From Desertimonas flava (GTDB lineage Bacteria > Actinomycetota > Acidimicrobiia > Acidimicrobiales > Ilumatobacteraceae), in contig NZ_QKYK01000010.1 of the NCBI RefSeq assembly GCF_003426815.1, positions 62,001 through 126,000 of the forward strand: 64,000 nucleotides of DNA. Direction: 5' to 3'. The notes below the pieces were generated by a model, which had not been told where the DNA came from, did not search any database, and was given only the letters and a program-made list of their open reading frames with translations. Shown in pieces: positions 1 through 64,000 of the stretch. The translations under genes were made by a program, and so were the position numbers. Within the stretch, counting starts at the first letter, position 1; each line of letters opens with the position of its first letter.

Positions 1-2223
1 GCCTTCATCGGGGTGCTCGGGGTCGATGCTGTCGAGGAGACGCCCGAGCCGGCGAACGAGTCGCTCGATCTCGGCGTGGGCCCGGCCCATCGTCGCCGTG
101 GCTCCCTCGATGCCGAGGATGCGCTCGACGATCGGGTAGAGCTCGCGACCTTCGCTCAGCTCGTGGGGCAGGAGCTGTTCGATCAGGATGCCCTGGACGC
201 GCCGGACCCGTGCCATCGCACCAGGGTCCGGACGCGCGCTCAGCGCGTCGGCGGTGGCTCGGAGGTCGTCGAGCCGCGGCCGCAACGCTGCGTGGTCAGC
301 GATGATGCGCCGGGCAAGGTCGGCGTCGGCGGGGCTCATCGCATCACGCCGGCGCGTCGAGAATCGCGCCCGCAGAGCGTTGAGGATCGCTGCGGCGTCG
401 ATGCCCTCCTGGGCGAGGGCTCCGACGACGGGGGGCAGCAGCCCGACCCCGGCGATTCCCATTGCCACCAGCGACAGACCGATGCCGACCAGCACGCTCT
501 GGCGGGCGATTCGCATCGTCCTCTGTGCGATGTGCATCGCATCGGCGACGCGGTCGAGGCGATCGGTCATCAACACGGCGTCGGCGGTCTCGGCGCTGGC
601 GACGCTGCCCGTGCCGCCGATGGCGACTCCGACGTCCGCCTCGGCCAACGCGGCGGCGTCGTTGACGCCATCGCCGATCATCAACGTCGGCCCGTGCGCC
701 CGTTCGTTGCGGACGATGTCCACCTTGTCGGCGGGGCTGCACTCGCCGCGGACGACATCGATGCCGAGGAGCACGGCGACCGATTCCGCCGTACTGGAGC
801 GGTCGCCGGAGACCATCACGGCGCGGGTGATGCCGTGCTGCCGCAGCGTCCGGATGGTGCGGCTGGCGTCGGGCCGGACGGGATCGTCGAGCAGCACGGC
901 CCCGGCCGGCTGTCCGTCGATCGCCACGAACACGGTGAGCGCCCCGTCGAGCTGGGCCCGCCGGCGGATCGCCGACGCCCAACCGGGCGCAGCGTTGGCG
1001 GCGGCCCAGGCCGCCTTCCCGACCGCCACGAAGTGATCGCCGACGCGACCGCGTGTCCCCGCCCCGGGCACCTCCTCGACCAGGTCTGGTTGCTGCAGCG
1101 ACAGGCCCCGGTCGCGAGCGGTGCGGACGAGCGCGGTGGCCAACACGTGAGACGACATCTGGTCGAGGGACGCGGCATACCGGAGCAGCTCGGACGCCGG
1201 CCACGGTCCGGTGGTGACGATGTCGACCACAGAGGGTCGTCCGAGGGTGAGCGTGCCCGTCTTGTCGAGGAGGAGAACCTTCGACCTGGCGAGCTGCTCG
1301 AGGACTGTGCCGCCCTTGACGATGACGCCACGCGATGCGGCACGAGAGATTCCCGACGTGATGGCGACCGGCGCGGCCAGTACGAGCGGGCAGGGCGTGG
1401 CGACCACGAGCACCGCGACGGCCCGGGTGGCGTCCCCGGACAGCACCCACGCGGCGATGGTCGCCACGGCCGCAGCGAGGAGGAACAGGCCGGCGTAGCG
1501 GTCGGCGAGGCGGACGAATGCGGCGTTCGCGGCATCGGCCTCCGCCGCCTCGGCGAGCCGGACGATCCCGGCATACGTGCTGTCGGCGGCCGTGGCCGTC
1601 GCCCGCATCCGGAACGGAGCCCCTGCGTTCGTCGCCCCGCTGCGCGCCGGGTCGCCGGTGGCGAGCTCGACGGGCACGTGCTCGCCGGTCAGGGCCGACT
1701 CGTCGATCACCGCGGCGGTGCTCTCGACACGCCCGTCGACGGGGATGACCTCACCGATCTGGACGACGAGCAGATCGCCAGGCACGACGTCGGCGAGCTC
1801 CCGGGAGATCAAGCCGGCGGCCTCGACGCGATGGACGTGTCGCGGGCTGCGGTCGCGGAGCGCTCGCAGCTCACGTCGCGCTCGCCGAGTGGCCCGGTCC
1901 TCGAGTGCGCGACCGGTGGCCAGCATCAGGCTGATCACGGCGCCGGCGAGGAACTCGCGGGTGAGGAACGTGCCGAGGAGCGCCGCCAGGGCGATCACGT
2001 CCACGCCGAGGCGGCGGCGTCGCACGCTCGACCAGATCCACCAGGCCGCAGGACCGACGCCGACGAGCGTGGTCGATGCCCACACCACGTCGGCGACCTG
2101 CCGGGCGCCGACGAGCCACGCCACGATCCCCGAAGCCGTCGCCGCTCCCGCAACGAGCAGCGCGCGCTCGGAGATCGAACGGGGAGCGCGGTGCCCGTCG
2201 GCCTCCGCGCTCGGCACGTTCAC
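1..2223 (-). CDS. Heavy-metal (P1B-type) P-type ATPase with C-terminal hemerythrin-like domain, 3' end outside window
   Basis: This is a membrane cation-transporting ATPase read from a GTG at 2223; the frame is still open at base 1, so the C-terminus is cut off. No N-terminal CxxC metal-binding domain is seen. The TGE loop (ALTGEH), a membrane TPCPL motif (Cys about 278), the phosphorylation motif DKTGTLT (Asp 320) and the hinge GDGVND (about bases 656-685) are all present. After the last membrane helices a helical tail holds His644, HxxxE at 687-691 and HxxxE at 716-720, the ligand pattern of hemerythrin/HHE domains. The fusion suggests oxygen- or iron-responsive transport. The substrate is not assignable from sequence. 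A DosR-like box lies upstream at 2354-2370. No strong ribosome binding site is seen before the GTG. Confidence 0.88.
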   Translation of the reverse strand, partial: MNVPSAEADGHRAPRSISERALLVAGAATASGIVAWLVGARQVADVVWASTTLVGVGPAAWWIWSSVRRRRLGVDVIALAALLGTFLTREFLAGAVISLMLATGRALEDRATRRARRELRALRDRSPRHVHRVEAAGLISRELADVVPGDLLVVQIGEVIPVDGRVESTAAVIDESALTGEHVPVELATGDPARSGATNAGAPFRMRATATAADSTYAGIVRLAEAAEADAANAAFVRLADRYAGLFLLAAAVATIAAWVLSGDATRAVAVLVVATPCPLVLAAPVAITSGISRAASRGVIVKGGTVLEQLARSKVLLLDKTGTLTLGRPSVVDIVTTGPWPASELLRYAASLDQMSSHVLATALVRTARDRGLSLQQPDLVEEVPGAGTRGRVGDHFVAVGKAAWAAANAAPGWASAIRRRAQLDGALTVFVAIDGQPAGAVLLDDPVRPDASRTIRTLRQHGITRAVMVSGDRSSTAESVAVLLGIDVVRGECSPADKVDIVRNERAHGPTLMIGDGVNDAAALAEADVGVAIGGTGSVASAETADAVLMTDRLDRVADAMHIAQRTMRIARQSVLVGIGLSLVAMGIAGVGLLPPVVGALAQEGIDAAAILNALRARFSTRRRDAMSPADADLARRIIADHAALRPRLDDLRATADALSARPDPGAMARVRRVQGILIEQLLPHELSEGRELYPIVERILGIEGATATMGRAHAEIERLVRRLGRLLDSIDPEHPDEG

Positions 2224-2353
2224 GGCTGAGCGCGCGGCGCGGGGGCGTCGGCGACGGTCGGCGGTCGAGACGCCGCCGGCGGACGCGGGTCCACCGGGTG
2301 TGTCCGTCCGGCGAGAGGCATACCTCCAGCGTGCGTGATCGATCGCGCCGATC

Positions 2354-2370
2354 CAAGGGCCACAAGTCCC
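2354..2370 (-). promoter_or_regulatory. DosR-like box upstream of the ATPase-hemerythrin gene
   Basis: Read on the minus strand the site is GGGACTTGTGGCCCTTG, an imperfect palindrome close to the island consensus GGGACCTTCGGCCCTGG. It is about 130 bases upstream of the GTG at 2223. That implies either a long leader or a missed upstream start, although no start codon exists in frame between them. Confidence 0.55.
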
Positions 2371-2410
2371 ATCACCGGGGGGGAAACGGCGATGCTCGGT
2401 GATCGGTCCG

Positions 2411-2427
2411 GGGACCTTCGGCCCTGG
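2411..2427 (+). promoter_or_regulatory. DosR-like box upstream of the CoA-binding gene
   Basis: GGGACCTTCGGCCCTGG is the best example of the palindromic box repeated through the first 18 kb. It is about 65 bases upstream of the GTG at 2493. The spacing and orientation fit an activator site for the 2493-3532 gene pair. Confidence 0.65.
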
Positions 2428-2492
2428 CCCGCAGCCGCTCACCGGCAGACGATGTCAGCAGTGGCCGTCGGTCAACGAGAGGAGATCGGCCC

Positions 2493-2966
2493 GTGAAGAC
2501 CAAGGATGCGACCAAGGAGTTCCTGTCGAAGCGACGGATCGCGGTGACCGGGGTGTCCCGGACGCCGAAAGGCCACGGCAGCAACGTGGTCTACCAACGG
2601 CTCCGTAGCCGCGGCTTCGAGGTGTTCGCCATCAATCCGAACGCCGACCAGGTCGAGGGGGACCCGTGCTACCCCGACCTCGCATCGGTGCCCGGCGGCG
2701 TGGACGCCGTCGTGATCGCCACCAGTCCGGCACGGGCCGAAGCGACGATGCGAGAGTGCGTCGAGCTGGGCATCAGCCACGCCTGGATGCACCGCGGTCC
2801 GGGGCCGGGAAGCGTGTCGGACGCGGCGACGACCTACGGGCGCGATCACGGGATGACCGTCATCGACGGTGGGTGCCCGTGCATGTTCGATCCGACCGCT
2901 GATCTCGGTCACAAGGCGATGCGTGTGGTGTTCGGGTTGACCGGAAGGATCCCCAAGCAGGTGTGA
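2493..2966 (+). CDS. CoA-binding (YccU-type) protein
   Basis: A 157-residue protein of the CoA_binding_2 family, a single Rossmann domain related to the N-terminal CoA-ligase domain. The start (RRIAVTGVSRTPKGHGSNVVYQ), the middle segment DAVVIATSP and the Cys-containing loop GGCPCMF match that fold. The GTG start is set by a ribosome binding site (GAGAGGAG) about 8 bases upstream. It overlaps the next gene by 4 bases (GTGA), so the two are probably translationally coupled. The physiological role of this family is unclear. A good DosR-like box precedes it. Confidence 0.8.
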   Translation: MKTKDATKEFLSKRRIAVTGVSRTPKGHGSNVVYQRLRSRGFEVFAINPNADQVEGDPCYPDLASVPGGVDAVVIATSPARAEATMRECVELGISHAWMHRGPGPGSVSDAATTYGRDHGMTVIDGGCPCMFDPTADLGHKAMRVVFGLTGRIPKQV

Positions 2967-3532
2967 GCCGGCCGGCGCGAGGGCCCGACCCGATGGAGCA
3001 CGTCGTCATTCCGCTGGATCTCATGCACGCGCGGGCCGCCGGCGATCTCGCGGCCGGGCTCGTCGGCCCGTCCGGCCACCGCACGGCTGCGACGCCGTCC
3101 TGGCACATCACCGTGGCCTCGTTCGAGCCGGTGTCGCCGTCGGTCAGCCGGCAGGTGGTCGCCGCTGTCGCGGCGCGCACCGACCCGTTCGTCGTGCACG
3201 CCCACGGCTACGGCCTGTTCGTCGGCGCGCACGGGTCCAGCCTCATCATGTACGTCCCGGTGGTCCGCGGGCCGAGACTCGAAGCCCTCCGGGTCGACCT
3301 GCATCGATCGCTCGAGGACGCCGGTGTCCGCGTCGCGCACTGGCTCGATGCCGACCACTGGACGCCGCACATCACGCTGATCGACCGCGACATGGCCGAG
3401 ATCGACGTCGCGAGACTCGCCGCGTTCGTTCGCCAACGGCAACATCCGAGCTGGCACGTTCCCGTCGGCGAGCTCGCCGTCTCGACGGCACACGGCGAGT
3501 ACTCGGACCCGATCACGCTGGGCGTTCGCTGA
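2963..3532 (+). CDS. 2H phosphoesterase / 2'-5' RNA ligase family protein
   Basis: A 189-residue protein with the two HxT motifs of the 2H phosphoesterase (LigT/cyclic phosphodiesterase) superfamily: HITV near residue 49 and HITL near residue 137. Members act on 2',3'-cyclic phosphates or 2'-5' linked nucleotides; the substrate here is unknown. The GTG start overlaps the stop of the CoA-binding gene by 4 bases. An in-frame ATG lies 10 codons further on (2993) and could also be used. Confidence 0.75.
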   Translation: MSRPARGPDPMEHVVIPLDLMHARAAGDLAAGLVGPSGHRTAATPSWHITVASFEPVSPSVSRQVVAAVAARTDPFVVHAHGYGLFVGAHGSSLIMYVPVVRGPRLEALRVDLHRSLEDAGVRVAHWLDADHWTPHITLIDRDMAEIDVARLAAFVRQRQHPSWHVPVGELAVSTAHGEYSDPITLGVR

Positions 3533-3617
3533 CGCGTCGACGGGTGTCCGTCGTGGCGGCGAGCATCCCGCTCGACCGGCCGAGTGGGGTCGGCGGCCCT
3601 GGCCGCACAGCCGATTG

Positions 3618-3634
3618 GGGACATTGGGCCCTGG
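3618..3634 (+). promoter_or_regulatory. DosR-like box upstream of the GNAT-synthetase operon
   Basis: GGGACATTGGGCCCTGG lies 33 bases before the ATG at 3667. A weaker look-alike (GGGGTCGGCGGCCCTGG, about 3586-3602) sits just upstream. Tandem DosR sites are common in mycobacterial promoters. Confidence 0.65.
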
Positions 3635-3666
3635 ACGGGCGATGACGCGGCGACCAGGCTGGTCGC

Positions 3667-6510
3667 ATGCCGACGATCGATGCTGGCGGCCGCCCCGGTA
3701 GCTCCGCCACGGTGTTGGAGCGGTTCGATCGCGACGTGCTGCTGGCCACCGGGCGAGCAGTACGCATCCGCCCGTCGGGCGACACCGACGTGGCGGCGAT
3801 GCGGTCGTTCTACGAATCGCTCAGCGACCGGTCGACGTACTTCCGGTTCTTCGGCCTCCGCCCCGCCCTGCTCGACCCGTACATCGATCCGGCAGCGGCG
3901 CTCGACATCGAGCACCGGGTGGTGCTGCTCGCCTACGACGGGGACGAGCTCATCGGCATCGGCGAGTACATCCGGGTGCCGGGCCGCCCCGAGGCCGAGG
4001 TGGCCTTCGCCGTCGCCGACAGCCACCAACACGAGGGGGTGGCCACGGTTCTCCTCGAGGACCTCGCCCTGATCGCCCGGGCCGCCGGCCTCACGAAGCT
4101 GGTCGCCGAGACGCTCGCCACCAACGACGCGATGCTCGTCGTGTTCCGGTCGGTCGGCCTGGTCACACGCTCGTGGTACGACGCCGGGCAGATTCACGTC
4201 GAGCTCGACCTGACGGGCGAGTCGCTGCTCGAGGATCGCGCCGACGGGCGTGACTGGGTCGCCGCTGTGGCGTCCCTGCGGCCGATCCTCGAGGCGCGCC
4301 ACGTCGTCGTGATCGGCGCCGGTCGCGACCCCTCGTCGGTCGGGCGGCAGATCCTCGCCAATCTGCGGCAGACGTTCCACGGCCGCGTCAGCGTCGTCCA
4401 CCCGGTCGTTGACGACGTGGATGGGATCGCCACGGCGCGGCGGGTCGGCGATCTCGACGCGGTCCCCGACCTCGCGGTCGTGGCCGTCCCGGCGGCACAT
4501 GTGACCGACGTGGTCGAACAGTGCGGGCGGGCTGGGGTCAGAGCGGCCGTCGTCATCTCCGCCGGATTCGCCGAGGCCGGCGACGACGGCGTGGCCCGGG
4601 AACGCGACCTGATCCGCGCCGCGCGGCGGCACGGAATGCGCATCGTGGGTCCCAACTGCCTCGGAGTCGTGTCGACCGGCGTCGGTCTCGACGCCACGTT
4701 CATGCGGCATCCCCTGCGCGCGGGCTCCATCGCGATCGCGTCCCAGTCGGGTGGCGTCGGCATCGTCCTCGCCGATGAAGCGGCCCGCCGCGATCTCGGC
4801 GTGTCGACGTTCGTGTCGATGGGGAACAAGGCCGATGTCAGTGGCAACGACCTCCTGCGCTACTGGGTCGATGACCCGGCGACGAGGGTCGGCCTGATGT
4901 ACCTCGAGTCGATCGGCAACCCGCTCCGCTTCGCCCGAGTCGCCCGGGCCGCGTCCCGGCGTCTCCCGCTCGTCGCCCTCAAGAGCGGACGCTCCGAGGC
5001 GGGCCGACGTGGCGCCCGCTCGCACACGGCCGCTCTCGCCGCCGACGACGCTGGCATCGACGCGCTCTTCGCCCACACTGGCGTGATCCGCGCCCACTCG
5101 CTCGACCACCTCCTCGACATCGCCGCCCTGCTCGTCGATCAACCGGCTCCGTCGGGCCGGCGCGTCGCCCTCGTCGGCAACACAGGAGGACCGTTGATCC
5201 TCGCCGCCGACGCCGCTGCCGCCACCCACCTCGACGTGGTCGAGCTCTCCGGAGAGCTGCAGGACCGCCTGCGCGCCTTCGTCCCCGACGCCGCGGCGCT
5301 CGCCAACCCGATCGATCTGCTCGCCACGGCCACACCCGACCAGTACCGGACCGTGCTCGACACGATTGCCGACTCGGGGGAGGTCGACGCGTGCGCGGTC
5401 ATCCACGTCAACCTCGCCAGCCACGCCGCAGCGGCCCCGCTGCCCCTCGACTGGTCGGATCGACAGGTGACGGCCGCCGCCGTGCTGCTCGGTGGCGCGA
5501 CGGCCGTCGGGTCGATGCCCCGCTACCCGACGCCGGAACGGGCCATCGCCGCGCTCTCCTCCGCCGCCGATCGCGGTGCCTGGCTGGCGTCCGTGGCCTC
5601 CGAGCCATTCCACGCTGAGGACGTCGACCTGCTGGCGCTCCGGCACCGGGCCCGCAGCCTGGCCGAGCACAGCGAGCCGAACGGCTGGCTCGCCCCGAGT
5701 GACACGTTCGAACTGCTGAGTGCACTCGGCGTGCCGGTCGCATCCTGGGCGGTCGCCACCACCGCCGCCGACTGTGTCCGCCAGGCTCAGCGGCTCGGAT
5801 TCCCGTGCGTGCTCAAGGCGGTCGTTCCGGGGATCGTCCACAAGACCGAGGCCGGCGCGGTGATCTGCGGCATCGACAACGCGGCGGCGGCCCGCCGGGC
5901 CGTCCGCGAACTCCAGCAACGGTTCGGCAGCCAGCTGCACCACGTCCTCGTCCAACAGCAGGTCGGACCGGGGCCCGAGCTGCTCGTCGGTGGCGTCCGC
6001 GACCCGGCCATCGGGCCGCTCGTCGTCGTGGGTGCCGGCGGCACGGCGGCCGAGGTGTTGCGCGACCGCTCCGTGATGCTCGCCCCGGTCAGCGACCGGC
6101 AGGCGCGAGCGGGCGTCGAGCGACTCCGCATGTACCCGCTGCTCACCGGCTTCCGGGGTCGTCCGTCCATCCCCACCGAGCCGATCATCGACATCGTCGG
6201 GCGGGTCGGGCTGCTGATGGCCACCGTCCCGGAGATCGCCGAACTCGATCTCAACCCCGTCATCGGCGCCTCGAGCGGCACCGTCGTGGTCGACGCCCGC
6301 ATCGCCCTGAGCCCGGCACCGGTCGGACCGCTACGCGGCTTGCGCGTGTCCACCGGGCCAGGCAGCCGCAACGGGGACAACTCGTCGTCGACGACCGACC
6401 CTGCGGCGGAGACGCGCGCCCGACGGGACGTTCGACCCTTGTCAATCCGGACTGACGACGGGACGATGGGAGTGCGATCAGTCATCTCTGTGAACGAGGA
6501 GGCACCATGA
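3667..6510 (+). CDS. GNAT acetyltransferase fused to NDP-forming acyl-CoA synthetase (Pat-like)
   Basis: A 947-residue protein. Residues about 15-180 form a GNAT acetyltransferase (PSGDTDVAAMRSFYESLSDRS; acetyl-CoA loop around HQHEGVATVLL). The rest is the alpha plus beta arrangement of ADP-forming acetyl-CoA synthetases: CoA-binding VVIGAGRDPSSVGRQ, PNCLGV, an SHTAAL segment with His453, and a C-terminal ATP-grasp region (FPCVLKAVVPGIVHKTEAG). Proteins with these parts are protein lysine acetyltransferases (Pat/PatA) that acetylate acyl-CoA synthetases. This one has the GNAT first, as in Streptomyces-type enzymes. Whether His453 keeps synthetase activity alive cannot be told here. It overlaps the next gene by ATGA, at the head of a four-gene coupled operon. 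Confidence 0.85.
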   Translation: MPTIDAGGRPGSSATVLERFDRDVLLATGRAVRIRPSGDTDVAAMRSFYESLSDRSTYFRFFGLRPALLDPYIDPAAALDIEHRVVLLAYDGDELIGIGEYIRVPGRPEAEVAFAVADSHQHEGVATVLLEDLALIARAAGLTKLVAETLATNDAMLVVFRSVGLVTRSWYDAGQIHVELDLTGESLLEDRADGRDWVAAVASLRPILEARHVVVIGAGRDPSSVGRQILANLRQTFHGRVSVVHPVVDDVDGIATARRVGDLDAVPDLAVVAVPAAHVTDVVEQCGRAGVRAAVVISAGFAEAGDDGVARERDLIRAARRHGMRIVGPNCLGVVSTGVGLDATFMRHPLRAGSIAIASQSGGVGIVLADEAARRDLGVSTFVSMGNKADVSGNDLLRYWVDDPATRVGLMYLESIGNPLRFARVARAASRRLPLVALKSGRSEAGRRGARSHTAALAADDAGIDALFAHTGVIRAHSLDHLLDIAALLVDQPAPSGRRVALVGNTGGPLILAADAAAATHLDVVELSGELQDRLRAFVPDAAALANPIDLLATATPDQYRTVLDTIADSGEVDACAVIHVNLASHAAAAPLPLDWSDRQVTAAAVLLGGATAVGSMPRYPTPERAIAALSSAADRGAWLASVASEPFHAEDVDLLALRHRARSLAEHSEPNGWLAPSDTFELLSALGVPVASWAVATTAADCVRQAQRLGFPCVLKAVVPGIVHKTEAGAVICGIDNAAAARRAVRELQQRFGSQLHHVLVQQQVGPGPELLVGGVRDPAIGPLVVVGAGGTAAEVLRDRSVMLAPVSDRQARAGVERLRMYPLLTGFRGRPSIPTEPIIDIVGRVGLLMATVPEIAELDLNPVIGASSGTVVVDARIALSPAPVGPLRGLRVSTGPGSRNGDNSSSTTDPAAETRARRDVRPLSIRTDDGTMGVRSVISVNEEAP
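6425..6441 (+). promoter_or_regulatory. DosR-like box inside the end of the synthetase gene
   Basis: GGGACGTTCGACCCTTG lies within the last 30 codons of the preceding gene and about 65 bases before the DUF1918 ATG at 6507. It could give the last three genes of the operon an internal promoter. Confidence 0.45.
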
Positions 6511-6755
6511 AAGCGACCGTAGGCGATCGGCTCATCGTGAGCGGTCACCATGTCGGCGAACCCGACCGTGACGCCGAGATCCTCGAGGTCCACGGCCCGA
6601 ACGGCGCGCCGCCCTACCAGGTCCGCTGGTCCGACGACGGCCACGAGTCGTTGCTCTTCCCGGGGAGCGATGCCCGTATCGAACACTTCGATCACCACCG
6701 CGGTCGTGCCCGCACCGACTCTGGTCCGAGGCGGCCCGCCGCGCCCTCACCGTGA
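6507..6755 (+). CDS. DUF1918 small protein
   Basis: An 82-residue protein whose first 60 residues (MKATVGDRLIVSGHHVGEP, then VRWSDDGHESLLFPGSDARI) match the DUF1918 family, a small beta-barrel domain of unknown function. From memory, mycobacterial Rv0569, a DosR-regulon member, belongs to the same family. The start has a strong ribosome binding site (GAGGAGGC). The gene overlaps both neighbours by 4 bases, so it is translated as part of the synthetase-dehydrogenase-kinase operon. Confidence 0.8.
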   Translation: MKATVGDRLIVSGHHVGEPDRDAEILEVHGPNGAPPYQVRWSDDGHESLLFPGSDARIEHFDHHRGRARTDSGPRRPAAPSP

Positions 6756-7786
6756 CGGCGTGGGCCGTCGGCACGCCAGCCCCGGCGGCATCCGAGCCGC
6801 TGGTGGCTGTCGACCGCCCGAAACCGGAACCGGCGACCGGGCAGATCCGTGTCCGGGTGACGGCGTGCGGCGTGTGCCGCACGGATCTCCACCTCGCAGA
6901 AGGTGATCTCCCACCCCGCCGGCATCTCACCGTCCCGGGCCACGAGATCGTCGGCGTCGTCGACGCCCTTGGCGCCGGTGGCTCACGGTTCGAGCCGGGG
7001 CAGCGGGTCGGCATCGCCTGGCTGCGATCGACGTGCGGACGGTGCCGCTGGTGCCGGGCAGGCAGCGAGAACCTCTGTGAACGCCCGCGATTCACCGGCT
7101 GGGACGACGACGGCGGCTTCGCCGAGTGGGCGGTCGCCGACGAGGCGTACGCCTACGCGCTCCCCGACCGCTACGACGACGTGCACGCGGCACCCCTCCT
7201 GTGCGCCGGCATCATCGGATATCGCTCCCTACGCCGCACCGACCTGCCTCCGGGCGGACGGCTCGGCATCTACGGATTCGGAGCGTCCGCCCACCTGACC
7301 GCGCAGGTCGCCCTCGCGGCCGGCGCGACCGTGCACGTGATGACGCGGTCGGCCGATGCGCGAGAGCTCGCCCTCGAGCTCGGCGTCCACTCTGCGGGCC
7401 TGGCTGACGCGCCGCCACCCGAACCACTGGACGCGGCGATCGTCTTCGCGCCGGCCGGCGAGCTGGTCCCGGTGGCCCTGCGGGCCCTCGACCGCGGCGG
7501 CAAGGCGGTCCTCGCCGGCATCCACATGTCGCCGATCCCCCCGCTCGATCACCGACGTGAGCTCTTCGACGAGCGTGAGCTCCGCACGGTGACGGCCAAC
7601 ACTCGCCGCGACGGCGAGGAGTTCCTCGCCATCGCGGCGAATCTCGACCTCCACGTCGTCGCCCAGCCCTACCCGCTCGGCGCCGCCAACCAAGCATTGC
7701 GCGACCTGGCCGAGGACCGGATCCGCGGCGCCGCCGTGCTGATCATCGACGACGCGACATCGCCTCAGGGAGCGACGACCCGATGA
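6752..7786 (+). CDS. Zinc-dependent alcohol dehydrogenase (AdhA-like)
   Basis: A 344-residue medium-chain dehydrogenase. The catalytic zinc ligands are in GVCRTDLH (Cys near residue 33) and GHE. The structural zinc site is the four-cysteine run CGRCRWCRAGSENLC. The nucleotide-binding glycine motif is YGFGASAH. It should interconvert an alcohol and an aldehyde with NAD(P); the physiological substrate is unknown. The GTG start overlaps the DUF1918 stop and its stop overlaps the phosphofructokinase ATG, both by 4 bases. In this context it may regenerate NAD+ during oxygen limitation (inference). Confidence 0.88.
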   Translation: MTAWAVGTPAPAASEPLVAVDRPKPEPATGQIRVRVTACGVCRTDLHLAEGDLPPRRHLTVPGHEIVGVVDALGAGGSRFEPGQRVGIAWLRSTCGRCRWCRAGSENLCERPRFTGWDDDGGFAEWAVADEAYAYALPDRYDDVHAAPLLCAGIIGYRSLRRTDLPPGGRLGIYGFGASAHLTAQVALAAGATVHVMTRSADARELALELGVHSAGLADAPPPEPLDAAIVFAPAGELVPVALRALDRGGKAVLAGIHMSPIPPLDHRRELFDERELRTVTANTRRDGEEFLAIAANLDLHVVAQPYPLGAANQALRDLAEDRIRGAAVLIIDDATSPQGATTR

Positions 7787-9147
7787 CCGATCACCCCATC
7801 ACCCTGCCGGACCACGACGAGTTGCTCGTCGACACCGTGGACACCGCACGATGGCCGAATCCGTTGATCGAGCATGGCCTGGAGCCCGTCGAGGACGACC
7901 ACGGCTTGCTGTGCTCGTCGGACATCCGGTCGTTCGCCGCGTTCGTCGACCGTGGCGAGCTCCCACCCGCGTTCGAACCGGCGGGGCCCCGACGGCTGCT
8001 CGGGTTCGATCCACGCGCCGTCACGGCGGGAGTCGTCACGTGCGGCGGGTTGTGCCCCGGCACCAACGACGTCATCCGGTCCTTGACGTTGACGCTCCTC
8101 CACGGTTACGGCGTTCGCCGCGTCATCGGCTATCGGTACGGCTTCGCCGGCCTCGCCGACCCACTGCGCCTGCCACCGCTCGCCCTCACCGCCGCGGCCG
8201 TTCGGGACGTCCACCTGCACGGCGGCACCGTCCTCGGCTCGTCACGAGGCCCTCAGGACCCGGACGCGATGGTGCGAACCCTGGTGCACGACCGCGTCTC
8301 GATGCTGTTCTGCATCGGTGGGGACGGCAGCGTGCGCGGGGCATCGGCGATCGTCGCTGCCGTGCGGCGGCTCGGGCATCGCATCGCCGTCGTGAGCGTG
8401 CCCAAGACCATCGACAACGACCTGGACTGGGTGGATCGGAGCTTCGGCTTCGCCACGGCGGTCGACGCCGCGGCCAGAACGATCGGCGCGGCCCACGTCG
8501 AAGCACGCGGCGCGCTCGACGGGATCGGCCTCGTCAAGCTGATGGGCCGGCACTCCGGGTTCATCGCCGCCCACGCATCGTTGGCGAGGCCCGACGTCAA
8601 CCTGTGCCTCGTCCCCGAGGTGCCCTTCACCCTCGCCGGCGACGGCGGCGTCGTCGACGTGGTCGCCCGCCGGTTGGCGCGTCGCCGCCACGCCGTGATC
8701 GTCGTCGCCGAAGGCGCCGGCCAGGACCTGCTGGCGCCGCCCGCGGCGACCGATGCGTCCGGCAACACCAAGCTGGCCGACGTCGGCACCTGGCTGCGGG
8801 ATCACCTGAGATCCGATCTCGGCGAGCTCGGTGTCCACGCCGACATCAAGTACCTCGACCCCAGCTACGAGATCCGCTCGCTCCCGGCCAACGCCACCGA
8901 CGCCGCCTTTTGCCTGTCGCTGGGACAGATGGCTGCCCACGCCGCGATGGCAGGCAAGACCGACGTCGTCGTCGGGTATCACCAGGGCCGCTTCACGCAC
9001 CTCCCCAACGATCTGGTCACGCGGCGACGGCGGCAGGTGCAACCGACGGGCGATCTGTGGCAGCGAGTGCTGCAGTCGACGGGACAGCCACTCGCGCTGA
9101 TCGGCGACCCCGCTCGGCACCCGGAGACGACGGCCGCGGCCACCTGA
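7783..9147 (+). CDS. 6-phosphofructokinase, PfkA superfamily
   Basis: A 454-residue phosphofructokinase of the long clade related to plant and PPi-type enzymes. Key motifs are TCGGLCPGTN (nucleotide loop), IGGDGSVRGA, PKTIDND (the aspartates bind fructose 6-phosphate) and MGRHSGFIA. The Gly after GGD together with Lys in PKTIDND is the combination of ATP-using members of this clade. PPi enzymes usually carry GGDD, so ATP is the likelier phosphoryl donor. It phosphorylates fructose 6-phosphate in glycolysis. It is last in a four-gene run in which each gene overlaps the next by 4 bases. Confidence 0.88.
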   Translation: MTDHPITLPDHDELLVDTVDTARWPNPLIEHGLEPVEDDHGLLCSSDIRSFAAFVDRGELPPAFEPAGPRRLLGFDPRAVTAGVVTCGGLCPGTNDVIRSLTLTLLHGYGVRRVIGYRYGFAGLADPLRLPPLALTAAAVRDVHLHGGTVLGSSRGPQDPDAMVRTLVHDRVSMLFCIGGDGSVRGASAIVAAVRRLGHRIAVVSVPKTIDNDLDWVDRSFGFATAVDAAARTIGAAHVEARGALDGIGLVKLMGRHSGFIAAHASLARPDVNLCLVPEVPFTLAGDGGVVDVVARRLARRRHAVIVVAEGAGQDLLAPPAATDASGNTKLADVGTWLRDHLRSDLGELGVHADIKYLDPSYEIRSLPANATDAAFCLSLGQMAAHAAMAGKTDVVVGYHQGRFTHLPNDLVTRRRRQVQPTGDLWQRVLQSTGQPLALIGDPARHPETTAAAT

Positions 9148-9153
9148 CGACTC

Positions 9154-9170
9154 GGGACCAACGGCACTGG
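9154..9170 (+). promoter_or_regulatory. Weak DosR-like box upstream of the ABC exporter
   Basis: GGGACCAACGGCACTGG matches the island box with three differences and lies about 50 bases before the ATG at 9220. It is the weakest of the set. Confidence 0.35.
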
Positions 9171-9219
9171 CCCGGCCGCCTCCTCCTCCGTACCGTCGAG
9201 ACGAGAGAGAGGAGCTGCG

Positions 9220-9993
9220 ATGACCGCACCACTCGGAACGACCTCACCGGTACCCGTCCAATCGGCGGCGACACCGGCTGCGAGAGCCATCCACGCGGTC
9301 AAGATCTATGGCGCAGGCGACACGAGGGTCACGGCGCTGGACGACGTCTCGGTCGACTTCGAAGCCCGTCGTCTCACGGCGATCATGGGGCCGTCGGGTT
9401 CCGGGAAGTCGACCCTGCTGCACTGTCTCGCCGGCCTCGACCGGCTGACGTCCGGTTCGGTGCTCATCGGTGACACGGACCTGTCGACCTTGAACGATCG
9501 TCAACTCACGCACCTGCGTCGCGACCGCATCGGCTTCGTCTTCCAATCGTTCAACCTCGTGCCCACCCTCACGGCGAGGGAGAACATCGAGTTGCCCGTC
9601 GCGCTGGCCGGCCGGCGGGCGGATCCGGCCTGGTTCGAGGCCATCGTGACGCAACTTGGTCTCGGCGATCGGTTGCGCCACCGACCGTCGGAGTTGTCGG
9701 GGGGCCAGCAGCAGCGAGTGGCCGCGGCGCGAGCGATGATCAGCCGTCCTGAGCTGATCTTCGCCGACGAGCCCACCGGCAACCTCGACTCGAAATCGGC
9801 GACCGACCTGCTCGACAACGCCCGGGCGTCGGTCGAGGGGCTCGGTCAGACGATCGTCATGGTCACCCACGATCCACGCGCGGCCAGCTACGCCGACCGG
9901 GTCCTGTTCCTCGCCGACGGACGCGTCGTCGACGAGCTGCAGCGCCCCGCGATGGACAGCATCCTGGACGCCCTCAAGCGGTTGGGAGACTGA
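9220..9993 (+). CDS. ABC transporter ATP-binding protein (MacB/LolD type)
   Basis: A 257-residue ATPase of the lipoprotein/macrolide-export ABC family. Walker A is GPSGSGKST, the signature is [14 protein letters not shown] and Walker B ends [13 protein letters not shown]. It energises the FtsX-type permease encoded 6 bases downstream. A ribosome binding site (AGAGAGGAG) precedes the ATG. Confidence 0.92.
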
Positions 9994-9999
9994 GCCGCC

Positions 10000-12549
10000 A
10001 TGCTCGGCATGACACTGCGGTCGATGTTCGCCCGCAAGCGGCGGATGGTGAGCATGGCGCTCGCCGTCGTGCTCGGCGTGGCGTTCCTCGCCGGCACGCT
10101 GGTGTTCACCGACACGATCAGCCGCACGTTCGACGACCTCTTCGCCGACATCTATGACGACACCGACACCATCGTGCGGTCGGCCACCGGCATCGAGGTC
10201 GAAATGGCGGGCGAACAGCGCGGCCGCATCCCACAGTCGACGCTGAGCACCGTGCAGGGCGTCGCCGGCGTCGCCGATGCACAAGGGTTCGTGCAGGGCT
10301 TCGCCCAACTCGTCGACCACGACGGCGATGCCATCGGCAATCCCGGACAGGGACCGCCCACACTCGGCATGAGCTACCTCTCCGGTCGGTTGGGACCCTG
10401 GACACTCACCCAGGGCAGCCGCGCACCGGGACCCGGTGAGCTCGCCATCGACCGCAAGAGCGCGCGCGACGGCGACTTGGAGCTGGGTGACCTGGTGACC
10501 GTCATCACCCAGACCGGTGCGCACGAGTTCCCGCTGGTCGGCATCGTCCGGTTCGGCTCGGTCGACTCCCTCGCCGGCGCCAGTGTCGCCCTGTTCGATC
10601 TGACCACCGCCCAGCAGGTGCTGATCGGTGACGTCGGCGAGCTCGACACGATCATGGTCGCCGCCGAGCCGGGCGTCTCCGAGGAGGAGGTGACCGAACG
10701 CGTCGCCGGTGTCCTGCCGGACGGACAAGAAGCGGTGACCGGGGCCGAGATGACCGAGGAGCAGCAGGACTACGTCGCCGACGCGATGGGGTTCTTCACG
10801 ACCTTCCTGCTCGTGTTCGCGGTGATCGGACTCGTCGTCGCCTGCTTCACGATCTTCAACACCTTCCAGATCGTCATCACCCAACGCCTGCGAGAGATGG
10901 CTCTCCTGCGCGCGATCGGCGCCACGCGGCGCCAGGTGCTGGCCGCGCAGCTCCTCGAGGCGGTCGTGGTCGGCACCATCTCATCGGCGGTCGGCCTCGG
11001 CGTCGGCGTCGGTGTCGCCCAGGGCCTGAAGGCATTGATGGCGGGCTTCGGCATCGACCTCCCCGCCGGCGGGACCGTCCTGCAACTGCGCACCGTCGCC
11101 GCATCGATGGTCATCGGAACGGCGGCGACGGTGGTGTCCGCGGTGTTTCCGGCACTACGTGCCTCGCGAGTCCCACCCATCGCCGCGCTGCGCGACGTGG
11201 CCGTCGACGTCAGTGCCCACTCCTCGCGGCGTCTGCTGATCGGCGGCGCGACGACCGCGCTGGGAGTTGCCGCCTTCGTCGCCGGCCTCGTCGGGTCGGA
11301 GATCGCCTGGGTAGGGCTGGGTGCCCTGGTGACCTTCCTCGGCGTCTTCGTGCTCGGTCCGCTCGTTGCCGGGCCGACCGCCGACACCGTCGGTGCGCCA
11401 CTCGCCCGCTTCCGGGGCATCGCCGGCCGGCTGGCGCGCCAGAACGCAACCCGCAATCCCAAGCGCACGGCGCGCACGGGCGGCGCCCTGATGATCGGTG
11501 TCGCCCTGGTGATCGCGATCAACGTGATCGCAGCGTCGGCCAAGGACTGGATCCGTGACGTGATCGGCACGCAGTTCACCGGCAGCCACGTCGTCACCAG
11601 CGACACGTTCGCCTTCGGCGGCCTCAGCCCCGAGCTCGGCGCCGAGCTCAGCGCCCTCCCCGAGATCGAGGCGGCCGCCGGCGTCCGCACCGGCGTCGCC
11701 CAGATCGTCGGCGACGGCGATCTGTCCGACATCGCCTATGTCGCCGTCGATCCTGACAGCGCGGGTCAGGTCTTCGAGATCGGTGTCGCCGATTCGGTGC
11801 TGGAGTCCCTCGACGAGACCGGGATCCTGCTCGACGACGGCGAGGCGGCCGCGCGCCGGCTCGGTGTGGGCGACGTCATCGACGTGAGGTTCATCGACGG
11901 CACCACCCGGCCGCTGACCGTGACCGGGATCTACGCCGACGACGAGCTGGCAGGCAAGTTCGTCGTCAGCCAGGGACTTCACGAGTCCACCGGTGCCGAT
12001 CAGTTCGACTTCGCCGTGTACATCGCCGTCGCGCCGGGCGTCAGCGACGACGAGGCCCGAGCGGCGATGCAGCCGATCGTCGACCGCTTCGCCAATGCCG
12101 AGCTCGTGAGCCGTACGACCTACATCGACGACCAGGCCGCCCAGATCGACCCGCTCGTCAACCAGATGTATGCCCTCCTGGCCCTCGCCGTGGGGATCGC
12201 CCTGTTCAGCATCGCCAACAGCATGGCCCTGTCCGTGTACGAACGGACCCGTGAGCTGGGCCTGCTCCGAGCCGTCGGGATGGACCGTGGACAGACCCGC
12301 TCGTCGGTCCGGTGGGAGGCCGCCATCGTCGGCCTCATCGGGACAGTGCTCGGGCTACTGATCGGCGTGTCGTTCGGATGGGCGATCAGCGTCACGATCC
12401 GCGGAGACGGCCTGGAAGCGTTCTCGTTGCCGCTCCAGCCGGTCGCCGTCGTCACCCTGCTCGCCCTCGCCGGAGCGGTCCTCGCCGCGACCCGCCCGGC
12501 CCGGCGCGCCGCCCACGTCGACATACTGCGTGCGATCACCACAGAGTGA
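10000..12549 (+). CDS. FtsX/MacB-type ABC transporter permease
   Basis: An 849-residue double permease. An N-terminal membrane helix, a large extracytoplasmic domain and an FtsX membrane module (about residues 260-400, ending ALRASRVPPIAALRDV) are followed by a second helix, a second extracytoplasmic domain and a second FtsX module ending ATRPARRAAHVDILRAITTE. It pairs with the upstream ATPase. The family exports lipoproteins, peptides or drugs, or transmits mechanical signals; the substrate here is unknown. Confidence 0.9.
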   Translation: MLGMTLRSMFARKRRMVSMALAVVLGVAFLAGTLVFTDTISRTFDDLFADIYDDTDTIVRSATGIEVEMAGEQRGRIPQSTLSTVQGVAGVADAQGFVQGFAQLVDHDGDAIGNPGQGPPTLGMSYLSGRLGPWTLTQGSRAPGPGELAIDRKSARDGDLELGDLVTVITQTGAHEFPLVGIVRFGSVDSLAGASVALFDLTTAQQVLIGDVGELDTIMVAAEPGVSEEEVTERVAGVLPDGQEAVTGAEMTEEQQDYVADAMGFFTTFLLVFAVIGLVVACFTIFNTFQIVITQRLREMALLRAIGATRRQVLAAQLLEAVVVGTISSAVGLGVGVGVAQGLKALMAGFGIDLPAGGTVLQLRTVAASMVIGTAATVVSAVFPALRASRVPPIAALRDVAVDVSAHSSRRLLIGGATTALGVAAFVAGLVGSEIAWVGLGALVTFLGVFVLGPLVAGPTADTVGAPLARFRGIAGRLARQNATRNPKRTARTGGALMIGVALVIAINVIAASAKDWIRDVIGTQFTGSHVVTSDTFAFGGLSPELGAELSALPEIEAAAGVRTGVAQIVGDGDLSDIAYVAVDPDSAGQVFEIGVADSVLESLDETGILLDDGEAAARRLGVGDVIDVRFIDGTTRPLTVTGIYADDELAGKFVVSQGLHESTGADQFDFAVYIAVAPGVSDDEARAAMQPIVDRFANAELVSRTTYIDDQAAQIDPLVNQMYALLALAVGIALFSIANSMALSVYERTRELGLLRAVGMDRGQTRSSVRWEAAIVGLIGTVLGLLIGVSFGWAISVTIRGDGLEAFSLPLQPVAVVTLLALAGAVLAATRPARRAAHVDILRAITTE

Positions 12550-12578
12550 CCGGCGGCTGGAGTCACCGGGTCCGTCAG

Positions 12579-13688
12579 TCAAGGCCCGATCGACGGCCGG
12601 TCCGCGTCGACCACGGCGAGCACGCGCTGCTGAACCTCGGCCGGCGACGATCGGGTGTCGATCGGTGTGGCTGACGGCCACGGTGTGAACCGCCCGGCCA
12701 TCACGGCGGCCACGGAGGGGTCGGCGTCCGAGGCATCGGCGTGGCCGCGGGCTCGTTCGACGAGACGGCCGGCGGCGGTCTCCGAGGGGAGCTGGCAGCA
12801 CAGCTCGACGAGATCGGCGTGGAGTCGACCGGCGGCCACGGCAGCGTCCTGCCGCCACGGCTCCTGGGCGAACGAGGCATCGAGGATGACGCTCTCCCCT
12901 CGTGTGAGGAGCGTTCCCGCCCGCTCGAGCATCACGCGGTACGTGCGCTCCGTGGCGGCCGACGTGTAGAGGCCGTGGCCGAACTCCGCGGCCGCGTGGT
13001 CGACGGTGTCCAGTCCGGCATCCTGCTTGCGCAGCTCGTCGCTGCTGAGCACCGTCCAGCCGAGGGTGCGAGCGAGGCCACGAGCGACGGTCGTCTTGCC
13101 GGTGCCGGGGAGACCACCGACGAGAACGAGTCGCACGCGAGCCGCGCGCAGGTGCTCGAGGCACTGGGCGATGTAGCGGGATGCCTCGGCGTGGTCGGCC
13201 GGCGTGCCTTTCAGACACGACACCTTGGCGCGTACCAGAGCGCGGTATGCGATGTAGTGGTCTTCGAGCGAGCGCGGATGGTTCTCCCCGGACAGCCGCC
13301 GGTACTCGTCGAGGAGCGATCGGGCGAGCTCGGGATGGCCGAGACGTTCGAGATCCATGGCCAGGAAGCCGACGTCGTAGAGGACGTCCCCCCAGCGCAA
13401 CGCATCGTCGAACTCCAGGCAGTCGAGGATCCGCGGTCCGTCGTCGAGGCAGAAGATGTCGTCGGCGAGCAGGTCCCCATGGCCGTCGACGATCCGCCCG
13501 GCCGAACTGCGCTCGGCGAGCAGCACACCACGACCCGCCAGGTATCTGGTCGCCAATCGCTCGATGTCGCCGAGCGACGGGCGGTCGAGGATCGACGGGA
13601 CGAACGCGTCGAGCTCGACGAGATTGTCGTGCCAGAGCCGTCGCAGGGCTCGTGGCGTGGCAACGGCGCGGATCTGGTCACTGGTCAC
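12579..13688 (-). CDS. C-terminal part of a split phosphotransferase/AAA kinase protein
   Basis: This frame encodes the end of an aminoglycoside-phosphotransferase-like domain (HGDLLADDIFCL, then LDCLEFDDALRWGDVLYD) followed by a P-loop kinase with Walker A GGLPGTGKTT. It is the second half of the architecture seen in Mycobacterium Rv2004c, a DosR-regulon protein (from memory). It can start at a GTG at 13688, which would overlap the upstream half by 11 bases. More likely it was one gene with 13678-14103 before a 7-bp repeat shifted the frame. Confidence 0.75.
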   Translation of the reverse strand: MTSDQIRAVATPRALRRLWHDNLVELDAFVPSILDRPSLGDIERLATRYLAGRGVLLAERSSAGRIVDGHGDLLADDIFCLDDGPRILDCLEFDDALRWGDVLYDVGFLAMDLERLGHPELARSLLDEYRRLSGENHPRSLEDHYIAYRALVRAKVSCLKGTPADHAEASRYIAQCLEHLRAARVRLVLVGGLPGTGKTTVARGLARTLGWTVLSSDELRKQDAGLDTVDHAAAEFGHGLYTSAATERTYRVMLERAGTLLTRGESVILDASFAQEPWRQDAAVAAGRLHADLVELCCQLPSETAAGRLVERARGHADASDADPSVAAVMAGRFTPWPSATPIDTRSSPAEVQQRVLAVVDADRPSIGP

Positions 13689-13694
13689 TGGTCG
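13674..13694. repeat. 7-bp tandem repeat at the kinase frameshift
   Basis: The unit CTGGTCA occurs twice in perfect tandem (13674-13687), followed by a third copy with one change (CTGGTCG). Seven is not a multiple of three, so gaining or losing one copy switches the frame of the surrounding gene. Confidence 0.85.
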
Positions 13695-14103
13695 CTGCCC
13701 TCGCATGGCAACCGGCCATGATCCTGGCGACCGCCTGGAGACACGGCGACACATCGCGTCCCGTGGTGATCAGCGTGGCCAGTCGGCGAGCGGCCGGCAT
13801 CCGTCGCATGAGAACCGCATGGTCGACGACCCGGCCCTCGTCATCGACGACCTCCTCGACGCCGAGGTACACGTCGGGGCTGAATCGCCGGTTCAGCTCC
13901 ACCTCGCGGCGACACACCCACTCGCGCCGCTCGGGGGTGGAGAGGTCGACGAAGGCGAACCGGACGGCCTTCTTGAGCTTGTGAGCGCGATCGCCGATGA
14001 AGGCGATCCGGGAGACGTGCGTCTCGGCGACCTCGACGCCGGGCCGGAACAGGTCGTCGGCCGCGATCCGCGGCGATCCCACGTCGTCGCCGACTGGTGG
14101 CAC
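13678..14103 (-). CDS. N-terminal part of the split phosphotransferase/AAA kinase protein
   Basis: A 141-residue reading frame starting at a GTG 3 bases after the stop of the AMIN-like gene, so it is in the same operon. It holds the start of an aminoglycoside phosphotransferase/COG0645-type fold (IAFIGDRAHKLKKAVRFAFVDLST, then VLMRRMPA). It stops at a TGA created within the 7-bp repeat. Alone it lacks the catalytic HGD loop, which lies in the other frame. Confidence 0.7.
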   Translation of the reverse strand: MPPVGDDVGSPRIAADDLFRPGVEVAETHVSRIAFIGDRAHKLKKAVRFAFVDLSTPERREWVCRREVELNRRFSPDVYLGVEEVVDDEGRVVDHAVLMRRMPAARRLATLITTGRDVSPCLQAVARIMAGCHARAATSDQ

Positions 14104-14106
14104 GTC

Positions 14107-14901
14107 TCAACCAGCCGCAGGACCCATCGGCCCCATCGGCCCCATCGGACCGCCGATCATCAGGTCACGCGCCGATTCCGACCACGGCGGGCCGAACCGC
14201 GTGGGCGGAATCTGGGGCGCCGTCGGTGTCGCCGTGGACGGCACCGTGGCCCCCGGCGACGTGGTCGCGGGGAGCGGTGCGTCGCGAGCGATGTCGATGA
14301 CGATGCGGACCGGATCGTCGAGGGTGAACACGTCGAAGTCGCGTTGTCGGTCGAGACCGATCGCCCACGACGTCATCCCTTCGAAGTTCTCGAGCATCTG
14401 CAGTTCGAGGATGTTGTCGACGTTGGTCGGCACGAACTCCGACGGCCCCTGGTAGCCGCCGCTGTCGGGCGACGTCATCCACGCCCCCACCGAGAGCACC
14501 AACGTGGCATCCCCGGCCACGTCCACCGGCGCGCCGCGGGGGGAGTCGAGGATCGGATCGGACTCGTACTGCACCTGGTAGCCGGGCAGGTCCCCGTCGC
14601 CCTGGAGCTCGAGCACGACTCGCTCGAAGCAGTCGTGCCCACCCGTGCGGATGTCGGCTCCGACGAGGCTCGACAGGCGCTGAGGGAAGCCGTCGTTCAC
14701 CGGAGCCGTGTCGCCCAGATCGCCGCAGTCACCCCGCGCGGCCAGCACCTGCTCGCCGGCGCCTTCGGCCGCCGACACCCTCGACGAGGCGACGAGCCCG
14801 CCCGCTGCGACCAGCACGCCGGCGGCTGTGAGCCACGTATGTGCGCCGGGTCGCACCGGCCGGACGGATGAGGAGAACCTGCCGTACGTGTGAGCCTTCA
14901 T
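14107..14901 (-). CDS. Secreted AMIN-like domain protein with Gly-Pro-Met tail
   Basis: A 264-residue protein with an N-terminal signal or anchor (hydrophobic residues about 22-44 ending VSA). It carries an AMIN-like beta domain (CFERVVLELQGD, PGYQVQYESDP, GAPVDVAGDATLVL), a Pro/Thr linker and a short IGGPMGPMGPMGPAAG tail. AMIN-type domains bind cell-wall polymers or target envelope proteins. A strong ribosome binding site (AGGAGG) and a DosR-like box precede it. It leads the operon containing the split kinase gene. Confidence 0.75.
   Translation of the reverse strand: MKAHTYGRFSSSVRPVRPGAHTWLTAAGVLVAAGGLVASSRVSAAEGAGEQVLAARGDCGDLGDTAPVNDGFPQRLSSLVGADIRTGGHDCFERVVLELQGDGDLPGYQVQYESDPILDSPRGAPVDVAGDATLVLSVGAWMTSPDSGGYQGPSEFVPTNVDNILELQMLENFEGMTSWAIGLDRQRDFDVFTLDDPVRIVIDIARDAPLPATTSPGATVPSTATPTAPQIPPTRFGPPWSESARDLMIGGPMGPMGPMGPAAG
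14123..14149. repeat. 9-bp in-frame tandem repeat
   Basis: Three copies of CCCATCGGC encode the Gly-Pro-Met repeats near the C-terminus of the AMIN-like protein. Being 9 bp long they would not shift the frame on slippage. Confidence 0.8.
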
Positions 14902-14946
14902 GATCGTGCCTCCTGTCTCAACTCTGCTCCTCCCACCGGGTTCCCG

Positions 14947-14963
14947 GAAGGGGCGAAGGTCCC
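14947..14963 (-). promoter_or_regulatory. DosR-like box upstream of the AMIN-like operon
   Basis: On the minus strand the site reads GGGACCTTCGCCCCTTC, about 46 bases upstream of the ATG at 14901. Confidence 0.55.
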
Positions 14964-15009
14964 GGGCCGCCCCGGCGCACGCTCGTCGGCACTCCGCACT
15001 GCGGCCGAA

Positions 15010-15026
15010 TGGACTTTCGGCCCTGG
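15010..15026 (+). promoter_or_regulatory. DosR-like box upstream of the CBS protein
   Basis: TGGACTTTCGGCCCTGG lies about 73 bases before the ATG at 15099. With the minus-strand box at 14947 it forms a divergent regulatory region. Confidence 0.6.
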
Positions 15027-15098
15027 CCCCGCCCGGTGGTCCGGCGTGCTCAATGGACGTGGGCTGACACAGACCCGCAGCGAACGGAGGTCGCGACC

Positions 15099-15545
15099 AT
15101 GAAGACGATCGAGAACCTGCACCGCCCCGGCGTCGCCGTTCCTCCCGACACGACGCTTCGCGCGGCCGCCGGTGTGATGGAGAACTCCGGAGTCGGCTCG
15201 CTCGCCGTCGTGGAGCGCGACCGGCTCGTCGGCATCGTCACCGACCGCGACATCGTCCGGCGGGCCGTCGCTCGCGGCATCCCCTCCGACGCCCGCATCG
15301 ATTCGGTCATGACGCCCGACCCGGTCACGATCGAGGCCGGTGCCGACGTGCACAGCGTCTACCGCCTCCTGCACGAACACGCGATCCGACGCATTCCTGT
15401 CGTCGAGGGCACACGGTTCGTCGGCATGCTCTCGACCGACGACCTGCTCGTCGAGTTGGCGTCCGACCTGGCCGATCTCGCCCGGCCCCTCACCGCCGAG
15501 GCCCTGTTCGCCCACCGCGAAGTGCCACCGCTCTCGACGACCTAG
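15099..15545 (+). CDS. CBS-pair protein (Hrp1-like)
   Basis: A 148-residue protein made of two CBS motifs (ending GIVTDRDIVRRAV and GMLSTDDLLVELASDLADL) with little else. Such stand-alone pairs bind adenine nucleotides or metals. Mycobacterial Hrp1 (Rv2626c), a strongly hypoxia-induced DosR protein, has the same architecture and size. A ribosome binding site (ACGGAGG) and the DosR-like box support the start and the regulation. Confidence 0.88.
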   Translation: MKTIENLHRPGVAVPPDTTLRAAAGVMENSGVGSLAVVERDRLVGIVTDRDIVRRAVARGIPSDARIDSVMTPDPVTIEAGADVHSVYRLLHEHAIRRIPVVEGTRFVGMLSTDDLLVELASDLADLARPLTAEALFAHREVPPLSTT

Positions 15546-15614
15546 GACCCGCCTGCGACGGGTCACGGTGGACAAGCCCGCCGACCGCCGGCTCGGCGCT
15601 GCGCGGCGCGACCC

Positions 15615-15869
15615 TCAGCCTCGTTGCGGGTCGTCGAGGAGCGGTTCCTCCACCGACGCGAAGAACTCCTGCGGCGGCATCGGCCCGCGCGACGGCTGCC
15701 GCTCGTCGACGATCTCGAACCGGGTTCCGTCGACGTCCTCCCACGCCTCGATCACAGCCAGGACCTCGTCAGCTGATTGGCACCGCTCCTCATGGGCGAC
15801 GAGGCCGTCGTGGACGACTCGCACCACGACCAGTCCGGGAGTGCCCGCTTCGTCGAATTCCTGTTGCAT
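15615..15869 (-). CDS. Small acidic protein of unknown function
   Basis: An 84-residue protein (MQQEFDEAGTPGLVVVRVVHDG) with one domain-sized beta-rich segment (VVVRVVHDGLVAHEERCQSADEVLAVIEAWEDVDGT). I do not recognise the family. The start is supported by AGGAG 8 bases upstream. It lies 14 bases after the 15884-16309 gene and is probably cotranscribed with it under the DosR-like box at 16402. Confidence 0.6.
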   Translation of the reverse strand: MQQEFDEAGTPGLVVVRVVHDGLVAHEERCQSADEVLAVIEAWEDVDGTRFEIVDERQPSRGPMPPQEFFASVEEPLLDDPQRG

Positions 15870-15883
15870 GTGTTGCTCCTGCG

Positions 15884-16309
15884 TCAGGTGTGGTCGGCAC
15901 GAGGGGAACGCGCCGGTTGCTGGCCGACCAGACGATCGAGTACGACCAGGAGCCACTCGGATGGCTCCTGGTAGGCGAGAGTGCGGGCTGCCAGCTCGAA
16001 CTCGAGCGGCACGAGGACACGCGTCTGGAGGCGACGCAGGGCGCTCGGCTCCGGAACCCGATCGAGCAGTTCGGCGGCCAGGTACTGGCGGGCCTGCGCC
16101 CATCGTGACGAGTCGGCGAAGTTGGCGCGCGTCGCGCCGATCAGCTGGTCGCGCGTGCCGTGGGCGAGCAGGTTGGTCCAGGCCCAGGTCGGTACGCACC
16201 GATCGTGGCGGAGATGCCACTCGACGAGCGTTCCCTGCAGGAACGCCTCGGTCTCCTCGACGAGATCACGCCGGCTCCCGGCGTCGGATCGTTTCTTGCG
16301 TCGCCACAT
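15884..16309 (-). CDS. Conserved hypothetical helical protein in the DosR-like island
   Basis: A 141-residue, mainly helical protein rich in Arg, Leu and Trp (LVEWHLRHDRCVPTWAWTNLLAHG, DRVPEPSALRRLQTRVLVPLEFEL). No family is recognised. The strong ribosome binding site (GGGAGGAGG) and codon bias support a real gene. A DosR-like box lies about 93 bases upstream. Confidence 0.65.
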   Translation of the reverse strand: MWRRKKRSDAGSRRDLVEETEAFLQGTLVEWHLRHDRCVPTWAWTNLLAHGTRDQLIGATRANFADSSRWAQARQYLAAELLDRVPEPSALRRLQTRVLVPLEFELAARTLAYQEPSEWLLVVLDRLVGQQPARSPRADHT

Positions 16310-16401
16310 GTGGCGTCCTCCTCCCGTGCGGGTCGAGAGAGTTCTCCGTAGCGGTCACCTCGCTCGCTGTCAGCATTCTCACGCCGCGTCCCCGATCACC
16401 G

Positions 16402-16418
16402 GAAGGGCCCTAGGTCCC
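16402..16418 (-). promoter_or_regulatory. DosR-like box upstream of the 15.6-16.3 kb gene pair
   Basis: On the minus strand it reads GGGACCTAGGGCCCTTC, a near-perfect palindrome about 93 bases upstream of the ATG at 16309. Confidence 0.6.
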
Positions 16419-16455
16419 AATTGGACGTCCGTGGCTGCGGCCGGCATCACCCACA

Positions 16456-16493
16456 GCCGGCCCCGTTGCCCACTCAGAGCAAACGGGGCCGGC
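16456..16493 (-). terminator. Hairpin after hsp20
   Basis: A perfect 12-bp GC-rich stem (arms 16456-16467 and 16482-16493) with a 14-base loop lies 18 bases past the hsp20 stop. There is no clear U-run, which is common for actinobacterial terminators. Confidence 0.65.
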
Positions 16494-16511
16494 CGCGATG
16501 TGGCGGCTGGT

Positions 16512-16967
16512 TCAGCTCCTCGTGACCTCGATCCGCTGGCCATGAGGTGCGGAGTCGTCCACCGGGACCCGGACTTCCAGGACGCCATCGCGGTACGTCG
16601 CCTTGACGTCCGTTCCGGTCGCGCCCGCCGGGAGGTGGACCATCCGGTCGAACGACCCGTAGCGGAACTCACTCCGGTACGAGCGATCGTCCTTGTGACT
16701 GGACTCCTCCGACCGTTGGGCGTGGATGTGGAGCGTGCCGTCCTTGACGGTCACGGCGATGTCCTTGTCCGGGTCGACCCCCGGCAATTCGGCTCGAACC
16801 ACCATCGATCCGTTGTCGCGGAACTCCTCGAGCTTCACGTCCGGGCCGGCGAACGCCTGCCACAGATCGGGGAAGCTGAACCGGGACATCCACTGTGTCG
16901 GCGCAGGTAGCGTCGAAGTCGGTACCTCGTGGGAGGGTGCCGTCTTGTTGTCCTTCTGCTTGCTCAT
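16512..16967 (-). CDS. Hsp20 / alpha-crystallin small heat shock protein
   Basis: A 151-residue ATP-independent chaperone. The alpha-crystallin domain runs from about residue 50 (MVVRAELPGVDPDKDIAVTVKDGTLHIHA) to the conserved ATYRDGVLEVRVP near the end. The ATG at 16967 is chosen because AAGGAGGT lies 7 bases upstream, although the frame extends further upstream. A DosR-like box about 48 bases before the start mirrors the promoter of mycobacterial hspX/acr. Confidence 0.92.
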   Translation of the reverse strand: MSKQKDNKTAPSHEVPTSTLPAPTQWMSRFSFPDLWQAFAGPDVKLEEFRDNGSMVVRAELPGVDPDKDIAVTVKDGTLHIHAQRSEESSHKDDRSYRSEFRYGSFDRMVHLPAGATGTDVKATYRDGVLEVRVPVDDSAPHGQRIEVTRS

Positions 16968-17014
16968 CTGAGCACCTCCTTCGATCTCAGCTTGCGTCGA
17001 CCGCATGCGGCCCG

Positions 17015-17031
17015 ACAGGGCCGATGGTCCC
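17015..17031 (-). promoter_or_regulatory. DosR-like box upstream of hsp20
   Basis: Minus-strand GGGACCATCGGCCCTGT, about 48 bases before the hsp20 ATG. In mycobacteria the homologous gene is the classic DosR target. Confidence 0.65.
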
Positions 17032-17083
17032 GTTCTGGACGACTTCTCTCGCGGCGTCTCCGCGACCCCAGCGGTGGGCGCCG

Positions 17084-17530
17084 TTACAGGTACGCCGCGG
17101 CGTCGTAGTCCCAGTCCGAGGACGGGGGGTCGACCTTCCGTCCCGTGACGACGTGGGGGATGACGATGCGCCACGCATCCCGGCCGTCGAGGATCGGGTG
17201 TGAGTCGTACACCTCGTCGGGTGTCACGGCGAGGAGCCGGCCCCGCACGAGCACGCTCCAGCCTCGATCGCGGCCGACCTCGGTGCTGTCGATCTGGAAG
17301 GCGACCAACTCGTCGACGCGATCGATGACATTCGTCGGTCGCGTGCGGATCGCGATCATGAACCCCTCCTCCGCCCGCACCATCACGTAGTTCACGGGAA
17401 AGACGGCCGGATAGCCCTCATGCACGACGGCGATCCGGCCGACGGTGCGAGCGGACAGCAGGGCGATGCACTCGTCCTCTGTCAAGGACACGACACGCTC
17501 TGGCCCCGGCTCTGCGTTCGACTCTTCCAC
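17084..17530 (-). CDS. PNPOx-like flavin-binding protein
   Basis: A 148-residue split-barrel protein of the pyridoxamine 5'-phosphate oxidase-like family (LLSARTVGRIAVVHEGYPAVFPVNYVM, then WSVLVRGRLLAVT). Members bind FMN, F420 or heme and several are DosR-induced in mycobacteria. The start is a GTG at 17530, with a DosR-like box 34 bases upstream. Confidence 0.8.
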   Translation of the reverse strand: MEESNAEPGPERVVSLTEDECIALLSARTVGRIAVVHEGYPAVFPVNYVMVRAEEGFMIAIRTRPTNVIDRVDELVAFQIDSTEVGRDRGWSVLVRGRLLAVTPDEVYDSHPILDGRDAWRIVIPHVVTGRKVDPPSSDWDYDAAAYL

Positions 17531-17563
17531 GCACTCATCGTGGGCCCGCCGCGCCCCTCCTCA

Positions 17564-17580
17564 CTAGGGCCGTGCGTCCC
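17564..17580 (-). promoter_or_regulatory. DosR-like box upstream of the PNPOx-like gene
   Basis: Minus-strand GGGACGCACGGCCCTAG, ending 34 bases before the GTG at 17530. Confidence 0.55.
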
Positions 17581-17636
17581 GACTTCCACGGCGCCGGGAC
17601 GGCGGGGTGGGCTGCTCCCGAAGGTGGTCCGCGCTC

Positions 17637-17653
17637 GGGCCGTTCGCCCCTGG
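17637..17653 (+). promoter_or_regulatory. DosR-like box upstream of the P2-type ATPase
   Basis: GGGCCGTTCGCCCCTGG lies 14 bases before the ATG at 17667 and 35 before the ATG at 17688. The usual spacing favours the later start. Confidence 0.45.
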
Positions 17654-17666
17654 TGCGTGCCGACGT

Positions 17667-20273
17667 ATGCCATCGACGATGGAGGCGATGCAGGACTCCG
17701 TCGGTGCCAGCCCATTGGGTCTCACCTCGACGGAGGCACGCGCCCGCCTCGACCGCGCGGGGCCGAATCAGTTGCCGCCTCCTCGGCGTCGCTCGGCCTG
17801 GCGTCGCTTCGCGGATCAGCTGCTGCACTTCTTCGCGGTGATGCTGTGGGCTGCGGGCGGGCTGGCGTTCGTGGCCGGGCTCCCGCAACTCGGGGTCGCG
17901 ATCTTCGGGGTCGTGATCTTGAACGCGGTGTTCGCCTTCGTGCAGGAAAGTCGGGCCGACAAGGCGGCGGAGCGGCTTCGCGCCCTGCTGCCCCAACGAG
18001 TGACGGTCCGCCGCGACGGTCGCCCGGTACAGGTCGACGCCCAGGAAGTCGTCGTCGACGATGTGGTCTTGCTGGAGTCGGGGGATCGGATCGCGGCCGA
18101 CGCGAGCGTCGTCGTCGCCCACGGCTTGCTGGTGGATACGTCGCTGCTGACGGGTGAGAGCGAGCCGACCGCCATGGAGGGCGGGGATCTGTTTGCCGGG
18201 AGCTTCGTGGTGGAGGGCGAGGCCGAGGCGGTCGTCACGGCCACCGGGGAGTCGACTCGGCTGGCCGACATCGCCCGGCTCACCGTGCTGACCGAGCGGC
18301 CGCCGAGCCCGTTGGCGCGGGAGCTGCACTCCGTCGTGCGCACGGTCGCAGCCATCGCGGTGTGTGTGGGTGTCGCGTTCTTCGCGCTCACGGTGGCGCT
18401 TGGCAACCCGGCATCGGACGGTTTCGTGTTTGCCGTGGGGGTGACGGTGGCGCTCGTCCCCGAGGCACTGCTACCGACCGTCACCTTGTCGCTGGCCTGG
18501 GGTGCCGAGCAGATGGCCAAGCACCAGGTCCTGGTGCGCGAACTGGAGGCCGTTGAGACGCTCGGGTCGACCACGTTCATCTGCACCGACAAGACAGGCA
18601 CGCTGACCCGCAACCAGATGACGGTGGTCGAAGCGTGGACGCCGGACGGCATGGCGTTGATCGGTACCCCCGGCTACGAGCCGGTCGCGACGGCCGTGCT
18701 CTCCAGCCCCGACGCCCGGGCCGCTCTGGAGCGTCTTGCGCTCGCCTCCGCTCGTTGCTCGGTGGGCTACGTCCACGAGGTCGACGGCGAGTGGCGAGCT
18801 CACGGCGACCCGATGGAGGCGGCCCTCGACGCGTTCGCCCGCCGCATGGGTATCGACACTGGCACCGACCGCGTCGAGCACCGCGCCGAAGCCCGCTTCC
18901 CGTTCGACCCACGGCGTCGGCGCATGTCGATCGTTGTCGACGGGGAGGTGCTCGCGAAGGGCGCACCCGACGCGGTGCTCCCACTGTGCGTGCAGGATGC
19001 CGGCGCGAGCGATGTGCTTGCCGCGCTGACCCAGAAGGGCCTGCGAGTCCTTGCGGTCGCCGGCCGACCCACGGGTGGACGGCTGCCGGCCTCCGCGGAA
19101 GAGGCCGAGGTCGGTCTTCGCCTCTATGGGCTCGTTGCCATGGAGGACCCGCCCCGTCCCGATGTCGCGAGCGCCATCGACACGTGCCGCCGGGCCGGGA
19201 TCAAGGTGGCCATGGTCACCGGCGACCATCCCGCCACGGCCGCGGCAATCGCCTCGGAAGTCGGGTTGCACGTCGAGGGGGCGCCGGTGCTGTGTGGCAA
19301 CGATCTCCCTGCGGACGGCCAGGTGCTGGGGGCCGTGCTGGACCGCGACGGGATCGTGGTGGCCAGGGTCTCCCCGGAGGACAAGCTGCGCATCGCCAAG
19401 GCACTGCGGGCGCGCGGGCACGTGGTGGCGATGACCGGTGACGGCGTCAATGATGGCCCAGCCCTGCACGAAGCCGACATCGGCATCGCGATGGGTGCCT
19501 CCGGAACGGACGTCGCGCGGGAGGCAGCCGATCTGGTGCTGCTCGACGACCACTTCGCCACCATCGTCGCCGGCGTCGAGCAGGGACGTGCCACGTTCGT
19601 GAACATCCGCCGGTTCCTCACCTACCACCTCACCGACAACGTGGCCGAGCTCACCCCGTTCATCGTCTGGGCGATCTCGGGTGGCCGCTTCCCACTAGCG
19701 TTGGGTGTCCTTCAGATCCTCGCCCTCGACCTCGGGACGGACACCCTCTCCGCCGTCGCTCTTGGCGCCGAGCCACCAGCGCGGCATCTGCTCGAAGGCC
19801 CACCGGTCTCAGGCCGGCTCCTGAACTACACCGTCGCCCGGCGAGCGTTCGGTGTGCTCGGCCCCACGGTGGCGGTGATGACCATGGCCTCGTTCCTTCT
19901 GTGCCTCGTCGTCGCCGGCTGGCGGCCCGGCGAGACGTTCCCTGAGGGGCCCGCTCTGGCTGCCGCGTCCGGCGCGGCGTTCATGACGGTTGTCATCGCC
20001 CAGACCGCCAACGCCTTCGCGTGCCGGAGCTCCAGCCAGTGGCCTGGCGCGCTGGGTTGGACGACGAACCGGTTGCTGATCCCAGCCGCCAGCGTCGAGC
20101 TCGTCTTCTCGCTCCTCGTCATCCTCGCCGGTCCGATCGCGAGCGAGCTCGGCCACGCCAGCCCCCCGCTGGTTGGCTGGCTCGTGGCCGTCGCCGCTGC
20201 CGCCGTGCTGCTCGCCGTGGACGCCATCGACAAGATCCACCGGCGAGCTCGAGCCAGGCCGCGTCACCTCTAG
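17667..20273 (+). CDS. P2-type cation ATPase (CtpF-like)
   Basis: An 868-residue P-type ATPase of the Ca2+/Na+-type branch. Motifs are the N-terminal cation-ATPase domain, LLTGESEP, membrane motif VALVPEALLP (PEALL in place of the SERCA-type PEGLP), DKTGTLT (Asp308), MVTGDHPATA and GDGVNDGPALHEADIGIAMG, followed by six C-terminal membrane helices. It likely exports or exchanges divalent or alkali cations. Mycobacterial CtpF, a DosR-regulon pump, is the closest analogue I know. In-frame ATGs at 17667 and 17688 are both possible; the latter fits the DosR-like box and a GGAGG better. Confidence 0.9.
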   Translation: MPSTMEAMQDSVGASPLGLTSTEARARLDRAGPNQLPPPRRRSAWRRFADQLLHFFAVMLWAAGGLAFVAGLPQLGVAIFGVVILNAVFAFVQESRADKAAERLRALLPQRVTVRRDGRPVQVDAQEVVVDDVVLLESGDRIAADASVVVAHGLLVDTSLLTGESEPTAMEGGDLFAGSFVVEGEAEAVVTATGESTRLADIARLTVLTERPPSPLARELHSVVRTVAAIAVCVGVAFFALTVALGNPASDGFVFAVGVTVALVPEALLPTVTLSLAWGAEQMAKHQVLVRELEAVETLGSTTFICTDKTGTLTRNQMTVVEAWTPDGMALIGTPGYEPVATAVLSSPDARAALERLALASARCSVGYVHEVDGEWRAHGDPMEAALDAFARRMGIDTGTDRVEHRAEARFPFDPRRRRMSIVVDGEVLAKGAPDAVLPLCVQDAGASDVLAALTQKGLRVLAVAGRPTGGRLPASAEEAEVGLRLYGLVAMEDPPRPDVASAIDTCRRAGIKVAMVTGDHPATAAAIASEVGLHVEGAPVLCGNDLPADGQVLGAVLDRDGIVVARVSPEDKLRIAKALRARGHVVAMTGDGVNDGPALHEADIGIAMGASGTDVAREAADLVLLDDHFATIVAGVEQGRATFVNIRRFLTYHLTDNVAELTPFIVWAISGGRFPLALGVLQILALDLGTDTLSAVALGAEPPARHLLEGPPVSGRLLNYTVARRAFGVLGPTVAVMTMASFLLCLVVAGWRPGETFPEGPALAAASGAAFMTVVIAQTANAFACRSSSQWPGALGWTTNRLLIPAASVELVFSLLVILAGPIASELGHASPPLVGWLVAVAAAAVLLAVDAIDKIHRRARARPRHL

Positions 20274-20337
20274 GGAGAGGACCGCAACGACGAGCCACGC
20301 CAGCTGATCGGTTCGCCGGGGAACCCCCAACGTGTGG

Positions 20338-20414
20338 TGGTCGGGGAGGCGGGATTTGAACCCGCGACCTCCTGCTCCCAAAGCAGGAGCGCTACCAGGC
20401 TGCGCTACTCCCCG
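20338..20414 (-). tRNA. tRNA-Pro(UGG)
   Basis: On the minus strand the 5' arm CGGGGAG pairs with CTCCCCG. The anticodon stem CCTGC/GCAGG encloses loop TTTGGGA (anticodon TGG), and the T-arm GGGTTCAAATCCC is intact. The 3' CCA is encoded. The reverse strand gives the familiar spurious peptide GEAGFEPATS. Confidence 0.97.
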
Positions 20415-20600
20415 TGGTGCTCCGAAGGATACCGAGCCGCCCGGTCGAACGACGGGAGGTATTCGGATCACGCCTGCGCTGGCCGCCCGGCATGCGAGTG
20501 TGGAATGACCGACAGGTGGGCATTCCACACTCGGGAGCACTTCGACACTCGGATGGGTGGGGCGGTGAGGGGGCTCCAGCGTGCCGACTACTGTCACGCT

Positions 20601-21482
20601 GTGGCGCAGGACGACATCGATCTCGTGCTCGACGATCTGCGAGCGACGATCGCGCCTCAGCACGGCGGGCGTCTCGCCCAGCTCGACCTCGGTCGCGGTC
20701 CCTTGCTGCGGCCGCGTGATCAGAGCGATCCGGCCGACCCCTACCACTGGGCGCAGTGGGGCAGCTATCCGCTGGCGCCGTGGTCGAACCGGATCGCCGA
20801 CGGGCGGTTCACGTTCGACGGGGTGACCCACCAGCTGCCGATCAACTACCCCGACGGCACGGCCATCCACGGCCTCGTCGCCGCGACCGCCTGGTCGGTG
20901 ACCGAGCAGAGCGCGACCAGCGCGACGCTCCGGACCACCACCGACACACCGCCCTACGCCGTCGCCGTCGAGCAACGGTTCACCCTGCACCCCGAGGGTC
21001 TTCACCAGGAGCTCGCCGTGACGAACGGCGGCGACCGCGCCGTGCCCGTCGGTCTCGGGATCCATCCGTGGTTCCGGGCGTCGCCGTTCTGGGCCGACGT
21101 CTCGCACATGTGGCCGGCGGGTGACGATTGCCTGCCGACCGGACCACCTGTCCCGGTCGATGCCGACCACGACGTGTCACTCGACGGCGAGGGCCGGCGA
21201 CGGGTGCCGCCAACCATCGACACCTGTTTCACCGGCATCGGCGAGCGGCGGGCCGTCCTCGACGACCTGATCATCGAGTGGAGCGACGACATCGACCACC
21301 TCGTCGTGTACACCGGCGTGCCCGGGTGGATCTGCGTCGAGCCCGTCACCAACGCCAACGACGCGTTCAACCTCGACCAGCGGGGCATCGACGGCACGGG
21401 GACGCGCGTCCTCGGGCCCGGGGACTCCACCTCGTGCCGCTACCGGTTCCTCGTCCCGCCCGGCGGGACAGGGGTCGGCTGA
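20601..21482 (+). CDS. Aldose 1-epimerase family protein
   Basis: A 293-residue beta-sandwich protein of the galactose mutarotase superfamily. It has the substrate-proximal WGSYPLAPWSNRIADGRF, catalytic-type His in TAIHGLV, GLGIHPWFR, and a C-terminal Glu in WICVEPVTNANDAFN. It interconverts anomers of hexoses or related sugars. The GTG at 20601 is preferred: upstream in-frame sequence runs through the tRNA gene and a non-coding stretch. No ribosome binding site is seen, so it may be leaderless. Confidence 0.82.
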   Translation: MAQDDIDLVLDDLRATIAPQHGGRLAQLDLGRGPLLRPRDQSDPADPYHWAQWGSYPLAPWSNRIADGRFTFDGVTHQLPINYPDGTAIHGLVAATAWSVTEQSATSATLRTTTDTPPYAVAVEQRFTLHPEGLHQELAVTNGGDRAVPVGLGIHPWFRASPFWADVSHMWPAGDDCLPTGPPVPVDADHDVSLDGEGRRRVPPTIDTCFTGIGERRAVLDDLIIEWSDDIDHLVVYTGVPGWICVEPVTNANDAFNLDQRGIDGTGTRVLGPGDSTSCRYRFLVPPGGTGVG

Positions 21483-21502
21483 ACGAGCCCAACGAACCGC
21501 GC

Positions 21503-22948
21503 ATGTCGTCGGTCGAGATCCCCGGGGGGCAGGGCATCTCGCGGCGCAGGCTGATGAAGGCGGGCGCAGCAGTCGGCGCAACAATGGTGATCGGAGGCGC
21601 ACGCGAGCCGTCGGCGAGACGCGAGGCGACGCCAGGGATGCGGGTCGGAGTGATCGGCGGCGGCATGGCCGGGCTCGAGACCGCATGGTTGCTCGACGGC
21701 ATTCACACGGTGACGGTCCTGGAACGAGATGAGTTCGTCGGCGGGCACGCCGAATCCGTCGTCGTGGACGTCGGCGACGATGTGCACTGGGTCGACGTGG
21801 GCGCCCAGTACTTCGCGCGACGTAGCTACCCGAACTTCTGGAAGCTGGTGACCGACACGCTCCGGTTGCCGATCGTGCCCGCCAACATGACGATCGCGAT
21901 GTGGCAGCACGGGGCGCCCGGCCTGACGTTCTCGTCGGTCGACCCCTCGGCCCAATTGGACAACGCGGTGGCGCTGCTCACGTTCACGACCGCGGCCCAG
22001 GCCGACTGGGCGGGACCCCAACGGCTCGGCACGGGCGACTGGAGCACCACACTCGGCCAGTACGTCGATCAGCTCGACCTCTCGCCGACGGCGACGAGCA
22101 CGGTCATCTACCCGCTCCTCGCCGCCCTCAACGGGACGTCGACGGAGGAGAACAAGGCGGTCGCCGCCCGGGGCGGCGTGGCGTTCCTCGCCCGCCCGGT
22201 CGACCTCGCCGACCCTCTGGGTGTGAACTACCACAACGTGGCAGACGGCCTTCAGGCCGTGGCCGAGGCATTGATCGGCCAGTTGACGACGACCGACATC
22301 CACACCTCCGCCGAGATCGTCGGCGTGAGCCGGACCGGCGACGAGTTCACGGCGACGGCAGCCGACGGACGCCAGTTCACGTTCGACGAGATCGTCCTGG
22401 CCCTGCCGCCGGAACCGGCCAGCCGGCTCGCCGAGCAGTTGGGCGCGGGCGGTGTGGGCATCGCTGAGATCTACGGTCGGCAGCAGTACTTCTCGGCCAG
22501 CGTGGCCATCCACACCGACTCGATCTACATGCCGACCGATCCGGCGCACTGGGCGTCCTACAACGCCCGCAACGACGGTGACCAATGCGAGGCGAGCATG
22601 TGGTACGGCGCGATCCAGGACCGGGCCGCCGGGCTACCGGTCTTCAAGTCGTGGACGACGAACCGCCGCGAACCTCCCACGAGCGTGCTGGCGAACAGGG
22701 AGTACCGACACCCGAACATCACCCCGGCGTTCATCGCGGCCCAGCGGTCGCTCGCCGAGATCCAGGGCGACGAGGGGATCTGGTTCGCCGGCACCCACAC
22801 GTTCGACGTCGATTCCCAGGAGAGCGCGCTGGTTTCCGCGTGCATCGTGGCTGCCGGCCTGGCGCCGCAGTCGACGCGACTGGTCGCGCTGGCGCCGGTC
22901 ATCGAGCCGATCTGGGAGAGCCATCGGGCGCCGGTCCGAACTCGCTAA
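21503..22948 (+). CDS. Tat-exported FAD-dependent amine oxidase-like protein
   Basis: A 481-residue flavoprotein. The N-terminus SRRRLMKAGAAVGATMVIGGA is a twin-arginine signal. Residues about 48-80 hold the FAD-binding VGVIGGGMAGLETAWLLD with an acidic residue ending the second strand (VLERDEFVGGHAESV). The C-terminal GIWFAGTHTFDVDSQESALVSACIVA matches NAD(P)-binding amine-oxidase/desaturase-like proteins. The substrate is unknown. It starts 20 bases after the epimerase stop. Confidence 0.8.
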   Translation: MSSVEIPGGQGISRRRLMKAGAAVGATMVIGGAREPSARREATPGMRVGVIGGGMAGLETAWLLDGIHTVTVLERDEFVGGHAESVVVDVGDDVHWVDVGAQYFARRSYPNFWKLVTDTLRLPIVPANMTIAMWQHGAPGLTFSSVDPSAQLDNAVALLTFTTAAQADWAGPQRLGTGDWSTTLGQYVDQLDLSPTATSTVIYPLLAALNGTSTEENKAVAARGGVAFLARPVDLADPLGVNYHNVADGLQAVAEALIGQLTTTDIHTSAEIVGVSRTGDEFTATAADGRQFTFDEIVLALPPEPASRLAEQLGAGGVGIAEIYGRQQYFSASVAIHTDSIYMPTDPAHWASYNARNDGDQCEASMWYGAIQDRAAGLPVFKSWTTNRREPPTSVLANREYRHPNITPAFIAAQRSLAEIQGDEGIWFAGTHTFDVDSQESALVSACIVAAGLAPQSTRLVALAPVIEPIWESHRAPVRTR

Positions 22949-22958
22949 CGTCGCTCGG

Positions 22959-24284
22959 GTGTCGATCCGCCGCAGCTGGGTGACCCGCGTCGGCATCCTC
23001 GCCGGACTCGTCCCCATCGTCGCCACGCCCACGGTGTCGGCCACATCGCCGCCGGCCACCGGCCCCTCCTCGACGGCGCTCGTCGGGCCGTCTGCCACGT
23101 CCAGCGCCACTCCCCCGGCGACGACATCCACGGCTCCTGCGCCATCGACGACGACATCGACATCGACCACCACGGCACCGCCCGTCGACCTGCTGGCCGG
23201 CGTAAACTGGCTGCAGGCCGTCGTGCCGTCGCCGTGCGGCGACGGCGACGTCCAGGTCATCGGCGGCGCCGCGATCGTCGGCGTCGAGCGAGTCGTGCTC
23301 GACGACGTCCGCCCGATCGCCCCGTTCGACGGCCTGGCGCTGGCGTTCCTCTCCTGCGAGCAGGCCGGCGGGGTGATCCGGACGCGCAGCGCCGCGCTCC
23401 TTCAGGTCGCCGCCGACCACTCGGTGACGGTCATCGCCGAACAGGAGCTGCCCGCCGGCCGCATCCTCGCCGCGGACGGCCCCACGTTCACCGTGGAATC
23501 CGGGGAGGGGCCGGTGCCGGGTGACGGCTGCTGCGCCCCACTCGTGCGACGGCAGACGTTCACGGCCACCGCCGATGGCTTCGACGTGGTCGACGGCGGA
23601 CAGCTCTCGGCGTTCGAACAGACCGTCACTCCCCAGCCAACACAGCTGGGGAACGCCGAACTGGTGCGGATGAGCGTTCCCGCCGCCGCCCTCTGCTACC
23701 GGTGGGGCGACGCCTCGCTGTACCCGCAGGACCCACCGGCCGAGCCCGTGCCGCCCACCGAGCCATCGGCCGAGCTGCAGACGATCCGGCTGGCGATCAT
23801 CCACGTCACGGGGCGATGGGTTCCGCCCGCCTCGACCATGACGCCCGAGATGGGCGCGGTGGTCGCCGCCTACCAGGAGTCCCGCGGCCTGGTGGCCGAC
23901 GGGGTGGTCGGCCCACAGACGGCCCGCACGTTGGCCGGCGATCTCGGCTGCCCGGAGACCGGGTCGTTCCGTCAGATCGACCCGCCCCAACTCGGACCGC
24001 GCCGCTACAGCGGGGTCGCCGAGCTTCTCGCCGCCGCGGCGCGCTACGGCACCACCGGCCAGAGCGGCAACCCATCGCTCGATGCCCTCTTCGTCGCCGC
24101 CTCGTGGGATGGCGCCAACGCGATGTTCCTCGGGTGCGCCCGACGCCAGTCCCCCACGTCCGGGGTGACGTGCAGCTGGAGCGGCCGGACGCCGTTGCAG
24201 ATCGTCGGACTGGTCGACGACCCGTCGGTGGATGGCATCGGGTCCTTTTCCGTGCTCTACGCCCGGAGTGCAGCACCCGCCTGA
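22959..24284 (+). CDS. Secreted protein with peptidoglycan-binding domain
   Basis: A 441-residue exported protein read from GTG 22959. It has a signal peptide (RRSWVTRVGILAGLVPIVATPTVSA), a long Thr/Pro/Ser linker (about residues 30-70), a Cys-containing extracellular region of unknown fold, and a PG_binding_1-type segment (MTPEMGAVVAAYQESRGLVADGVVGPQTARTLA). It is probably a cell-wall protein. It follows the oxidase by 10 bases. Confidence 0.72.
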   Translation: MSIRRSWVTRVGILAGLVPIVATPTVSATSPPATGPSSTALVGPSATSSATPPATTSTAPAPSTTTSTSTTTAPPVDLLAGVNWLQAVVPSPCGDGDVQVIGGAAIVGVERVVLDDVRPIAPFDGLALAFLSCEQAGGVIRTRSAALLQVAADHSVTVIAEQELPAGRILAADGPTFTVESGEGPVPGDGCCAPLVRRQTFTATADGFDVVDGGQLSAFEQTVTPQPTQLGNAELVRMSVPAAALCYRWGDASLYPQDPPAEPVPPTEPSAELQTIRLAIIHVTGRWVPPASTMTPEMGAVVAAYQESRGLVADGVVGPQTARTLAGDLGCPETGSFRQIDPPQLGPRRYSGVAELLAAAARYGTTGQSGNPSLDALFVAASWDGANAMFLGCARRQSPTSGVTCSWSGRTPLQIVGLVDDPSVDGIGSFSVLYARSAAPA

Positions 24285-24322
24285 GGCCAGGCGACCGGGA
24301 TCCACCAGCGGCTCGATCGACT

Positions 24323-24342
24323 ATCGTTTGGACCCGAATGAT
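24323..24342 (+). promoter_or_regulatory. 20-bp palindromic operator overlapping the puuD-like start
   Basis: ATCGTTTGGACCCGAATGAT overlaps the ATG at 24338. It matches sites at 35047-35066 and 37243-37262 in at least 16 of 20 positions, with symmetric ends ATCGTT/AAYGAT. Binding here would block transcription or translation initiation directly. Confidence 0.6.
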
Positions 24343-25075
24343 TAACGATCGCCCGCTCATCGGCCTGACCGGTCGGGTCGCTCGGGGGTCGCAGTTCGCC
24401 GGCATGCCCGCCAACTTCGCCGACGCCTCGATCGACATGTACGTGTCGGCCTATGCCGCAGCGGTCGCCGACGCGGGTGGGTTGCCGGTGCATCTGCCCC
24501 AGGCCGTCGACGTCGACGAGTACCGCGGCGTGCTCGACGGCGTCCTGCTCAGTGGTGGTGCCGACATCGACCCGGCCCGCTACGGCGCCAGGCCCGAGGC
24601 CGAGCTCCACGGCCCCGAACCGGAGCGGGACGCGATGGAGCTCGACGTGATCGACATGGCCGTCGCCGACCACGTCCCGGTGCTCGGGATCTGCCGCGGG
24701 TTCCAGCTGCTCAACGTCCACGGCGGCGGCACGTTGCACCAGCACGTGCCCGATCACGCCCGCTTCGACCTGGCCCCCGACGCCGAGACCGACACCGTCG
24801 TCATCACGCCCGGGTCTCGCCTCCACGACCTGTACGGACCCGAGGTGGCCATCAACTCGCTCCACCACCAGACGATCGACCGCCTCGCCGAGGGCTGGGA
24901 GGTGGTGGGCCGGAGCGGCGACGGGACCATCGAGGCGATCGAGTTGCCGGATCGGGACGCCATCGCCGTGCAGTGGCACCCCGAGATGCTGGCCGGCGCA
25001 GCATCGGACCCGATCTTTGCCTGGCTCGTCGAGGCTGCGTCACGGCGCCGCCGGCAGAGGTCGACACGACGATGA
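24338..25075 (+). CDS. Gamma-glutamyl-GABA hydrolase-like class I amidotransferase (PuuD family)
   Basis: A 245-residue peptidase C26 enzyme. The nucleophile Cys is in GICRGFQLLNV, with catalytic His-Glu in VQWHPEM near residue 212. The family splits gamma-glutamyl amides such as gamma-glutamyl-GABA. With the glutamine-synthetase-like ligase at 28955 it could form a glutamylation/deglutamylation route for an amine. The ATG lies inside the 20-bp operator, and the stop overlaps the MarR start by ATGA. Confidence 0.85.
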   Translation: MINDRPLIGLTGRVARGSQFAGMPANFADASIDMYVSAYAAAVADAGGLPVHLPQAVDVDEYRGVLDGVLLSGGADIDPARYGARPEAELHGPEPERDAMELDVIDMAVADHVPVLGICRGFQLLNVHGGGTLHQHVPDHARFDLAPDAETDTVVITPGSRLHDLYGPEVAINSLHHQTIDRLAEGWEVVGRSGDGTIEAIELPDRDAIAVQWHPEMLAGAASDPIFAWLVEAASRRRRQRSTRR

Positions 25076-25617
25076 GCCGAGCACCAGCCCCCGATCCCGA
25101 GCTCCTCCCTGCCGAGATCGAAGTGGGCGAGCGCCTGCGTGAGCTCGGTCTCGACACCGCTCTCGACCTGGACGCCATGGCCGCGTTGTCCAACGTCTTC
25201 CGCGCCGCCAACGCCGCGCGGTCTCAGCTGGAACGATCGGTCCTCACCGTGCACGACCTGTCGTTCACCGCCTTCACCGTGCTCTGGGTCCTCTGGGTGT
25301 GGGGCGAGCACGAGTTCCGCGATGTCGCCGCCAACAGCGGCATCACCAAGGGCACGCTCACGGGCGTCCTCTCCACGCTGGAACGCCGCCAGCTCGTCGA
25401 GCGCCGACGCCACGACGAGGATCGGCGGCGGCTCTACGTCGCCCTCACGCGACGCGGAACGAGCCTGATGTCGAAGCTGTTCGTCACGTTCAACCGCGGC
25501 GAGTCGGCGATCGCCGCCGGTCTCGACCCTGGCGAGCGCCACGAGCTCGCCCGCCTGCTCCGCAAGCTGCAGCGTTCCGTCGAGGGCGTGGACCAGTCGG
25601 GGCCGGGCAATGGGTGA
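25072..25617 (+). CDS. MarR-family transcriptional regulator
   Basis: A 181-residue winged-helix regulator. The recognition region is DVAANSGITKGTLTGVLSTLERRQLVERRRHDEDRRRLYVALT. MarR proteins bind palindromes and release on binding aromatic acids. It sits between the amidotransferase and hpaD with overlapping ends, so it is the best local candidate to read the 20-bp operator found three times between 24 and 37 kb (inference). Confidence 0.9.
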   Translation: MSRAPAPDPELLPAEIEVGERLRELGLDTALDLDAMAALSNVFRAANAARSQLERSVLTVHDLSFTAFTVLWVLWVWGEHEFRDVAANSGITKGTLTGVLSTLERRQLVERRRHDEDRRRLYVALTRRGTSLMSKLFVTFNRGESAIAAGLDPGERHELARLLRKLQRSVEGVDQSGPGNG

Positions 25618-26461
25618 GATCGTCGGCGCCGCCCTCGTGGCCCACGTCCCCACCATCGTGCTTCCCGAGGCCACCCGCCACGAGCTGAACGAGGGCAAGG
25701 AGATCAGCCTCGTCCCCGGGCTGCACCGCATGCGCGCCGAGAAGCTCGACGCGCTGGGCGCCGACACCTACGTGGTGTTCGACGCTCACTGGTTCACGAC
25801 CGTGGAGTTCGTCGTCTCCTCGCACGAGCGCCGGACGGGCCGCTACACCTCCGACGAGTTGCCGCGTGGCATGAGCGGCGTGCCTTACGACTTCCCTGGC
25901 GATCCCGAGCTGGCTGCGCTGATGGTCGAGGAGGCCACGGCCGCCGGCACCTGGTTGACGCCCATCGACGACCCGTACCTGCCCCTGCACTACGCCACGG
26001 TCAACCTGTTGCCGTTCCTCCAAGGGCCCGAGCGGTGGGTGAGCGTGAGCCTGGCCCAGACGGCCGAGACCGACGACTTCGAACGCGTCGGCGAGGCGAT
26101 CGGCCGGGCGATCGCCCGCAGCGACCGCCGAGTCGTGCTCCTCGCCAGCGGGGCGATGAGCCACACGTTCTGGAAGCTCAAGCAGCTCCGCAATCACGAA
26201 GCGTCCGATCCGGTGCACATCCGCACGCCCGAGGCGCGTGCCGCCGACCAGCAGCGCATTGCGTGGATGGAGGCCGGTGACCACGCTCGCGTGCTCGACT
26301 CGATGCCCGATTTCCTCCGGTTTCACCCCGAAGGCATGTTCGGGCACTACATCATGATGGCGTCGGCACTCGGGGGCAGGAACTGGCACGGTCGCGGCGT
26401 GAAGTACTCGGAGTACGAGAACTCGATCGGCACGGGACAGATCCACATCTGGTTCGACTGA
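25610..26461 (+). CDS. hpaD: 3,4-dihydroxyphenylacetate 2,3-dioxygenase, class III extradiol (LigB type)
   Basis: A 283-residue class III extradiol dioxygenase. It shows the conserved AALVAHVPT start (first metal His), VVFDAHWFTT (second His region) and the acid-base segment GAMSHTFW; the C-terminus keeps FHPEGMFGHYIMM and KYSEYENSIGTGQ. It cleaves homoprotocatechuate next to its hydroxyls. It overlaps the MarR gene by 8 bases and converges on hpaE, which encodes the next pathway step. Confidence 0.85.
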   Translation: MGEIVGAALVAHVPTIVLPEATRHELNEGKEISLVPGLHRMRAEKLDALGADTYVVFDAHWFTTVEFVVSSHERRTGRYTSDELPRGMSGVPYDFPGDPELAALMVEEATAAGTWLTPIDDPYLPLHYATVNLLPFLQGPERWVSVSLAQTAETDDFERVGEAIGRAIARSDRRVVLLASGAMSHTFWKLKQLRNHEASDPVHIRTPEARAADQQRIAWMEAGDHARVLDSMPDFLRFHPEGMFGHYIMMASALGGRNWHGRGVKYSEYENSIGTGQIHIWFD

Positions 26462-26464
26462 GGT

Positions 26465-26503
26465 GCGCGTCACGGATGGTGCCTGGCACCATTCGTGACG
26501 CGC
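26465..26503. terminator. Bidirectional hairpin between hpaD and hpaE
   Basis: A 39-bp palindrome with 19-bp arms, one mismatch and a one-base centre, around GGTGCC-T-GGCACC. It fills the gap between two convergent stop codons. Confidence 0.8.
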
Positions 26504-26505
26504 GT

Positions 26506-27966
26506 CTACGTCGTCGTGCCCTCGGCGATCTGGAGTGTCTTCAGGTCGCTGTGGAAGTCGAGGGCGTAGTCACCGCCCTCGCGGCCGATGCCCGACAGAC
26601 CGATTCCTCCGAACGGTGCGGTGAGATCGCGGACGAGGAACGTGTTCACCCACACCACGCCGGCGCGCAGCGCCCGGCCCACGCGCTCGGCCCGCTCGGT
26701 CGAGCCCGTGTAGACGATGGCCGACAGGCCGTAGGCGGTCGAGTTGGCCATGGCGATCGCCTCGTCCTCGTCGGCGAACGTCTGCAGTGTGAGCACCGGA
26801 CCGAACACCTCACGTTGGACCACTTCGCTGTCGTTGCCGGCCGGCTCGATGAGCGTCGGCTCCACGTGGAGGGTGTCGCCCACCCGGTGGCTGCCGAAGA
26901 CGACCTCGTCCCCGGCGGCGACGGCCCGTTCGACGAAGCCGAGCACACGCTCGACGTGGTCGGGGTGGATCATCGGTGCGATGGTCGTGGCGGCATCCCG
27001 GCTGTCGCCGAGCACGTGGCGGTCGACGGCGGCCCGGAACCGGGCGACGAACTCGTCGCGCACCGACGCCTCGACCAAGAGGCGCGTGCCTGCCAGGCAC
27101 ACCTGGCCGGAGTCGTCGTACATCACGGCCGCCTTGGCCGCCGCGGCGTCGAGGTCGGCGTCGGCGAAGACGACCAGCGGACCCTTGCCGCCGAGCTCGG
27201 CGGTGAACGGGACGATGTTGTCGGCCGCGGCGCGGCCGATGTGCCGCGCCGTCTCGGGCGATCCGGTGAAGCTGATGCGACGCACCCGCGGGTCGCTGAC
27301 GAGCGCCGCACCGACCTCCTCGCCGATGCCCTGCACGAGGTTGAACACGCCGGGCGGGAACCCCGCTTCGACCGTGAGATCGGCGAGCAGCGAGCACGAC
27401 AACGGCGACCACTCGGCCGGCTTGAGGACGACCGTGTTGCCGGCGGCCAGGGCCGGGGCAACCTTCCACGTGGACAGCATGAACGGCGCGTTCCACGGCG
27501 TGATGATCACCGCCGGGCCGGCGGGCATCCGCTGCACCGTGTTCGCCGTGCCCTTGGAGGACCACCGCCGCTCCTCGTGCGCCGCCGCCAGGTCGGCATA
27601 GGTGCGGAAGTTGATCGCTCCGCGCGCCACGAGGCGCAGTCGCATCGACTCGAGCAGCATCCCCATGTCGACGGTCTCGACGGCCGCGATGTGGTCGGTG
27701 TGGGCGTCGATCAGGTCGGCGAGACGATGCAGGCACGCCCCCCGCTCGGCGACGCCGGCCGCCGCCCACGCCGGGAAGGCGGCGACGGCGGCGTCGACTG
27801 CGGTGGTGGCGGTCGACGCGTCGCCGCGGGCGACGTCGGCCAGCTTCCACGACCAATCGAGCGGCGAGCGGTCCTCGAACGTGGTCGGCGACGACACACG
27901 GGCGCCGCCGATCAGGTGATCCGGCGAGACGGCGACACCCTCGACGAGAACCCGTCGGTCACTCAC
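26506..27966 (-). CDS. hpaE: 5-carboxymethyl-2-hydroxymuconate semialdehyde dehydrogenase
   Basis: A 486-residue NAD(P)-dependent aldehyde dehydrogenase. It has TPWNAPFML, the cofactor loop SFTGSPETARHIG, the catalytic Glu in ELGGKGP, and the nucleophile Cys in DDSGQVCLAGTRLL. The assignment to HpaE comes from the pathway context with hpaD and hpaG. The GTG start overlaps the hpaG stop by 4 bases. Confidence 0.85.
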   Translation of the reverse strand: MSDRRVLVEGVAVSPDHLIGGARVSSPTTFEDRSPLDWSWKLADVARGDASTATTAVDAAVAAFPAWAAAGVAERGACLHRLADLIDAHTDHIAAVETVDMGMLLESMRLRLVARGAINFRTYADLAAAHEERRWSSKGTANTVQRMPAGPAVIITPWNAPFMLSTWKVAPALAAGNTVVLKPAEWSPLSCSLLADLTVEAGFPPGVFNLVQGIGEEVGAALVSDPRVRRISFTGSPETARHIGRAAADNIVPFTAELGGKGPLVVFADADLDAAAAKAAVMYDDSGQVCLAGTRLLVEASVRDEFVARFRAAVDRHVLGDSRDAATTIAPMIHPDHVERVLGFVERAVAAGDEVVFGSHRVGDTLHVEPTLIEPAGNDSEVVQREVFGPVLTLQTFADEDEAIAMANSTAYGLSAIVYTGSTERAERVGRALRAGVVWVNTFLVRDLTAPFGGIGLSGIGREGGDYALDFHSDLKTLQIAEGTTT

Positions 27967-28892
27967 CCTCGGTCCCCTCGTTCGCCGGCATCGCGCTCGA
28001 CGGCGCCCGGCTCGAGCGCACTCTCGTAGTGCTGAGCTCCGGGGCCCCGTGGTGCCCGCTTGCCGCGGTGCTCCCAGTCCCCCCCGAGCGCCGTGGAACG
28101 CACCTCCTCGGACTCGGTGGGCTGCGCCCCGACATCGGTACGGACGGGCGTCGGGCCGGCGACGATCCGATTGGTCAGCGCGCCGAGCCCTTCCACCTCG
28201 ACGGTGACCACGTCGCCCGGCTCGACCGGTCTCGAATTGGCCGGCGTGCCCGAGAGCAGGATGTCGCCCGGCACCAGGGTGATCAAGCGGGCGATGTCGG
28301 CGACGAGGTAGTGCATGTCCCACTCCATCTCGTCGGTGTTGCCGTCCTGACGCACCTCACCGTTCACGAGGGTGCGCAGCCGCTTGCCGCGGAAGTCCCA
28401 GTCGGTCACCAGACCGGGCCCGACGGGGCAGAGGGTGTCGGCGCCCTTCACGCGAAGCATCGAGCCGGCGTCGGTGTCACGGAAGTCGTGGAGCCCGTAG
28501 TCGTTGGCCACGGCGTAGCCGGCGATGTGGTCAGCGGCCTCGCCCGGGGCGATGTTGCGGCAGGTGCGCCCGATGACGATGGCGATCTCACCCTCGAAGT
28601 TGAGCCAGTGGCACCGATCGGGACGCACGACGTCGGCGCCGTGGGCGTTGAGCGCCGTGATCGGCTTGTGGAAGTAGGTCGGCGCGGGCGGAAGCTTGGT
28701 GATGAACTCCTGCACGCGGCTCGAGTAGTTGAGGTGGACGCAGATGATCTTCGTCGGCTCCACGGGAGGCAGATGCACGGCGTCAGCGGCCGCGACCGTC
28801 CGGCCGTCGCCGGCGACCAGCTCATCGCCGACGAGGCGGACACGGGTGGCATATCCGTCGAGGAGAATTCGTCGATATTCGGTCATTGTCAT
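27963..28892 (-). CDS. hpaG: Fumarylacetoacetate-hydrolase family isomerase/decarboxylase
   Basis: A 309-residue FAH-family protein. The core (IICVHLNYSSRVQEF, PTYFHKPITALNAHG, HWLNFEGEIAIVIGR, ANDYGLHDFRDTD, TLVPGDILLSGTP) contains the acidic metal ligands. In homoprotocatechuate pathways such enzymes decarboxylate and isomerise the ring-cleavage product. The last 60 residues are an unusual charged tail beyond the FAH fold. A second ATG lies at 28886. Confidence 0.8.
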   Translation of the reverse strand: MTMTEYRRILLDGYATRVRLVGDELVAGDGRTVAAADAVHLPPVEPTKIICVHLNYSSRVQEFITKLPPAPTYFHKPITALNAHGADVVRPDRCHWLNFEGEIAIVIGRTCRNIAPGEAADHIAGYAVANDYGLHDFRDTDAGSMLRVKGADTLCPVGPGLVTDWDFRGKRLRTLVNGEVRQDGNTDEMEWDMHYLVADIARLITLVPGDILLSGTPANSRPVEPGDVVTVEVEGLGALTNRIVAGPTPVRTDVGAQPTESEEVRSTALGGDWEHRGKRAPRGPGAQHYESALEPGAVERDAGERGDRG

Positions 28893-28954
28893 GTCCTCTT
28901 GGTGGTCTGCATGGTGATCAGCACGTGTCCGACGCTCGTCGGGAATGTGGGAGA

Positions 28955-30283
28955 ATGGAGACGATGGCGAATCGGCGAATCCGCACCATGTGGAGCGACC
29001 TCAATGGTCTCACTCACGGACGCTACGTCCCGGCCGGGCGCATCGACCACCCCACGCATCACGCCGTCACCACGTTGGCCATGAGCACCGCCGGCGAGAT
29101 CCTGCCGATCGCCGGCTACGCCGCCGACGTCGGGTTCGCCGACCTCACCGCCACGCCGGTGCTCGACTCCCGGCGGCCGGGTTGGGAGCCCGACACCGAT
29201 GTCGTGGTCTGCGAGCTGTCGTTCGGCCACGCCCCGCTGCCGATCTGCCCGCGAGCGGCCCTGGCCCGTGCCGTCGACGGCTGGCGAGCCCTCGGCTACG
29301 AGCCACAACTGGGCTTCGAGCTCGAGTTCTACGTGATGGCGCCCGATGGCGAGGGCGGGTGGCGTCCTGCGGCCGGCGAGGGCCATCGCGTGTACGGCGT
29401 CGGACTCGGCGGGGATCCCACCGGCCTCGCCCTCGAGTACTTCGACCGCGCCGAGGCGATGGAGCTCGGGCTGGAGGGCGTGCTCACCGAGTTCTCCCCC
29501 GGCCAGATGGAGCTCAACCTCGAGTACGGCCCGGCGCTCGAATCGGCCGATCGCACCGTCATCGCCAAGGAGATGGTGCGCGAGCTCGCCGCCACGCGCG
29601 GCTACCAGGCCACGTTCCTCGGCCGCCCCGACGCCGGCGGCGCGGGGTCGGGCCTGCACATCAACCTGTCCCTGTCCACCGCCCACGCCGCGGGCGGACC
29701 CGGAGCCAACGCGCTCTTCGACCCGGCCGATCCCGACGGCCTGTCCATGCTGGCCCGCCGGTGCATCGCCGGCCTCGTCGACCACCACGAGGCGGTGTCG
29801 GCCTTGAGCGCCCCGCTCGTCAACAGCTACAAGCGCCTGATGCCGGGCCTCATCGCCGGCTACTGGGCGAACTGGGGTCTCGACAACCGCATCAGCACGT
29901 ATCGCATCCCGCAGGAGCGAGCCGAGGCGACGCGCATCGAGAGCCGTGTCCCGTGCGGCACGGCGAGCCCGTACCTGGCGGCGGCGGCGATGCTCGACGC
30001 CGCCCGGCTCGGCGTGCTCGCCGAACTGGACTGCGGAGCACCGCAGGTGGGTGACGCCGACGCCGAACCCAACACCGATCGCCACACGCCGCACTCGCTC
30101 GGAGAGGCGCTCACCGCCCTCGAGGCCGACACCGACCTCGTCGACGCCGTGGGCACCGACGTGACGGCGGCCTACGTCACCCTGCGCCGCCACGACCTCG
30201 CCCGGTGGGAGGCCGCCGGCGAGCCATGGGACCCCACGACGATCTCGGCCTGGGAGCTCGACACTTACCTGCCGTACTACTGA
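28955..30283 (+). CDS. Glutamine synthetase-like ligase (gamma-glutamyl-amine ligase type)
   Basis: A 442-residue protein of the GlnA/PuuA superfamily. It carries the metal-binding FELEFYVM, the FSPGQMELNLEYGP segment, GSGLHINLSLS, the ATP/Arg segment RIESRVPCGTASPYLAAAAML and Asn/Lys-rich NSYKRLMPG. The lack of clear adenylylation features and the catabolic context point to ligation of glutamate to an amine rather than ammonia assimilation. ATGs at 28955 and 28964 are both possible. It is divergent from hpaG-hpaE. Confidence 0.78.
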   Translation: METMANRRIRTMWSDLNGLTHGRYVPAGRIDHPTHHAVTTLAMSTAGEILPIAGYAADVGFADLTATPVLDSRRPGWEPDTDVVVCELSFGHAPLPICPRAALARAVDGWRALGYEPQLGFELEFYVMAPDGEGGWRPAAGEGHRVYGVGLGGDPTGLALEYFDRAEAMELGLEGVLTEFSPGQMELNLEYGPALESADRTVIAKEMVRELAATRGYQATFLGRPDAGGAGSGLHINLSLSTAHAAGGPGANALFDPADPDGLSMLARRCIAGLVDHHEAVSALSAPLVNSYKRLMPGLIAGYWANWGLDNRISTYRIPQERAEATRIESRVPCGTASPYLAAAAMLDAARLGVLAELDCGAPQVGDADAEPNTDRHTPHSLGEALTALEADTDLVDAVGTDVTAAYVTLRRHDLARWEAAGEPWDPTTISAWELDTYLPYY

Positions 30284-30307
30284 CGCGGTGCCTGCGACCA
30301 TCGTTCG

Positions 30308-32097
<1,790 letters not shown>

Positions 32098-32101
<4 letters not shown>

Positions 32102-32988
32102 ACGCGCTCCGCCGAACGAACGGTGAACAGGCCCTGCGGCCGCAGCACGAAGAGGGCGGCGATGAGGACGAACACGAAGGCGTCGGTGAGCCGCTCCATC
32201 ACGCCCTCGGGGAGGTAACCCCGGAGGAAGACCTCGGCGAGCCCGAGGGCGACACCGCCCACGATCGCCCCCGTGAAGCTCCCCAGGCCGCCGAGGATGG
32301 CCGCCACGACGGCCTTGATCAGCCAGTCCGAACCGAGCGTCGGTTCGGCGCTGGGACTGCGCATGAGGATCAGGACACCGGCGACCCCGGCCAGCGCGCC
32401 GGCGAAGGCGAAGGCGCCGACGATGACACGATTCGCCCGCACCCCCATCAGCCGTGCGGCGTCGAAGTCCTCGCTCGCGCCGCGCACGGCGATGCCGAAC
32501 ATCGTGCGCCGGAACACGAACGCCGTGACGGCGAGGACCACGACGGTGACGAGGATGGTGACGAGGTCCATCACCTCGAGCCGGATGCCCCCGATCTCGA
32601 TCGTCTCGAAGGCCCAGCCGGGCCCCGAGAACGACTGCTTCTTCGGTGAGACGAGCACCTGCCACAGCGCCTGCGACAGGCGCTCGAGGGCGAACGACGT
32701 GAGGAGCATCGTGAACGGGCCGGCCTTGCGAACCCAGCGAAACGCCACCCGCTCGGTGACGACGGACGCCACCACGGCGGCGGCGATCATCGCCGGCGCC
32801 ATCAGCCACCAGGCGACGCCGCGTGTCGACAGCGCGTAGCCGACGTAGGCCGCCACCGTGATCAGCTCGGCGTGGGCGAAGTTGACGAGGTGCATCACGC
32901 CGAAGATCAGCGAGATTCCGAGGGCGAGCAGGGCGTAGGTGCTGCCGCGGCCGATCCCGTCGACGAGGGTCTGCACGAACACGTTCAC
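32098..32988 (-). CDS. livH: Branched-chain amino acid-type ABC permease (LivH)
   Basis: A 296-residue permease with about eight helices. It has the typical start VDGIGRGSTYALLALGISLIFGVMHLVNFAHAEL and the EAA-like loop GASEDFDAARLMGVRANRVI. GTG start overlapping the livF stop by 4 bases. It forms the membrane channel with the LivM half of the downstream fusion. Confidence 0.92.
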
Positions 32989-33713
32989 GACGGAGGCGCC
33001 ACCGACACGTCGCCGTCGCCGATGAACGCGCCGAACAGGTCGTCGCGAGCGCCGAGGGCCGCACCGGTGTCGGACGCCGTGACGCGTCCGGTCCTGAGCA
33101 CATAGCCGCGATCGGCGAGGGCCAGGGCTCGTCGGGCGTTCTGCTCGACGACGAGGATCGTGTGGCCCTGGGCGTGGAGGTCGGCGAGGACCTCGAAGAC
33201 GACGTCGATCATCACCGGCGCCAACCCGAGCGTCGGCTCGTCGAGCGCGAGCACCCGCGGCCGGCTCATCAACGCCCGGGCGACAGCCAGTTGCTGGGCC
33301 TCGCCACCGGACAAGTACCCGGCCGCCGTGTCCCACTTGCGGGCCAACACCTCGAACCGCTGGCGCGCCTCGTCGAGTCGCCGCCGGCGCTCGGCCGTGC
33401 CGACGGTGATTCCCGCGAGGGCCAGGTTCTCGGCCACCGTGAGATCGCGGAAGATCCGGCGGTGCTCGGGGACGAGAGCGAAGCCCGCCCGCACCAGCGT
33501 TGCCGGCTCGGCACCGGTGACGTCGACCCCGCCGAGCACGACCCGTCCGACCGCAGGTTTGAGCAGACCGGCGATCGTGTTCAGCAGCGTCGTCTTGCCG
33601 GCCCCGTTGGGGCCGACGACGGCCACCAACTCGCCTTCGGCGACGTCGACACTGACGCCGCGGAGGGCGACGACCGCGCCGTAGCGCGTCGTGACGTCGT
33701 CGACCCGCAGCAA
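32985..33713 (-). CDS. livF: Branched-chain amino acid-type ABC ATPase (LivF)
   Basis: A 242-residue ATPase with Walker A GPNGAGKTT, signature LSGGEAQQLAVARAL and Walker B VLALDEPTLGL. The start appears to be a TTG at 33713, 6 bases after the livK stop. Confidence 0.92.
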   Translation of the reverse strand: MLRVDDVTTRYGAVVALRGVSVDVAEGELVAVVGPNGAGKTTLLNTIAGLLKPAVGRVVLGGVDVTGAEPATLVRAGFALVPEHRRIFRDLTVAENLALAGITVGTAERRRRLDEARQRFEVLARKWDTAAGYLSGGEAQQLAVARALMSRPRVLALDEPTLGLAPVMIDVVFEVLADLHAQGHTILVVEQNARRALALADRGYVLRTGRVTASDTGAALGARDDLFGAFIGDGDVSVAPPS

Positions 33714-33719
33714 GGCGGC

Positions 33720-34952
33720 TCAGCTGCCGGGGATGAATGCCGGCCGCAACGCGGTGGTGAGCGCCGGCGCCCCATCGCTGATCGTGAGGATGGCCACGTC
33801 CTTCTCCGGCACGCCGTTGGTGCCGGCGTAGGTGACGGTGCCGGTGGTGACCTCGAGGTCGGCGATCGACGCGATCGTCTCGATGAGGGCTGTGCCCTCG
33901 ACCGAGCACGCCGTCTCCGCGGCGTGGGCGAACACCTTGACGGCGTCGGACGCCAGGGCGCCGAAGCTCACCGTCTCGATCTCGACTCCGGCGTCGGCCG
34001 CCGCGTCGAGGAATGCCTGCACCCCGTTGTCGTCGCTGGGGAACGTGTGGGCCGTGAACGAGACGCCCTCGGCGACCTCTCCTGCGCTCCACACGACCGT
34101 GGCGTCGAAGCTGTCGGCGCCGATCACCTGGAGGTCATCGAGTCCTGCGGCGCGGATCTGCTCGAGCAGGGCGCCGGCGCCGGGCATGATCATCGCCGTG
34201 TAGAGCACCTCGGGCAGCGGGTCCATCGACGCCAGCTCGTTGACCTGTGACGAGAAGTCCTCGTCGGCGATGCCGAACGTGAAGTCTCGGAGCACCTCGC
34301 CGCCCTGCTCGCCGAACGACTCGGCGAAGGCGGCAGTCGTGTTGGTGAAGTACGGATCGTCGGGCGACGAGAACGTGACGGCGGTGGTCGCACCCTCGCC
34401 CACGGCGAACTCGGCGGCGGCAGCAGCCTGCACGGGATCGCTGAAGCTCATCAGGAACGCGCCGCGATCGGGCTGGGCGAGTTGCAGGTCGGTGGATGCG
34501 TTGGAGATGATCGGGACCTGACCGTCGACCGTGTCGATCAGCGGCACGCCGTTGTAGGCGAACGGCGGTGCGATGATCGCGTTGACGCCGTCGTCGAGCA
34601 TCTCCTGGGCGGCCCGTTGCGCACCCGACGGATCCTCGGGCAACTCCTTGACGATGTACTCGACAGGCAGGCCGCCCACCCCGCCGGCCTCGTTGAGCAG
34701 GTCGACCTGAACGCCGGCGGCCTCCGAACCGGGCTGGTCGGCGAACCCGCCGAAGTCGCTGAAGTCGGCGGCGTAGCCGATGCGCAGCGGCTCGGTCAGT
34801 ATGCAGTCCGAGGCGGCTGCGCTCGCGGCCGGCTCTGACGCGTCGGGCGGCGCCGTCGTGGCCCTGGCGGCGCCGGCGGTCCCCAACGCGACGACCGCAG
34901 CTCCGGCCACGGCCACCCGTCGTGCCCTGATGGTTCCCGTTCGCCTCATCAC
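33720..34952 (-). CDS. livK: Periplasmic/extracellular ligand-binding protein (LivK type)
   Basis: A 410-residue type I periplasmic-binding-fold protein with a signal peptide (RRVAVAGAAVVALGTAGAARA). Conserved segments are PLRIGYAADFSDFGGFADQPGSEAAGVQVDLLNEAGGVGG and GVNAIIAPPFAYNG. There is no lipobox cysteine at the cleavage site; the first Cys is in DCILTEPL. It delivers the ligand to the Liv permease. Given the flanking aromatic-acid genes, the ligand may be an aromatic acid rather than an amino acid (inference). Confidence 0.88.
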   Translation of the reverse strand: MMRRTGTIRARRVAVAGAAVVALGTAGAARATTAPPDASEPAASAAASDCILTEPLRIGYAADFSDFGGFADQPGSEAAGVQVDLLNEAGGVGGLPVEYIVKELPEDPSGAQRAAQEMLDDGVNAIIAPPFAYNGVPLIDTVDGQVPIISNASTDLQLAQPDRGAFLMSFSDPVQAAAAAEFAVGEGATTAVTFSSPDDPYFTNTTAAFAESFGEQGGEVLRDFTFGIADEDFSSQVNELASMDPLPEVLYTAMIMPGAGALLEQIRAAGLDDLQVIGADSFDATVVWSAGEVAEGVSFTAHTFPSDDNGVQAFLDAAADAGVEIETVSFGALASDAVKVFAHAAETACSVEGTALIETIASIADLEVTTGTVTYAGTNGVPEKDVAILTISDGAPALTTALRPAFIPGS

Positions 34953-34961
34953 TCCCCCTTA

Positions 34962-35032
34962 CTCATGACGGCGTTTCCGCCGTGTGCTCATGACGGCGCT
35001 TCCGCCGTGTGCTCATGACGGCCTCATCCGCC
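34962..35032. repeat. 25-bp tandem repeat in the livK leader
   Basis: Two complete 25-bp units (34962-34986 and 34987-35011, one difference) and a third partial one (35012-35032). Each contains CTCATGACGGCG and an inverted partner CCGCCGT, so each unit can fold as a small hairpin. It lies immediately upstream of livK, between the start codon and the 20-bp operator. Confidence 0.8.
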
Positions 35033-35046
35033 GACTGTACTGCACG

Positions 35047-35066
35047 ATCGTACGGGTCCGAACGAT
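35047..35066. promoter_or_regulatory. 20-bp palindromic operator upstream of livK
   Basis: ATCGTACGGGTCCGAACGAT, about 95 bases upstream of livK and directly after the P450 stop. It shares its consensus with the sites at 24323 and 37243. Confidence 0.65.
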
Positions 35067-35067
35067 C

Positions 35068-36378
35068 TCACGCCAGGGCGAACCGCACCGGCAGGTGCTT
35101 GATCCCGGCGATGAAGTTCGACCGGAGGCGCGGGGCGGGCCCGACGATCTCGGCCCCGGCCAATCGGGGCAGCAGTTCCTCGAACAGCACCTTGATCTCC
35201 ATCCGGGCGAGCTGGGCACCGAGGCAGAGGTGGGGACTCTGCATCCCGAACGCGACCTGGGGGTTCGGCGTGCGGTGGATGTCGAACACGTAGGGATCGC
35301 CGAACACCTCGGCGTCGTAGTTGGCCGAGACGAACCAGATCAACACCTTGTCGCCCGCCCGGACCTGACGCTCTCCGATGGTCGTGTCGGACATGGCCGT
35401 GCGGCGGAAGTGCATCGTCACCGACCCCCACCGCAGCACCTCTTCCACCGCCGACGCCACCACTTCGCCGCGACCGGCGACAACGGCAGCGCGCAACTCG
35501 TCGAGCACGGCCGGGCGCTCGATCAGCGCTTTCATCCCGGCCGCCATCGTGTACCGGGTCGTGTCGTTGCCGGCCGCCACGAGCAGCGTGAAGAAGTTGT
35601 TGAACTCGTGCTCGCTGAGCGTCTCGCCGTCCACCTTGGGACGAAGCAGGTCGCTGATGACGTCGTCGGTGGGGTGCTCGCGGCGGCGCGCCGCCTGCTC
35701 CTGGGCGTAGCGGAACAGTTCGATCCCGGCCGGGCTGCGGAACGGGAGCAACCGGAACTCGTCGGTGTCGACGAGCCCGACAGGATGCGAGGTGTACTCG
35801 GGATCGGTGTTGCCGAGGAGGGCGTCGCCCTTCTCCACCAGCCACGGCCCGTCGGCGTCGTCCACGCCGAGCATCGTGCCGAGCATGCGCATCGGCAGCT
35901 GGCGGGCGATGTCGTCGACGAAGTCGAGCTCGGCGCTCGCTCCTCGGCCCGCCAGGGCATCGTCGAGCACCGCCCGGGCCAGCACGCGGATCGCCTGTTC
36001 GTAGGCCATCACCTCGCGCCGGCTGAAGGGCTTGGACACGAGTCGCCGGTACGCCGTGTGCTCGGGCGGGTCGAGCTCCATCATCGTGCGCCGGGCCGCC
36101 GTCTCGTCGTCCGACATCTCCTCGAGGCGGATGCCCTTGGCACTGGAGAACGTGGCGACGTCGCGGCTCACCCGGAGGAGGTCGTGGTGGCGGGTGACTG
36201 CCCAGAAGCCCGAGCCGCCGGCATGGTCCTCGGCCCACCAGCTCACCGGATCGTCGCGCCGGAGCCGGGCGAACGTGGCGTGGGGAACGCCCGCGACATA
36301 GGTGTCGGGGTCGGCGATGTCGGCATCGGAGGGACCGAGATCGAGCTCGGCGTCGACCGCCGGGGACGGACCGCTCAC
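35068..36378 (-). CDS. Cytochrome P450
   Basis: A 436-residue P450. The heme-ligand loop FGMQSPHLCLGAQLAR has Cys385. The I-helix is VAAGNDTTRYTMAAGM and the ExxR motif is in VEEVLRWG with the partner Arg in HFRRTA. The sequence resembles steroid/terpene/fatty-acid hydroxylating actinobacterial P450s (CYP124/125/142-like overall), but the substrate cannot be set. GTG start overlaps the stop of the upstream decarboxylase-like gene by 4 bases. Confidence 0.9.
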   Translation of the reverse strand: MSGPSPAVDAELDLGPSDADIADPDTYVAGVPHATFARLRRDDPVSWWAEDHAGGSGFWAVTRHHDLLRVSRDVATFSSAKGIRLEEMSDDETAARRTMMELDPPEHTAYRRLVSKPFSRREVMAYEQAIRVLARAVLDDALAGRGASAELDFVDDIARQLPMRMLGTMLGVDDADGPWLVEKGDALLGNTDPEYTSHPVGLVDTDEFRLLPFRSPAGIELFRYAQEQAARRREHPTDDVISDLLRPKVDGETLSEHEFNNFFTLLVAAGNDTTRYTMAAGMKALIERPAVLDELRAAVVAGRGEVVASAVEEVLRWGSVTMHFRRTAMSDTTIGERQVRAGDKVLIWFVSANYDAEVFGDPYVFDIHRTPNPQVAFGMQSPHLCLGAQLARMEIKVLFEELLPRLAGAEIVGPAPRLRSNFIAGIKHLPVRFALA

Positions 36379-37190
36379 CGCGCTCCCCCGTCGACGCGGT
36401 TGTGCCGCTCCAGCGTCGTCCCCCCGTTCCAGCTGACGCCGACCTCACGCCAGTAGCCGCCGATCATCTCGAGCGGAGCCAGCCGGGTGAGCTCCTCCAC
36501 CGGGGACTCGTACAGCTGGATCGTCGCGTCACCCGAGTAGCACGGTCCGGCCTCGGCGTCGTAGCCCCGCATCGTCACCAGCTCGTCGAGCGAGTCGGCA
36601 CCGCCCTCGATCGCCGGGAACACCCGGTGGTGGATCATCGGGTGGCCGTTGACGAAGCCGGCGGTCTCGCTCTGCCCGGTGATCGTGAACGTCGCCTCAA
36701 TGAGGCGACGGCCGTAGGCCGAACAGGTCGCCCCGAAGCGACCGCCCGGCTCGAGTCGGGGCCCGGCCCGCCCCACGTTGACGGGACGGGTGACGTACAG
36801 CTCGCCGAGCTTCTTCGGGTACCCCTGGTGGTGTCCGCGGACCATCGCGTAGTCGCGATCCACCCAGATGTACACGCACCGGCTGAACGTCTCGCCGCGG
36901 TACTGGCACCGCACGACGACGAACGTCTCGAGGTACTGGGCCCGCACGGGGTCGAGCAGCTCCTCGAAGGTGTCGCTGCAGCTCTGCCAGTCGGCCCAGA
37001 TGACCGCCACGGCGCCCGGGTCCTCGTCGGCGAGGGTGAGCGGCGAGGGGAGCAGCTCGGCCACCGCGGCCGGATCGGTTCGGTACTCGACCGTGAGCAT
37101 CTGGCCCGAGTAGTGCCACGGCGGCGGGGGAACGAGCGACGCCCTCCCCGTCGCCGTGCGCGGGAACATGAACCCCCGGGTCCCGGTCAC
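36375..37190 (-). CDS. Acetoacetate decarboxylase-like protein
   Basis: A 271-residue protein of the ADC superfamily (FPRTATGRASLVPPPPWHYSGQMLTVEYRTDP; WADWQSC; Lys pair in GYPKKLGELYVTRP). The catalytic Schiff-base lysine of true ADCs cannot be confirmed by eye. GTG 37190 is chosen since homologues start GFxFPRT; ATG 37169 is the alternative. First gene of an operon with the P450, behind the operator at 37243. Confidence 0.75.
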   Translation of the reverse strand: MTGTRGFMFPRTATGRASLVPPPPWHYSGQMLTVEYRTDPAAVAELLPSPLTLADEDPGAVAVIWADWQSCSDTFEELLDPVRAQYLETFVVVRCQYRGETFSRCVYIWVDRDYAMVRGHHQGYPKKLGELYVTRPVNVGRAGPRLEPGGRFGATCSAYGRRLIEATFTITGQSETAGFVNGHPMIHHRVFPAIEGGADSLDELVTMRGYDAEAGPCYSGDATIQLYESPVEELTRLAPLEMIGGYWREVGVSWNGGTTLERHNRVDGGAR

Positions 37191-37242
37191 GGGCGGCCCC
37201 TGGTCGGTCGCAGGTCGATCAACAGCCCCTCCTGCCGGACGA

Positions 37243-37262
37243 ATCGTTTGGGTACGAACGAT
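37243..37262. promoter_or_regulatory. 20-bp palindromic operator upstream of the decarboxylase-P450 operon
   Basis: ATCGTTTGGGTACGAACGAT, about 53 bases before the GTG at 37190. This is the most symmetric of the three copies. Confidence 0.65.
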
Positions 37263-37296
37263 CCTTCCCGACGGAGGGGACGTTGTCAATGTCGGG

Positions 37297-38061
37297 TCAC
37301 TCGAACAGACCGGCGATGCCGTCCGCGACATAGCTCGCCGCGTCGGAGACCTCGTCGTAGGCCGACTCGGCGACATCGGCGACCTCGTCGTACGCCGACT
37401 CGGCGACATCGGCCACCCCATCGGCCACGTAACCGGCGGCGTCGGCGACGTTGTTCGCCAGCCCGACCGTCATCTCCACCACCCCTTCGCCGGCTTCCCA
37501 GACCGTCTCGCCGGCCATCTCGACGATCTCACCACCGGCGTGAACGACGGCCCCGGCCGTGTCGAAGGCCGTCCCGGCGAGGCCTGCGATGTCCTTGCCC
37601 GCCTCGAAGACGGCATCGGCGGCCCCGCCGACGTCACCGTCCAGCAGGCTGCCGCCGGCGTCCCAGAGCTTGCCGGCGGCGCCACCGACGGCCTCGGTGA
37701 CTCCGCCGGTCAACTCCATGGCGGCCTCCCCGAACCCGGCGCCGATCTCGGCGATGCCTTCGGTCACCTCGCCGACGATGCCGAAGAACGCCTCGCCGGT
37801 CTCGCTGGCGAGACCGGTGCCGAAGTCCTCCGACCCGAAGGCCTTGCCGATGCTCTCCTCCAGCGTGTCTCCGAGGCCCTCGCCGAAATCTCCGACAGGG
37901 TCGGCGAGATCGGAGATGTGCTTGCCGACGGCTTCGACCGCCTCGGCCGGGCCGGCGTTCCTCATCGCCTGCTCGAACTTCTCCTGCGCCTCGCGGATCT
38001 GCCGCTCGACGTTCCGGATGTTCTCGGCCTGCTCTTCCGACAGGCCTGAGGTGTCGCTCAC
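37297..38061 (-). CDS. Ala/Gly/acidic amphipathic-repeat protein, unknown function
   Basis: A 254-residue protein with no cysteine and no signal peptide. The first 45 residues look like a charged coiled coil (EEQAENIRNVERQIREAQEKFEQAMRN). The rest is a long run of 11-residue-like amphipathic repeats rich in Gly, Ala, Val, Glu and Asp, including two nearly identical copies of AESAYDEV. Such patterns are seen in apolipoprotein-like, late-embryogenesis-like or phasin-like surface-binding proteins; the function is unknown. A strong AAGGAG precedes the GTG. Confidence 0.65.
   Translation of the reverse strand: MSDTSGLSEEQAENIRNVERQIREAQEKFEQAMRNAGPAEAVEAVGKHISDLADPVGDFGEGLGDTLEESIGKAFGSEDFGTGLASETGEAFFGIVGEVTEGIAEIGAGFGEAAMELTGGVTEAVGGAAGKLWDAGGSLLDGDVGGAADAVFEAGKDIAGLAGTAFDTAGAVVHAGGEIVEMAGETVWEAGEGVVEMTVGLANNVADAAGYVADGVADVAESAYDEVADVAESAYDEVSDAASYVADGIAGLFE
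37348..37413. repeat. 33-bp in-frame tandem repeat
   Basis: Two 33-bp copies differing at one base encode successive 11-residue units near the C-terminus of the amphipathic-repeat protein. Confidence 0.85.
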
Positions 38062-38242
38062 TGATTGCTCCTTTGTCGTCCTCCCGACCGAGTGCCGGGA
38101 CTTCCATCCGCCGTTGCGTCGATGGTGAGCGACGGAGGACGACTGCGCACCGGGAGATCTCCCGGATCGGTCCCCGGGTCCGGGCCGCGACGACCGAGCC
38201 GCCGCTAGCCTGTCGGTCCAGCCGCCCTCCGGAGCGGCGATC

Positions 38243-38316
38243 GCGGGTGTAGCTCAACGGTAGAGCTCCAGACTTCCAATCTGGTGACGCGGGTTCGACT
38301 CCCGTCACCCGCTCCA
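38243..38316 (+). tRNA. tRNA-Gly(UCC)
   Basis: Acceptor GCGGGTG pairs with CACCCGC. Anticodon stem CCAGA/TCTGG encloses CTTCCAA (anticodon TCC). The T-arm CGGGTTCGACTCCCG is intact and the 3' CCA is encoded. Confidence 0.97.
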
Positions 38317-38348
38317 GGTGCCCCGAGCCCTCAGGAGAGTCGCTGTCG

Positions 38349-39581
38349 CTACTGGCGGGCGGTGAGCGACGGACGGGAGTCCTCACCCGGGCGCAGCGCC
38401 GGCTGGAAGAGCTCGCCGAGAAGGAGGCTGGCGGCGCCGCGTGCCCACGCCTCGTCGTCCCACGGCTCGACCACCAGCTCGAGGTCGTCGGCGATGCCGT
38501 CGAACGCGGCCGCCTCCATCGCCTCCCGCATCGCCGCCAGCTGGAAGGGGCAGCCGCGGGTCCCCTCGCCGGCGAGGACGACGACCCGAGGGTTGAGCAC
38601 GTTGAGCAGGTTCCCGATCGCCGTTCCGAGCAGGCGTCCGGCGTCGGCATAGGCGCGCAGCGCGTCGTCGTCGCCGCTCGCGGCGAGAGCCAGCACCTTG
38701 GTGATCGTCAGCTTGGTGCCCTTGGCCGCGGACACCGCGGCGGCGATCGCCGGTTCGCTGGCGAGCGCTTCCAGGCACCCCCGGCTCCCACACGGACAGG
38801 CGGGCCCATCGGCCATCACCTTGATGTGGCCGAACTCGCCGGCCCCGCCGTGGGCGCCCCGGTACAGGCGACCGTCGAGGACGAGCCCGAGGCCGATCCC
38901 CCGCCCGACGCTCACCGTCACGAAGTCGGCGATGCCGCGCCCGGCGCCGAACCACTGCTCGGCGGCGACCAGCGCGTTGACGTCGTTGTCGACGACCACG
39001 GGCCGGCCGAGCCGCTCGCTCAGCAACGACGCCAGCGGCACCGACTCCCAGTCGGAGTACGTCGCATGCCGCACCTCGCCCCGATCGCGGTCGATGACGC
39101 CGGCGAGGCCGACACCCGCCCCGTGTATCGGCCGGCCGTCCGCTGACGGCGTGAGCGCGTCCGCGCATTGACCGATGGCGTCGACGACCGCGTCGATGTC
39201 GCGCCGCTTCAACGACAGATCGTGGCGGGCCACGACGTTGGCATCGAGGTCGGTGAGGACGGCGACCACCTGGCGCTCGGTGATCTTCGCCCCGATGGCG
39301 TAGCCGGCCGCGGCGTTCAGCGACAGGAGCACCGGTCGCCGACCGAGGGCCGAGGACGCGGTGGCCGACGACCCGGGCGCCGTCGCGTCGGACTCTCGTT
39401 CGACGAGCAGTCCGGCGTCGACGAGCTCGGCGGTGATGCCCGACACCGTCGGGAGTCCGAGCCCGGTCTGTTTGGCGATCTCGGTCCGCGACACCGCTCG
39501 CCGCATGCGGACCGCGTTGAGCACGATCGCCTGATTGATCTCGCGGATCAACTGCTTGCTGCCGGTGCGGATGGACTGCAT
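38349..39581 (-). CDS. ROK-family transcriptional repressor
   Basis: A 410-residue regulator. An N-terminal winged helix (MRRAVSRTEIAKQTGLGLPTVSGITAELVDAGLL) is followed by a sugar-kinase-like ROK domain with GAGVGLAGVID, EFGHIKV and zinc motif CPCGSRGCLEAL. It sits at the end of a sugar ABC operon, with its ATG overlapping the GH31 stop by one base. It most likely senses the imported sugar and represses the operon, probably through the AT-rich palindrome at 45079. Confidence 0.9.
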   Translation of the reverse strand: MQSIRTGSKQLIREINQAIVLNAVRMRRAVSRTEIAKQTGLGLPTVSGITAELVDAGLLVERESDATAPGSSATASSALGRRPVLLSLNAAAGYAIGAKITERQVVAVLTDLDANVVARHDLSLKRRDIDAVVDAIGQCADALTPSADGRPIHGAGVGLAGVIDRDRGEVRHATYSDWESVPLASLLSERLGRPVVVDNDVNALVAAEQWFGAGRGIADFVTVSVGRGIGLGLVLDGRLYRGAHGGAGEFGHIKVMADGPACPCGSRGCLEALASEPAIAAAVSAAKGTKLTITKVLALAASGDDDALRAYADAGRLLGTAIGNLLNVLNPRVVVLAGEGTRGCPFQLAAMREAMEAAAFDGIADDLELVVEPWDDEAWARGAASLLLGELFQPALRPGEDSRPSLTARQ

Positions 39582-41941
39582 CACGCCGGCCTCAGCCCGT
39601 CGGGAAGGGCGGCGAACAGCGGAACCCACGCGTCGGCCCGCTCGGCCGGGACGTACGCGGCGATCTCGTCCCACGGCACGTCGCGCGAGATCACCTGACC
39701 GCCCGCGACCCGCTCCCCGGACCACACGTCCACCCAGTCGCCGGCCGGAAGCGCCACGTGGACCGCGGTGGCCCCCTCGTGACACGCCGGCGCGACCAAG
39801 AGGTCGCGGCCCAGGACGTACTGATAGGGCTGGCTCCACAGGGCGTCGTCACCGGGGAACTCGATGAACGGGGCCCGCATCATGGGGAGGCCGGTGGCCA
39901 CCGAGTCGTCGGCCGCGGCACGGAGCTGCGGCCGGAGGCGCTGGCGCAGCACGGCGAACCGTCGGTACAGGGTGAGGGCGCGCTCGTCGCCGTGCTGCTC
40001 GGCCACGTTCCACGGCGTGCGATCGCGTCGACGCGGGCGCTCGCCCGGGTCGGTCGGATCGGCGAGGCCCGATGCATCGCCGCCGACAGGTACATCACCG
40101 GCATCGAACTCGCTGTGGTACTGCATGATCGGGCAGAGGGCCGCCATCGCCGCGGCCCGTACGTACAGCTCGACCGACGGCAGCGGGCCGGAGAACCCGG
40201 CGAGGTCCCAGCCCCAGAACGAAACCCCGCTCACGCCGGCCGTCAGCCCGGCGGTGATCGACGCCCGGAAGGCTTCCCACGTGGAGTTCTCGTCGCCCGC
40301 CCAGTGACATGGCGCCCGCCCGGCACCGGTGAACCCGGCCCGGCTGAACGTCACCCCGGGCCGGCCCGTCGACTCGAGGAGCGACGTGTACGCCTCGGCG
40401 TAGCGGAGCGCGAAGAGGTTGTTGGCGACGTCGCCGCGGCTGCCGTCGGCGTAGCGCAGGTCGTCGCCCCACGCGTGCTCGCCGCCATCGGTCTTGAAGC
40501 CGTCGATCCCGACCTCGTCGAGCAGGTACCGGCGTTTGGCGAGCCACCATTCGGTCGCCTCGGGGTTGGTCCAATCGGGCAGCAGCCCCCCGGGGAACCA
40601 CCAGCCCCGGTTGCGGTACGGCGTGCCGTCACCCTCGGCGACGCAGTAGCCGCGTTCGATCATCGTCGCCGCGTCGGCAGCCACCTGCGAGGTCTCGCGG
40701 TGCTGCGGCTCGCCGACGTGCTCGCGGTCGGCCGGCACGATCGGGATCTGCCAGAGCAGTACCCGGACGTCGAGGTCGTGCAGCGCCTTGACCATCCCGA
40801 CCGGATCGGGCCATGCCCCGTCGGCCGGATGCTCGATGTCGGCGAGCGTCAACGGCGCACCGTCGGGGCGGACCTCGTAGCGGGCGTCGCGGAACACGGT
40901 GAACGTCGACTCGTCGCTCCACGCTTCGATGACCACGGCGCCGACCGGCACGCCGAGCTCGACGCTGCGCTGGACCTCCTCGACGACACGCGCCTGCGTG
41001 TTCCAGTTGTTGGCGCTCATCCACGGCCCGAACACCCAGTCGGGCGGGCGGCGCAGTCCGCCGACCTCGGCGACGTGCGCGCCGATCACCTCGGCCGGCG
41101 TCCCGAGGTGGGTCCGGACTCGGACGACCGGGTCGGCGGGATCGACGGCGAGCTCCACCGCCAGCCGGTCGCGGTCGGTCGACCCGACGTCGAAGGCGAC
41201 GCGACGGGACGTCATCACGTGCAGTGCGGTGCACGGTCCCGCCGCGGCACCCGCGGAGGGTTCCGACGACGGCACGATCACGAAGAACGGCGATGGCAGG
41301 TAGGTGCGGTTGCCCTGGTTCTTGTACTGCTCGAAGACCGTCGTGTCGAGTTCCCGGCCGCGCTGATCGAGGGCGTCGAATCGTTCGCCGAAGCCCACCA
41401 CCCGATCGCCGGCATCCAGCCGGAGGGCGAACCGAGCCCGTACCGGCCCGTCGTCGGTGACGAGCCACTCGACCGAATCGGCGAGCAGGCGCTCGTCGGC
41501 GCCGTCGATCCGGCCGCCCTCACGACGCCACACGCCGACTGGTGCATCGAACCACTCCCCCGGCGTGCCGTCGGCGACGAACCGGTAGCGCACCGCCCCG
41601 CCGGCGGGCGAGGTGAGCTCGGCGCGCCAGATCGCGGCAGCGCCGACGGCGGGCCGGGCTCCGCTCGCCGCCGCCAGGTGGCCGTCCGTGACGCCGTCAT
41701 CCGTGACGCCGTCATCCGTGCCGCCACCGTCCGTGCCGCCGTACAGGTCGTCGACCGTCGCCGGCGTCATCTCCACCGACGATCCGCCGTCGACCTCGGC
41801 CACGACCCTGGCCACCGTCGGCGGTGCGAGGACGCGCAGCTCGAACCGCTCGCCCCCGACCAGCTGCACCGGATGCCGCTGGTCGGGGTCGATCCGGTAG
41901 GGATGCCCGCTGCCGTGAGGAACGTGTCGGACTCGGGACAT
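39581..41941 (-). CDS. Glycoside hydrolase family 31 (alpha-glucosidase/xylosidase type)
   Basis: A 786-residue GH31 enzyme. It shows the N-terminal galactose-mutarotase-like domain, the barrel start VFGPWMSANNWNTQARVVEEV, the nucleophile Asp in GIDGFKTDGGEHAWG, and RAGFTGAGRAPCHWAGDENSTWEAFR. No signal peptide, so it is cytoplasmic and acts on an imported oligosaccharide. The short acidic linker GGTDGGGTDDGVTDDG is encoded by a 15-bp repeat. Confidence 0.9.
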   Translation of the reverse strand: MSRVRHVPHGSGHPYRIDPDQRHPVQLVGGERFELRVLAPPTVARVVAEVDGGSSVEMTPATVDDLYGGTDGGGTDDGVTDDGVTDGHLAAASGARPAVGAAAIWRAELTSPAGGAVRYRFVADGTPGEWFDAPVGVWRREGGRIDGADERLLADSVEWLVTDDGPVRARFALRLDAGDRVVGFGERFDALDQRGRELDTTVFEQYKNQGNRTYLPSPFFVIVPSSEPSAGAAAGPCTALHVMTSRRVAFDVGSTDRDRLAVELAVDPADPVVRVRTHLGTPAEVIGAHVAEVGGLRRPPDWVFGPWMSANNWNTQARVVEEVQRSVELGVPVGAVVIEAWSDESTFTVFRDARYEVRPDGAPLTLADIEHPADGAWPDPVGMVKALHDLDVRVLLWQIPIVPADREHVGEPQHRETSQVAADAATMIERGYCVAEGDGTPYRNRGWWFPGGLLPDWTNPEATEWWLAKRRYLLDEVGIDGFKTDGGEHAWGDDLRYADGSRGDVANNLFALRYAEAYTSLLESTGRPGVTFSRAGFTGAGRAPCHWAGDENSTWEAFRASITAGLTAGVSGVSFWGWDLAGFSGPLPSVELYVRAAAMAALCPIMQYHSEFDAGDVPVGGDASGLADPTDPGERPRRRDRTPWNVAEQHGDERALTLYRRFAVLRQRLRPQLRAAADDSVATGLPMMRAPFIEFPGDDALWSQPYQYVLGRDLLVAPACHEGATAVHVALPAGDWVDVWSGERVAGGQVISRDVPWDEIAAYVPAERADAWVPLFAALPDGLRPA
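41686..41745. repeat. 15-bp in-frame repeat in the GH31 gene
   Basis: Four 15-bp units: two identical, two diverged. They encode the Gly-Thr-Asp-rich linker and keep the frame. Confidence 0.8.
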
Positions 41942-42005
41942 CACGGGTTCGATGATTCGGGCGGCACGACCACCGCGCCTCGGCGATCCACCTGGCGGCA
42001 GTGCC

Positions 42006-43244
42006 TCATGACAGGGAGTTGACCTCGTCGGCCGCGTCGTCGAGCGCCTCCTGCGGGTCGACACCGTCGCTGACGATGCGCTCGAGGGCTTGCGTGACGA
42101 TGTCCTGCATCTCCTGCTGGCGTTCGATCACCGGTGGCAGGGCGACGTTGTCGAGAGCGTCGAAGACGGCCTGCCGGTTGGCGGGCGGCGTGATCTCGAG
42201 GTAGCTGGCGAACGCCTCCTCGTCGTCGACGGCGGGCAGTTCCCAGCTCGACGCGAGACGGGTCTCGACGGTGATCTCGGAGCCGGCGAGGAAGGCGACC
42301 CACGCCGCCGCCTCGGCGGGGTGATCGGTGCCCTCGGACACCACGGCGCCGTTCATGAACACGGCACTGGCGTCTGTGACGCTGCCCGGCTCGACGACGA
42401 TGTCGTAGTTGACGCCCGACTCGTTGAGGCCGGTGAACTGCCAGATGCCGTTGTGCCACATCGCCAGCTTGCCGCTCTTGAAGAGGGCGGTGTCGAAGTC
42501 GGGCGTGCCGCCGATGTCGGCGAGCGTCGGCATCGTCGACCCCGGCTTGCTGGTCAGCCACTCGGCCGCAGCGACGCCTTCGGCGCTGTTGAACGCCGCC
42601 TGTCCCTCGTCGTCGAAGAACGTCCCGCCGGCCTGGGCCAGGGCCTTGTAGAACTCGTGGAAGCTCACCGGCTGGAAGTCGCCGTACACGCCGGCGTCGG
42701 CATCGGTCAGGGCCTCGGCGGCGGCCTGCTCGTCCTCCCAGGTCCAGTCGGCGGTCGGGTAGTCGAGGCCGGCGGCGTCGAAGAGGTCCTTGTTGTAGAT
42801 CAGGACGACGTCGGAGAAGGTGATCGGCAACCCGTACTGCACGCCGTCGTCGGTGAAGCCCTCCAGCGCGAGCGGGTAGTAGCGCGCCGGGTCGGCGATG
42901 TACTCGCCGATGTCGAGGAGCGCACCGCTACGTGCGTACGTCACGAAGTTCTCGTAGTTGAGCTCGAAGGTGTCGGGCGCGCTGCCCCCGGCGATCTGGG
43001 TCTGCAGGCTGGTGAAGTAGTCGGCATACGCCGCGGTCTGCACCTCGATCTCGATGCCCGGGTTCTCGCTCTCGAACGCGGCGATGATCGCGTCGAGATC
43101 CTCGAGGTGATCGGGTGCCGCCGAGAACGTGAAGTAGCTGAGCGTCACGGTGTCGCCGGACGCCTCGACGCCCGTCGCGACGAGCCCGCCGGCGGCGAGG
43201 GCCGCCGCTGCTGCGGCCGAGACGATTCGGGTGGTTCTGGTCAT
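42006..43244 (-). CDS. Sugar ABC transporter substrate-binding protein
   Basis: A 412-residue family 1 solute-binding protein with a cleavable-type signal peptide (RIVSAAAAAALAAGGLVATG). It has the typical FESENPGIEIEVQTAAYADYFTSLQTQIAGGSAPDTF and FKSGKLAMWHNGIWQF segments. No lipobox Cys. It feeds the two permeases encoded upstream. The ATPase of this importer is absent here and is presumably a shared MsiK-type protein. Confidence 0.92.
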   Translation of the reverse strand: MTRTTRIVSAAAAAALAAGGLVATGVEASGDTVTLSYFTFSAAPDHLEDLDAIIAAFESENPGIEIEVQTAAYADYFTSLQTQIAGGSAPDTFELNYENFVTYARSGALLDIGEYIADPARYYPLALEGFTDDGVQYGLPITFSDVVLIYNKDLFDAAGLDYPTADWTWEDEQAAAEALTDADAGVYGDFQPVSFHEFYKALAQAGGTFFDDEGQAAFNSAEGVAAAEWLTSKPGSTMPTLADIGGTPDFDTALFKSGKLAMWHNGIWQFTGLNESGVNYDIVVEPGSVTDASAVFMNGAVVSEGTDHPAEAAAWVAFLAGSEITVETRLASSWELPAVDDEEAFASYLEITPPANRQAVFDALDNVALPPVIERQQEMQDIVTQALERIVSDGVDPQEALDDAADEVNSLS

Positions 43245-43302
43245 GATTTCCCCTTGGTTGAGTGTGTGATCGTGGACGGTGGTGGACGGTTGGGACGGCG
43301 GT

Positions 43303-43333
43303 GGTGGACGGTGGACGGTGGACGGTGGACGGT
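43303..43333. repeat. 7-bp tandem repeat between permease and binding-protein genes
   Basis: Four perfect copies of GGTGGAC, within a longer degenerate run from 43272. It lies in the 103-base gap before the binding-protein start. Confidence 0.85.
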
Positions 43334-43347
43334 CGTGGCCGGGAGCG

Positions 43348-44184
43348 TCAGCCCTTGAGGCCGGCGAAGGCCACGCTGCGGATCACCCAGCGCTGTGTGA
43401 CGAGGTAGAAGGCGAGGATCGGCACGATCGTCATCACCGACCCCGCCATGACGACGTTCCAGTCGGTGGAGAAGCGCCCGTTGAGCCGGGACAGGCCGAC
43501 GGGGAGGGTGACGTGGCGGTCGGAGGCCTGGGTGATGACGAGCGGCCAGATGAACGAGTTCCAGGTCGACATGAAGGCGAACACGGCGAACGTGGCGAGG
43601 GCCGGTCCGATCAGCGGCAGCAGCACCCGGGCGAACACGCGGAAGTGGCCGGCGCCGTCGATGAACGCGGCCTCGTCCAGTTCCCGGGGAAGGGCGCTGA
43701 ACGCCTGCCGCAGGAGGAAGACTCCGAAGCTCGACACGATCGTCGGCAGGATGAGGGCGGCGAAGGAGTCGACGAGCTGCAGGTTCCGCATCTCGATGAA
43801 GAGCGGGACGATGATCACCTGGAGCGGGATCATCATCGTGGCGAGATAGATGCCGAACAGCAGGCTCCGGCCGCGGAACTCGATGCGGGCGAAGGCGTAG
43901 GCGGCCGTCGACGCGACGATCAGTTGCAGCGCCGTCGAGATGACGGCGACGAGGACGCTGTTGCGAGCGAAGCGCCAGAACGGGAACGAGTCGACGACGC
44001 GGCGATAGTTCTCGCCGGTCACCGGATCGGGGATGATCGTCGGAGGGAGGCGGCCGATGTCGGCGTCGGTCTTCAGCGACGCCAGCACCATCCACACGAA
44101 CGGCCCGATCAGCGCCGCCGCGCACACGATCATCACCGCGTAGCGGGCGGCGAGCTGCAGGCGCGAGCCCCCCTCACGTCGCAT
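43348..44184 (-). CDS. Sugar ABC transporter permease (MalG type)
   Basis: A 278-residue permease with six helices and the EAA loop DEAAFIDGAGHFRVFARVLLPL. Its ATG overlaps the preceding permease by 11 bases. Confidence 0.93.
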   Translation of the reverse strand: MRREGGSRLQLAARYAVMIVCAAALIGPFVWMVLASLKTDADIGRLPPTIIPDPVTGENYRRVVDSFPFWRFARNSVLVAVISTALQLIVASTAAYAFARIEFRGRSLLFGIYLATMMIPLQVIIVPLFIEMRNLQLVDSFAALILPTIVSSFGVFLLRQAFSALPRELDEAAFIDGAGHFRVFARVLLPLIGPALATFAVFAFMSTWNSFIWPLVITQASDRHVTLPVGLSRLNGRFSTDWNVVMAGSVMTIVPILAFYLVTQRWVIRSVAFAGLKG

Positions 44185-45058
44185 AGTGGACCCAGCGCTT
44201 CTGGAGCCGGAGTTGCACGGCCGTGACGGCGAGGATGATCACGAACAGCACGACGCTCTGGGCCGAGGCGTAGCCGGCGCGGCCGTAGGTGAACGTGTTC
44301 TTGACGATCTGCTCGACGACCACGGTCGACGCACCGGCGGGACCGCCCTCGGTCATCACCCAGACCTGGTCGAAGACCTGGAAACCGTTGATCAGGCTGA
44401 TGACGGCGACGAAGAACAGCGACGGCGTCAACAGCGGGATCGTGACGCGCCACAAGCGCTGCCACGGACCGGCGCCGTCCAACGTCGCCGCCTCGTGGAG
44501 CGAGATCGGGATGCTCTGCAGCCCGGCGAGGAGGATGACCATCACGAACCCGAGGTCCTTCCACGCCGACGCGAGGATGACCGACGGCATGGCCCATCGC
44601 TTGTCGGTCCACCAGCCCGGCCCGTCGATGCCGACCTTGTCCAGTGCCCAGTTGACGAGGCCGTCGTTGGGGTTGAGCAGCCAGCGCCAGAGGAGGGCGA
44701 CGACCACCCAGCTGGTGACCACCGGGAGGAAGTACATGGCCCGGAACAGGGCGACGCCGCGCAGCCGCTGGTTCACGAGGAGGGCGAGTCCCAGCCCACC
44801 GACGGTGACGAGCGGGAGGTATCCGACCAGGTAGTACACCGTGTTCGCCAGCGCCCGCCGGAAGTCCTCGTCGGACCACAGCTCGCGGTAGTTGTCGAGC
44901 CCGATGAACTCGGCGTCTCGGATGAGGTTCCACTCCTGGAGGCTCGTCCAGACGGTGCCGATCATCGGCCCCAGCGAGAAGGCCAGCAGGCACACGAGGC
45001 TGGGGCCGAGGAAGGTCGCGACGACGGCGGCCTTGCGCCATCCCCTCATCCCGACCAT
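44174..45058 (-). CDS. Sugar ABC transporter permease (MalF/UgpA type)
   Basis: A 294-residue permease with six helices and the EAA loop HEAATLDGAGPWQRLWRVTIPLL. First gene of the five-gene sugar operon (permease, permease, binding protein, GH31, ROK). A GGAGGGG ribosome binding site precedes the ATG. Confidence 0.93.
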   Translation of the reverse strand: MVGMRGWRKAAVVATFLGPSLVCLLAFSLGPMIGTVWTSLQEWNLIRDAEFIGLDNYRELWSDEDFRRALANTVYYLVGYLPLVTVGGLGLALLVNQRLRGVALFRAMYFLPVVTSWVVVALLWRWLLNPNDGLVNWALDKVGIDGPGWWTDKRWAMPSVILASAWKDLGFVMVILLAGLQSIPISLHEAATLDGAGPWQRLWRVTIPLLTPSLFFVAVISLINGFQVFDQVWVMTEGGPAGASTVVVEQIVKNTFTYGRAGYASAQSVVLFVIILAVTAVQLRLQKRWVHYAT

Positions 45059-45078
45059 GACCCCTCCTGAGCGCCGCC

Positions 45079-45106
45079 TTTACTTTATTCAGTGACGAAA
45101 CTTAAG
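45079..45106. promoter_or_regulatory. AT-rich inverted repeat, likely ROK operator
   Basis: A 28-base AT-rich island in very GC-rich DNA. Its left arm TTTACTTTATT faces right arm AAACTTAAG. It lies 21-48 bases upstream of the first permease, the expected place for the operator of the operon's own ROK repressor. Confidence 0.55.
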
Positions 45107-45183
45107 CGCACGACCGGCCATCGTCAACCCCTTCGCCGACCACCGGAGCGGTCCGACCGGCCAGTCGTGCCGTCGAAGGTCGA

Positions 45184-46623
45184 CTATCGGGCTGAGGTGC
45201 GGCGGGTGCCGGGTCCGAAGACGGGAGGCGTCGGAGCGGTGTAGGTGCGTCCGGTGGGGGTGGTGATGGTGAGCATCGGCGCGTTCGGACGATCGCGGTC
45301 GGGGTGCTTGGTGACGGTCCAGCCGGGGAGTTCTTTGATCTGGTTGTAGGACTGGCAGGCGAGTTGGCCGTTGGCGACGGCGGAGTCGTGGCTGTGGCGG
45401 TAGGGGTCGACGTGGTCGAGATCCAAGTCGTGGTCACGGTCGCAGACCGGCATCCGGCAGATGTTCGCGTCGCGGGCGCGAATCCAGCGGGCGACGTGAG
45501 GATGGAACCGTCGCCGGTGCTGATCGACCGCTGAGACGGTGTCGTCGGCGGGGTCGGTGAACACCCGCCGTAGCCACACGGCCACACCGGTGCCGGACGT
45601 GGTGTTGGTGTCGGCGGTGTCGGGCTGGTGGGCGATGGTGTCGAGGAGCTCGCGGGCCCAGGTGGCCGGGATCGGTCCGTAACCGGGGATGACCCCGGGT
45701 GCGGTGTCGTTGCCGAGAAGCGACTCTGCGGGGATCGTGATGTTGAACTCGATGTTCACACCGGGACGGGTGCGTCGCCCTGACAGCAGGTCGACGAACA
45801 GATCGGCACGCAAGTGGTCCAGCGGCCGTTCGTCACCGTTGGAGCGGGCGTCGCGCGCGGCGCGGTCCAAGGTGCCGTAGGCGGCGACGCCGTCACGCAT
45901 CGGCACTAGACCTGAGATGCGGACCATCCCGTCGGCGACCGGTCGCATCGACACGCCGCGTTGTTCGGCGGCGCGGGTGTGGCGCTCGAGGAACCCGGCC
46001 TCGTCGAGGCCGATGGCCAGATACCGGGCGGCGGCTTCGGCCTTGCCGACACCCAAGCCGACGAGTTGCCGCGACAGTTCGGTGTCGACGCGATGGGCCA
46101 ACTCGTCATTCAGGTGTTGGCACTCGCGCGCCACCACTGCAGCGACGCGTTCGGACACGTCACCGACGCGTAGCAGCCGCCCGAGGATCGGGAACCGGAC
46201 GTCGAGTTGGCGGGCCAGCCGCATGTCGGCTGCGGCGTGTTGCGGCGAGACCCGTCGAGCGAGGCCCAACTCGTCGGACACGCCGCGCCCGACCCACCGG
46301 GCCGAGACTCCCTGGTCGCGATGCTCGTCGATCGTCGCGTCGGCGAACGCCACCGACACCTCCGCCCGCAACCCTGCCGCCGCGTTGATGATCCGTTCCA
46401 GCAGCGTCACCTGACCGATCTGGCCGTCGGTGGCCGACGCCGGCCCCATCGCAACGATCACATCCAGCACATCGGACAACCGATCGACCAGCACCCGATC
46501 GCACGCCGGCAACGGCGACCGCCACGGTCCGGGCGGACCGGGTGGTGCGGGTGGCTCCGGCTGGAGTGGTGGGGCCGCGGCGTACGCGGCGCCAGCGGTC
46601 GGCAAGTCGGTCGAGTGCCACAT
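45184..46623 (-). CDS. DUF222-HNH endonuclease (13E12 repeat family-like)
   Basis: A 479-residue protein. DUF222 occupies about residues 40-330. A C-terminal HNH nuclease follows (CRMPVCDRDHDLDLDHVDPYRHSHDSAVANGQLAC, with the Cys pair and the central DH). The family is abundant and multicopy in actinobacteria and related to the mycobacterial REP13E12 element; its role is unclear. ATG 46623 is preferred over the upstream one because GAGGAGG precedes it. Confidence 0.85.
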   Translation of the reverse strand: MWHSTDLPTAGAAYAAAPPLQPEPPAPPGPPGPWRSPLPACDRVLVDRLSDVLDVIVAMGPASATDGQIGQVTLLERIINAAAGLRAEVSVAFADATIDEHRDQGVSARWVGRGVSDELGLARRVSPQHAAADMRLARQLDVRFPILGRLLRVGDVSERVAAVVARECQHLNDELAHRVDTELSRQLVGLGVGKAEAAARYLAIGLDEAGFLERHTRAAEQRGVSMRPVADGMVRISGLVPMRDGVAAYGTLDRAARDARSNGDERPLDHLRADLFVDLLSGRRTRPGVNIEFNITIPAESLLGNDTAPGVIPGYGPIPATWARELLDTIAHQPDTADTNTTSGTGVAVWLRRVFTDPADDTVSAVDQHRRRFHPHVARWIRARDANICRMPVCDRDHDLDLDHVDPYRHSHDSAVANGQLACQSYNQIKELPGWTVTKHPDRDRPNAPMLTITTPTGRTYTAPTPPVFGPGTRRTSAR

Positions 46624-47067
46624 CGGGCCCTCCTCTGGATCTGCTCGGGATCTGCTCGGGTTGCTGCAGGGCGACACGTGTCGCCAATTCCCTCAGGACA
46701 CGGTCCGACTCAGTGTCCGATCGTGGACCGCTGTTGCGATTCAGGATCGAGGCCGAGCTCCACGGCTGGCACCACATTCGACTCCGTCGAGATCACTCAC
46801 CATACTATACGAAGGAGGTTCGAAGATCCAGCCGCACGGCGAAGATCACGAAAAATCTGGATCGACGTGTTCCAGACCTCAGACCTTCATCATCAATACT
46901 CAGACACTCGCGCGGTCGACCAATGGAAAATCAGTAACGACCACACCGCTCGGTGCGGCCGATCATGCCGTGGCACGGCGACGGCAACCCAGGAACACCC
47001 AGGTTCCAGCCGACGTCGACGAATGGGCGGTGAAAGGATCGGGCGCCGTGGTGACTCCTACGGTGGT
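46624..47067. other. 444-base low-GC non-coding stretch
   Basis: No convincing gene on either strand. The middle (about 46800-46950) is clearly less GC-rich than the surroundings and contains AT patches such as CATACTATACG and ACGAAAAATCTGG. It probably holds divergent promoters for the DUF222 gene and the sigma-like gene, and may mark an insertion or deletion scar. Confidence 0.5.
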
Positions 47068-47390
47068 GTGATCGCAGCGACGTCACCGGACGGGGGCCCC
47101 GACGAGCCAGCACAGCCCGATGACGTCGCCGACGTGTCCGCCATCATCGTGGCGGCCGTCGTCACCGTTCGCCGGGCGCTCGTGGCACGCAACGGGCTGG
47201 TCGACGGATGCGACGCCGCCTCCGAGGCCATCGCGTGGGCCTGGGAGCATCAGCGGAAACTGGCCGAGATGAGCAACCCGGTCGGCTACCTGTACCGCGT
47301 CGGGCAGTCGTCGCTGCGCCGCCGCTTTCGCCACGATCGACTCCGCGTCGACGTGATGCCCGAGGTGCATGATGCACGTCGATCTGGAGG
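47068..47390 (+). pseudogene. ECF sigma factor region 2 fragment
   Basis: From a GTG at 47068 the frame gives a short acidic lead and then CDAASEAIAWAWEHQRKLAEMSNPVGYLYRVGQSSLRRRFRHDR, which resembles region 2 of ECF sigma factors. No region 4 helix-turn-helix follows. The frame runs on to 48024 as out-of-frame shadow of the next gene, so the true end is uncertain. A frameshift into the other frames does not restore region 4, pointing to a deletion. Confidence 0.45.
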
Positions 47391-48424
47391 CTCGGCTCTC
47401 CCGAGCCGCGCCGGCGCTGGACGCAGCGATCGAGGCTCAGCTCGCGCAGCGGTCGGGCATCTCGGCTCCCCGACACACGGTGTCTCGCGGCTGGCGCCCG
47501 CTGGCCGCTGCCGCCGCGGTGGTTGTCATCACGGGAGCTGCCGCCGCGATCGCCAGAACTCGTTCGCCCGACGAGATCAACACGGTCGAGCCGGCGGCGC
47601 CCGGAGCGGCCGTCGAGGCGACGACGACCAGCACCACCACCACGCAGGCTCCGAGCGTTCTGTCGGACCCGATCGGCATCGGCACCTCCGGGCCTGCCGT
47701 CGAGGAGTTGCAGCGGCGCCTCACCGCCCTCGGGTTCGTGCCGGGACCCATCGACGGCGAGTTCGGCGTCACGACACAGCAGGCGGTGTGGGCCTTCGAG
47801 AAACTCGTCCTCGCCACTCCAGCGGCGGAGGCCACGGGTGTCGTGACCGACGAGATGTGGCAGCGCATGCAGGCCCCGATCGAGGTTCGACCACGGCGGG
47901 CCTTCGCCGACGGGGCGTCGGCCACCCGGAGCCACACCGAGATCTACCTGGCCGAGCAGGTGGTCGTGTTCTTCGTCGACGACGAACCGGCGCTGATCAG
48001 CCACATCTCCACCGGGTCGGGTGAGGAGTACCGCGAGGTTGCGACGATCGACCCCGGCGAGCGCCGAAACGAGTCGGGTACCGAGCCGATCGAGCTCGGC
48101 CTGATCGGCACTGCCGTCACCCCGGGCGGGGTGTTCGAATACTCACGGCTGCTCACCGGCATGCGACAGACGCCGCTCGGCGAGATGTACGACCCGGCGT
48201 ATTTCAACGAAACCATCGCCATCCACGGGGCGAGCGACGTACCGCTGCACCCGGTGTCCCACGGCGGCGTCCGGGTCCCGCTGTACATCGGTGAGCGCTT
48301 CCACGAGTTCGTGGCGACGGGCGACCAGGTCTTCGTGTTCGACGGAGTCGCCGAGCCCGAGGACTACGGCGCGCAACCGCCCGTGCCGGACCGCATCGAC
48401 CCCGCGTGGTCGCCGCCGGACTGA
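47369..48424 (+). CDS. L,D-transpeptidase homologue lacking the catalytic cysteine
   Basis: A 351-residue membrane-anchored protein: cytoplasmic N-terminus (about 45 residues), one helix (LAAAAAVVVITGAAAAIA), a Thr-rich linker, a PG_binding_1 domain (VEELQRRLTALGFVPGPIDGEFGVTTQQAVWAFE) and a YkuD-type domain. The catalytic signature SHGCxR reads SHGGVR: residue 300 is Gly (codon GGC at 48266), and the protein contains no cysteine at all. It is therefore probably a non-catalytic wall-binding protein. The start overlaps the sigma fragment. Confidence 0.8.
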   Translation: MMHVDLEARLSRAAPALDAAIEAQLAQRSGISAPRHTVSRGWRPLAAAAAVVVITGAAAAIARTRSPDEINTVEPAAPGAAVEATTTSTTTTQAPSVLSDPIGIGTSGPAVEELQRRLTALGFVPGPIDGEFGVTTQQAVWAFEKLVLATPAAEATGVVTDEMWQRMQAPIEVRPRRAFADGASATRSHTEIYLAEQVVVFFVDDEPALISHISTGSGEEYREVATIDPGERRNESGTEPIELGLIGTAVTPGGVFEYSRLLTGMRQTPLGEMYDPAYFNETIAIHGASDVPLHPVSHGGVRVPLYIGERFHEFVATGDQVFVFDGVAEPEDYGAQPPVPDRIDPAWSPPD

Positions 48425-48433
48425 CTCGCCCAC

Positions 48434-48483
48434 GTTCTTGTACTGATTCCTTGTCGCCGGTGACCAAGGATCAGTACAGGAAC
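48434..48483. terminator. Bidirectional hairpin between the transpeptidase homologue and csoR
   Basis: Imperfect 22-bp arms (48434-48455 and 48462-48483) around a 6-base loop. It fills the gap between convergent genes, one arm ending 8 bases before the csoR stop. Confidence 0.7.
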
Positions 48484-48490
48484 TCTCGGG

Positions 48491-48772
48491 TCAGGCGCGC
48501 ATGAGGCGGGCGATGGCGGCGGTGGCCTCGTCGAGCTTCTCGCGGGCCTCGTCACCACCCTCCTGCACGGCATCGGCGACGCAGTGGCCGATGTGGTCGT
48601 GCACCAGGCCGAGCGACACCTGCTGCAACGCCTTGGTGACCGCCAGCACCTGATCGAGGATGTCGATGCAGTAGCGATCGTCCTCCACCATCTTGGCGAT
48701 GCCGCGCACCTGGCCCTCGACTCGGGCCAGGCGTTTGGCGATGTCGTCTTTGTGCATCGTGTAACCAGGCAT
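48491..48772 (-). CDS. csoR: CsoR-family copper-sensing repressor
   Basis: A 93-residue all-helical repressor with the copper ligands Cys35, His60 and Cys64 (contexts DDRYCIDIL and VHDHIGHC), the C-H-C set of Mycobacterium CsoR. It is last in the copper operon, 3 bases after copA, and likely binds the GG-rich palindromes at 52341 and 52372. Confidence 0.92.
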   Translation of the reverse strand: MPGYTMHKDDIAKRLARVEGQVRGIAKMVEDDRYCIDILDQVLAVTKALQQVSLGLVHDHIGHCVADAVQEGGDEAREKLDEATAAIARLMRA

Positions 48773-48775
48773 CGG

Positions 48776-51166
48776 TCACCCCTTCTTGACGGTAGCTACA
48801 GGAGATCCTCCACGATCCGACCACGTCGAGTCGAAGCGTCGCAGACGGAGGCTGTTGGTCACGACGAAGACGCTCGAGAACGCCATCGCGGCGCCGGCGA
48901 GCATCGGATTGAGCAGCCCGGCGGCGGCGATCGGGATCGCCGCCACGTTGTAGGCGAACGCCCAGAACAGGTTGCCCTTGATGACGGCCAGCGTGTGCCG
49001 CGATAGGCGGATGGCGTCGGCCGCCGACCGCAGGTCGCCGCGGACCAGCGTGAGATCGCTCGCCTCGATCGCCACGTCGGTGCCGGTGCCCATCGCCAGG
49101 CCGAGATCCGCCTGGGCCAGCGCGGCGGCATCGTTGACACCGTCGCCGACCATCGCCACGACCTTGCCCTCCGACTGCAGGCGCTGGACGACCGCCACCT
49201 TGTCGGCGGGCAACACGTCGGCCACGACGTCGTCTGCGTCGATGCCCACCTGGGCGGCGACGGCGCGGGCCGCCCGCTCGTTGTCGCCGGTGAGCAGCAC
49301 CGGCCGCAAGCCGAGCTCGCGGAAGGCGCTGATGGCCTCGGCGGAGGTGTCCTTCACGGTGTCGGCGACGACGAGCATGCCGCGCACCTCGCCGTCCCAG
49401 CCGGCGAACACCGGCGTGCGGCCGGCGGAGCGGGCCTCGTCGGCCGCGAGCTTCAGCGAGCCGCCGGTGGAAGCCGTCAGCACATCGCCGAGGTGCAGCG
49501 CCGAGTCGGCGAGGAACGTCTCGCGCCCCACGGAGACGGCGTGACCCTCGACGAGACCTTCGACGCCGAGCCCGTCGCGGGACGAGAACGACTCGACCGG
49601 GGCGAGAGTCAACCCTCGCTCCCCCACTCCGGCGGCGATCGCCTGGGCGATCGGGTGCTCGGAAGCGTGTTCGACGGAACCGGCCAGGCGCAGCAGTTCG
49701 TCGGCGTCGACACCGTCGACCGGCACGACGTCCACCAACGCCATCTTCCCGGAGGTCACCGTGCCGGTCTTGTCGAGCACGATCGTGTCGATCCTCCGGG
49801 TCGACTCGAGCACCTCCGGGCCCTTGATCAGGATCCCGAGCTGTGCCCCGCGGCCGGTGCCGACCATGAGCGCCGTCGGCGTGGCGAGCCCGAGGGCGCA
49901 CGGGCAGGCGATGATGAGCACGGCGACGGCGGCGGTGAATGCCGTGGTCGCCGATCCGGTGGACGCCGCGGTGAGCCAGAAGCCCAGCGTGGCGACGGCC
50001 AGGACGATCACGGCCGGGACGAAGAACGCCGAGATCCGATCCGCGAGCCGTTGGACCTGGGCCTTGCCCGTCTGGGCGTCCTCGACCAGGCGGGCGATCT
50101 GGGCCAGCGCCGTGTCGGCGCCGACCCGCGTGGCGCGGACCACGAGGCGTCCGCCGGCGTTGACGGAGGCGCCGACGACGGGGTCGTCGGGACCGACCTC
50201 CACAGGGACCGGCTCGCCCGTCAGCAGCGACGTGTCGACGGCGGACGTGCCGTCGACCACCACACCGTCGGTCGCCACCTTCTCGCCCGGACGCACGACG
50301 AAGAGATCCCCGACGGCGAGCTGGTCGATCGGGATGCGCGTCTCCGAGCCGTCACGGACGACGGCGACGTCCTTGGCGCCCAGCTCGAGCAGCGCCTGGA
50401 GCGCGGCACCGGAGCGTCGCTTGGCCCGCTGCTCGGCGTACCGGCCGGCGAGGATGAACACGATGACGCCGGCGGCGACCTCGAGGTAGATCTGGCTCGA
50501 TCCCATGCCCCGCTCGGGCCGGAACGAGAACCCATGACGCATCGACGGGTCGCCGGCGTCGCCGATGAACAGCGCGTACAGCGACCAGCCGAACGCGGCG
50601 AGCGTGCCGACCGAGATCAGGGTGTCCATGGTGGCCGTGCCGTGACGCACGTTGGCCCACGTCGCCTTGTGGAACGGCCAGCCGCCCCACACCACGACCG
50701 GCGCGGCGAGGGTGAGCGACAGCCACTGCCACGAGTCGAACTGCAGCGCGGGGATCATCGCCAGGGCGACGACGGGGACCGCCAGGACGAACGAGATGAG
50801 CAGCCGGCGGCGCAGGACGTCGATCGGCTCCTCGGCGTGATGGCCGTCGTGGGCCCCTGCGTGGTCACCGTCGAGGCCCGAGGCGTCGGGGTGACGACTC
50901 CCGGGCGGCTCGTGGACGCTGGCCGAGTAGCCGGCCGCTTCCACCTGCTTCACCAGGTCGTCGGTCGACACCTCGGCGTCGGCGGCCACGGAGACCTTGG
51001 CCTTCTCGGTGGCGTAGTTGACCGTGGCGCTGACGCCGTCCAGCTTGTTCAGGCGCTTCTCGATGCGCGCCGCGCACGAGGCGCACGTCATGCCGACGAT
51101 GTCGAGGCTGACATCGGTCGCGGCGGCTTCGGCGGCCTGCGGGTGGGCGTGGGTGTCAGTGGTCAT
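48776..51166 (-). CDS. copA: Copper-exporting P1B-type ATPase
   Basis: A 796-residue pump with one N-terminal HMA domain ([16 protein letters not shown]). A His-rich stretch ([22 protein letters not shown]) precedes the first helix. The membrane motif is [17 protein letters not shown] and [20 protein letters not shown] follow. It exports Cu(I) from the cytoplasm. The ATG overlaps the upstream gene by 11 bases. Confidence 0.95.
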
Positions 51167-52103
51167 CGTGGACCTGTCCCGTGGTCGCCGTCCCGTCGGA
51201 CGGAGCGGTGCCTCCGTTGCCGACGTCCACGGTGAAGGCGGCGGTGTGGACCTCGCCGTCGACCGAGAAGTCGAGGAACAGCCGGTAGGTGCCGGCGGTT
51301 GGGAACGCCGCGGCGAAGCCGATCGACGGTGCTTCGACGTCGTCGAGCGGATGCACGTGGAGGTAGCCGAGATCGCCGGCGCGCAGCACGACGAGGTGGC
51401 CGGCGGCCCCGAGGTACGGATCGGTGACGACGTCGTCGCCGTCACGGCTGACCTCGAACGTGAGCGTCGACTCGCCGGCAGAGATCGCCTCGGCACCTGA
51501 CAGGGCGACGTCGAAGCCGTCGACCGTTGTGGTCGATGCGACGGCGGGTAGCTCGGACACGGCCGTGTCCCCGGCGACGGCGAGGTCGGTGGCCAACGTC
51601 AGCGCGTCGGCGCCGGTCGCGCGGAAGTCGGCGTACACCCGGTACGAGCCGGCCGGGAGCTCCGGCAGATCGATCGACCAGGTGCCGTCCGCGGCCAGAT
51701 CGGGGTGAACGTGGTGGAACTCGACGAGATCTCGGGAGGCCACGATGAGATGCAGCCGGCGCTCGTGGACGACGTCGAACTCCGTGACCGCCTCACCATC
51801 GGGACCTTCGATGGTGAAGGCGTACTCCGTCGGGTGCTCGGCGTGCTCGGCGTCGATCGTGTCGACGGCCGGGACCAGGCGGTACCCGGCGGCGGCGACG
51901 CTGAGACCCGACAATCCGGGCCCGGCGTCACCGACCGATGGCGTCACCGGCGATCCGGCGGGGGCCTCGTCGTCGTGCTCGACGTGGCCGTCGTCGTCGC
52001 GACTGGTGTCGATGGGACCGACCGCGGCGCCGACGGCGGCGGCCGCGCCGAAGGCGATCGCCGTTCCGGCGGCGAAGGCGGCGAGCTTGGTGAGCGGTCT
52101 CAC
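51156..52103 (-). CDS. Exported His-rich copper-operon protein
   Basis: A 315-residue protein with an N-terminal signal/anchor ([25 protein letters not shown]). A His/Asp-rich stretch is followed by two similar beta domains, each carrying a His motif: [19 protein letters not shown] near residue 140 and [20 protein letters not shown] near residue 240. Not a characterised family to my knowledge. Position between copZ and copA with overlapping ends suggests an extracytoplasmic copper-binding or copper-handing role (inference). Confidence 0.75.
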
Positions 52104-52306
52104 TTCACCAACTCGTAACCCGCCTCGTCGACGGCCGCCGCGACGGCGGCCCGATCGACTGGCGATTCGGACTCGACGGTGACGGTGCCCGCGGCGAGGT
52201 CGACATCGACCTTGCTCACACCGGCCACCTTGGCGACCTCCTCGGACACGGCGTTGACGCAGTGCTGGCAGGTCATCCCGGTGACGGTGAACGATTCGAC
52301 GGTCAT
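52100..52306 (-). CDS. copZ: Copper chaperone, HMA domain
   Basis: A 68-residue single HMA domain with the metal motif GMTCQHC (Cys13, Cys16). It carries Cu(I) to CopA. The ATG at 52306 is chosen over the upstream in-frame ATGs because AAGGAGA lies 8 bases before it. First gene of the operon. Confidence 0.92.
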   Translation of the reverse strand: MTVESFTVTGMTCQHCVNAVSEEVAKVAGVSKVDVDLAAGTVTVESESPVDRAAVAAAVDEAGYELVK

Positions 52307-52340
52307 GGCGGTGGTCTCCTTCGAGCGATCGGACATCAGA

Positions 52341-52355
52341 TACCCCATGGGGGTA
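52341..52355. promoter_or_regulatory. CsoR-like palindrome 1
   Basis: TACCCCATGGGGGTA, a G/C-tract palindrome of the CsoR operator type, 35 bases before the copZ ATG. Confidence 0.8.
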
Positions 52356-52371
52356 CATGCCCAACCCTACA

Positions 52372-52386
52372 TACCCCCAAGGGGTA
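52372..52386. promoter_or_regulatory. CsoR-like palindrome 2
   Basis: TACCCCCAAGGGGTA, 31 bases from the first palindrome centre to centre (about three helical turns). Two tetramers could bind on the same face. It lies between copZ and the stop of the neighbouring HxlR gene. Confidence 0.8.
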
Positions 52387-52409
52387 CCACAACCCTCACC
52401 GCTGCGGCG

Positions 52410-53123
52410 TCAGCTGGCGAGGCTCGCCTCGCGTCGGCGACGGGCCTCGGCGCGGCGCAGTCCGGCGGCGAAGAGCTCGGTGTCGAACCAGGTGGGGAAG
52501 GCGCGGGCGAGGCGAGCCGGGCCGAGCACCCGCACGGCGCCTCCGGCCACCAAGGAGCGGAAGGGCACCAGACCGAGCAGCCAGCGGTGCATCTGCCGGT
52601 TGTCGGCCTCGACGGCGAGCGCGATGTCGACGCCGGGGTCGGTGCGGCAGACCGTGATGGCCCCGTCGTTGATGTCGAGCCAACCCTCGGCGCCGCCGAC
52701 GCCGGTGAGCACGATGTGGGTCACCGTTCGCTCGTCGGGGAAGTGGTCGGGCAACGCGTGCTGGTGCATGCGCCACAGCAGCGACAGCCCGTCGAGGTCG
52801 TCGTCGGTGGGGTCACCGAAGGCCCATTCGGCGGCCCAGTGCCCCATCGCCCACACGATCGACGTCAGCCCTTCGCCGGACTCGGTCAGCTCGTAGCGCA
52901 CCGGGCGCCCGGGACCGGCGGTCTGCCGAACGACGAGGCCGCGCGCCTCGAGCATCCGCAGCCGTTCTGCGAGCAGCGACCGGCTCATCCGCGGCACGCC
53001 GCGGTGGATCTCGTTGAAGCCCGTCGCCCCGATCATCATCTCCCTGATCAGCAGCGGGGTCCATCGATCACCGAGCACTTCCACCGCTGACGCGATCGGG
53101 CAGTAGTCGGCATACCCATTCAC
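52410..53123 (-). CDS. HxlR-family transcriptional regulator with C-terminal SCP2-like extension
   Basis: A 237-residue protein. The HxlR winged helix (CPIASAVEVLGDRWTPLLIREMMIGATGFNEIHRGVPRMSRSLLAERLRMLE) occupies the first 100 residues. The second half (TVTHIVLTGVGGAEGWLDINDGAITVCRTDPGVDIALAVEADNRQMHRWLLG) resembles SCP2/sterol-transfer-like ligand domains. GTG start. Divergent from the acyl-CoA dehydrogenase, which it may control. Confidence 0.8.
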   Translation of the reverse strand: MNGYADYCPIASAVEVLGDRWTPLLIREMMIGATGFNEIHRGVPRMSRSLLAERLRMLEARGLVVRQTAGPGRPVRYELTESGEGLTSIVWAMGHWAAEWAFGDPTDDDLDGLSLLWRMHQHALPDHFPDERTVTHIVLTGVGGAEGWLDINDGAITVCRTDPGVDIALAVEADNRQMHRWLLGLVPFRSLVAGGAVRVLGPARLARAFPTWFDTELFAAGLRRAEARRRREASLAS

Positions 53124-53230
53124 GCCGTCAGTGTGACCGACGACCCAGGGTCGTGTCGCTCGATTTCCGTCGGGACCCAGTTCGAAAGCTGCACTGGTTT
53201 GGCTCCGCCGGTTGTCGGATGGTGTACGGC

Positions 53231-54385
53231 ATGTCAACGACGACAACCCTCAGCAACTCCATCACCCGTCCCGCCGACCTCGCGAGCTGGGCCGAAGAGC
53301 TCGGCAAGATCGCCGGGGCCGCGGCGGCTCGCCACGACCAGGACGGCTCCTGGATCGACGACTCCTTCGACGCCCTGCGTTCGCGCGGCTACCTGGCCCT
53401 CGCCGTCCCCTCTGAGCTGGGCGGCATGGGCGCGACGCTCTCCGAGATCGCCGGCGTCCAGCGCATCCTCGGCCGTCACTGCGGATCGACGGCCCTGGCC
53501 ATGTCGATGCACCAGCACGTCACCGCCTTCACCGCATGGCGCTACCGAAGAGACCTGGCCGGCGCAGAGGCCACCCTGCGCCGGGTTGCCGACGAGGGCA
53601 TCGTGCTCGTCTCCACCGGCGGGGCCGACTTCACCAACCCGCGCGGCACGGCCACCAAGGTCGACGGCGGCTACATGGTCAGCGGCCACAAGATCTTCGC
53701 CAGCCAGTCCCCCGCCGGCACCGTGATGTCCACGATGTTCGCGTACGACGATCCCGAACAGGGCCTCCGCGTCCTCAACCTGGCCGTTCCGTTCAGCGAC
53801 CCCGGCGTGACCGTGCTCGACAACTGGAACACGATGGGGATGCGGGGCACGGCGAGCCACGACGTCGTCGTGGAGAACGTGTTCGTCCCGGGAGAGCGGG
53901 TGCTGGCCAACCGGCCTCACGGCGTGATCGACCCACCGCTCCAGGTGATTCTGAGCATCGCCTTCTCGGTGATCAACGGTGCCTACCTCGGCGTCGCCGA
54001 CAGCGCCGCGGCGGCGGCGATCGACGCGGTCGCCGACCGTGCCGGCGATCCCGGCGTGCAGCGCCAGGTTGGGCTGATGCAGCACCGCCTCCGTGTCGCC
54101 TCGTGGGCCCACGAGGGGGCGTTGGCGGCGGTCGGCGACGATCCGCAGCCGTCGATGGAGACGGTCGCCGCGGTCATGGCCGCCAAGCGTGAGATCGCCA
54201 TCGCCGGCATCGAGGTCTGCGACATCGCCATGGAACTGGCCGGCGGCCGCGCCTACTTCAAGGGCTCGCCGATCGAGCGCGCCTACCGGGACATCCGCGC
54301 CGCCAAGTTCCACCCGCTCACGCCGGAGGCCACGCTTCTGCACGGCGGCCGCCTCGCCCTCGGCCAGCCCTGCGACATCGTCTGA
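53231..54385 (+). CDS. Acyl-CoA dehydrogenase
   Basis: A 384-residue FAD enzyme of the ACAD fold (GYLALAVPSELGGMGATLSEIAGVQ; FTNPRGTATKVDGGYMVSGHKIFASQSPAG; MGMRGTASHDVVVENVFVP; C-terminal AMELAGGRAYFKGSPIERAYRDIRAAKFHPLTPEA). The catalytic Glu position is not evident by eye, so an oxygenase-like ACAD is possible. It is divergent from the HxlR regulator. Confidence 0.85.
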   Translation: MSTTTTLSNSITRPADLASWAEELGKIAGAAAARHDQDGSWIDDSFDALRSRGYLALAVPSELGGMGATLSEIAGVQRILGRHCGSTALAMSMHQHVTAFTAWRYRRDLAGAEATLRRVADEGIVLVSTGGADFTNPRGTATKVDGGYMVSGHKIFASQSPAGTVMSTMFAYDDPEQGLRVLNLAVPFSDPGVTVLDNWNTMGMRGTASHDVVVENVFVPGERVLANRPHGVIDPPLQVILSIAFSVINGAYLGVADSAAAAAIDAVADRAGDPGVQRQVGLMQHRLRVASWAHEGALAAVGDDPQPSMETVAAVMAAKREIAIAGIEVCDIAMELAGGRAYFKGSPIERAYRDIRAAKFHPLTPEATLLHGGRLALGQPCDIV

Positions 54386-54401
54386 GTCCACCCCCCAACC
54401 C

Positions 54402-54435
54402 TCGCCGGGCGTGCCCGATCGGGCACGCCCGGCGA
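54402..54435. terminator. Bidirectional terminator hairpin
   Basis: A perfect 34-base palindrome centred on CGATCG with GGGCGTGCC arms, between the convergent acyl-CoA dehydrogenase and AsnC genes. Confidence 0.85.
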
Positions 54436-54438
54436 CCA

Positions 54439-54939
54439 CTAGGGGCGGACGGGCCGGCGCACCTCGTCGAGCACGAACGCCGTCTCCGTGCCGATCACCT
54501 CGTCGATCGTGTTGAGCTGGACCAGCAGGGTGTCGCGGAACTCGGCCATGTCGCGGCACCTCACGGTGGCGACGAGGTCGAACTCCCCCGCACACATCAT
54601 CAGCGACTCGACACCGGGGACCTCGGCGATGGCGTCGCGGGCCCGCCGCCAGTCGTGTTGGCGGATGCGCAAAAAGACCAGCGCGCAGATGTCCAGGCCG
54701 AGTGCCCGCGGATCGAGCGTCGCGGTGTACCCGGTGATCACCCCGAGGCGGCGCAAGCGCTCGACGCGGGCGTGGGCGGTGGATCGCGAGATGTGACAGC
54801 GATCGGCCAGATCGGAGAACGACAGCCGAGCGTCGTCGAGGAGCTCGCGCAGCACGGAACGATCGACGTCGTCGATCTGTCGGGCGACGGTCCCGATGGG
54901 CCGCCCCGACAGGACATCTGGCGTTGAATCGGCGGTCAT
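54439..54939 (-). CDS. Lrp/AsnC-family regulator
   Basis: A 166-residue regulator with an N-terminal helix-turn-helix (VDRSVLRELLDDARLSFSDLADRCHISRSTAHARVERLRRLGVI) and a C-terminal RAM ligand domain (FLRIRQHDWRRARDAIAEVPGVESLMMCAGEFDLVATV). It is divergent from phhA across 69 bases and most likely regulates it in response to phenylalanine or another amino acid. Confidence 0.9.
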   Translation of the reverse strand: MTADSTPDVLSGRPIGTVARQIDDVDRSVLRELLDDARLSFSDLADRCHISRSTAHARVERLRRLGVITGYTATLDPRALGLDICALVFLRIRQHDWRRARDAIAEVPGVESLMMCAGEFDLVATVRCRDMAEFRDTLLVQLNTIDEVIGTETAFVLDEVRRPVRP

Positions 54940-55008
54940 GTTGCACAATCGTACGGACTTGGGCGTCGAGTCTGGCGCATCGATCCTGCTACGGCACAGA
55001 ATTGCCGC

Positions 55009-55812
55009 ATGGCTGTCGAGCTCGCTGCCGACCATCCAGGCGTTGCCGACCCCGAGTACCGCCGCCGGCGTGACGAGATCGCCGAGGCCGCCCGCCGCCT
55101 TGCCCCCGGCGACGAGGCGGCCCGCATCGCCTACACGCCCGACGAGACAGCGACATGGACGACGGCGTCGACGGCGCTGGACCGCCTCCACGCCCAGCAC
55201 GCCTGCCAGGCGTACCGGCTCGGCGCAGCGCGACTCGGCCTGCCACGTGACGAGGTGCCCCAGCTCGCCGACGTGTCGGCGCGGCTCCAGCATCTGACCG
55301 GCTGGAGATTCCATGCCGCACCGGGCCTGGCGCCGATTCGCGAGTTCTACGGGGCACTCGCCGAGCGGCGCTTCCTGTCGACGCAGTACGTGCGCCATCC
55401 CTCAGTGCCGCTCTACACGCCCGAGCCCGACGTGATCCACGAACTGATCGGTCACGCCAACGCCCTCGCCGAACCGCGCTTCGCCGAGCTGTATGCCGTC
55501 GCCGGGGCGGCCGGCCGCCGGGTCGCCGACGACGACACCACGTTGCAGCGCTTCTCCAGGACGTTCTGGTTCACGCTCGAGTTCGGCGTCGTCCACGAGG
55601 ACGACGACCTGCGGGCGTACGGCGCCGGCCTGCTCTCCAGCTTCGGCGAGCTCAACGTCTATCGCGAGGCGGAGATCCGCGAGTGGGATCCCGACGCCAT
55701 GTCGGTCACCGACTACGACATCAACGTGTACCAGCCGGTGCTCTTCGCCGCCCCGAGCTTCGACACGATGGTCGCCGACCTGCTCGGTTGGTTCGGCGCC
55801 CTCGGTCGCTGA
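55009..55812 (+). CDS. phhA: Phenylalanine 4-monooxygenase
   Basis: A 267-residue pterin-dependent aromatic amino acid hydroxylase without a regulatory domain, the usual bacterial size. The iron ligands are His144 and His149 in EPDVIHELIGHA and Glu191 in FWFTLEFGVV. It converts phenylalanine to tyrosine. Tyrosine could then feed the homoprotocatechuate genes at 24-30 kb, although the connecting steps are not in the window. Confidence 0.93.
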   Translation: MAVELAADHPGVADPEYRRRRDEIAEAARRLAPGDEAARIAYTPDETATWTTASTALDRLHAQHACQAYRLGAARLGLPRDEVPQLADVSARLQHLTGWRFHAAPGLAPIREFYGALAERRFLSTQYVRHPSVPLYTPEPDVIHELIGHANALAEPRFAELYAVAGAAGRRVADDDTTLQRFSRTFWFTLEFGVVHEDDDLRAYGAGLLSSFGELNVYREAEIREWDPDAMSVTDYDINVYQPVLFAAPSFDTMVADLLGWFGALGR

Positions 55813-55844
55813 CGATCTCGGCGGGCGCGTGCGACACTGGGCGC

Positions 55845-56420
55845 GTGTTGCTCCCGGCCCGCCTCTACGACGGCATCGCCGCCGGTGAGGTGACGCTCGC
55901 CTTCCGGTCGTGGCTCCGGCCGACCGTCAAGGCCGGCGGCACGTTGATCACTCCGGTCGGGCAGTTGGCGATCGACGCTGTCGACGTGGTCGATCCGACC
56001 CGCATCAGTGACGACGATGCCCGCCGCGCCGGAGCTGCCGACGCCGACGCCGTGCGGGGCGAGCTGCGCGGCGGCGAGGGCCGCCAGGTGTTCCGGATCG
56101 CCTTCCACGTCGCGGGCGACGACCCCCGCATCGCCCTGCGCGAACGCACCGAGCTCGACGACGCCGAGTGGGCGGCGCTGCGCAGGAAGCTCGACGTGAT
56201 GGACGCCCGCGCGTCCGACGGGCCGTGGACCCGTCGCGTGATGGACGTGATCGCCGAGCACCCCGCCGTGGTCTCCACCGTGCTCGCCGAACAGGTCGGC
56301 ATCGACCGCCCCGAGTTCAAGCTCCGCGTGCGACGCCTCAAGGCGCTGGGCCTGACCGAGAGCCTCGGCACGGGCTATCGCCTGTCCCCGCTCGGCGAAC
56401 TGCTCCGCTCGAAACCCTGA
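55845..56420 (+). CDS. Two-domain protein, ASCH-like N-terminus and winged-helix C-terminus
   Basis: A 191-residue protein read from GTG 55845. The first 110 residues (LYDGIAAGEVTLAFRSWLRPTVKAGGTLITPVGQLAIDAVDVVDPTRI) resemble small RNA-binding ASCH/PUA-like folds. The last 70 look like a winged helix (AVVSTVLAEQVGIDRPEFKLRVRRLKALGLTES). I do not recognise a named family. Confidence 0.6.
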   Translation: MLLPARLYDGIAAGEVTLAFRSWLRPTVKAGGTLITPVGQLAIDAVDVVDPTRISDDDARRAGAADADAVRGELRGGEGRQVFRIAFHVAGDDPRIALRERTELDDAEWAALRRKLDVMDARASDGPWTRRVMDVIAEHPAVVSTVLAEQVGIDRPEFKLRVRRLKALGLTESLGTGYRLSPLGELLRSKP

Positions 56421-56429
56421 CCAACGCCC

Positions 56430-56939
56430 TCAGTGGCAGTCGGAGCAGCGGCCGAAGAGGTCGACGCTGTGGCCGGTGACCTCGAAACCGAGCTCGTTGG
56501 ACACCTTGTGCGACTCGGCGGCCATGGCCTTCTCGAAGCCGTGGTTCGTCGGGATGTCGACGACCAGCCCGCACGACGTGCACTTCATGTGGTGATGGTG
56601 ATGACCGCTCAGAGCCTCGCTGAGCTCGAAGCGGTCGTGGTTGCCCCACCCGGCGACGCGCTGGAGGACGCCGACGTCCTCGAGCACGACGAGGTTGCGG
56701 TACAGGGAGCTCTGCGACACGCCGGCTCCGCCGATGGCCAGCAGATCGGGCACGGTGACCGGACGACCGGCGTCGACGACGAGCTCGAGGATCGCCCGTC
56801 GTTGCCTGGTGTGTCGCTGACCGACCTTGGACAGGCGCCGCTCGGCGGCGTCGTGCAGCCGGTCGATCCGGCCGGCCTCGCCGCCGTCGACGGGGACGAC
56901 AGCGGGCTCGGCCGGCTCAGCTGTCGCTTGCTTGGCCAC
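56430..56939 (-). CDS. Fur-family metalloregulator
   Basis: A 169-residue regulator. The DNA-binding domain is HTRQRRAILELVVDAGRPVTVPDLLAIGGAGVSQSSLYRNLVVLEDVGVLQRV. The metal segment HHHHHMKCTSCG and a terminal FGRCSDCH give the two CxxC structural zinc pairs. Whether it senses zinc, iron or peroxide cannot be fixed. GTG start. Confidence 0.88.
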   Translation of the reverse strand: MAKQATAEPAEPAVVPVDGGEAGRIDRLHDAAERRLSKVGQRHTRQRRAILELVVDAGRPVTVPDLLAIGGAGVSQSSLYRNLVVLEDVGVLQRVAGWGNHDRFELSEALSGHHHHHMKCTSCGLVVDIPTNHGFEKAMAAESHKVSNELGFEVTGHSVDLFGRCSDCH

Positions 56940-56943
56940 GGAC

Positions 56944-58656
56944 CTACCGTACCCGGGCCCGCCGCCAGGCCACCGCCTCCCAGGGGCGCAGCTCGATCCC
57001 ATCGGCCGTCGGCGCGGCCGGGTCGCCGATGTTGCCGATCAGCATCTCGGCGTCGGTCCACTGCTGGGCCTGCTCGATCGGGGCGACGACGTCGTGGCTG
57101 GAGAGGTTGGCCACGACCAGCAACTCGACGTCGTCGAGCCGCCGTAGGTACGCGTAGACGTTGGGGTCGTCACGCAGCTGTGGCGTGTAGTCGCCGGCGG
57201 CGATCACCGGCTCCGCGCGGCGTAGGGCGATCACGCGTCGATAGTGGTGGAAGACCGAGTCGTCGTCGGCCACGGCCGCCGCGGCGTTGATCTCGGTGTG
57301 GTTCGGATTGACGCCGATCCACGGCTCGCCGGAGGTGAACCCGGCGTGCGGCGAGGCGTCCCAGTGCATCGGCGTGCGCGCGTTGTCCCGGCTCGCCGGT
57401 TGGATCGAGGCCAACACGTCCGCCGGGTCGGCCCCGACAGCGACCGCCGCGGCGTAGTGGCGGAGGGTCTCGATGTCGCGGTACTCGTCGATGGTGGGTA
57501 ACCAAGTGTTCGTCATGCCCAGTTCTTCCCCCTGGTACACGTACGGCGTGCCGCGCTGGAGGTGCAGCACCGTGGCCAACGCCTTCGCCGAGCGCACGCG
57601 GTGCTCGCCGTCGTCGCCGAAGCGTGAGACCGCCCGCGGCTGATCGTGGTTGTCCCAGTAGAGGCTGTTCCACCCGGTGTCGGCGAGGCCGATCTGCCAG
57701 CGGTCGAGCGACCGCTTGAGGCGGACGAGATCGAGCGGCTGCTGGTCCCACTTCGTCAGGCCGTGATCGACGCCGACGTGCTCGAACTGGAAGATCATGT
57801 CGAGCTCGCGGCGCGCCGGGTCGGTGAACAGGCGGGCGTCATCCACGGTGGCGCCGGGCGTCTCACCCACGGTGAGGATCGGCCGGTCGTACCGGTCGAA
57901 CACCTCGAGGTGCATCTCGGCCATGAACTCGTGGATCCGCGGGCCGCAGATGAACGACGGCCATCCGTCGCCGTACTCGGCGCCGGGACGCACCGGGCCG
58001 TCGGGCAGCGTGACGTCCTTGGACACCATGTTGATGACGTCCATGCGGAACCCGTCGATTCCCCGATCGAGCCACCAACGCATGAGGTCGTACACCTCGG
58101 CCCGCACGGCCGGGTTCTCCCAGTTCAGGTCGGGCTGACGGCGCGAGAAGAGGTGGAGGTAGTACTCCCCCGTCGTCTCGTCGAACGCCCACGTCGGGCC
58201 GGAGAAGAACGACCCCCAGTTGGTCGGCTCGGCGCCGGGCGTGCCCGGTTCGAACCCCTCACGCGGCGGGCGCCACCAGTACCAGTCCCGCTTCGGGTTG
58301 TCACGGCTCGAGCGGGACTCGACGAACCACGGGTGAAGATCGCTGGTGTGGTTCACGACCAGGTCCATCACGAGCTTCATGCCGCGGTCATGGACGCTCG
58401 TCAGGAGCTCGTCGAAGTCGTCGAGCGTGCCGAACACCGGGTCGATGCCGCGGTAGTCGCTGATGTCGTAGCCGTTGTCGTCCTGCGGCGACGGGTAGAT
58501 CGGCGACAGCCACAGCACGTCGACGCCGAGGTGGGCGAGGTAGTCGACGTGCTCGATGATGCCGCGCAGGTCGCCGACGCCGTCGCCGTTCGAGTCGGCG
58601 AAGCTGCGCGGATAGATCTGGTACACGGTCGACGTGGCGAACCAGGGCGTGGCCAT
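56944..58656 (-). CDS. GH13 alpha-glucosidase / oligo-1,6-glucosidase
   Basis: A 570-residue alpha-amylase-family enzyme with the QIYPRSFADSNGDGVGDLRGI start. The four GH13 regions are DLVVNHTS, GFRMDVINM (nucleophile Asp), the acid Glu in VGETPG and WDNHDQPRAVSRFG. No signal peptide, so cytoplasmic hydrolysis of short alpha-glucosides. It ends 4 bases from the Fur gene start on the same strand and lies upstream of it. Confidence 0.92.
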   Translation of the reverse strand: MATPWFATSTVYQIYPRSFADSNGDGVGDLRGIIEHVDYLAHLGVDVLWLSPIYPSPQDDNGYDISDYRGIDPVFGTLDDFDELLTSVHDRGMKLVMDLVVNHTSDLHPWFVESRSSRDNPKRDWYWWRPPREGFEPGTPGAEPTNWGSFFSGPTWAFDETTGEYYLHLFSRRQPDLNWENPAVRAEVYDLMRWWLDRGIDGFRMDVINMVSKDVTLPDGPVRPGAEYGDGWPSFICGPRIHEFMAEMHLEVFDRYDRPILTVGETPGATVDDARLFTDPARRELDMIFQFEHVGVDHGLTKWDQQPLDLVRLKRSLDRWQIGLADTGWNSLYWDNHDQPRAVSRFGDDGEHRVRSAKALATVLHLQRGTPYVYQGEELGMTNTWLPTIDEYRDIETLRHYAAAVAVGADPADVLASIQPASRDNARTPMHWDASPHAGFTSGEPWIGVNPNHTEINAAAAVADDDSVFHHYRRVIALRRAEPVIAAGDYTPQLRDDPNVYAYLRRLDDVELLVVANLSSHDVVAPIEQAQQWTDAEMLIGNIGDPAAPTADGIELRPWEAVAWRRARVR

Positions 58657-58703
58657 GCCCCACATCGTTATCGTCGGTCCGTCATGGGAAGCGAGGGTCA
58701 GCC

Positions 58704-59648
58704 ATGAAGTCAGTACTGGCACGGCTCGATCGCCTGCAGCAGCGCTACCCGGCGGTCGCTCTGCCGATCGCCGTGTTCAAGCGCTTCGGCGAACACGGTG
58801 GGGGACGGCTGGCCTCGACGATCTCCTACTGGTCGTTCTTCAGCATCTTCCCGCTGATGTTGGCGTTCGTCACGATCCTCAACGTCGTCCTCAAGGACGA
58901 ACCCGAAACCCGCCAGGACCTCGTGGACGGGGCACTCGGCCAGGTGCCGGTGATCGGGAGCGAGCTGGGCGCAGATCATGCACTGGGCGGTAGCTGGGTG
59001 ACCATCACGCTCGGCGTGCTGGCCGCCGTGTGGACCGGGCTCGCCGCGGCCAAGGCGCTGCAGGTGGCCCTCGACGAGGTCTGGGACGTGCCGATGTTCG
59101 AACGGCCCAACGGGGCGGTCCAACGGGTGAAGGCGCTGGCCTTCCTCGTCGTCCTGGCGATCGGCATCTCCCTGTCGACCGGCGCGTCCAACGCGACCAA
59201 GATCTTCGACGCCCCCGGCGTGGTGTGGGTGCTCGGCCTCGTCGTCACGTTCGTCGTCGACTCTGCGGTCGTCCTGTTCGCCTTCTGGATGCTCACCAGT
59301 CGCCGCCACACCATCCGCGAGCTGCTGCCCGGCACGCTGTTCGCGGGCGTCGGTCTCGTCGCCCTCCAGGTCCTCGGCACGTGGGTGGTGCAGCGCTACA
59401 TCTCGGGTGCCAGTGACACCTACGGCACCTTCGCCATCGTCATCGCCCTGCTGAGCTGGTTCTTCCTCGTGTCACGCGTGGTGCTGCTCGGCGCCGAGCT
59501 GAGCGCCGTGCTGGCGTTCGGGCTGAGCCCCCGCTCGCTCCTCGCCGACCAGGACCTGACCGAGGGTGACCGCCGGGCCGCCGAGCTCGATGCCCAACGC
59601 GTCCGCCGCGACGAACGCATCCCGCTCGTCGCCGAAACGACCCCGTGA
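58704..59648 (+). CDS. YihY/BrkB-family inner-membrane protein
   Basis: A 314-residue protein with about six helices and the family pattern (GGGRLASTISYWSFFSIFPLMLAFVTIL; SYGTFA-like DTYGTFAIVIALLSWFFL; VVLLGAELSAVL). The function of the family is unsettled. Earlier claims of RNase BN activity for it were withdrawn. Divergent from the glucosidase. Confidence 0.9.
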   Translation: MKSVLARLDRLQQRYPAVALPIAVFKRFGEHGGGRLASTISYWSFFSIFPLMLAFVTILNVVLKDEPETRQDLVDGALGQVPVIGSELGADHALGGSWVTITLGVLAAVWTGLAAAKALQVALDEVWDVPMFERPNGAVQRVKALAFLVVLAIGISLSTGASNATKIFDAPGVVWVLGLVVTFVVDSAVVLFAFWMLTSRRHTIRELLPGTLFAGVGLVALQVLGTWVVQRYISGASDTYGTFAIVIALLSWFFLVSRVVLLGAELSAVLAFGLSPRSLLADQDLTEGDRRAAELDAQRVRRDERIPLVAETTP

Positions 59649-59660
59649 GCGGCGAGCCGC

Positions 59661-60245
59661 TCAGGGAATGACGACGAAGTCATCGCCTTCGGCGAGCCAC
59701 GGCGCCGGCCACCGGCGCGAGGCGACGTCGAGACCGAACCGAGCGAAGGCGTCGGCGAGTGCGGCTCGGGCGTCGGCGCCGGCCACCACGGACACGACGT
59801 CCACGTAGGCCGAGCGGTACAGGCCGTCGTGACCGTGGTCGACCCCGGCGAGGGCGTGGGCCAGCTCGTGGGCGACGGTCGACACGCTGAGTTGCTCATC
59901 GGTCAGGCGGACCTCGACCGCATCGGAACCGCGCGCCGACCGTGCTGTCGGTGCGGAACGGGCCGACGACGAACGCGCCGAGCGCCGGGGCACGGTCACC
60001 ACCACCGACGGGCCGGCCGAGCGCCACCAGGCACCGCCGACCACGGCGTCCACGAGCTCGTGGGCCTGGTCGCGCGTCATCCGTTCGGCAGCCGACGTGC
60101 CGTCGAAGGCGTGCGCCTCGGCGGCGGCGACCGCCTCTCGCCCACGGTCCACCGTCACGGCCCGCCCGGCTGGATGTGAACACAGCCCGCAGGTGGATGG
60201 CTCATGAGCCGCGGCCGATGGCGCGGCGGCCGCCCAGGCGATCAC
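59661..60245 (-). CDS. HExxH metallohydrolase-like protein (TIGR04338-like)
   Basis: A 194-residue protein with a zinc-protease-type HELAHALAG motif followed by VDHGHDGLYRSAYVDVV, matching the actinobacterial putative metallohydrolase group TIGR04338. A short Cys pair (CGLC) lies near the N-terminus. It overlaps the DUF2786 gene by 44 bases; the two are often neighbours in actinobacteria (from memory). The substrate is unknown. Confidence 0.75.
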   Translation of the reverse strand: MIAWAAAAPSAAAHEPSTCGLCSHPAGRAVTVDRGREAVAAAEAHAFDGTSAAERMTRDQAHELVDAVVGGAWWRSAGPSVVVTVPRRSARSSSARSAPTARSARGSDAVEVRLTDEQLSVSTVAHELAHALAGVDHGHDGLYRSAYVDVVSVVAGADARAALADAFARFGLDVASRRWPAPWLAEGDDFVVIP

Positions 60246-60933
60246 GGCCGAGATCGGCCTTCGACGCCGCCCGGTGTCCCGCCTGCCACCCCGACGCCTG
60301 GGCCGGCCGGGCCGGCGATGCGGCCACGACGCGGCCGAACGACTCGGCGGCGAAGGCCTTCACACGGTCGGCCCGCTCGGCGAGCTCCGGCAACAGGTCG
60401 GATCCACCGTCGCCTCCACCACGTCCGCCCCGACGAGGCGCCGGCGCCGGCCGGGACGCGGCGAGCAGCTCGGACACGCGCCGCGCGTACCCGAACAGGA
60501 ACGAGCGGCGGTAGCGCTGGGTGGCCGCCGCCGTCGATCGCCGCATCGTCGCCATCTGCCCGGCCGCCTGCGTGTGCAGCGAGGCGTAGAGCAGTTCGGT
60601 CACGTCGAGATCGGACTCGAAACCGGCCACGATCGCAGTCGTGCCGGTCGATCCGGACTGGAACACGACCTCGCAATCGTGGGTGCCGGCCACCGCCATC
60701 AGCAGCGCCAGGCGCGCCCGGACGTAGGCACCCCGGCCGATCGGCAGCCGGCGGATGCCGAGGCTGCCGCGCTCGAGCGAATCGCGGACGTGGCCGAGAT
60801 CGAGCCGGTGGGCGGCGATCAGCTGTGCCGCCTTGGCCGAGAAGGCCTCGGCCTCGTTGGCGTTGTTGGTCGATTCGGCCTTGGCGAGCAGCTTGCGCAC
60901 CCGGTCGATCAGCGCTTCGTTGGCGGTGGTCAT
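60202..60933 (-). CDS. DUF2786 protein
   Basis: A 243-residue protein. The N-terminal 40 residues (LIDRVRKLLAKAESTNNANEAEAFSAKAAQLIAAHRLDL) are the DUF2786 signature. The helical middle is followed by a Gly/Arg-rich linker (APAPRRGGRGGGDGG) and a basic tail. Unknown function. ATGA overlap with the upstream phosphatase gene. Confidence 0.85.
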   Translation of the reverse strand: MTTANEALIDRVRKLLAKAESTNNANEAEAFSAKAAQLIAAHRLDLGHVRDSLERGSLGIRRLPIGRGAYVRARLALLMAVAGTHDCEVVFQSGSTGTTAIVAGFESDLDVTELLYASLHTQAAGQMATMRRSTAAATQRYRRSFLFGYARRVSELLAASRPAPAPRRGGRGGGDGGSDLLPELAERADRVKAFAAESFGRVVAASPARPAQASGWQAGHRAASKADLGRDRLGGRRAIGRGS

Positions 60934-61691
60934 CGATTGCTGCCCTCCGGGGCGCCGAGTCGTACCACGAGCGGCAAGTGGTCAGACAGCTCGCCGAGCC
61001 GGGCCTCGTCCACGGATGTCGCACCCACGGTGGCGTCCAGCACCGCCCAACCGGGTGGTGCCATCACGTAGTCCAGCCGCTGGTCCGCCCGACGGCCGGC
61101 ACGATGCCCGGGGCTCCAGTTGGTGAAGCCCTCGCCATGCGGGTGGGCGCTCGCCCAGGCGTCCGTCCAGCCGGCCGACTCGAGCCGCGCCGGCGCCGGA
61201 CCTCCCGGGCAGTCGTTGAAGTCACCACCGACGACGGCACCCCCGGCGCGGCCGACGACGGTCGACGCCTCCTGGCCGCGGGCGTCGCCCTCGTCATGCG
61301 GCGACAGGTGCACGTTGACGACCGACACCCTGGCGTGCGCCGATTCGATCGTGGCGAGCACGGCGACGCGTCGTCGCCACGTGAACAGTGGCGAGCGGCG
61401 CAGGACGACCTTCGCCGTCGACGAGAAGGCCCACGGCGTCAGCACCGCCAGCCCCTCGGGCCACGCCCACAACGACACGTGCTTGAACACCCAGCGCCGA
61501 CGCATGGACACGGCGGCGGCGAGACGGCGCGACTGCCGGCGCTGGATCTCCTGGAGCAGCACGACGTCCGGTGCCCACTCGCGGATCACGGCCGCAACGG
61601 CGTCCGTGTCGAGACCGTGGGATCCCTGGAGATTCCACGTCAGCACCGTGACCGAGATCGGTGCCTCGTCGGGATCCACGCCGACATTCAA
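60930..61691 (-). CDS. Endonuclease/exonuclease/phosphatase-family protein
   Basis: A 253-residue EEP-fold metal-dependent phosphodiesterase. Motifs are TWNLQG, LLQEIQ (catalytic Glu), NVHLSPH, GGDFNDCP and the terminal SDHLPLV. It cleaves phosphoesters in nucleic acids, lipids or sugars; the substrate is unknown. First gene of a three-gene overlapping run. Confidence 0.88.
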   Translation of the reverse strand: MNVGVDPDEAPISVTVLTWNLQGSHGLDTDAVAAVIREWAPDVVLLQEIQRRQSRRLAAAVSMRRRWVFKHVSLWAWPEGLAVLTPWAFSSTAKVVLRRSPLFTWRRRVAVLATIESAHARVSVVNVHLSPHDEGDARGQEASTVVGRAGGAVVGGDFNDCPGGPAPARLESAGWTDAWASAHPHGEGFTNWSPGHRAGRRADQRLDYVMAPPGWAVLDATVGATSVDEARLGELSDHLPLVVRLGAPEGSNR

Positions 61692-61723
61692 TCGACTTTC
61701 ACCGGACGGTACGGTCCAGGGTG

Positions 61724-62950
61724 ATGAGCACGAGCACGACCCCTCGATTCCTCCACCCCTTCGCCGCTCCGGCCCGGCCGGCGTTCGTCGAGGTCGTGCG
61801 AGGGGCGGGTGCCCTGCTCTGGACCGCCGACGGCCACGAGCTGATCGACGCCATGGCCAGCCTGTGGTACTGCAACGTCGGCCACGGACGGGGAGAGATC
61901 GCCGACGCCGTCGCCGCCCAGATGCGTTCCATCGAGGCCTACTCGTGCTTCGAGCCGTTCACCAACGCGCCGGCCGATGCGCTCGCCGAGCGGGTCGCCG
62001 CGCTGTCCCCCGTCCCCGATGCCCGCGTCTTCCTGTGCGGCTCAGGCTCGGAGTCGATCGACACGGCGATCAAACTCGCCCGGCTCGCCCAGCGCCTGTC
62101 CGGTCATCCCGATCGCACCGTCGTGGTCAGCCGGGAACGCGGCTATCACGGCACCAACCTCGGCGGCACCAGCGCTCAGGGCATCGCTCCCAACCGTGAG
62201 GGCTGGGGTCCGCTGGTCCCCGAGATGGTGCAGGTGCCGAGCGACGACATCGAAGCGCTGTCGGTTCTCATGTCCGAGCACGGCGATCGGATCGCCGCGG
62301 TGATCAGCGAGCCGGTGCAGGGTGCGGGCGGTGTGTTCCCGCCGGCCGACGGCTACCTCCAGGAGGTGCGGGCCCTGTGTGACCGCCACGGAGCGCTGAT
62401 GGTGCTCGACGAGGTGATCACGGGCTTCGGCCGTCTCGGTCGCTGGTTCGCCGCCGAGCACTATGGCGTGGTGCCCGACATGATCACGTTCGCCAAGGCG
62501 GTCACGTCGGGGTACCAGCAGGTCGGCGGCGTGGTGATCGGCCAGGCGGTGGTCGGCCCGCTCGAGTCCGATCCCGCCTACCTCCTGCGCCACGGCTACA
62601 CGTACTCGGGCCACGCCTCGTCGTGCGCCGCCGGCCTGGCCAACCTCGACATCCTCGAGCGGGAGGAACTGCTCGACCGGGCGGTGCCGATGGGTCGGCG
62701 CCTCGCCGACGGGCTCGAAGCGATTGCCGCCGACGGCGGGATCGCCGGCGTCCGCGGTGTCGGTGCCGTTTGGGCCATCGCCCTCCGGCCCGATCAGAAC
62801 GCCGTGGCCGTGCGCGACCGCATGTTCGCCGACGGGGTGATCACCCGGGCGATCGGCGCCGACACCTGCACGTTCTGCCCGCCGCTGGTGACGACGGACG
62901 CGCAGATCGACCGCATCGTCGACTCGGTGGCCGGCGCCGTGGCGCCGTAG
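61724..62950 (+). CDS. Class III aminotransferase (omega-transaminase type)
   Basis: A 408-residue PLP enzyme. It has the N-terminal DGHELIDAMASLWYCNVGHG, PLP-binding GSESIDTAIKLAR, LDEVITGFGRLG (Asp contacting the cofactor), and Lys258 in TFAKAVTSGYQQ as the Schiff-base lysine. Donors of this family are beta-alanine, GABA, putrescine or similar amines. Confidence 0.9.
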   Translation: MSTSTTPRFLHPFAAPARPAFVEVVRGAGALLWTADGHELIDAMASLWYCNVGHGRGEIADAVAAQMRSIEAYSCFEPFTNAPADALAERVAALSPVPDARVFLCGSGSESIDTAIKLARLAQRLSGHPDRTVVVSRERGYHGTNLGGTSAQGIAPNREGWGPLVPEMVQVPSDDIEALSVLMSEHGDRIAAVISEPVQGAGGVFPPADGYLQEVRALCDRHGALMVLDEVITGFGRLGRWFAAEHYGVVPDMITFAKAVTSGYQQVGGVVIGQAVVGPLESDPAYLLRHGYTYSGHASSCAAGLANLDILEREELLDRAVPMGRRLADGLEAIAADGGIAGVRGVGAVWAIALRPDQNAVAVRDRMFADGVITRAIGADTCTFCPPLVTTDAQIDRIVDSVAGAVAP

Positions 62951-62967
62951 CTTGCCGTTGGAACCTC

Positions 62968-62992
62968 ACGGTTGGTGCCCGGCACCAACCGT
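62968..62992. terminator. Bidirectional GGTGCC hairpin
   Basis: A perfect palindrome with 12-bp arms around GGTGCC-C-GGCACC, between convergent aminotransferase and carD genes. It shares its core with the hairpin at 26465-26503. Confidence 0.8.
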
Positions 62993-63026
62993 CAGGTCGC
63001 CGGCTGAGCGGCGCGGGGAGCCGGTT

Positions 63027-63566
63027 CTACTTGGTGGCGGCGGCGGTCTTCTTGGCGGCCGCCGCCTTGGCGGGCTTGAGCACGCCGCGGGCGAGCGCCC
63101 CGTCGAGGTAGTCCTCGGCCTCCTCGGCCGTCACCTTGAGCGCCGGCGAGATCTCGCTGATGAGGTTCACGCGGGCCCTCTCGTACATCGTGCGCTCGGC
63201 CGCCGACAGCGAGGCGTCACGGTTGCGGGCGGCGAGGTTCCGGACGACCTCGGCCACCTGATACACGTCGCCGCTCTTCAGCTTCTCCTGGTGGTTCTTG
63301 AACCGGCGACTCCAGTTCGACGGCACACGCGGATCGGGCTTCGACAGCACGGCCACGAGGTCTTCGAGCTCGTCGGCCGACACCGGCGGGCGGACGCCCA
63401 CCTCGTCGGTCTTGTTCACGGGCACCTTGAGGGTCATCTCGTTGATGACGGTCTGCAGGATCAGATATTCCTGCTTCTCGCCGAATGCCTCCATCTTCTT
63501 GGTTCCCATGACGATGCAGGCACCGTGCTGGGGATAGATGATGGTGTCACCCTTCTTGAACTTCAC
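63027..63566 (-). CDS. carD: CarD-family transcription regulator
   Basis: A 179-residue RNA polymerase-binding protein. The Tudor-like RID is at the N-terminus (MKFKKGDTIIYPQHGACIVM). The DNA-binding helical domain includes the conserved Trp in DPRVPSNWSRRFKNHQEKLKSGD. A Lys/Ala-rich tail ends the protein. It stabilises open complexes at housekeeping promoters. Confidence 0.95.
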   Translation of the reverse strand: MKFKKGDTIIYPQHGACIVMGTKKMEAFGEKQEYLILQTVINEMTLKVPVNKTDEVGVRPPVSADELEDLVAVLSKPDPRVPSNWSRRFKNHQEKLKSGDVYQVAEVVRNLAARNRDASLSAAERTMYERARVNLISEISPALKVTAEEAEDYLDGALARGVLKPAKAAAAKKTAAATK

Positions 63567-63760
63567 GCAGGCACCTCGAGGCGAGAGTTGGGACGGAGAG
63601 ACGGGATCGGAGCACAGAGACCGCCCCCGATCGGGTGCTCCATTGTACGGCGAAACGAGCCCGATCAGGTGGCCCGGTGGCGCGGGTTCGGCCGACGGTC
63701 CGAGTCGAGAGCACAGGGGTTACCGCGTGTTACTCTGCCCGCGGCGGCGGCCCAGGGTCG

Positions 63761-63793
63761 CCGTCAACGCACCGTCAACGCACCGTCAACGCA
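63761..63793. repeat. 11-bp tandem repeat
   Basis: Three perfect copies of CCGTCAACGCA in the 269-base gap between carD and the divergent gene at 63836, about 43 bases before its ATG. Confidence 0.9.
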
Positions 63794-63835
63794 CCCACGG
63801 ACGCGCCGTGGGGCACCGAGACTTGGGGGTTCTAC

Positions 63836-64000
63836 ATGGCTCGATCACGGCATCTCGCCATCACAGCGGCGGCGGCCACGGCATTGCTCGTGCCGACCGC
63901 AATCGCCGGGGCGAGCGCGCCGCCCGACAGCGGCGCCGCCGAATCAGGAGCCGCCGAAGAGGTCCCCACCGGCACGGGCACGCCCGAGGAGGCCACCGAA
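63836..64000 (+). CDS. Start of an exported protein, cut by the window edge
   Basis: The first 55 codons give a signal peptide (ARSRHLAITAAAATALLVPTAIAGASA) and the start of an acidic Ala/Gly/Thr-rich linker. A GGGGG run 6-10 bases upstream could serve as ribosome binding site. The body of the protein is outside the window, so no function can be given. Confidence 0.65.
   Translation, partial: MARSRHLAITAAAATALLVPTAIAGASAPPDSGAAESGAAEEVPTGTGTPEEATE

Follow-up and report, generated by a model that had tools for sequence, protein, structure and literature searches.

The closest described relatives of the metal pump considered here are the P1B-5 ATPases of Acidothermus cellulolyticus and Sinorhizobium meliloti, which carry a hemerythrin-like domain at the C-terminus. 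The A. cellulolyticus protein (UniProt A0LQU2) has, like the protein analysed here, a P1B core that includes the actuator and ATP domains, and its C-terminal domain contains HxxxE and HxE motifs (Traverso et al. 2010, in PMC9388753). In the same review the P1B-5 domains are written as H-HxxxE-HxE-HxxxxD, the tails of both organisms are treated as diiron domains with measured autoxidation, the S. meliloti protein is described as having an unusually stable oxy form, and the question whether the domain senses O2 or iron is left open (PMC9388753). Nia, the S. meliloti pump, is reported to be induced by Fe and by Ni and to have Ni2+ and Fe2+ as its substrates; when nia was deleted in strain CCNWSX0020, no phenotype was seen for Ni, Cu, Zn, Cd or Pb (PMC4932525). 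Regulators of this type control the DosR/DevR regulon of M. tuberculosis and the OsdR regulon of S. coelicolor, and the OsdR/DevR site AGGGCCGATCGGCCCT has been tested by gel shift in Streptomyces (PMC5069765). In the literature searched, which included few subscription papers, we have found neither a report of a P1B-5 ATPase within a DosR/DevR or OsdR regulon nor a paper joining DosR/DevR control with a P1B-5 pump.

In the current analysis we have identified such a pump at the left edge of a window of 64,000 nucleotides from Desertimonas flava (C2:62001-126000, where C2 denotes the contig; the genome of 6.2 Mb is in 73 contigs). The features are collected in Table 1.

Table 1. Features of the pump gene and of the adjoining island (positions in the window; residues numbered from GTG 2442; fractions refer to the alignment of 42 sequences)
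Feature	Position	Strand	Basis or conservation
Gene for a P1B-5 type metal-transporting ATPase that ends in a hemerythrin domain	1..2223	-	frame and Pfam/NCBIfam
Hemerythrin/HHE domain; in-window part comprising helices A-C, with helix D (H833, E837, E839) past the edge	1..330	-	PF01814
Putative ligands H789 and E791 (HxE), helix C	70..78	-	42/42; 41/42
Putative ligands H760 and E764 (HxxxE), helix B	151..165	-	42/42; 37/42 Glu, 5 Asp
Putative ligand H717 (H644 in the preliminary description), helix A	292..294	-	42/42
QEGID motif of the last transmembrane segment, aa 678-682	397..411	-	Q, E, D each 42/42
TPCP transmembrane metal-site motif, aa 349-352	1387..1398	-	41/42
DosR/DevR/OsdR-type box GGGACTTGTGGCCCT of the ATPase gene, 133-147 bp before GTG 2223	2356..2370	-	exact match
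Another box, GGGACCTTCGGCCCT, 68 bp before the divergent gene (2493-2966 +) for the CoA-binding protein	2411..2425	+	
Island genes: CoA-binding protein, 2'-5' RNA ligase-like, GNAT/ADP-forming acyl-CoA synthetase, small protein, zinc-type alcohol dehydrogenase (not HMM-scanned), phosphofructokinase	2493..9147	+	

Extent of the gene
The minus-strand frame is open from position 2442 over the left edge of the window and meets no stop until C2:61848 (L011:9848), with about 152 bp of the gene lying past the edge. The C-terminus was read from the same contig (C2:52001-65500, referred to as L011), and this leftward extension, proposed in the preliminary description, supplied the complete C-terminus with a fourth helix and the last ligands. 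The frame has 864 codons from GTG 2442 and 791 from GTG 2223. The start at GTG 2442 was considered and rejected, because a DosR-type box would then fall within the coding sequence and the homologues begin near codon 74-90; with the box placed between the two GTGs, GTG 2223 (or 2217) is probably the start, giving a protein of 791 aa. No in-frame ATG, GTG or TTG occurs between codons 76 and 107, and no convincing ribosome site was seen on inspection of the sequence at either GTG 2223 or GTG 2442. Residue numbers are counted here from GTG 2442, and those of the preliminary description are 73 lower and were therefore counted from GTG 2223.

The ATPase core
The pump matches the heavy-metal P1B ATPase family TIGR01525 over its full length (E 3e-148, 495 bits against a cut-off of 346) as well as the Cd-family TIGR01512 (E 1e-135). 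The motifs TGE (252), TPCP (349), DKTGT (393) and GDGVND (590) are all intact, and no N-terminal metal-binding domain is reported by Pfam. The last transmembrane segment is QEGIDAAAILNALR, in which Q678, E679 and D682 are invariant in the 42 sequences aligned. The motifs TPCP and QExxD are known to mark the P1B-5 class. Based on these motifs and on 45% identity over 743 aa to the hemerythrin-tailed pump encoded on a S. meliloti plasmid (L110), the protein is assigned by sequence to this known class.

The nucleotide-binding domain of P1B ATPases usually has an HP dipeptide at the SEHP locus. The pump has SSHV there (window 1138-1155, minus strand, aa 430-435). Among the 41 sequences readable at this locus, the pump included, HV is present in 37 and HP in 4, and the S. 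meliloti gene also has HV. Judged from the alignment, HV is a trait common to the subgroup, and in view of the full-length family match it is not taken to exclude P1B membership. Three other P1B-like pumps encoded in the same genome retain SEHP or SDHP.

The hemerythrin-like tail
PF01814 (Hemerythrin) is matched by the whole protein with E 2.6e-8 and 34.8 bits, and by the in-window tail alone, which is without helix D, with E 3.9e-10 and 40.7 bits, the cut-off being 25.3 in both cases. The hemerythrin-like character that had been read from the spacing of histidines and glutamates is thus recovered by the HMM. The ligands were compared in an alignment of 42 sequences, made up of the window protein, the public locus L012 and 40 loci of relatives; a scan of contigs had given one homologous locus only, and the search of genomes far more. 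Just past the window edge, H833 is conserved in 41, E837 in all and E839 in 41 of the 42 sequences. The tail motif is H-HxxxE-HxE-HxxxE, and the residue that follows E837 (838) is Glu or Asp. Among sequences that are only about 40-57% identical, conservation reaches at least 97% at six of the seven proposed ligand positions, the exception being E764, which is Glu or Asp.

The preliminary description had proposed H644, H687/E691 and H716/E720 as ligands. The first four correspond to H717, H760/E764 and H789, all of which are conserved, while E720 does not stand: it corresponds to E793, which is Glu in only 8 of the 42 sequences, and the conserved partner is E791, in an HxE rather than an HxxxE motif. 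Position 793 is occupied by Ser, Glu, Ala or Gln and never by His. The five-His pattern of O2-binding hemerythrins, H-HxxxE-HxxxH-HxxxxD, accordingly fails in the tail, whose third motif is HxE and which is without the fifth His. The tail has, by alignment, the ligand pattern of P1B-5 domains and not the five-His set of O2-carrying hemerythrins, and for this reason oxygen sensing is not established. The HxE motif agrees with the pattern given in the review, which differs in the last motif, HxxxxD against the HxxxE of the present alignment. The same difference holds for A. cellulolyticus, compared by description only, where HxxxxD is given and the HxxxE with E837 is invariant here. By conservation, the last ligand is more probably the glutamate of HxxxE (E837) than residue 838 alone.

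The complete tail of the homologue L012, modelled from an alignment of two sequences, is predicted as a four-helix bundle with a mean pLDDT of 80. The helices span residues 43-69, 74-110, 114-141 and 145-179 of the model and each of them carries, by sequence position, one ligand set; the predicted bundle agrees with the fold anticipated for the tail. Structural matches to the model in the PDB include 3cax (VIA-align Z 12.5) and 2p0n (Z 12.1), which we take to be hemerythrin-like structures, and unrelated helical bundles score equally. Foldseek gave no match to the tail model in the PDB below E 0.3, the list being made up mostly of simple four-helix bundles, and a PDB sequence search with the tail returned nothing credible (best E 0.22, a designed enzyme). 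The fold search of the model adds little, simple helical bundles reaching high Z by chance. A model of the full-length pump was unusable (pLDDT 44, pTM 0.29) and nothing is said on the docking of the tail.

It is therefore seen from the family matches, PF01814 and the conserved ligands that the pump comprises an intact P1B-type ATPase and a hemerythrin-like tail, as had been described. Judged by sequence this type of protein is already known and is not itself new.

DosR-type boxes and the probable dormancy island
The genome contains 23 exact matches to GGGACNNNNGGCCCT, of which 7 lie in the 21 kb of C2:58403-79580 (binomial p 1e-12), a clustering of about 90-fold; a control with the reversed pattern gave 11 matches genome-wide. 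The other boxes of the island are found close to genes for universal-stress proteins (Usp) and P2-type ATPases, ahead of the acyl-CoA synthetase gene and within a cluster of Hsp20, PNPOx and P2-ATPase genes. The acyl-CoA synthetase is fused to a GNAT acetyltransferase (3667-6510, plus strand) and its box is at 3618-3632. The gene content is that of a dormancy island, with Usp, Hsp20, CBS, PNPOx and P2-type ATPases, and it is shared with the DosR/DevR regulon of M. tuberculosis and the OsdR regulon of S. coelicolor (PMC5069765). The boxes match the site AGGGCCGATCGGCCCT of those regulons, with one half-site variant, GGGAC.

A P2-type cation ATPase is encoded on either side of the island, one at window -3408..-748 (L011:6592-9252, plus strand) and the other at 17607-20273 (plus strand), each near a DosR-type box. 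They are presumably comparable to CtpF of the M. tuberculosis DosR regulon. Elsewhere in the window the minus strand encodes a probable copper set (48491-52348): the product of 48491-48772 is small and CsoR-like, that of 48776-51496 is a P1B ATPase containing a CPC motif, and that of 52100-52348 is a small metal-binding protein with GMTCQHC.

Two DosR/DosS-like gene pairs have been identified, one at C1:432-434 kb and one at C45:65-67 kb, and each pair has boxes at distances of up to about 40 kb. The genes of the DosR-like regulators are C1:433186-433812 and C45:64852-65463, and their products are 56-59% identical to a Rhodococcus regulator. The regions C1:393451-433812 and C45:64852-72004 are further DosR/DosS-like loci with boxes and Usp genes. 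The sequence suggests that the genome holds three dormancy islands.

The DosR-like hypoxia island of the preliminary description is thus upheld by the clustering of the boxes and by the gene content. From its sequence the island has the appearance of a switch into dormancy at low oxygen; this supports, and does not prove, the proposed link between oxygen, iron and metal export. With a box upstream of its gene, the pump is a predicted member of a DosR/DevR regulon.

Distribution and surroundings in other organisms
Counting matches that span the pump helices plus the tail, the hemerythrin-tailed pump is encoded in the D. flava genome itself, in 13 of about 198 relatives and, in a sample of 396 genomes of the phylum, in about 34 (about 9%). 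Many plasmids also encode it, including those of Sinorhizobium, Cupriavidus, Methylobacterium, Citrobacter, Rhodococcus and Streptomyces, among others, and plasmids of Alpha-, Beta- and Gammaproteobacteria are thus represented. The statement in the preliminary description that one P1B subgroup bears hemerythrin domains was right, the subgroup being P1B-5, and only the word "small" does not fit its frequency in the phylum and its presence on proteobacterial plasmids. In a maximum-likelihood tree the window protein falls in a well-supported group of 21, comprising members of the same order and others of the phylum. The gene set of the whole island is weakly shared with relatives by tblastn; the pump recurs and the exact island does not.

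Exact boxes, in either half-site form, are found upstream of the pump in L069, L071, L079 and L096, that is in 4 of the 40 other loci against 0.41 expected (p 7e-4), and one-mismatch boxes in 13 of the 40 against 5.2 (p 1e-3). Since the exact box is absent upstream of the pump in the remaining 36, DosR-type control is not general. The plasmid loci L109-L113 have no exact DosR-type box, and one-mismatch sites occur only in L110 and L111 among them. DosR-like regulators adjoin the pump in L083 and L107.

Around the pumps, 656 kb of DNA contain 11 Usp genes where the genome-wide density predicts about 1.6 domains, an enrichment whose p-value is only indicative as such genes cluster. Pump islands of a hypoxia type, with Usp, include those of S. 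meliloti (with a P2-like ATPase and ADH), Streptomyces (four Usp, CBS and PPDK) and M. nodulans (acyl-CoA ligase, phosphoketolase and a cation ATPase), and the Rhodococcus pump island, likewise of a hypoxia type, has a response regulator, a GAF kinase and a cation ATPase. Settings of an iron type are also found, with ferritin and VIT in Mycolicibacterium, VIT in Citrobacter, and NRAMP and a metal-dependent regulator in Cellulomonas. A P1B-5-like pump without the tail is encoded in R. leguminosarum (L124, CP090121.1), in an island of Usp, P-type ATPase and PNPOx genes, and the island link therefore does not depend on the tail.

The S. meliloti gene L110 is, from its sequence, very probably nia (SMa1163). 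It shares with the present pump TPCP, QExxD and the same hemerythrin ligand columns, and both have genes for Usp, P2-type ATPases and alcohol dehydrogenases in their neighbourhood. Unlike the present pump, L110 has no exact DosR-type box nearby, and the controller proposed for it differs.

Proposed function and alternative explanations
We consider it fairly probable that the gene encodes a P1B-5 pump for efflux of Fe2+/Ni2+ that is induced by hypoxia and has its transport gated by a diiron tail. The identity of the metal, the occupancy of the diiron site, the gating and the hypoxic induction are what we infer. A DosR/DevR-type response regulator would switch the gene on as oxygen falls, within the dormancy island, and the product would use ATP to export a divalent transition metal across the membrane, most likely Fe2+ and possibly Ni2+, by a route whose site is formed from TPCP and QExxD in the transmembrane helices. 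The cytoplasmic C-terminal bundle would hold a diiron centre through H717, H760, E764, H789, E791, H833 and E837. The tail is most likely an internal gate, whose iron and oxidation state would report cytosolic Fe2+ and O2 and tune the pump, and ferrous iron built up under hypoxia would be exported ahead of the return of O2. The tail-less P1B-5 pumps (L124), the null phenotype of nia and the 36 of 40 loci without an exact box are counted against this explanation.

A less likely explanation, though one of some weight, is that the tail has no O2 role and is only a cytosolic donor, buffer or sensor of iron, which hands Fe2+ to the pump or reports the iron load, the position in the island reflecting the release of iron in dormancy. 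The lack of the fifth His of O2-carrying hemerythrins from the tail motif, the O2-versus-iron question left open in the review (PMC9388753) and the ferritin, VIT, NRAMP and metal-dependent regulator neighbours in several organisms agree with it, whereas the unusually stable oxy form reported for S. meliloti indicates that the site can bind O2 (PMC9388753), and the gene repeatedly has DosR-type boxes and Usp islands as neighbours. That the bundle is vestigial or structural and binds no metal is very improbable: helical bundles are a common fold and some P1B-5 ATPases have no tail (L124), but the conservation of six of the seven ligands at this level of identity, the PF01814 score above cut-off and the diiron sites with measured autoxidation reviewed for A. 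cellulolyticus and S. meliloti (PMC9388753) argue against it.

The boxes themselves could be chance palindromes of G+C-rich DNA, with the gene under metal control only. This is consistent with the exact upstream box in only 4 of the 40 other loci and with a genome-wide count only about twice that of the reversed control, but it accounts poorly for the clustering in the island, for the boxes beside DosR-like genes and for the excess upstream of orthologues, and we regard it as rather unlikely.

Implications
It is the regulatory setting of the pump, and not the protein, that goes beyond the literature searched. We tentatively suggest, as a possibility we would not yet favour, that bacterial hypoxia or dormancy programmes have, as a recurrent effector, hemerythrin-tailed P1B-5 pumps that are induced at low O2 and then gated through their own diiron sensor of O2 or iron, under DosR-type control in actinobacteria and other controllers in rhizobia. 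If true, oxygen would control the export of iron at two levels. The DosR-type box and the recurrent placement in hypoxia islands provide an independent handle on the question of O2 versus iron sensing raised in the review (PMC9388753). If the pump is a member of the hypoxia regulon, export of Fe2+ or Ni2+ on oxygen downshift would be a plausible role for it.
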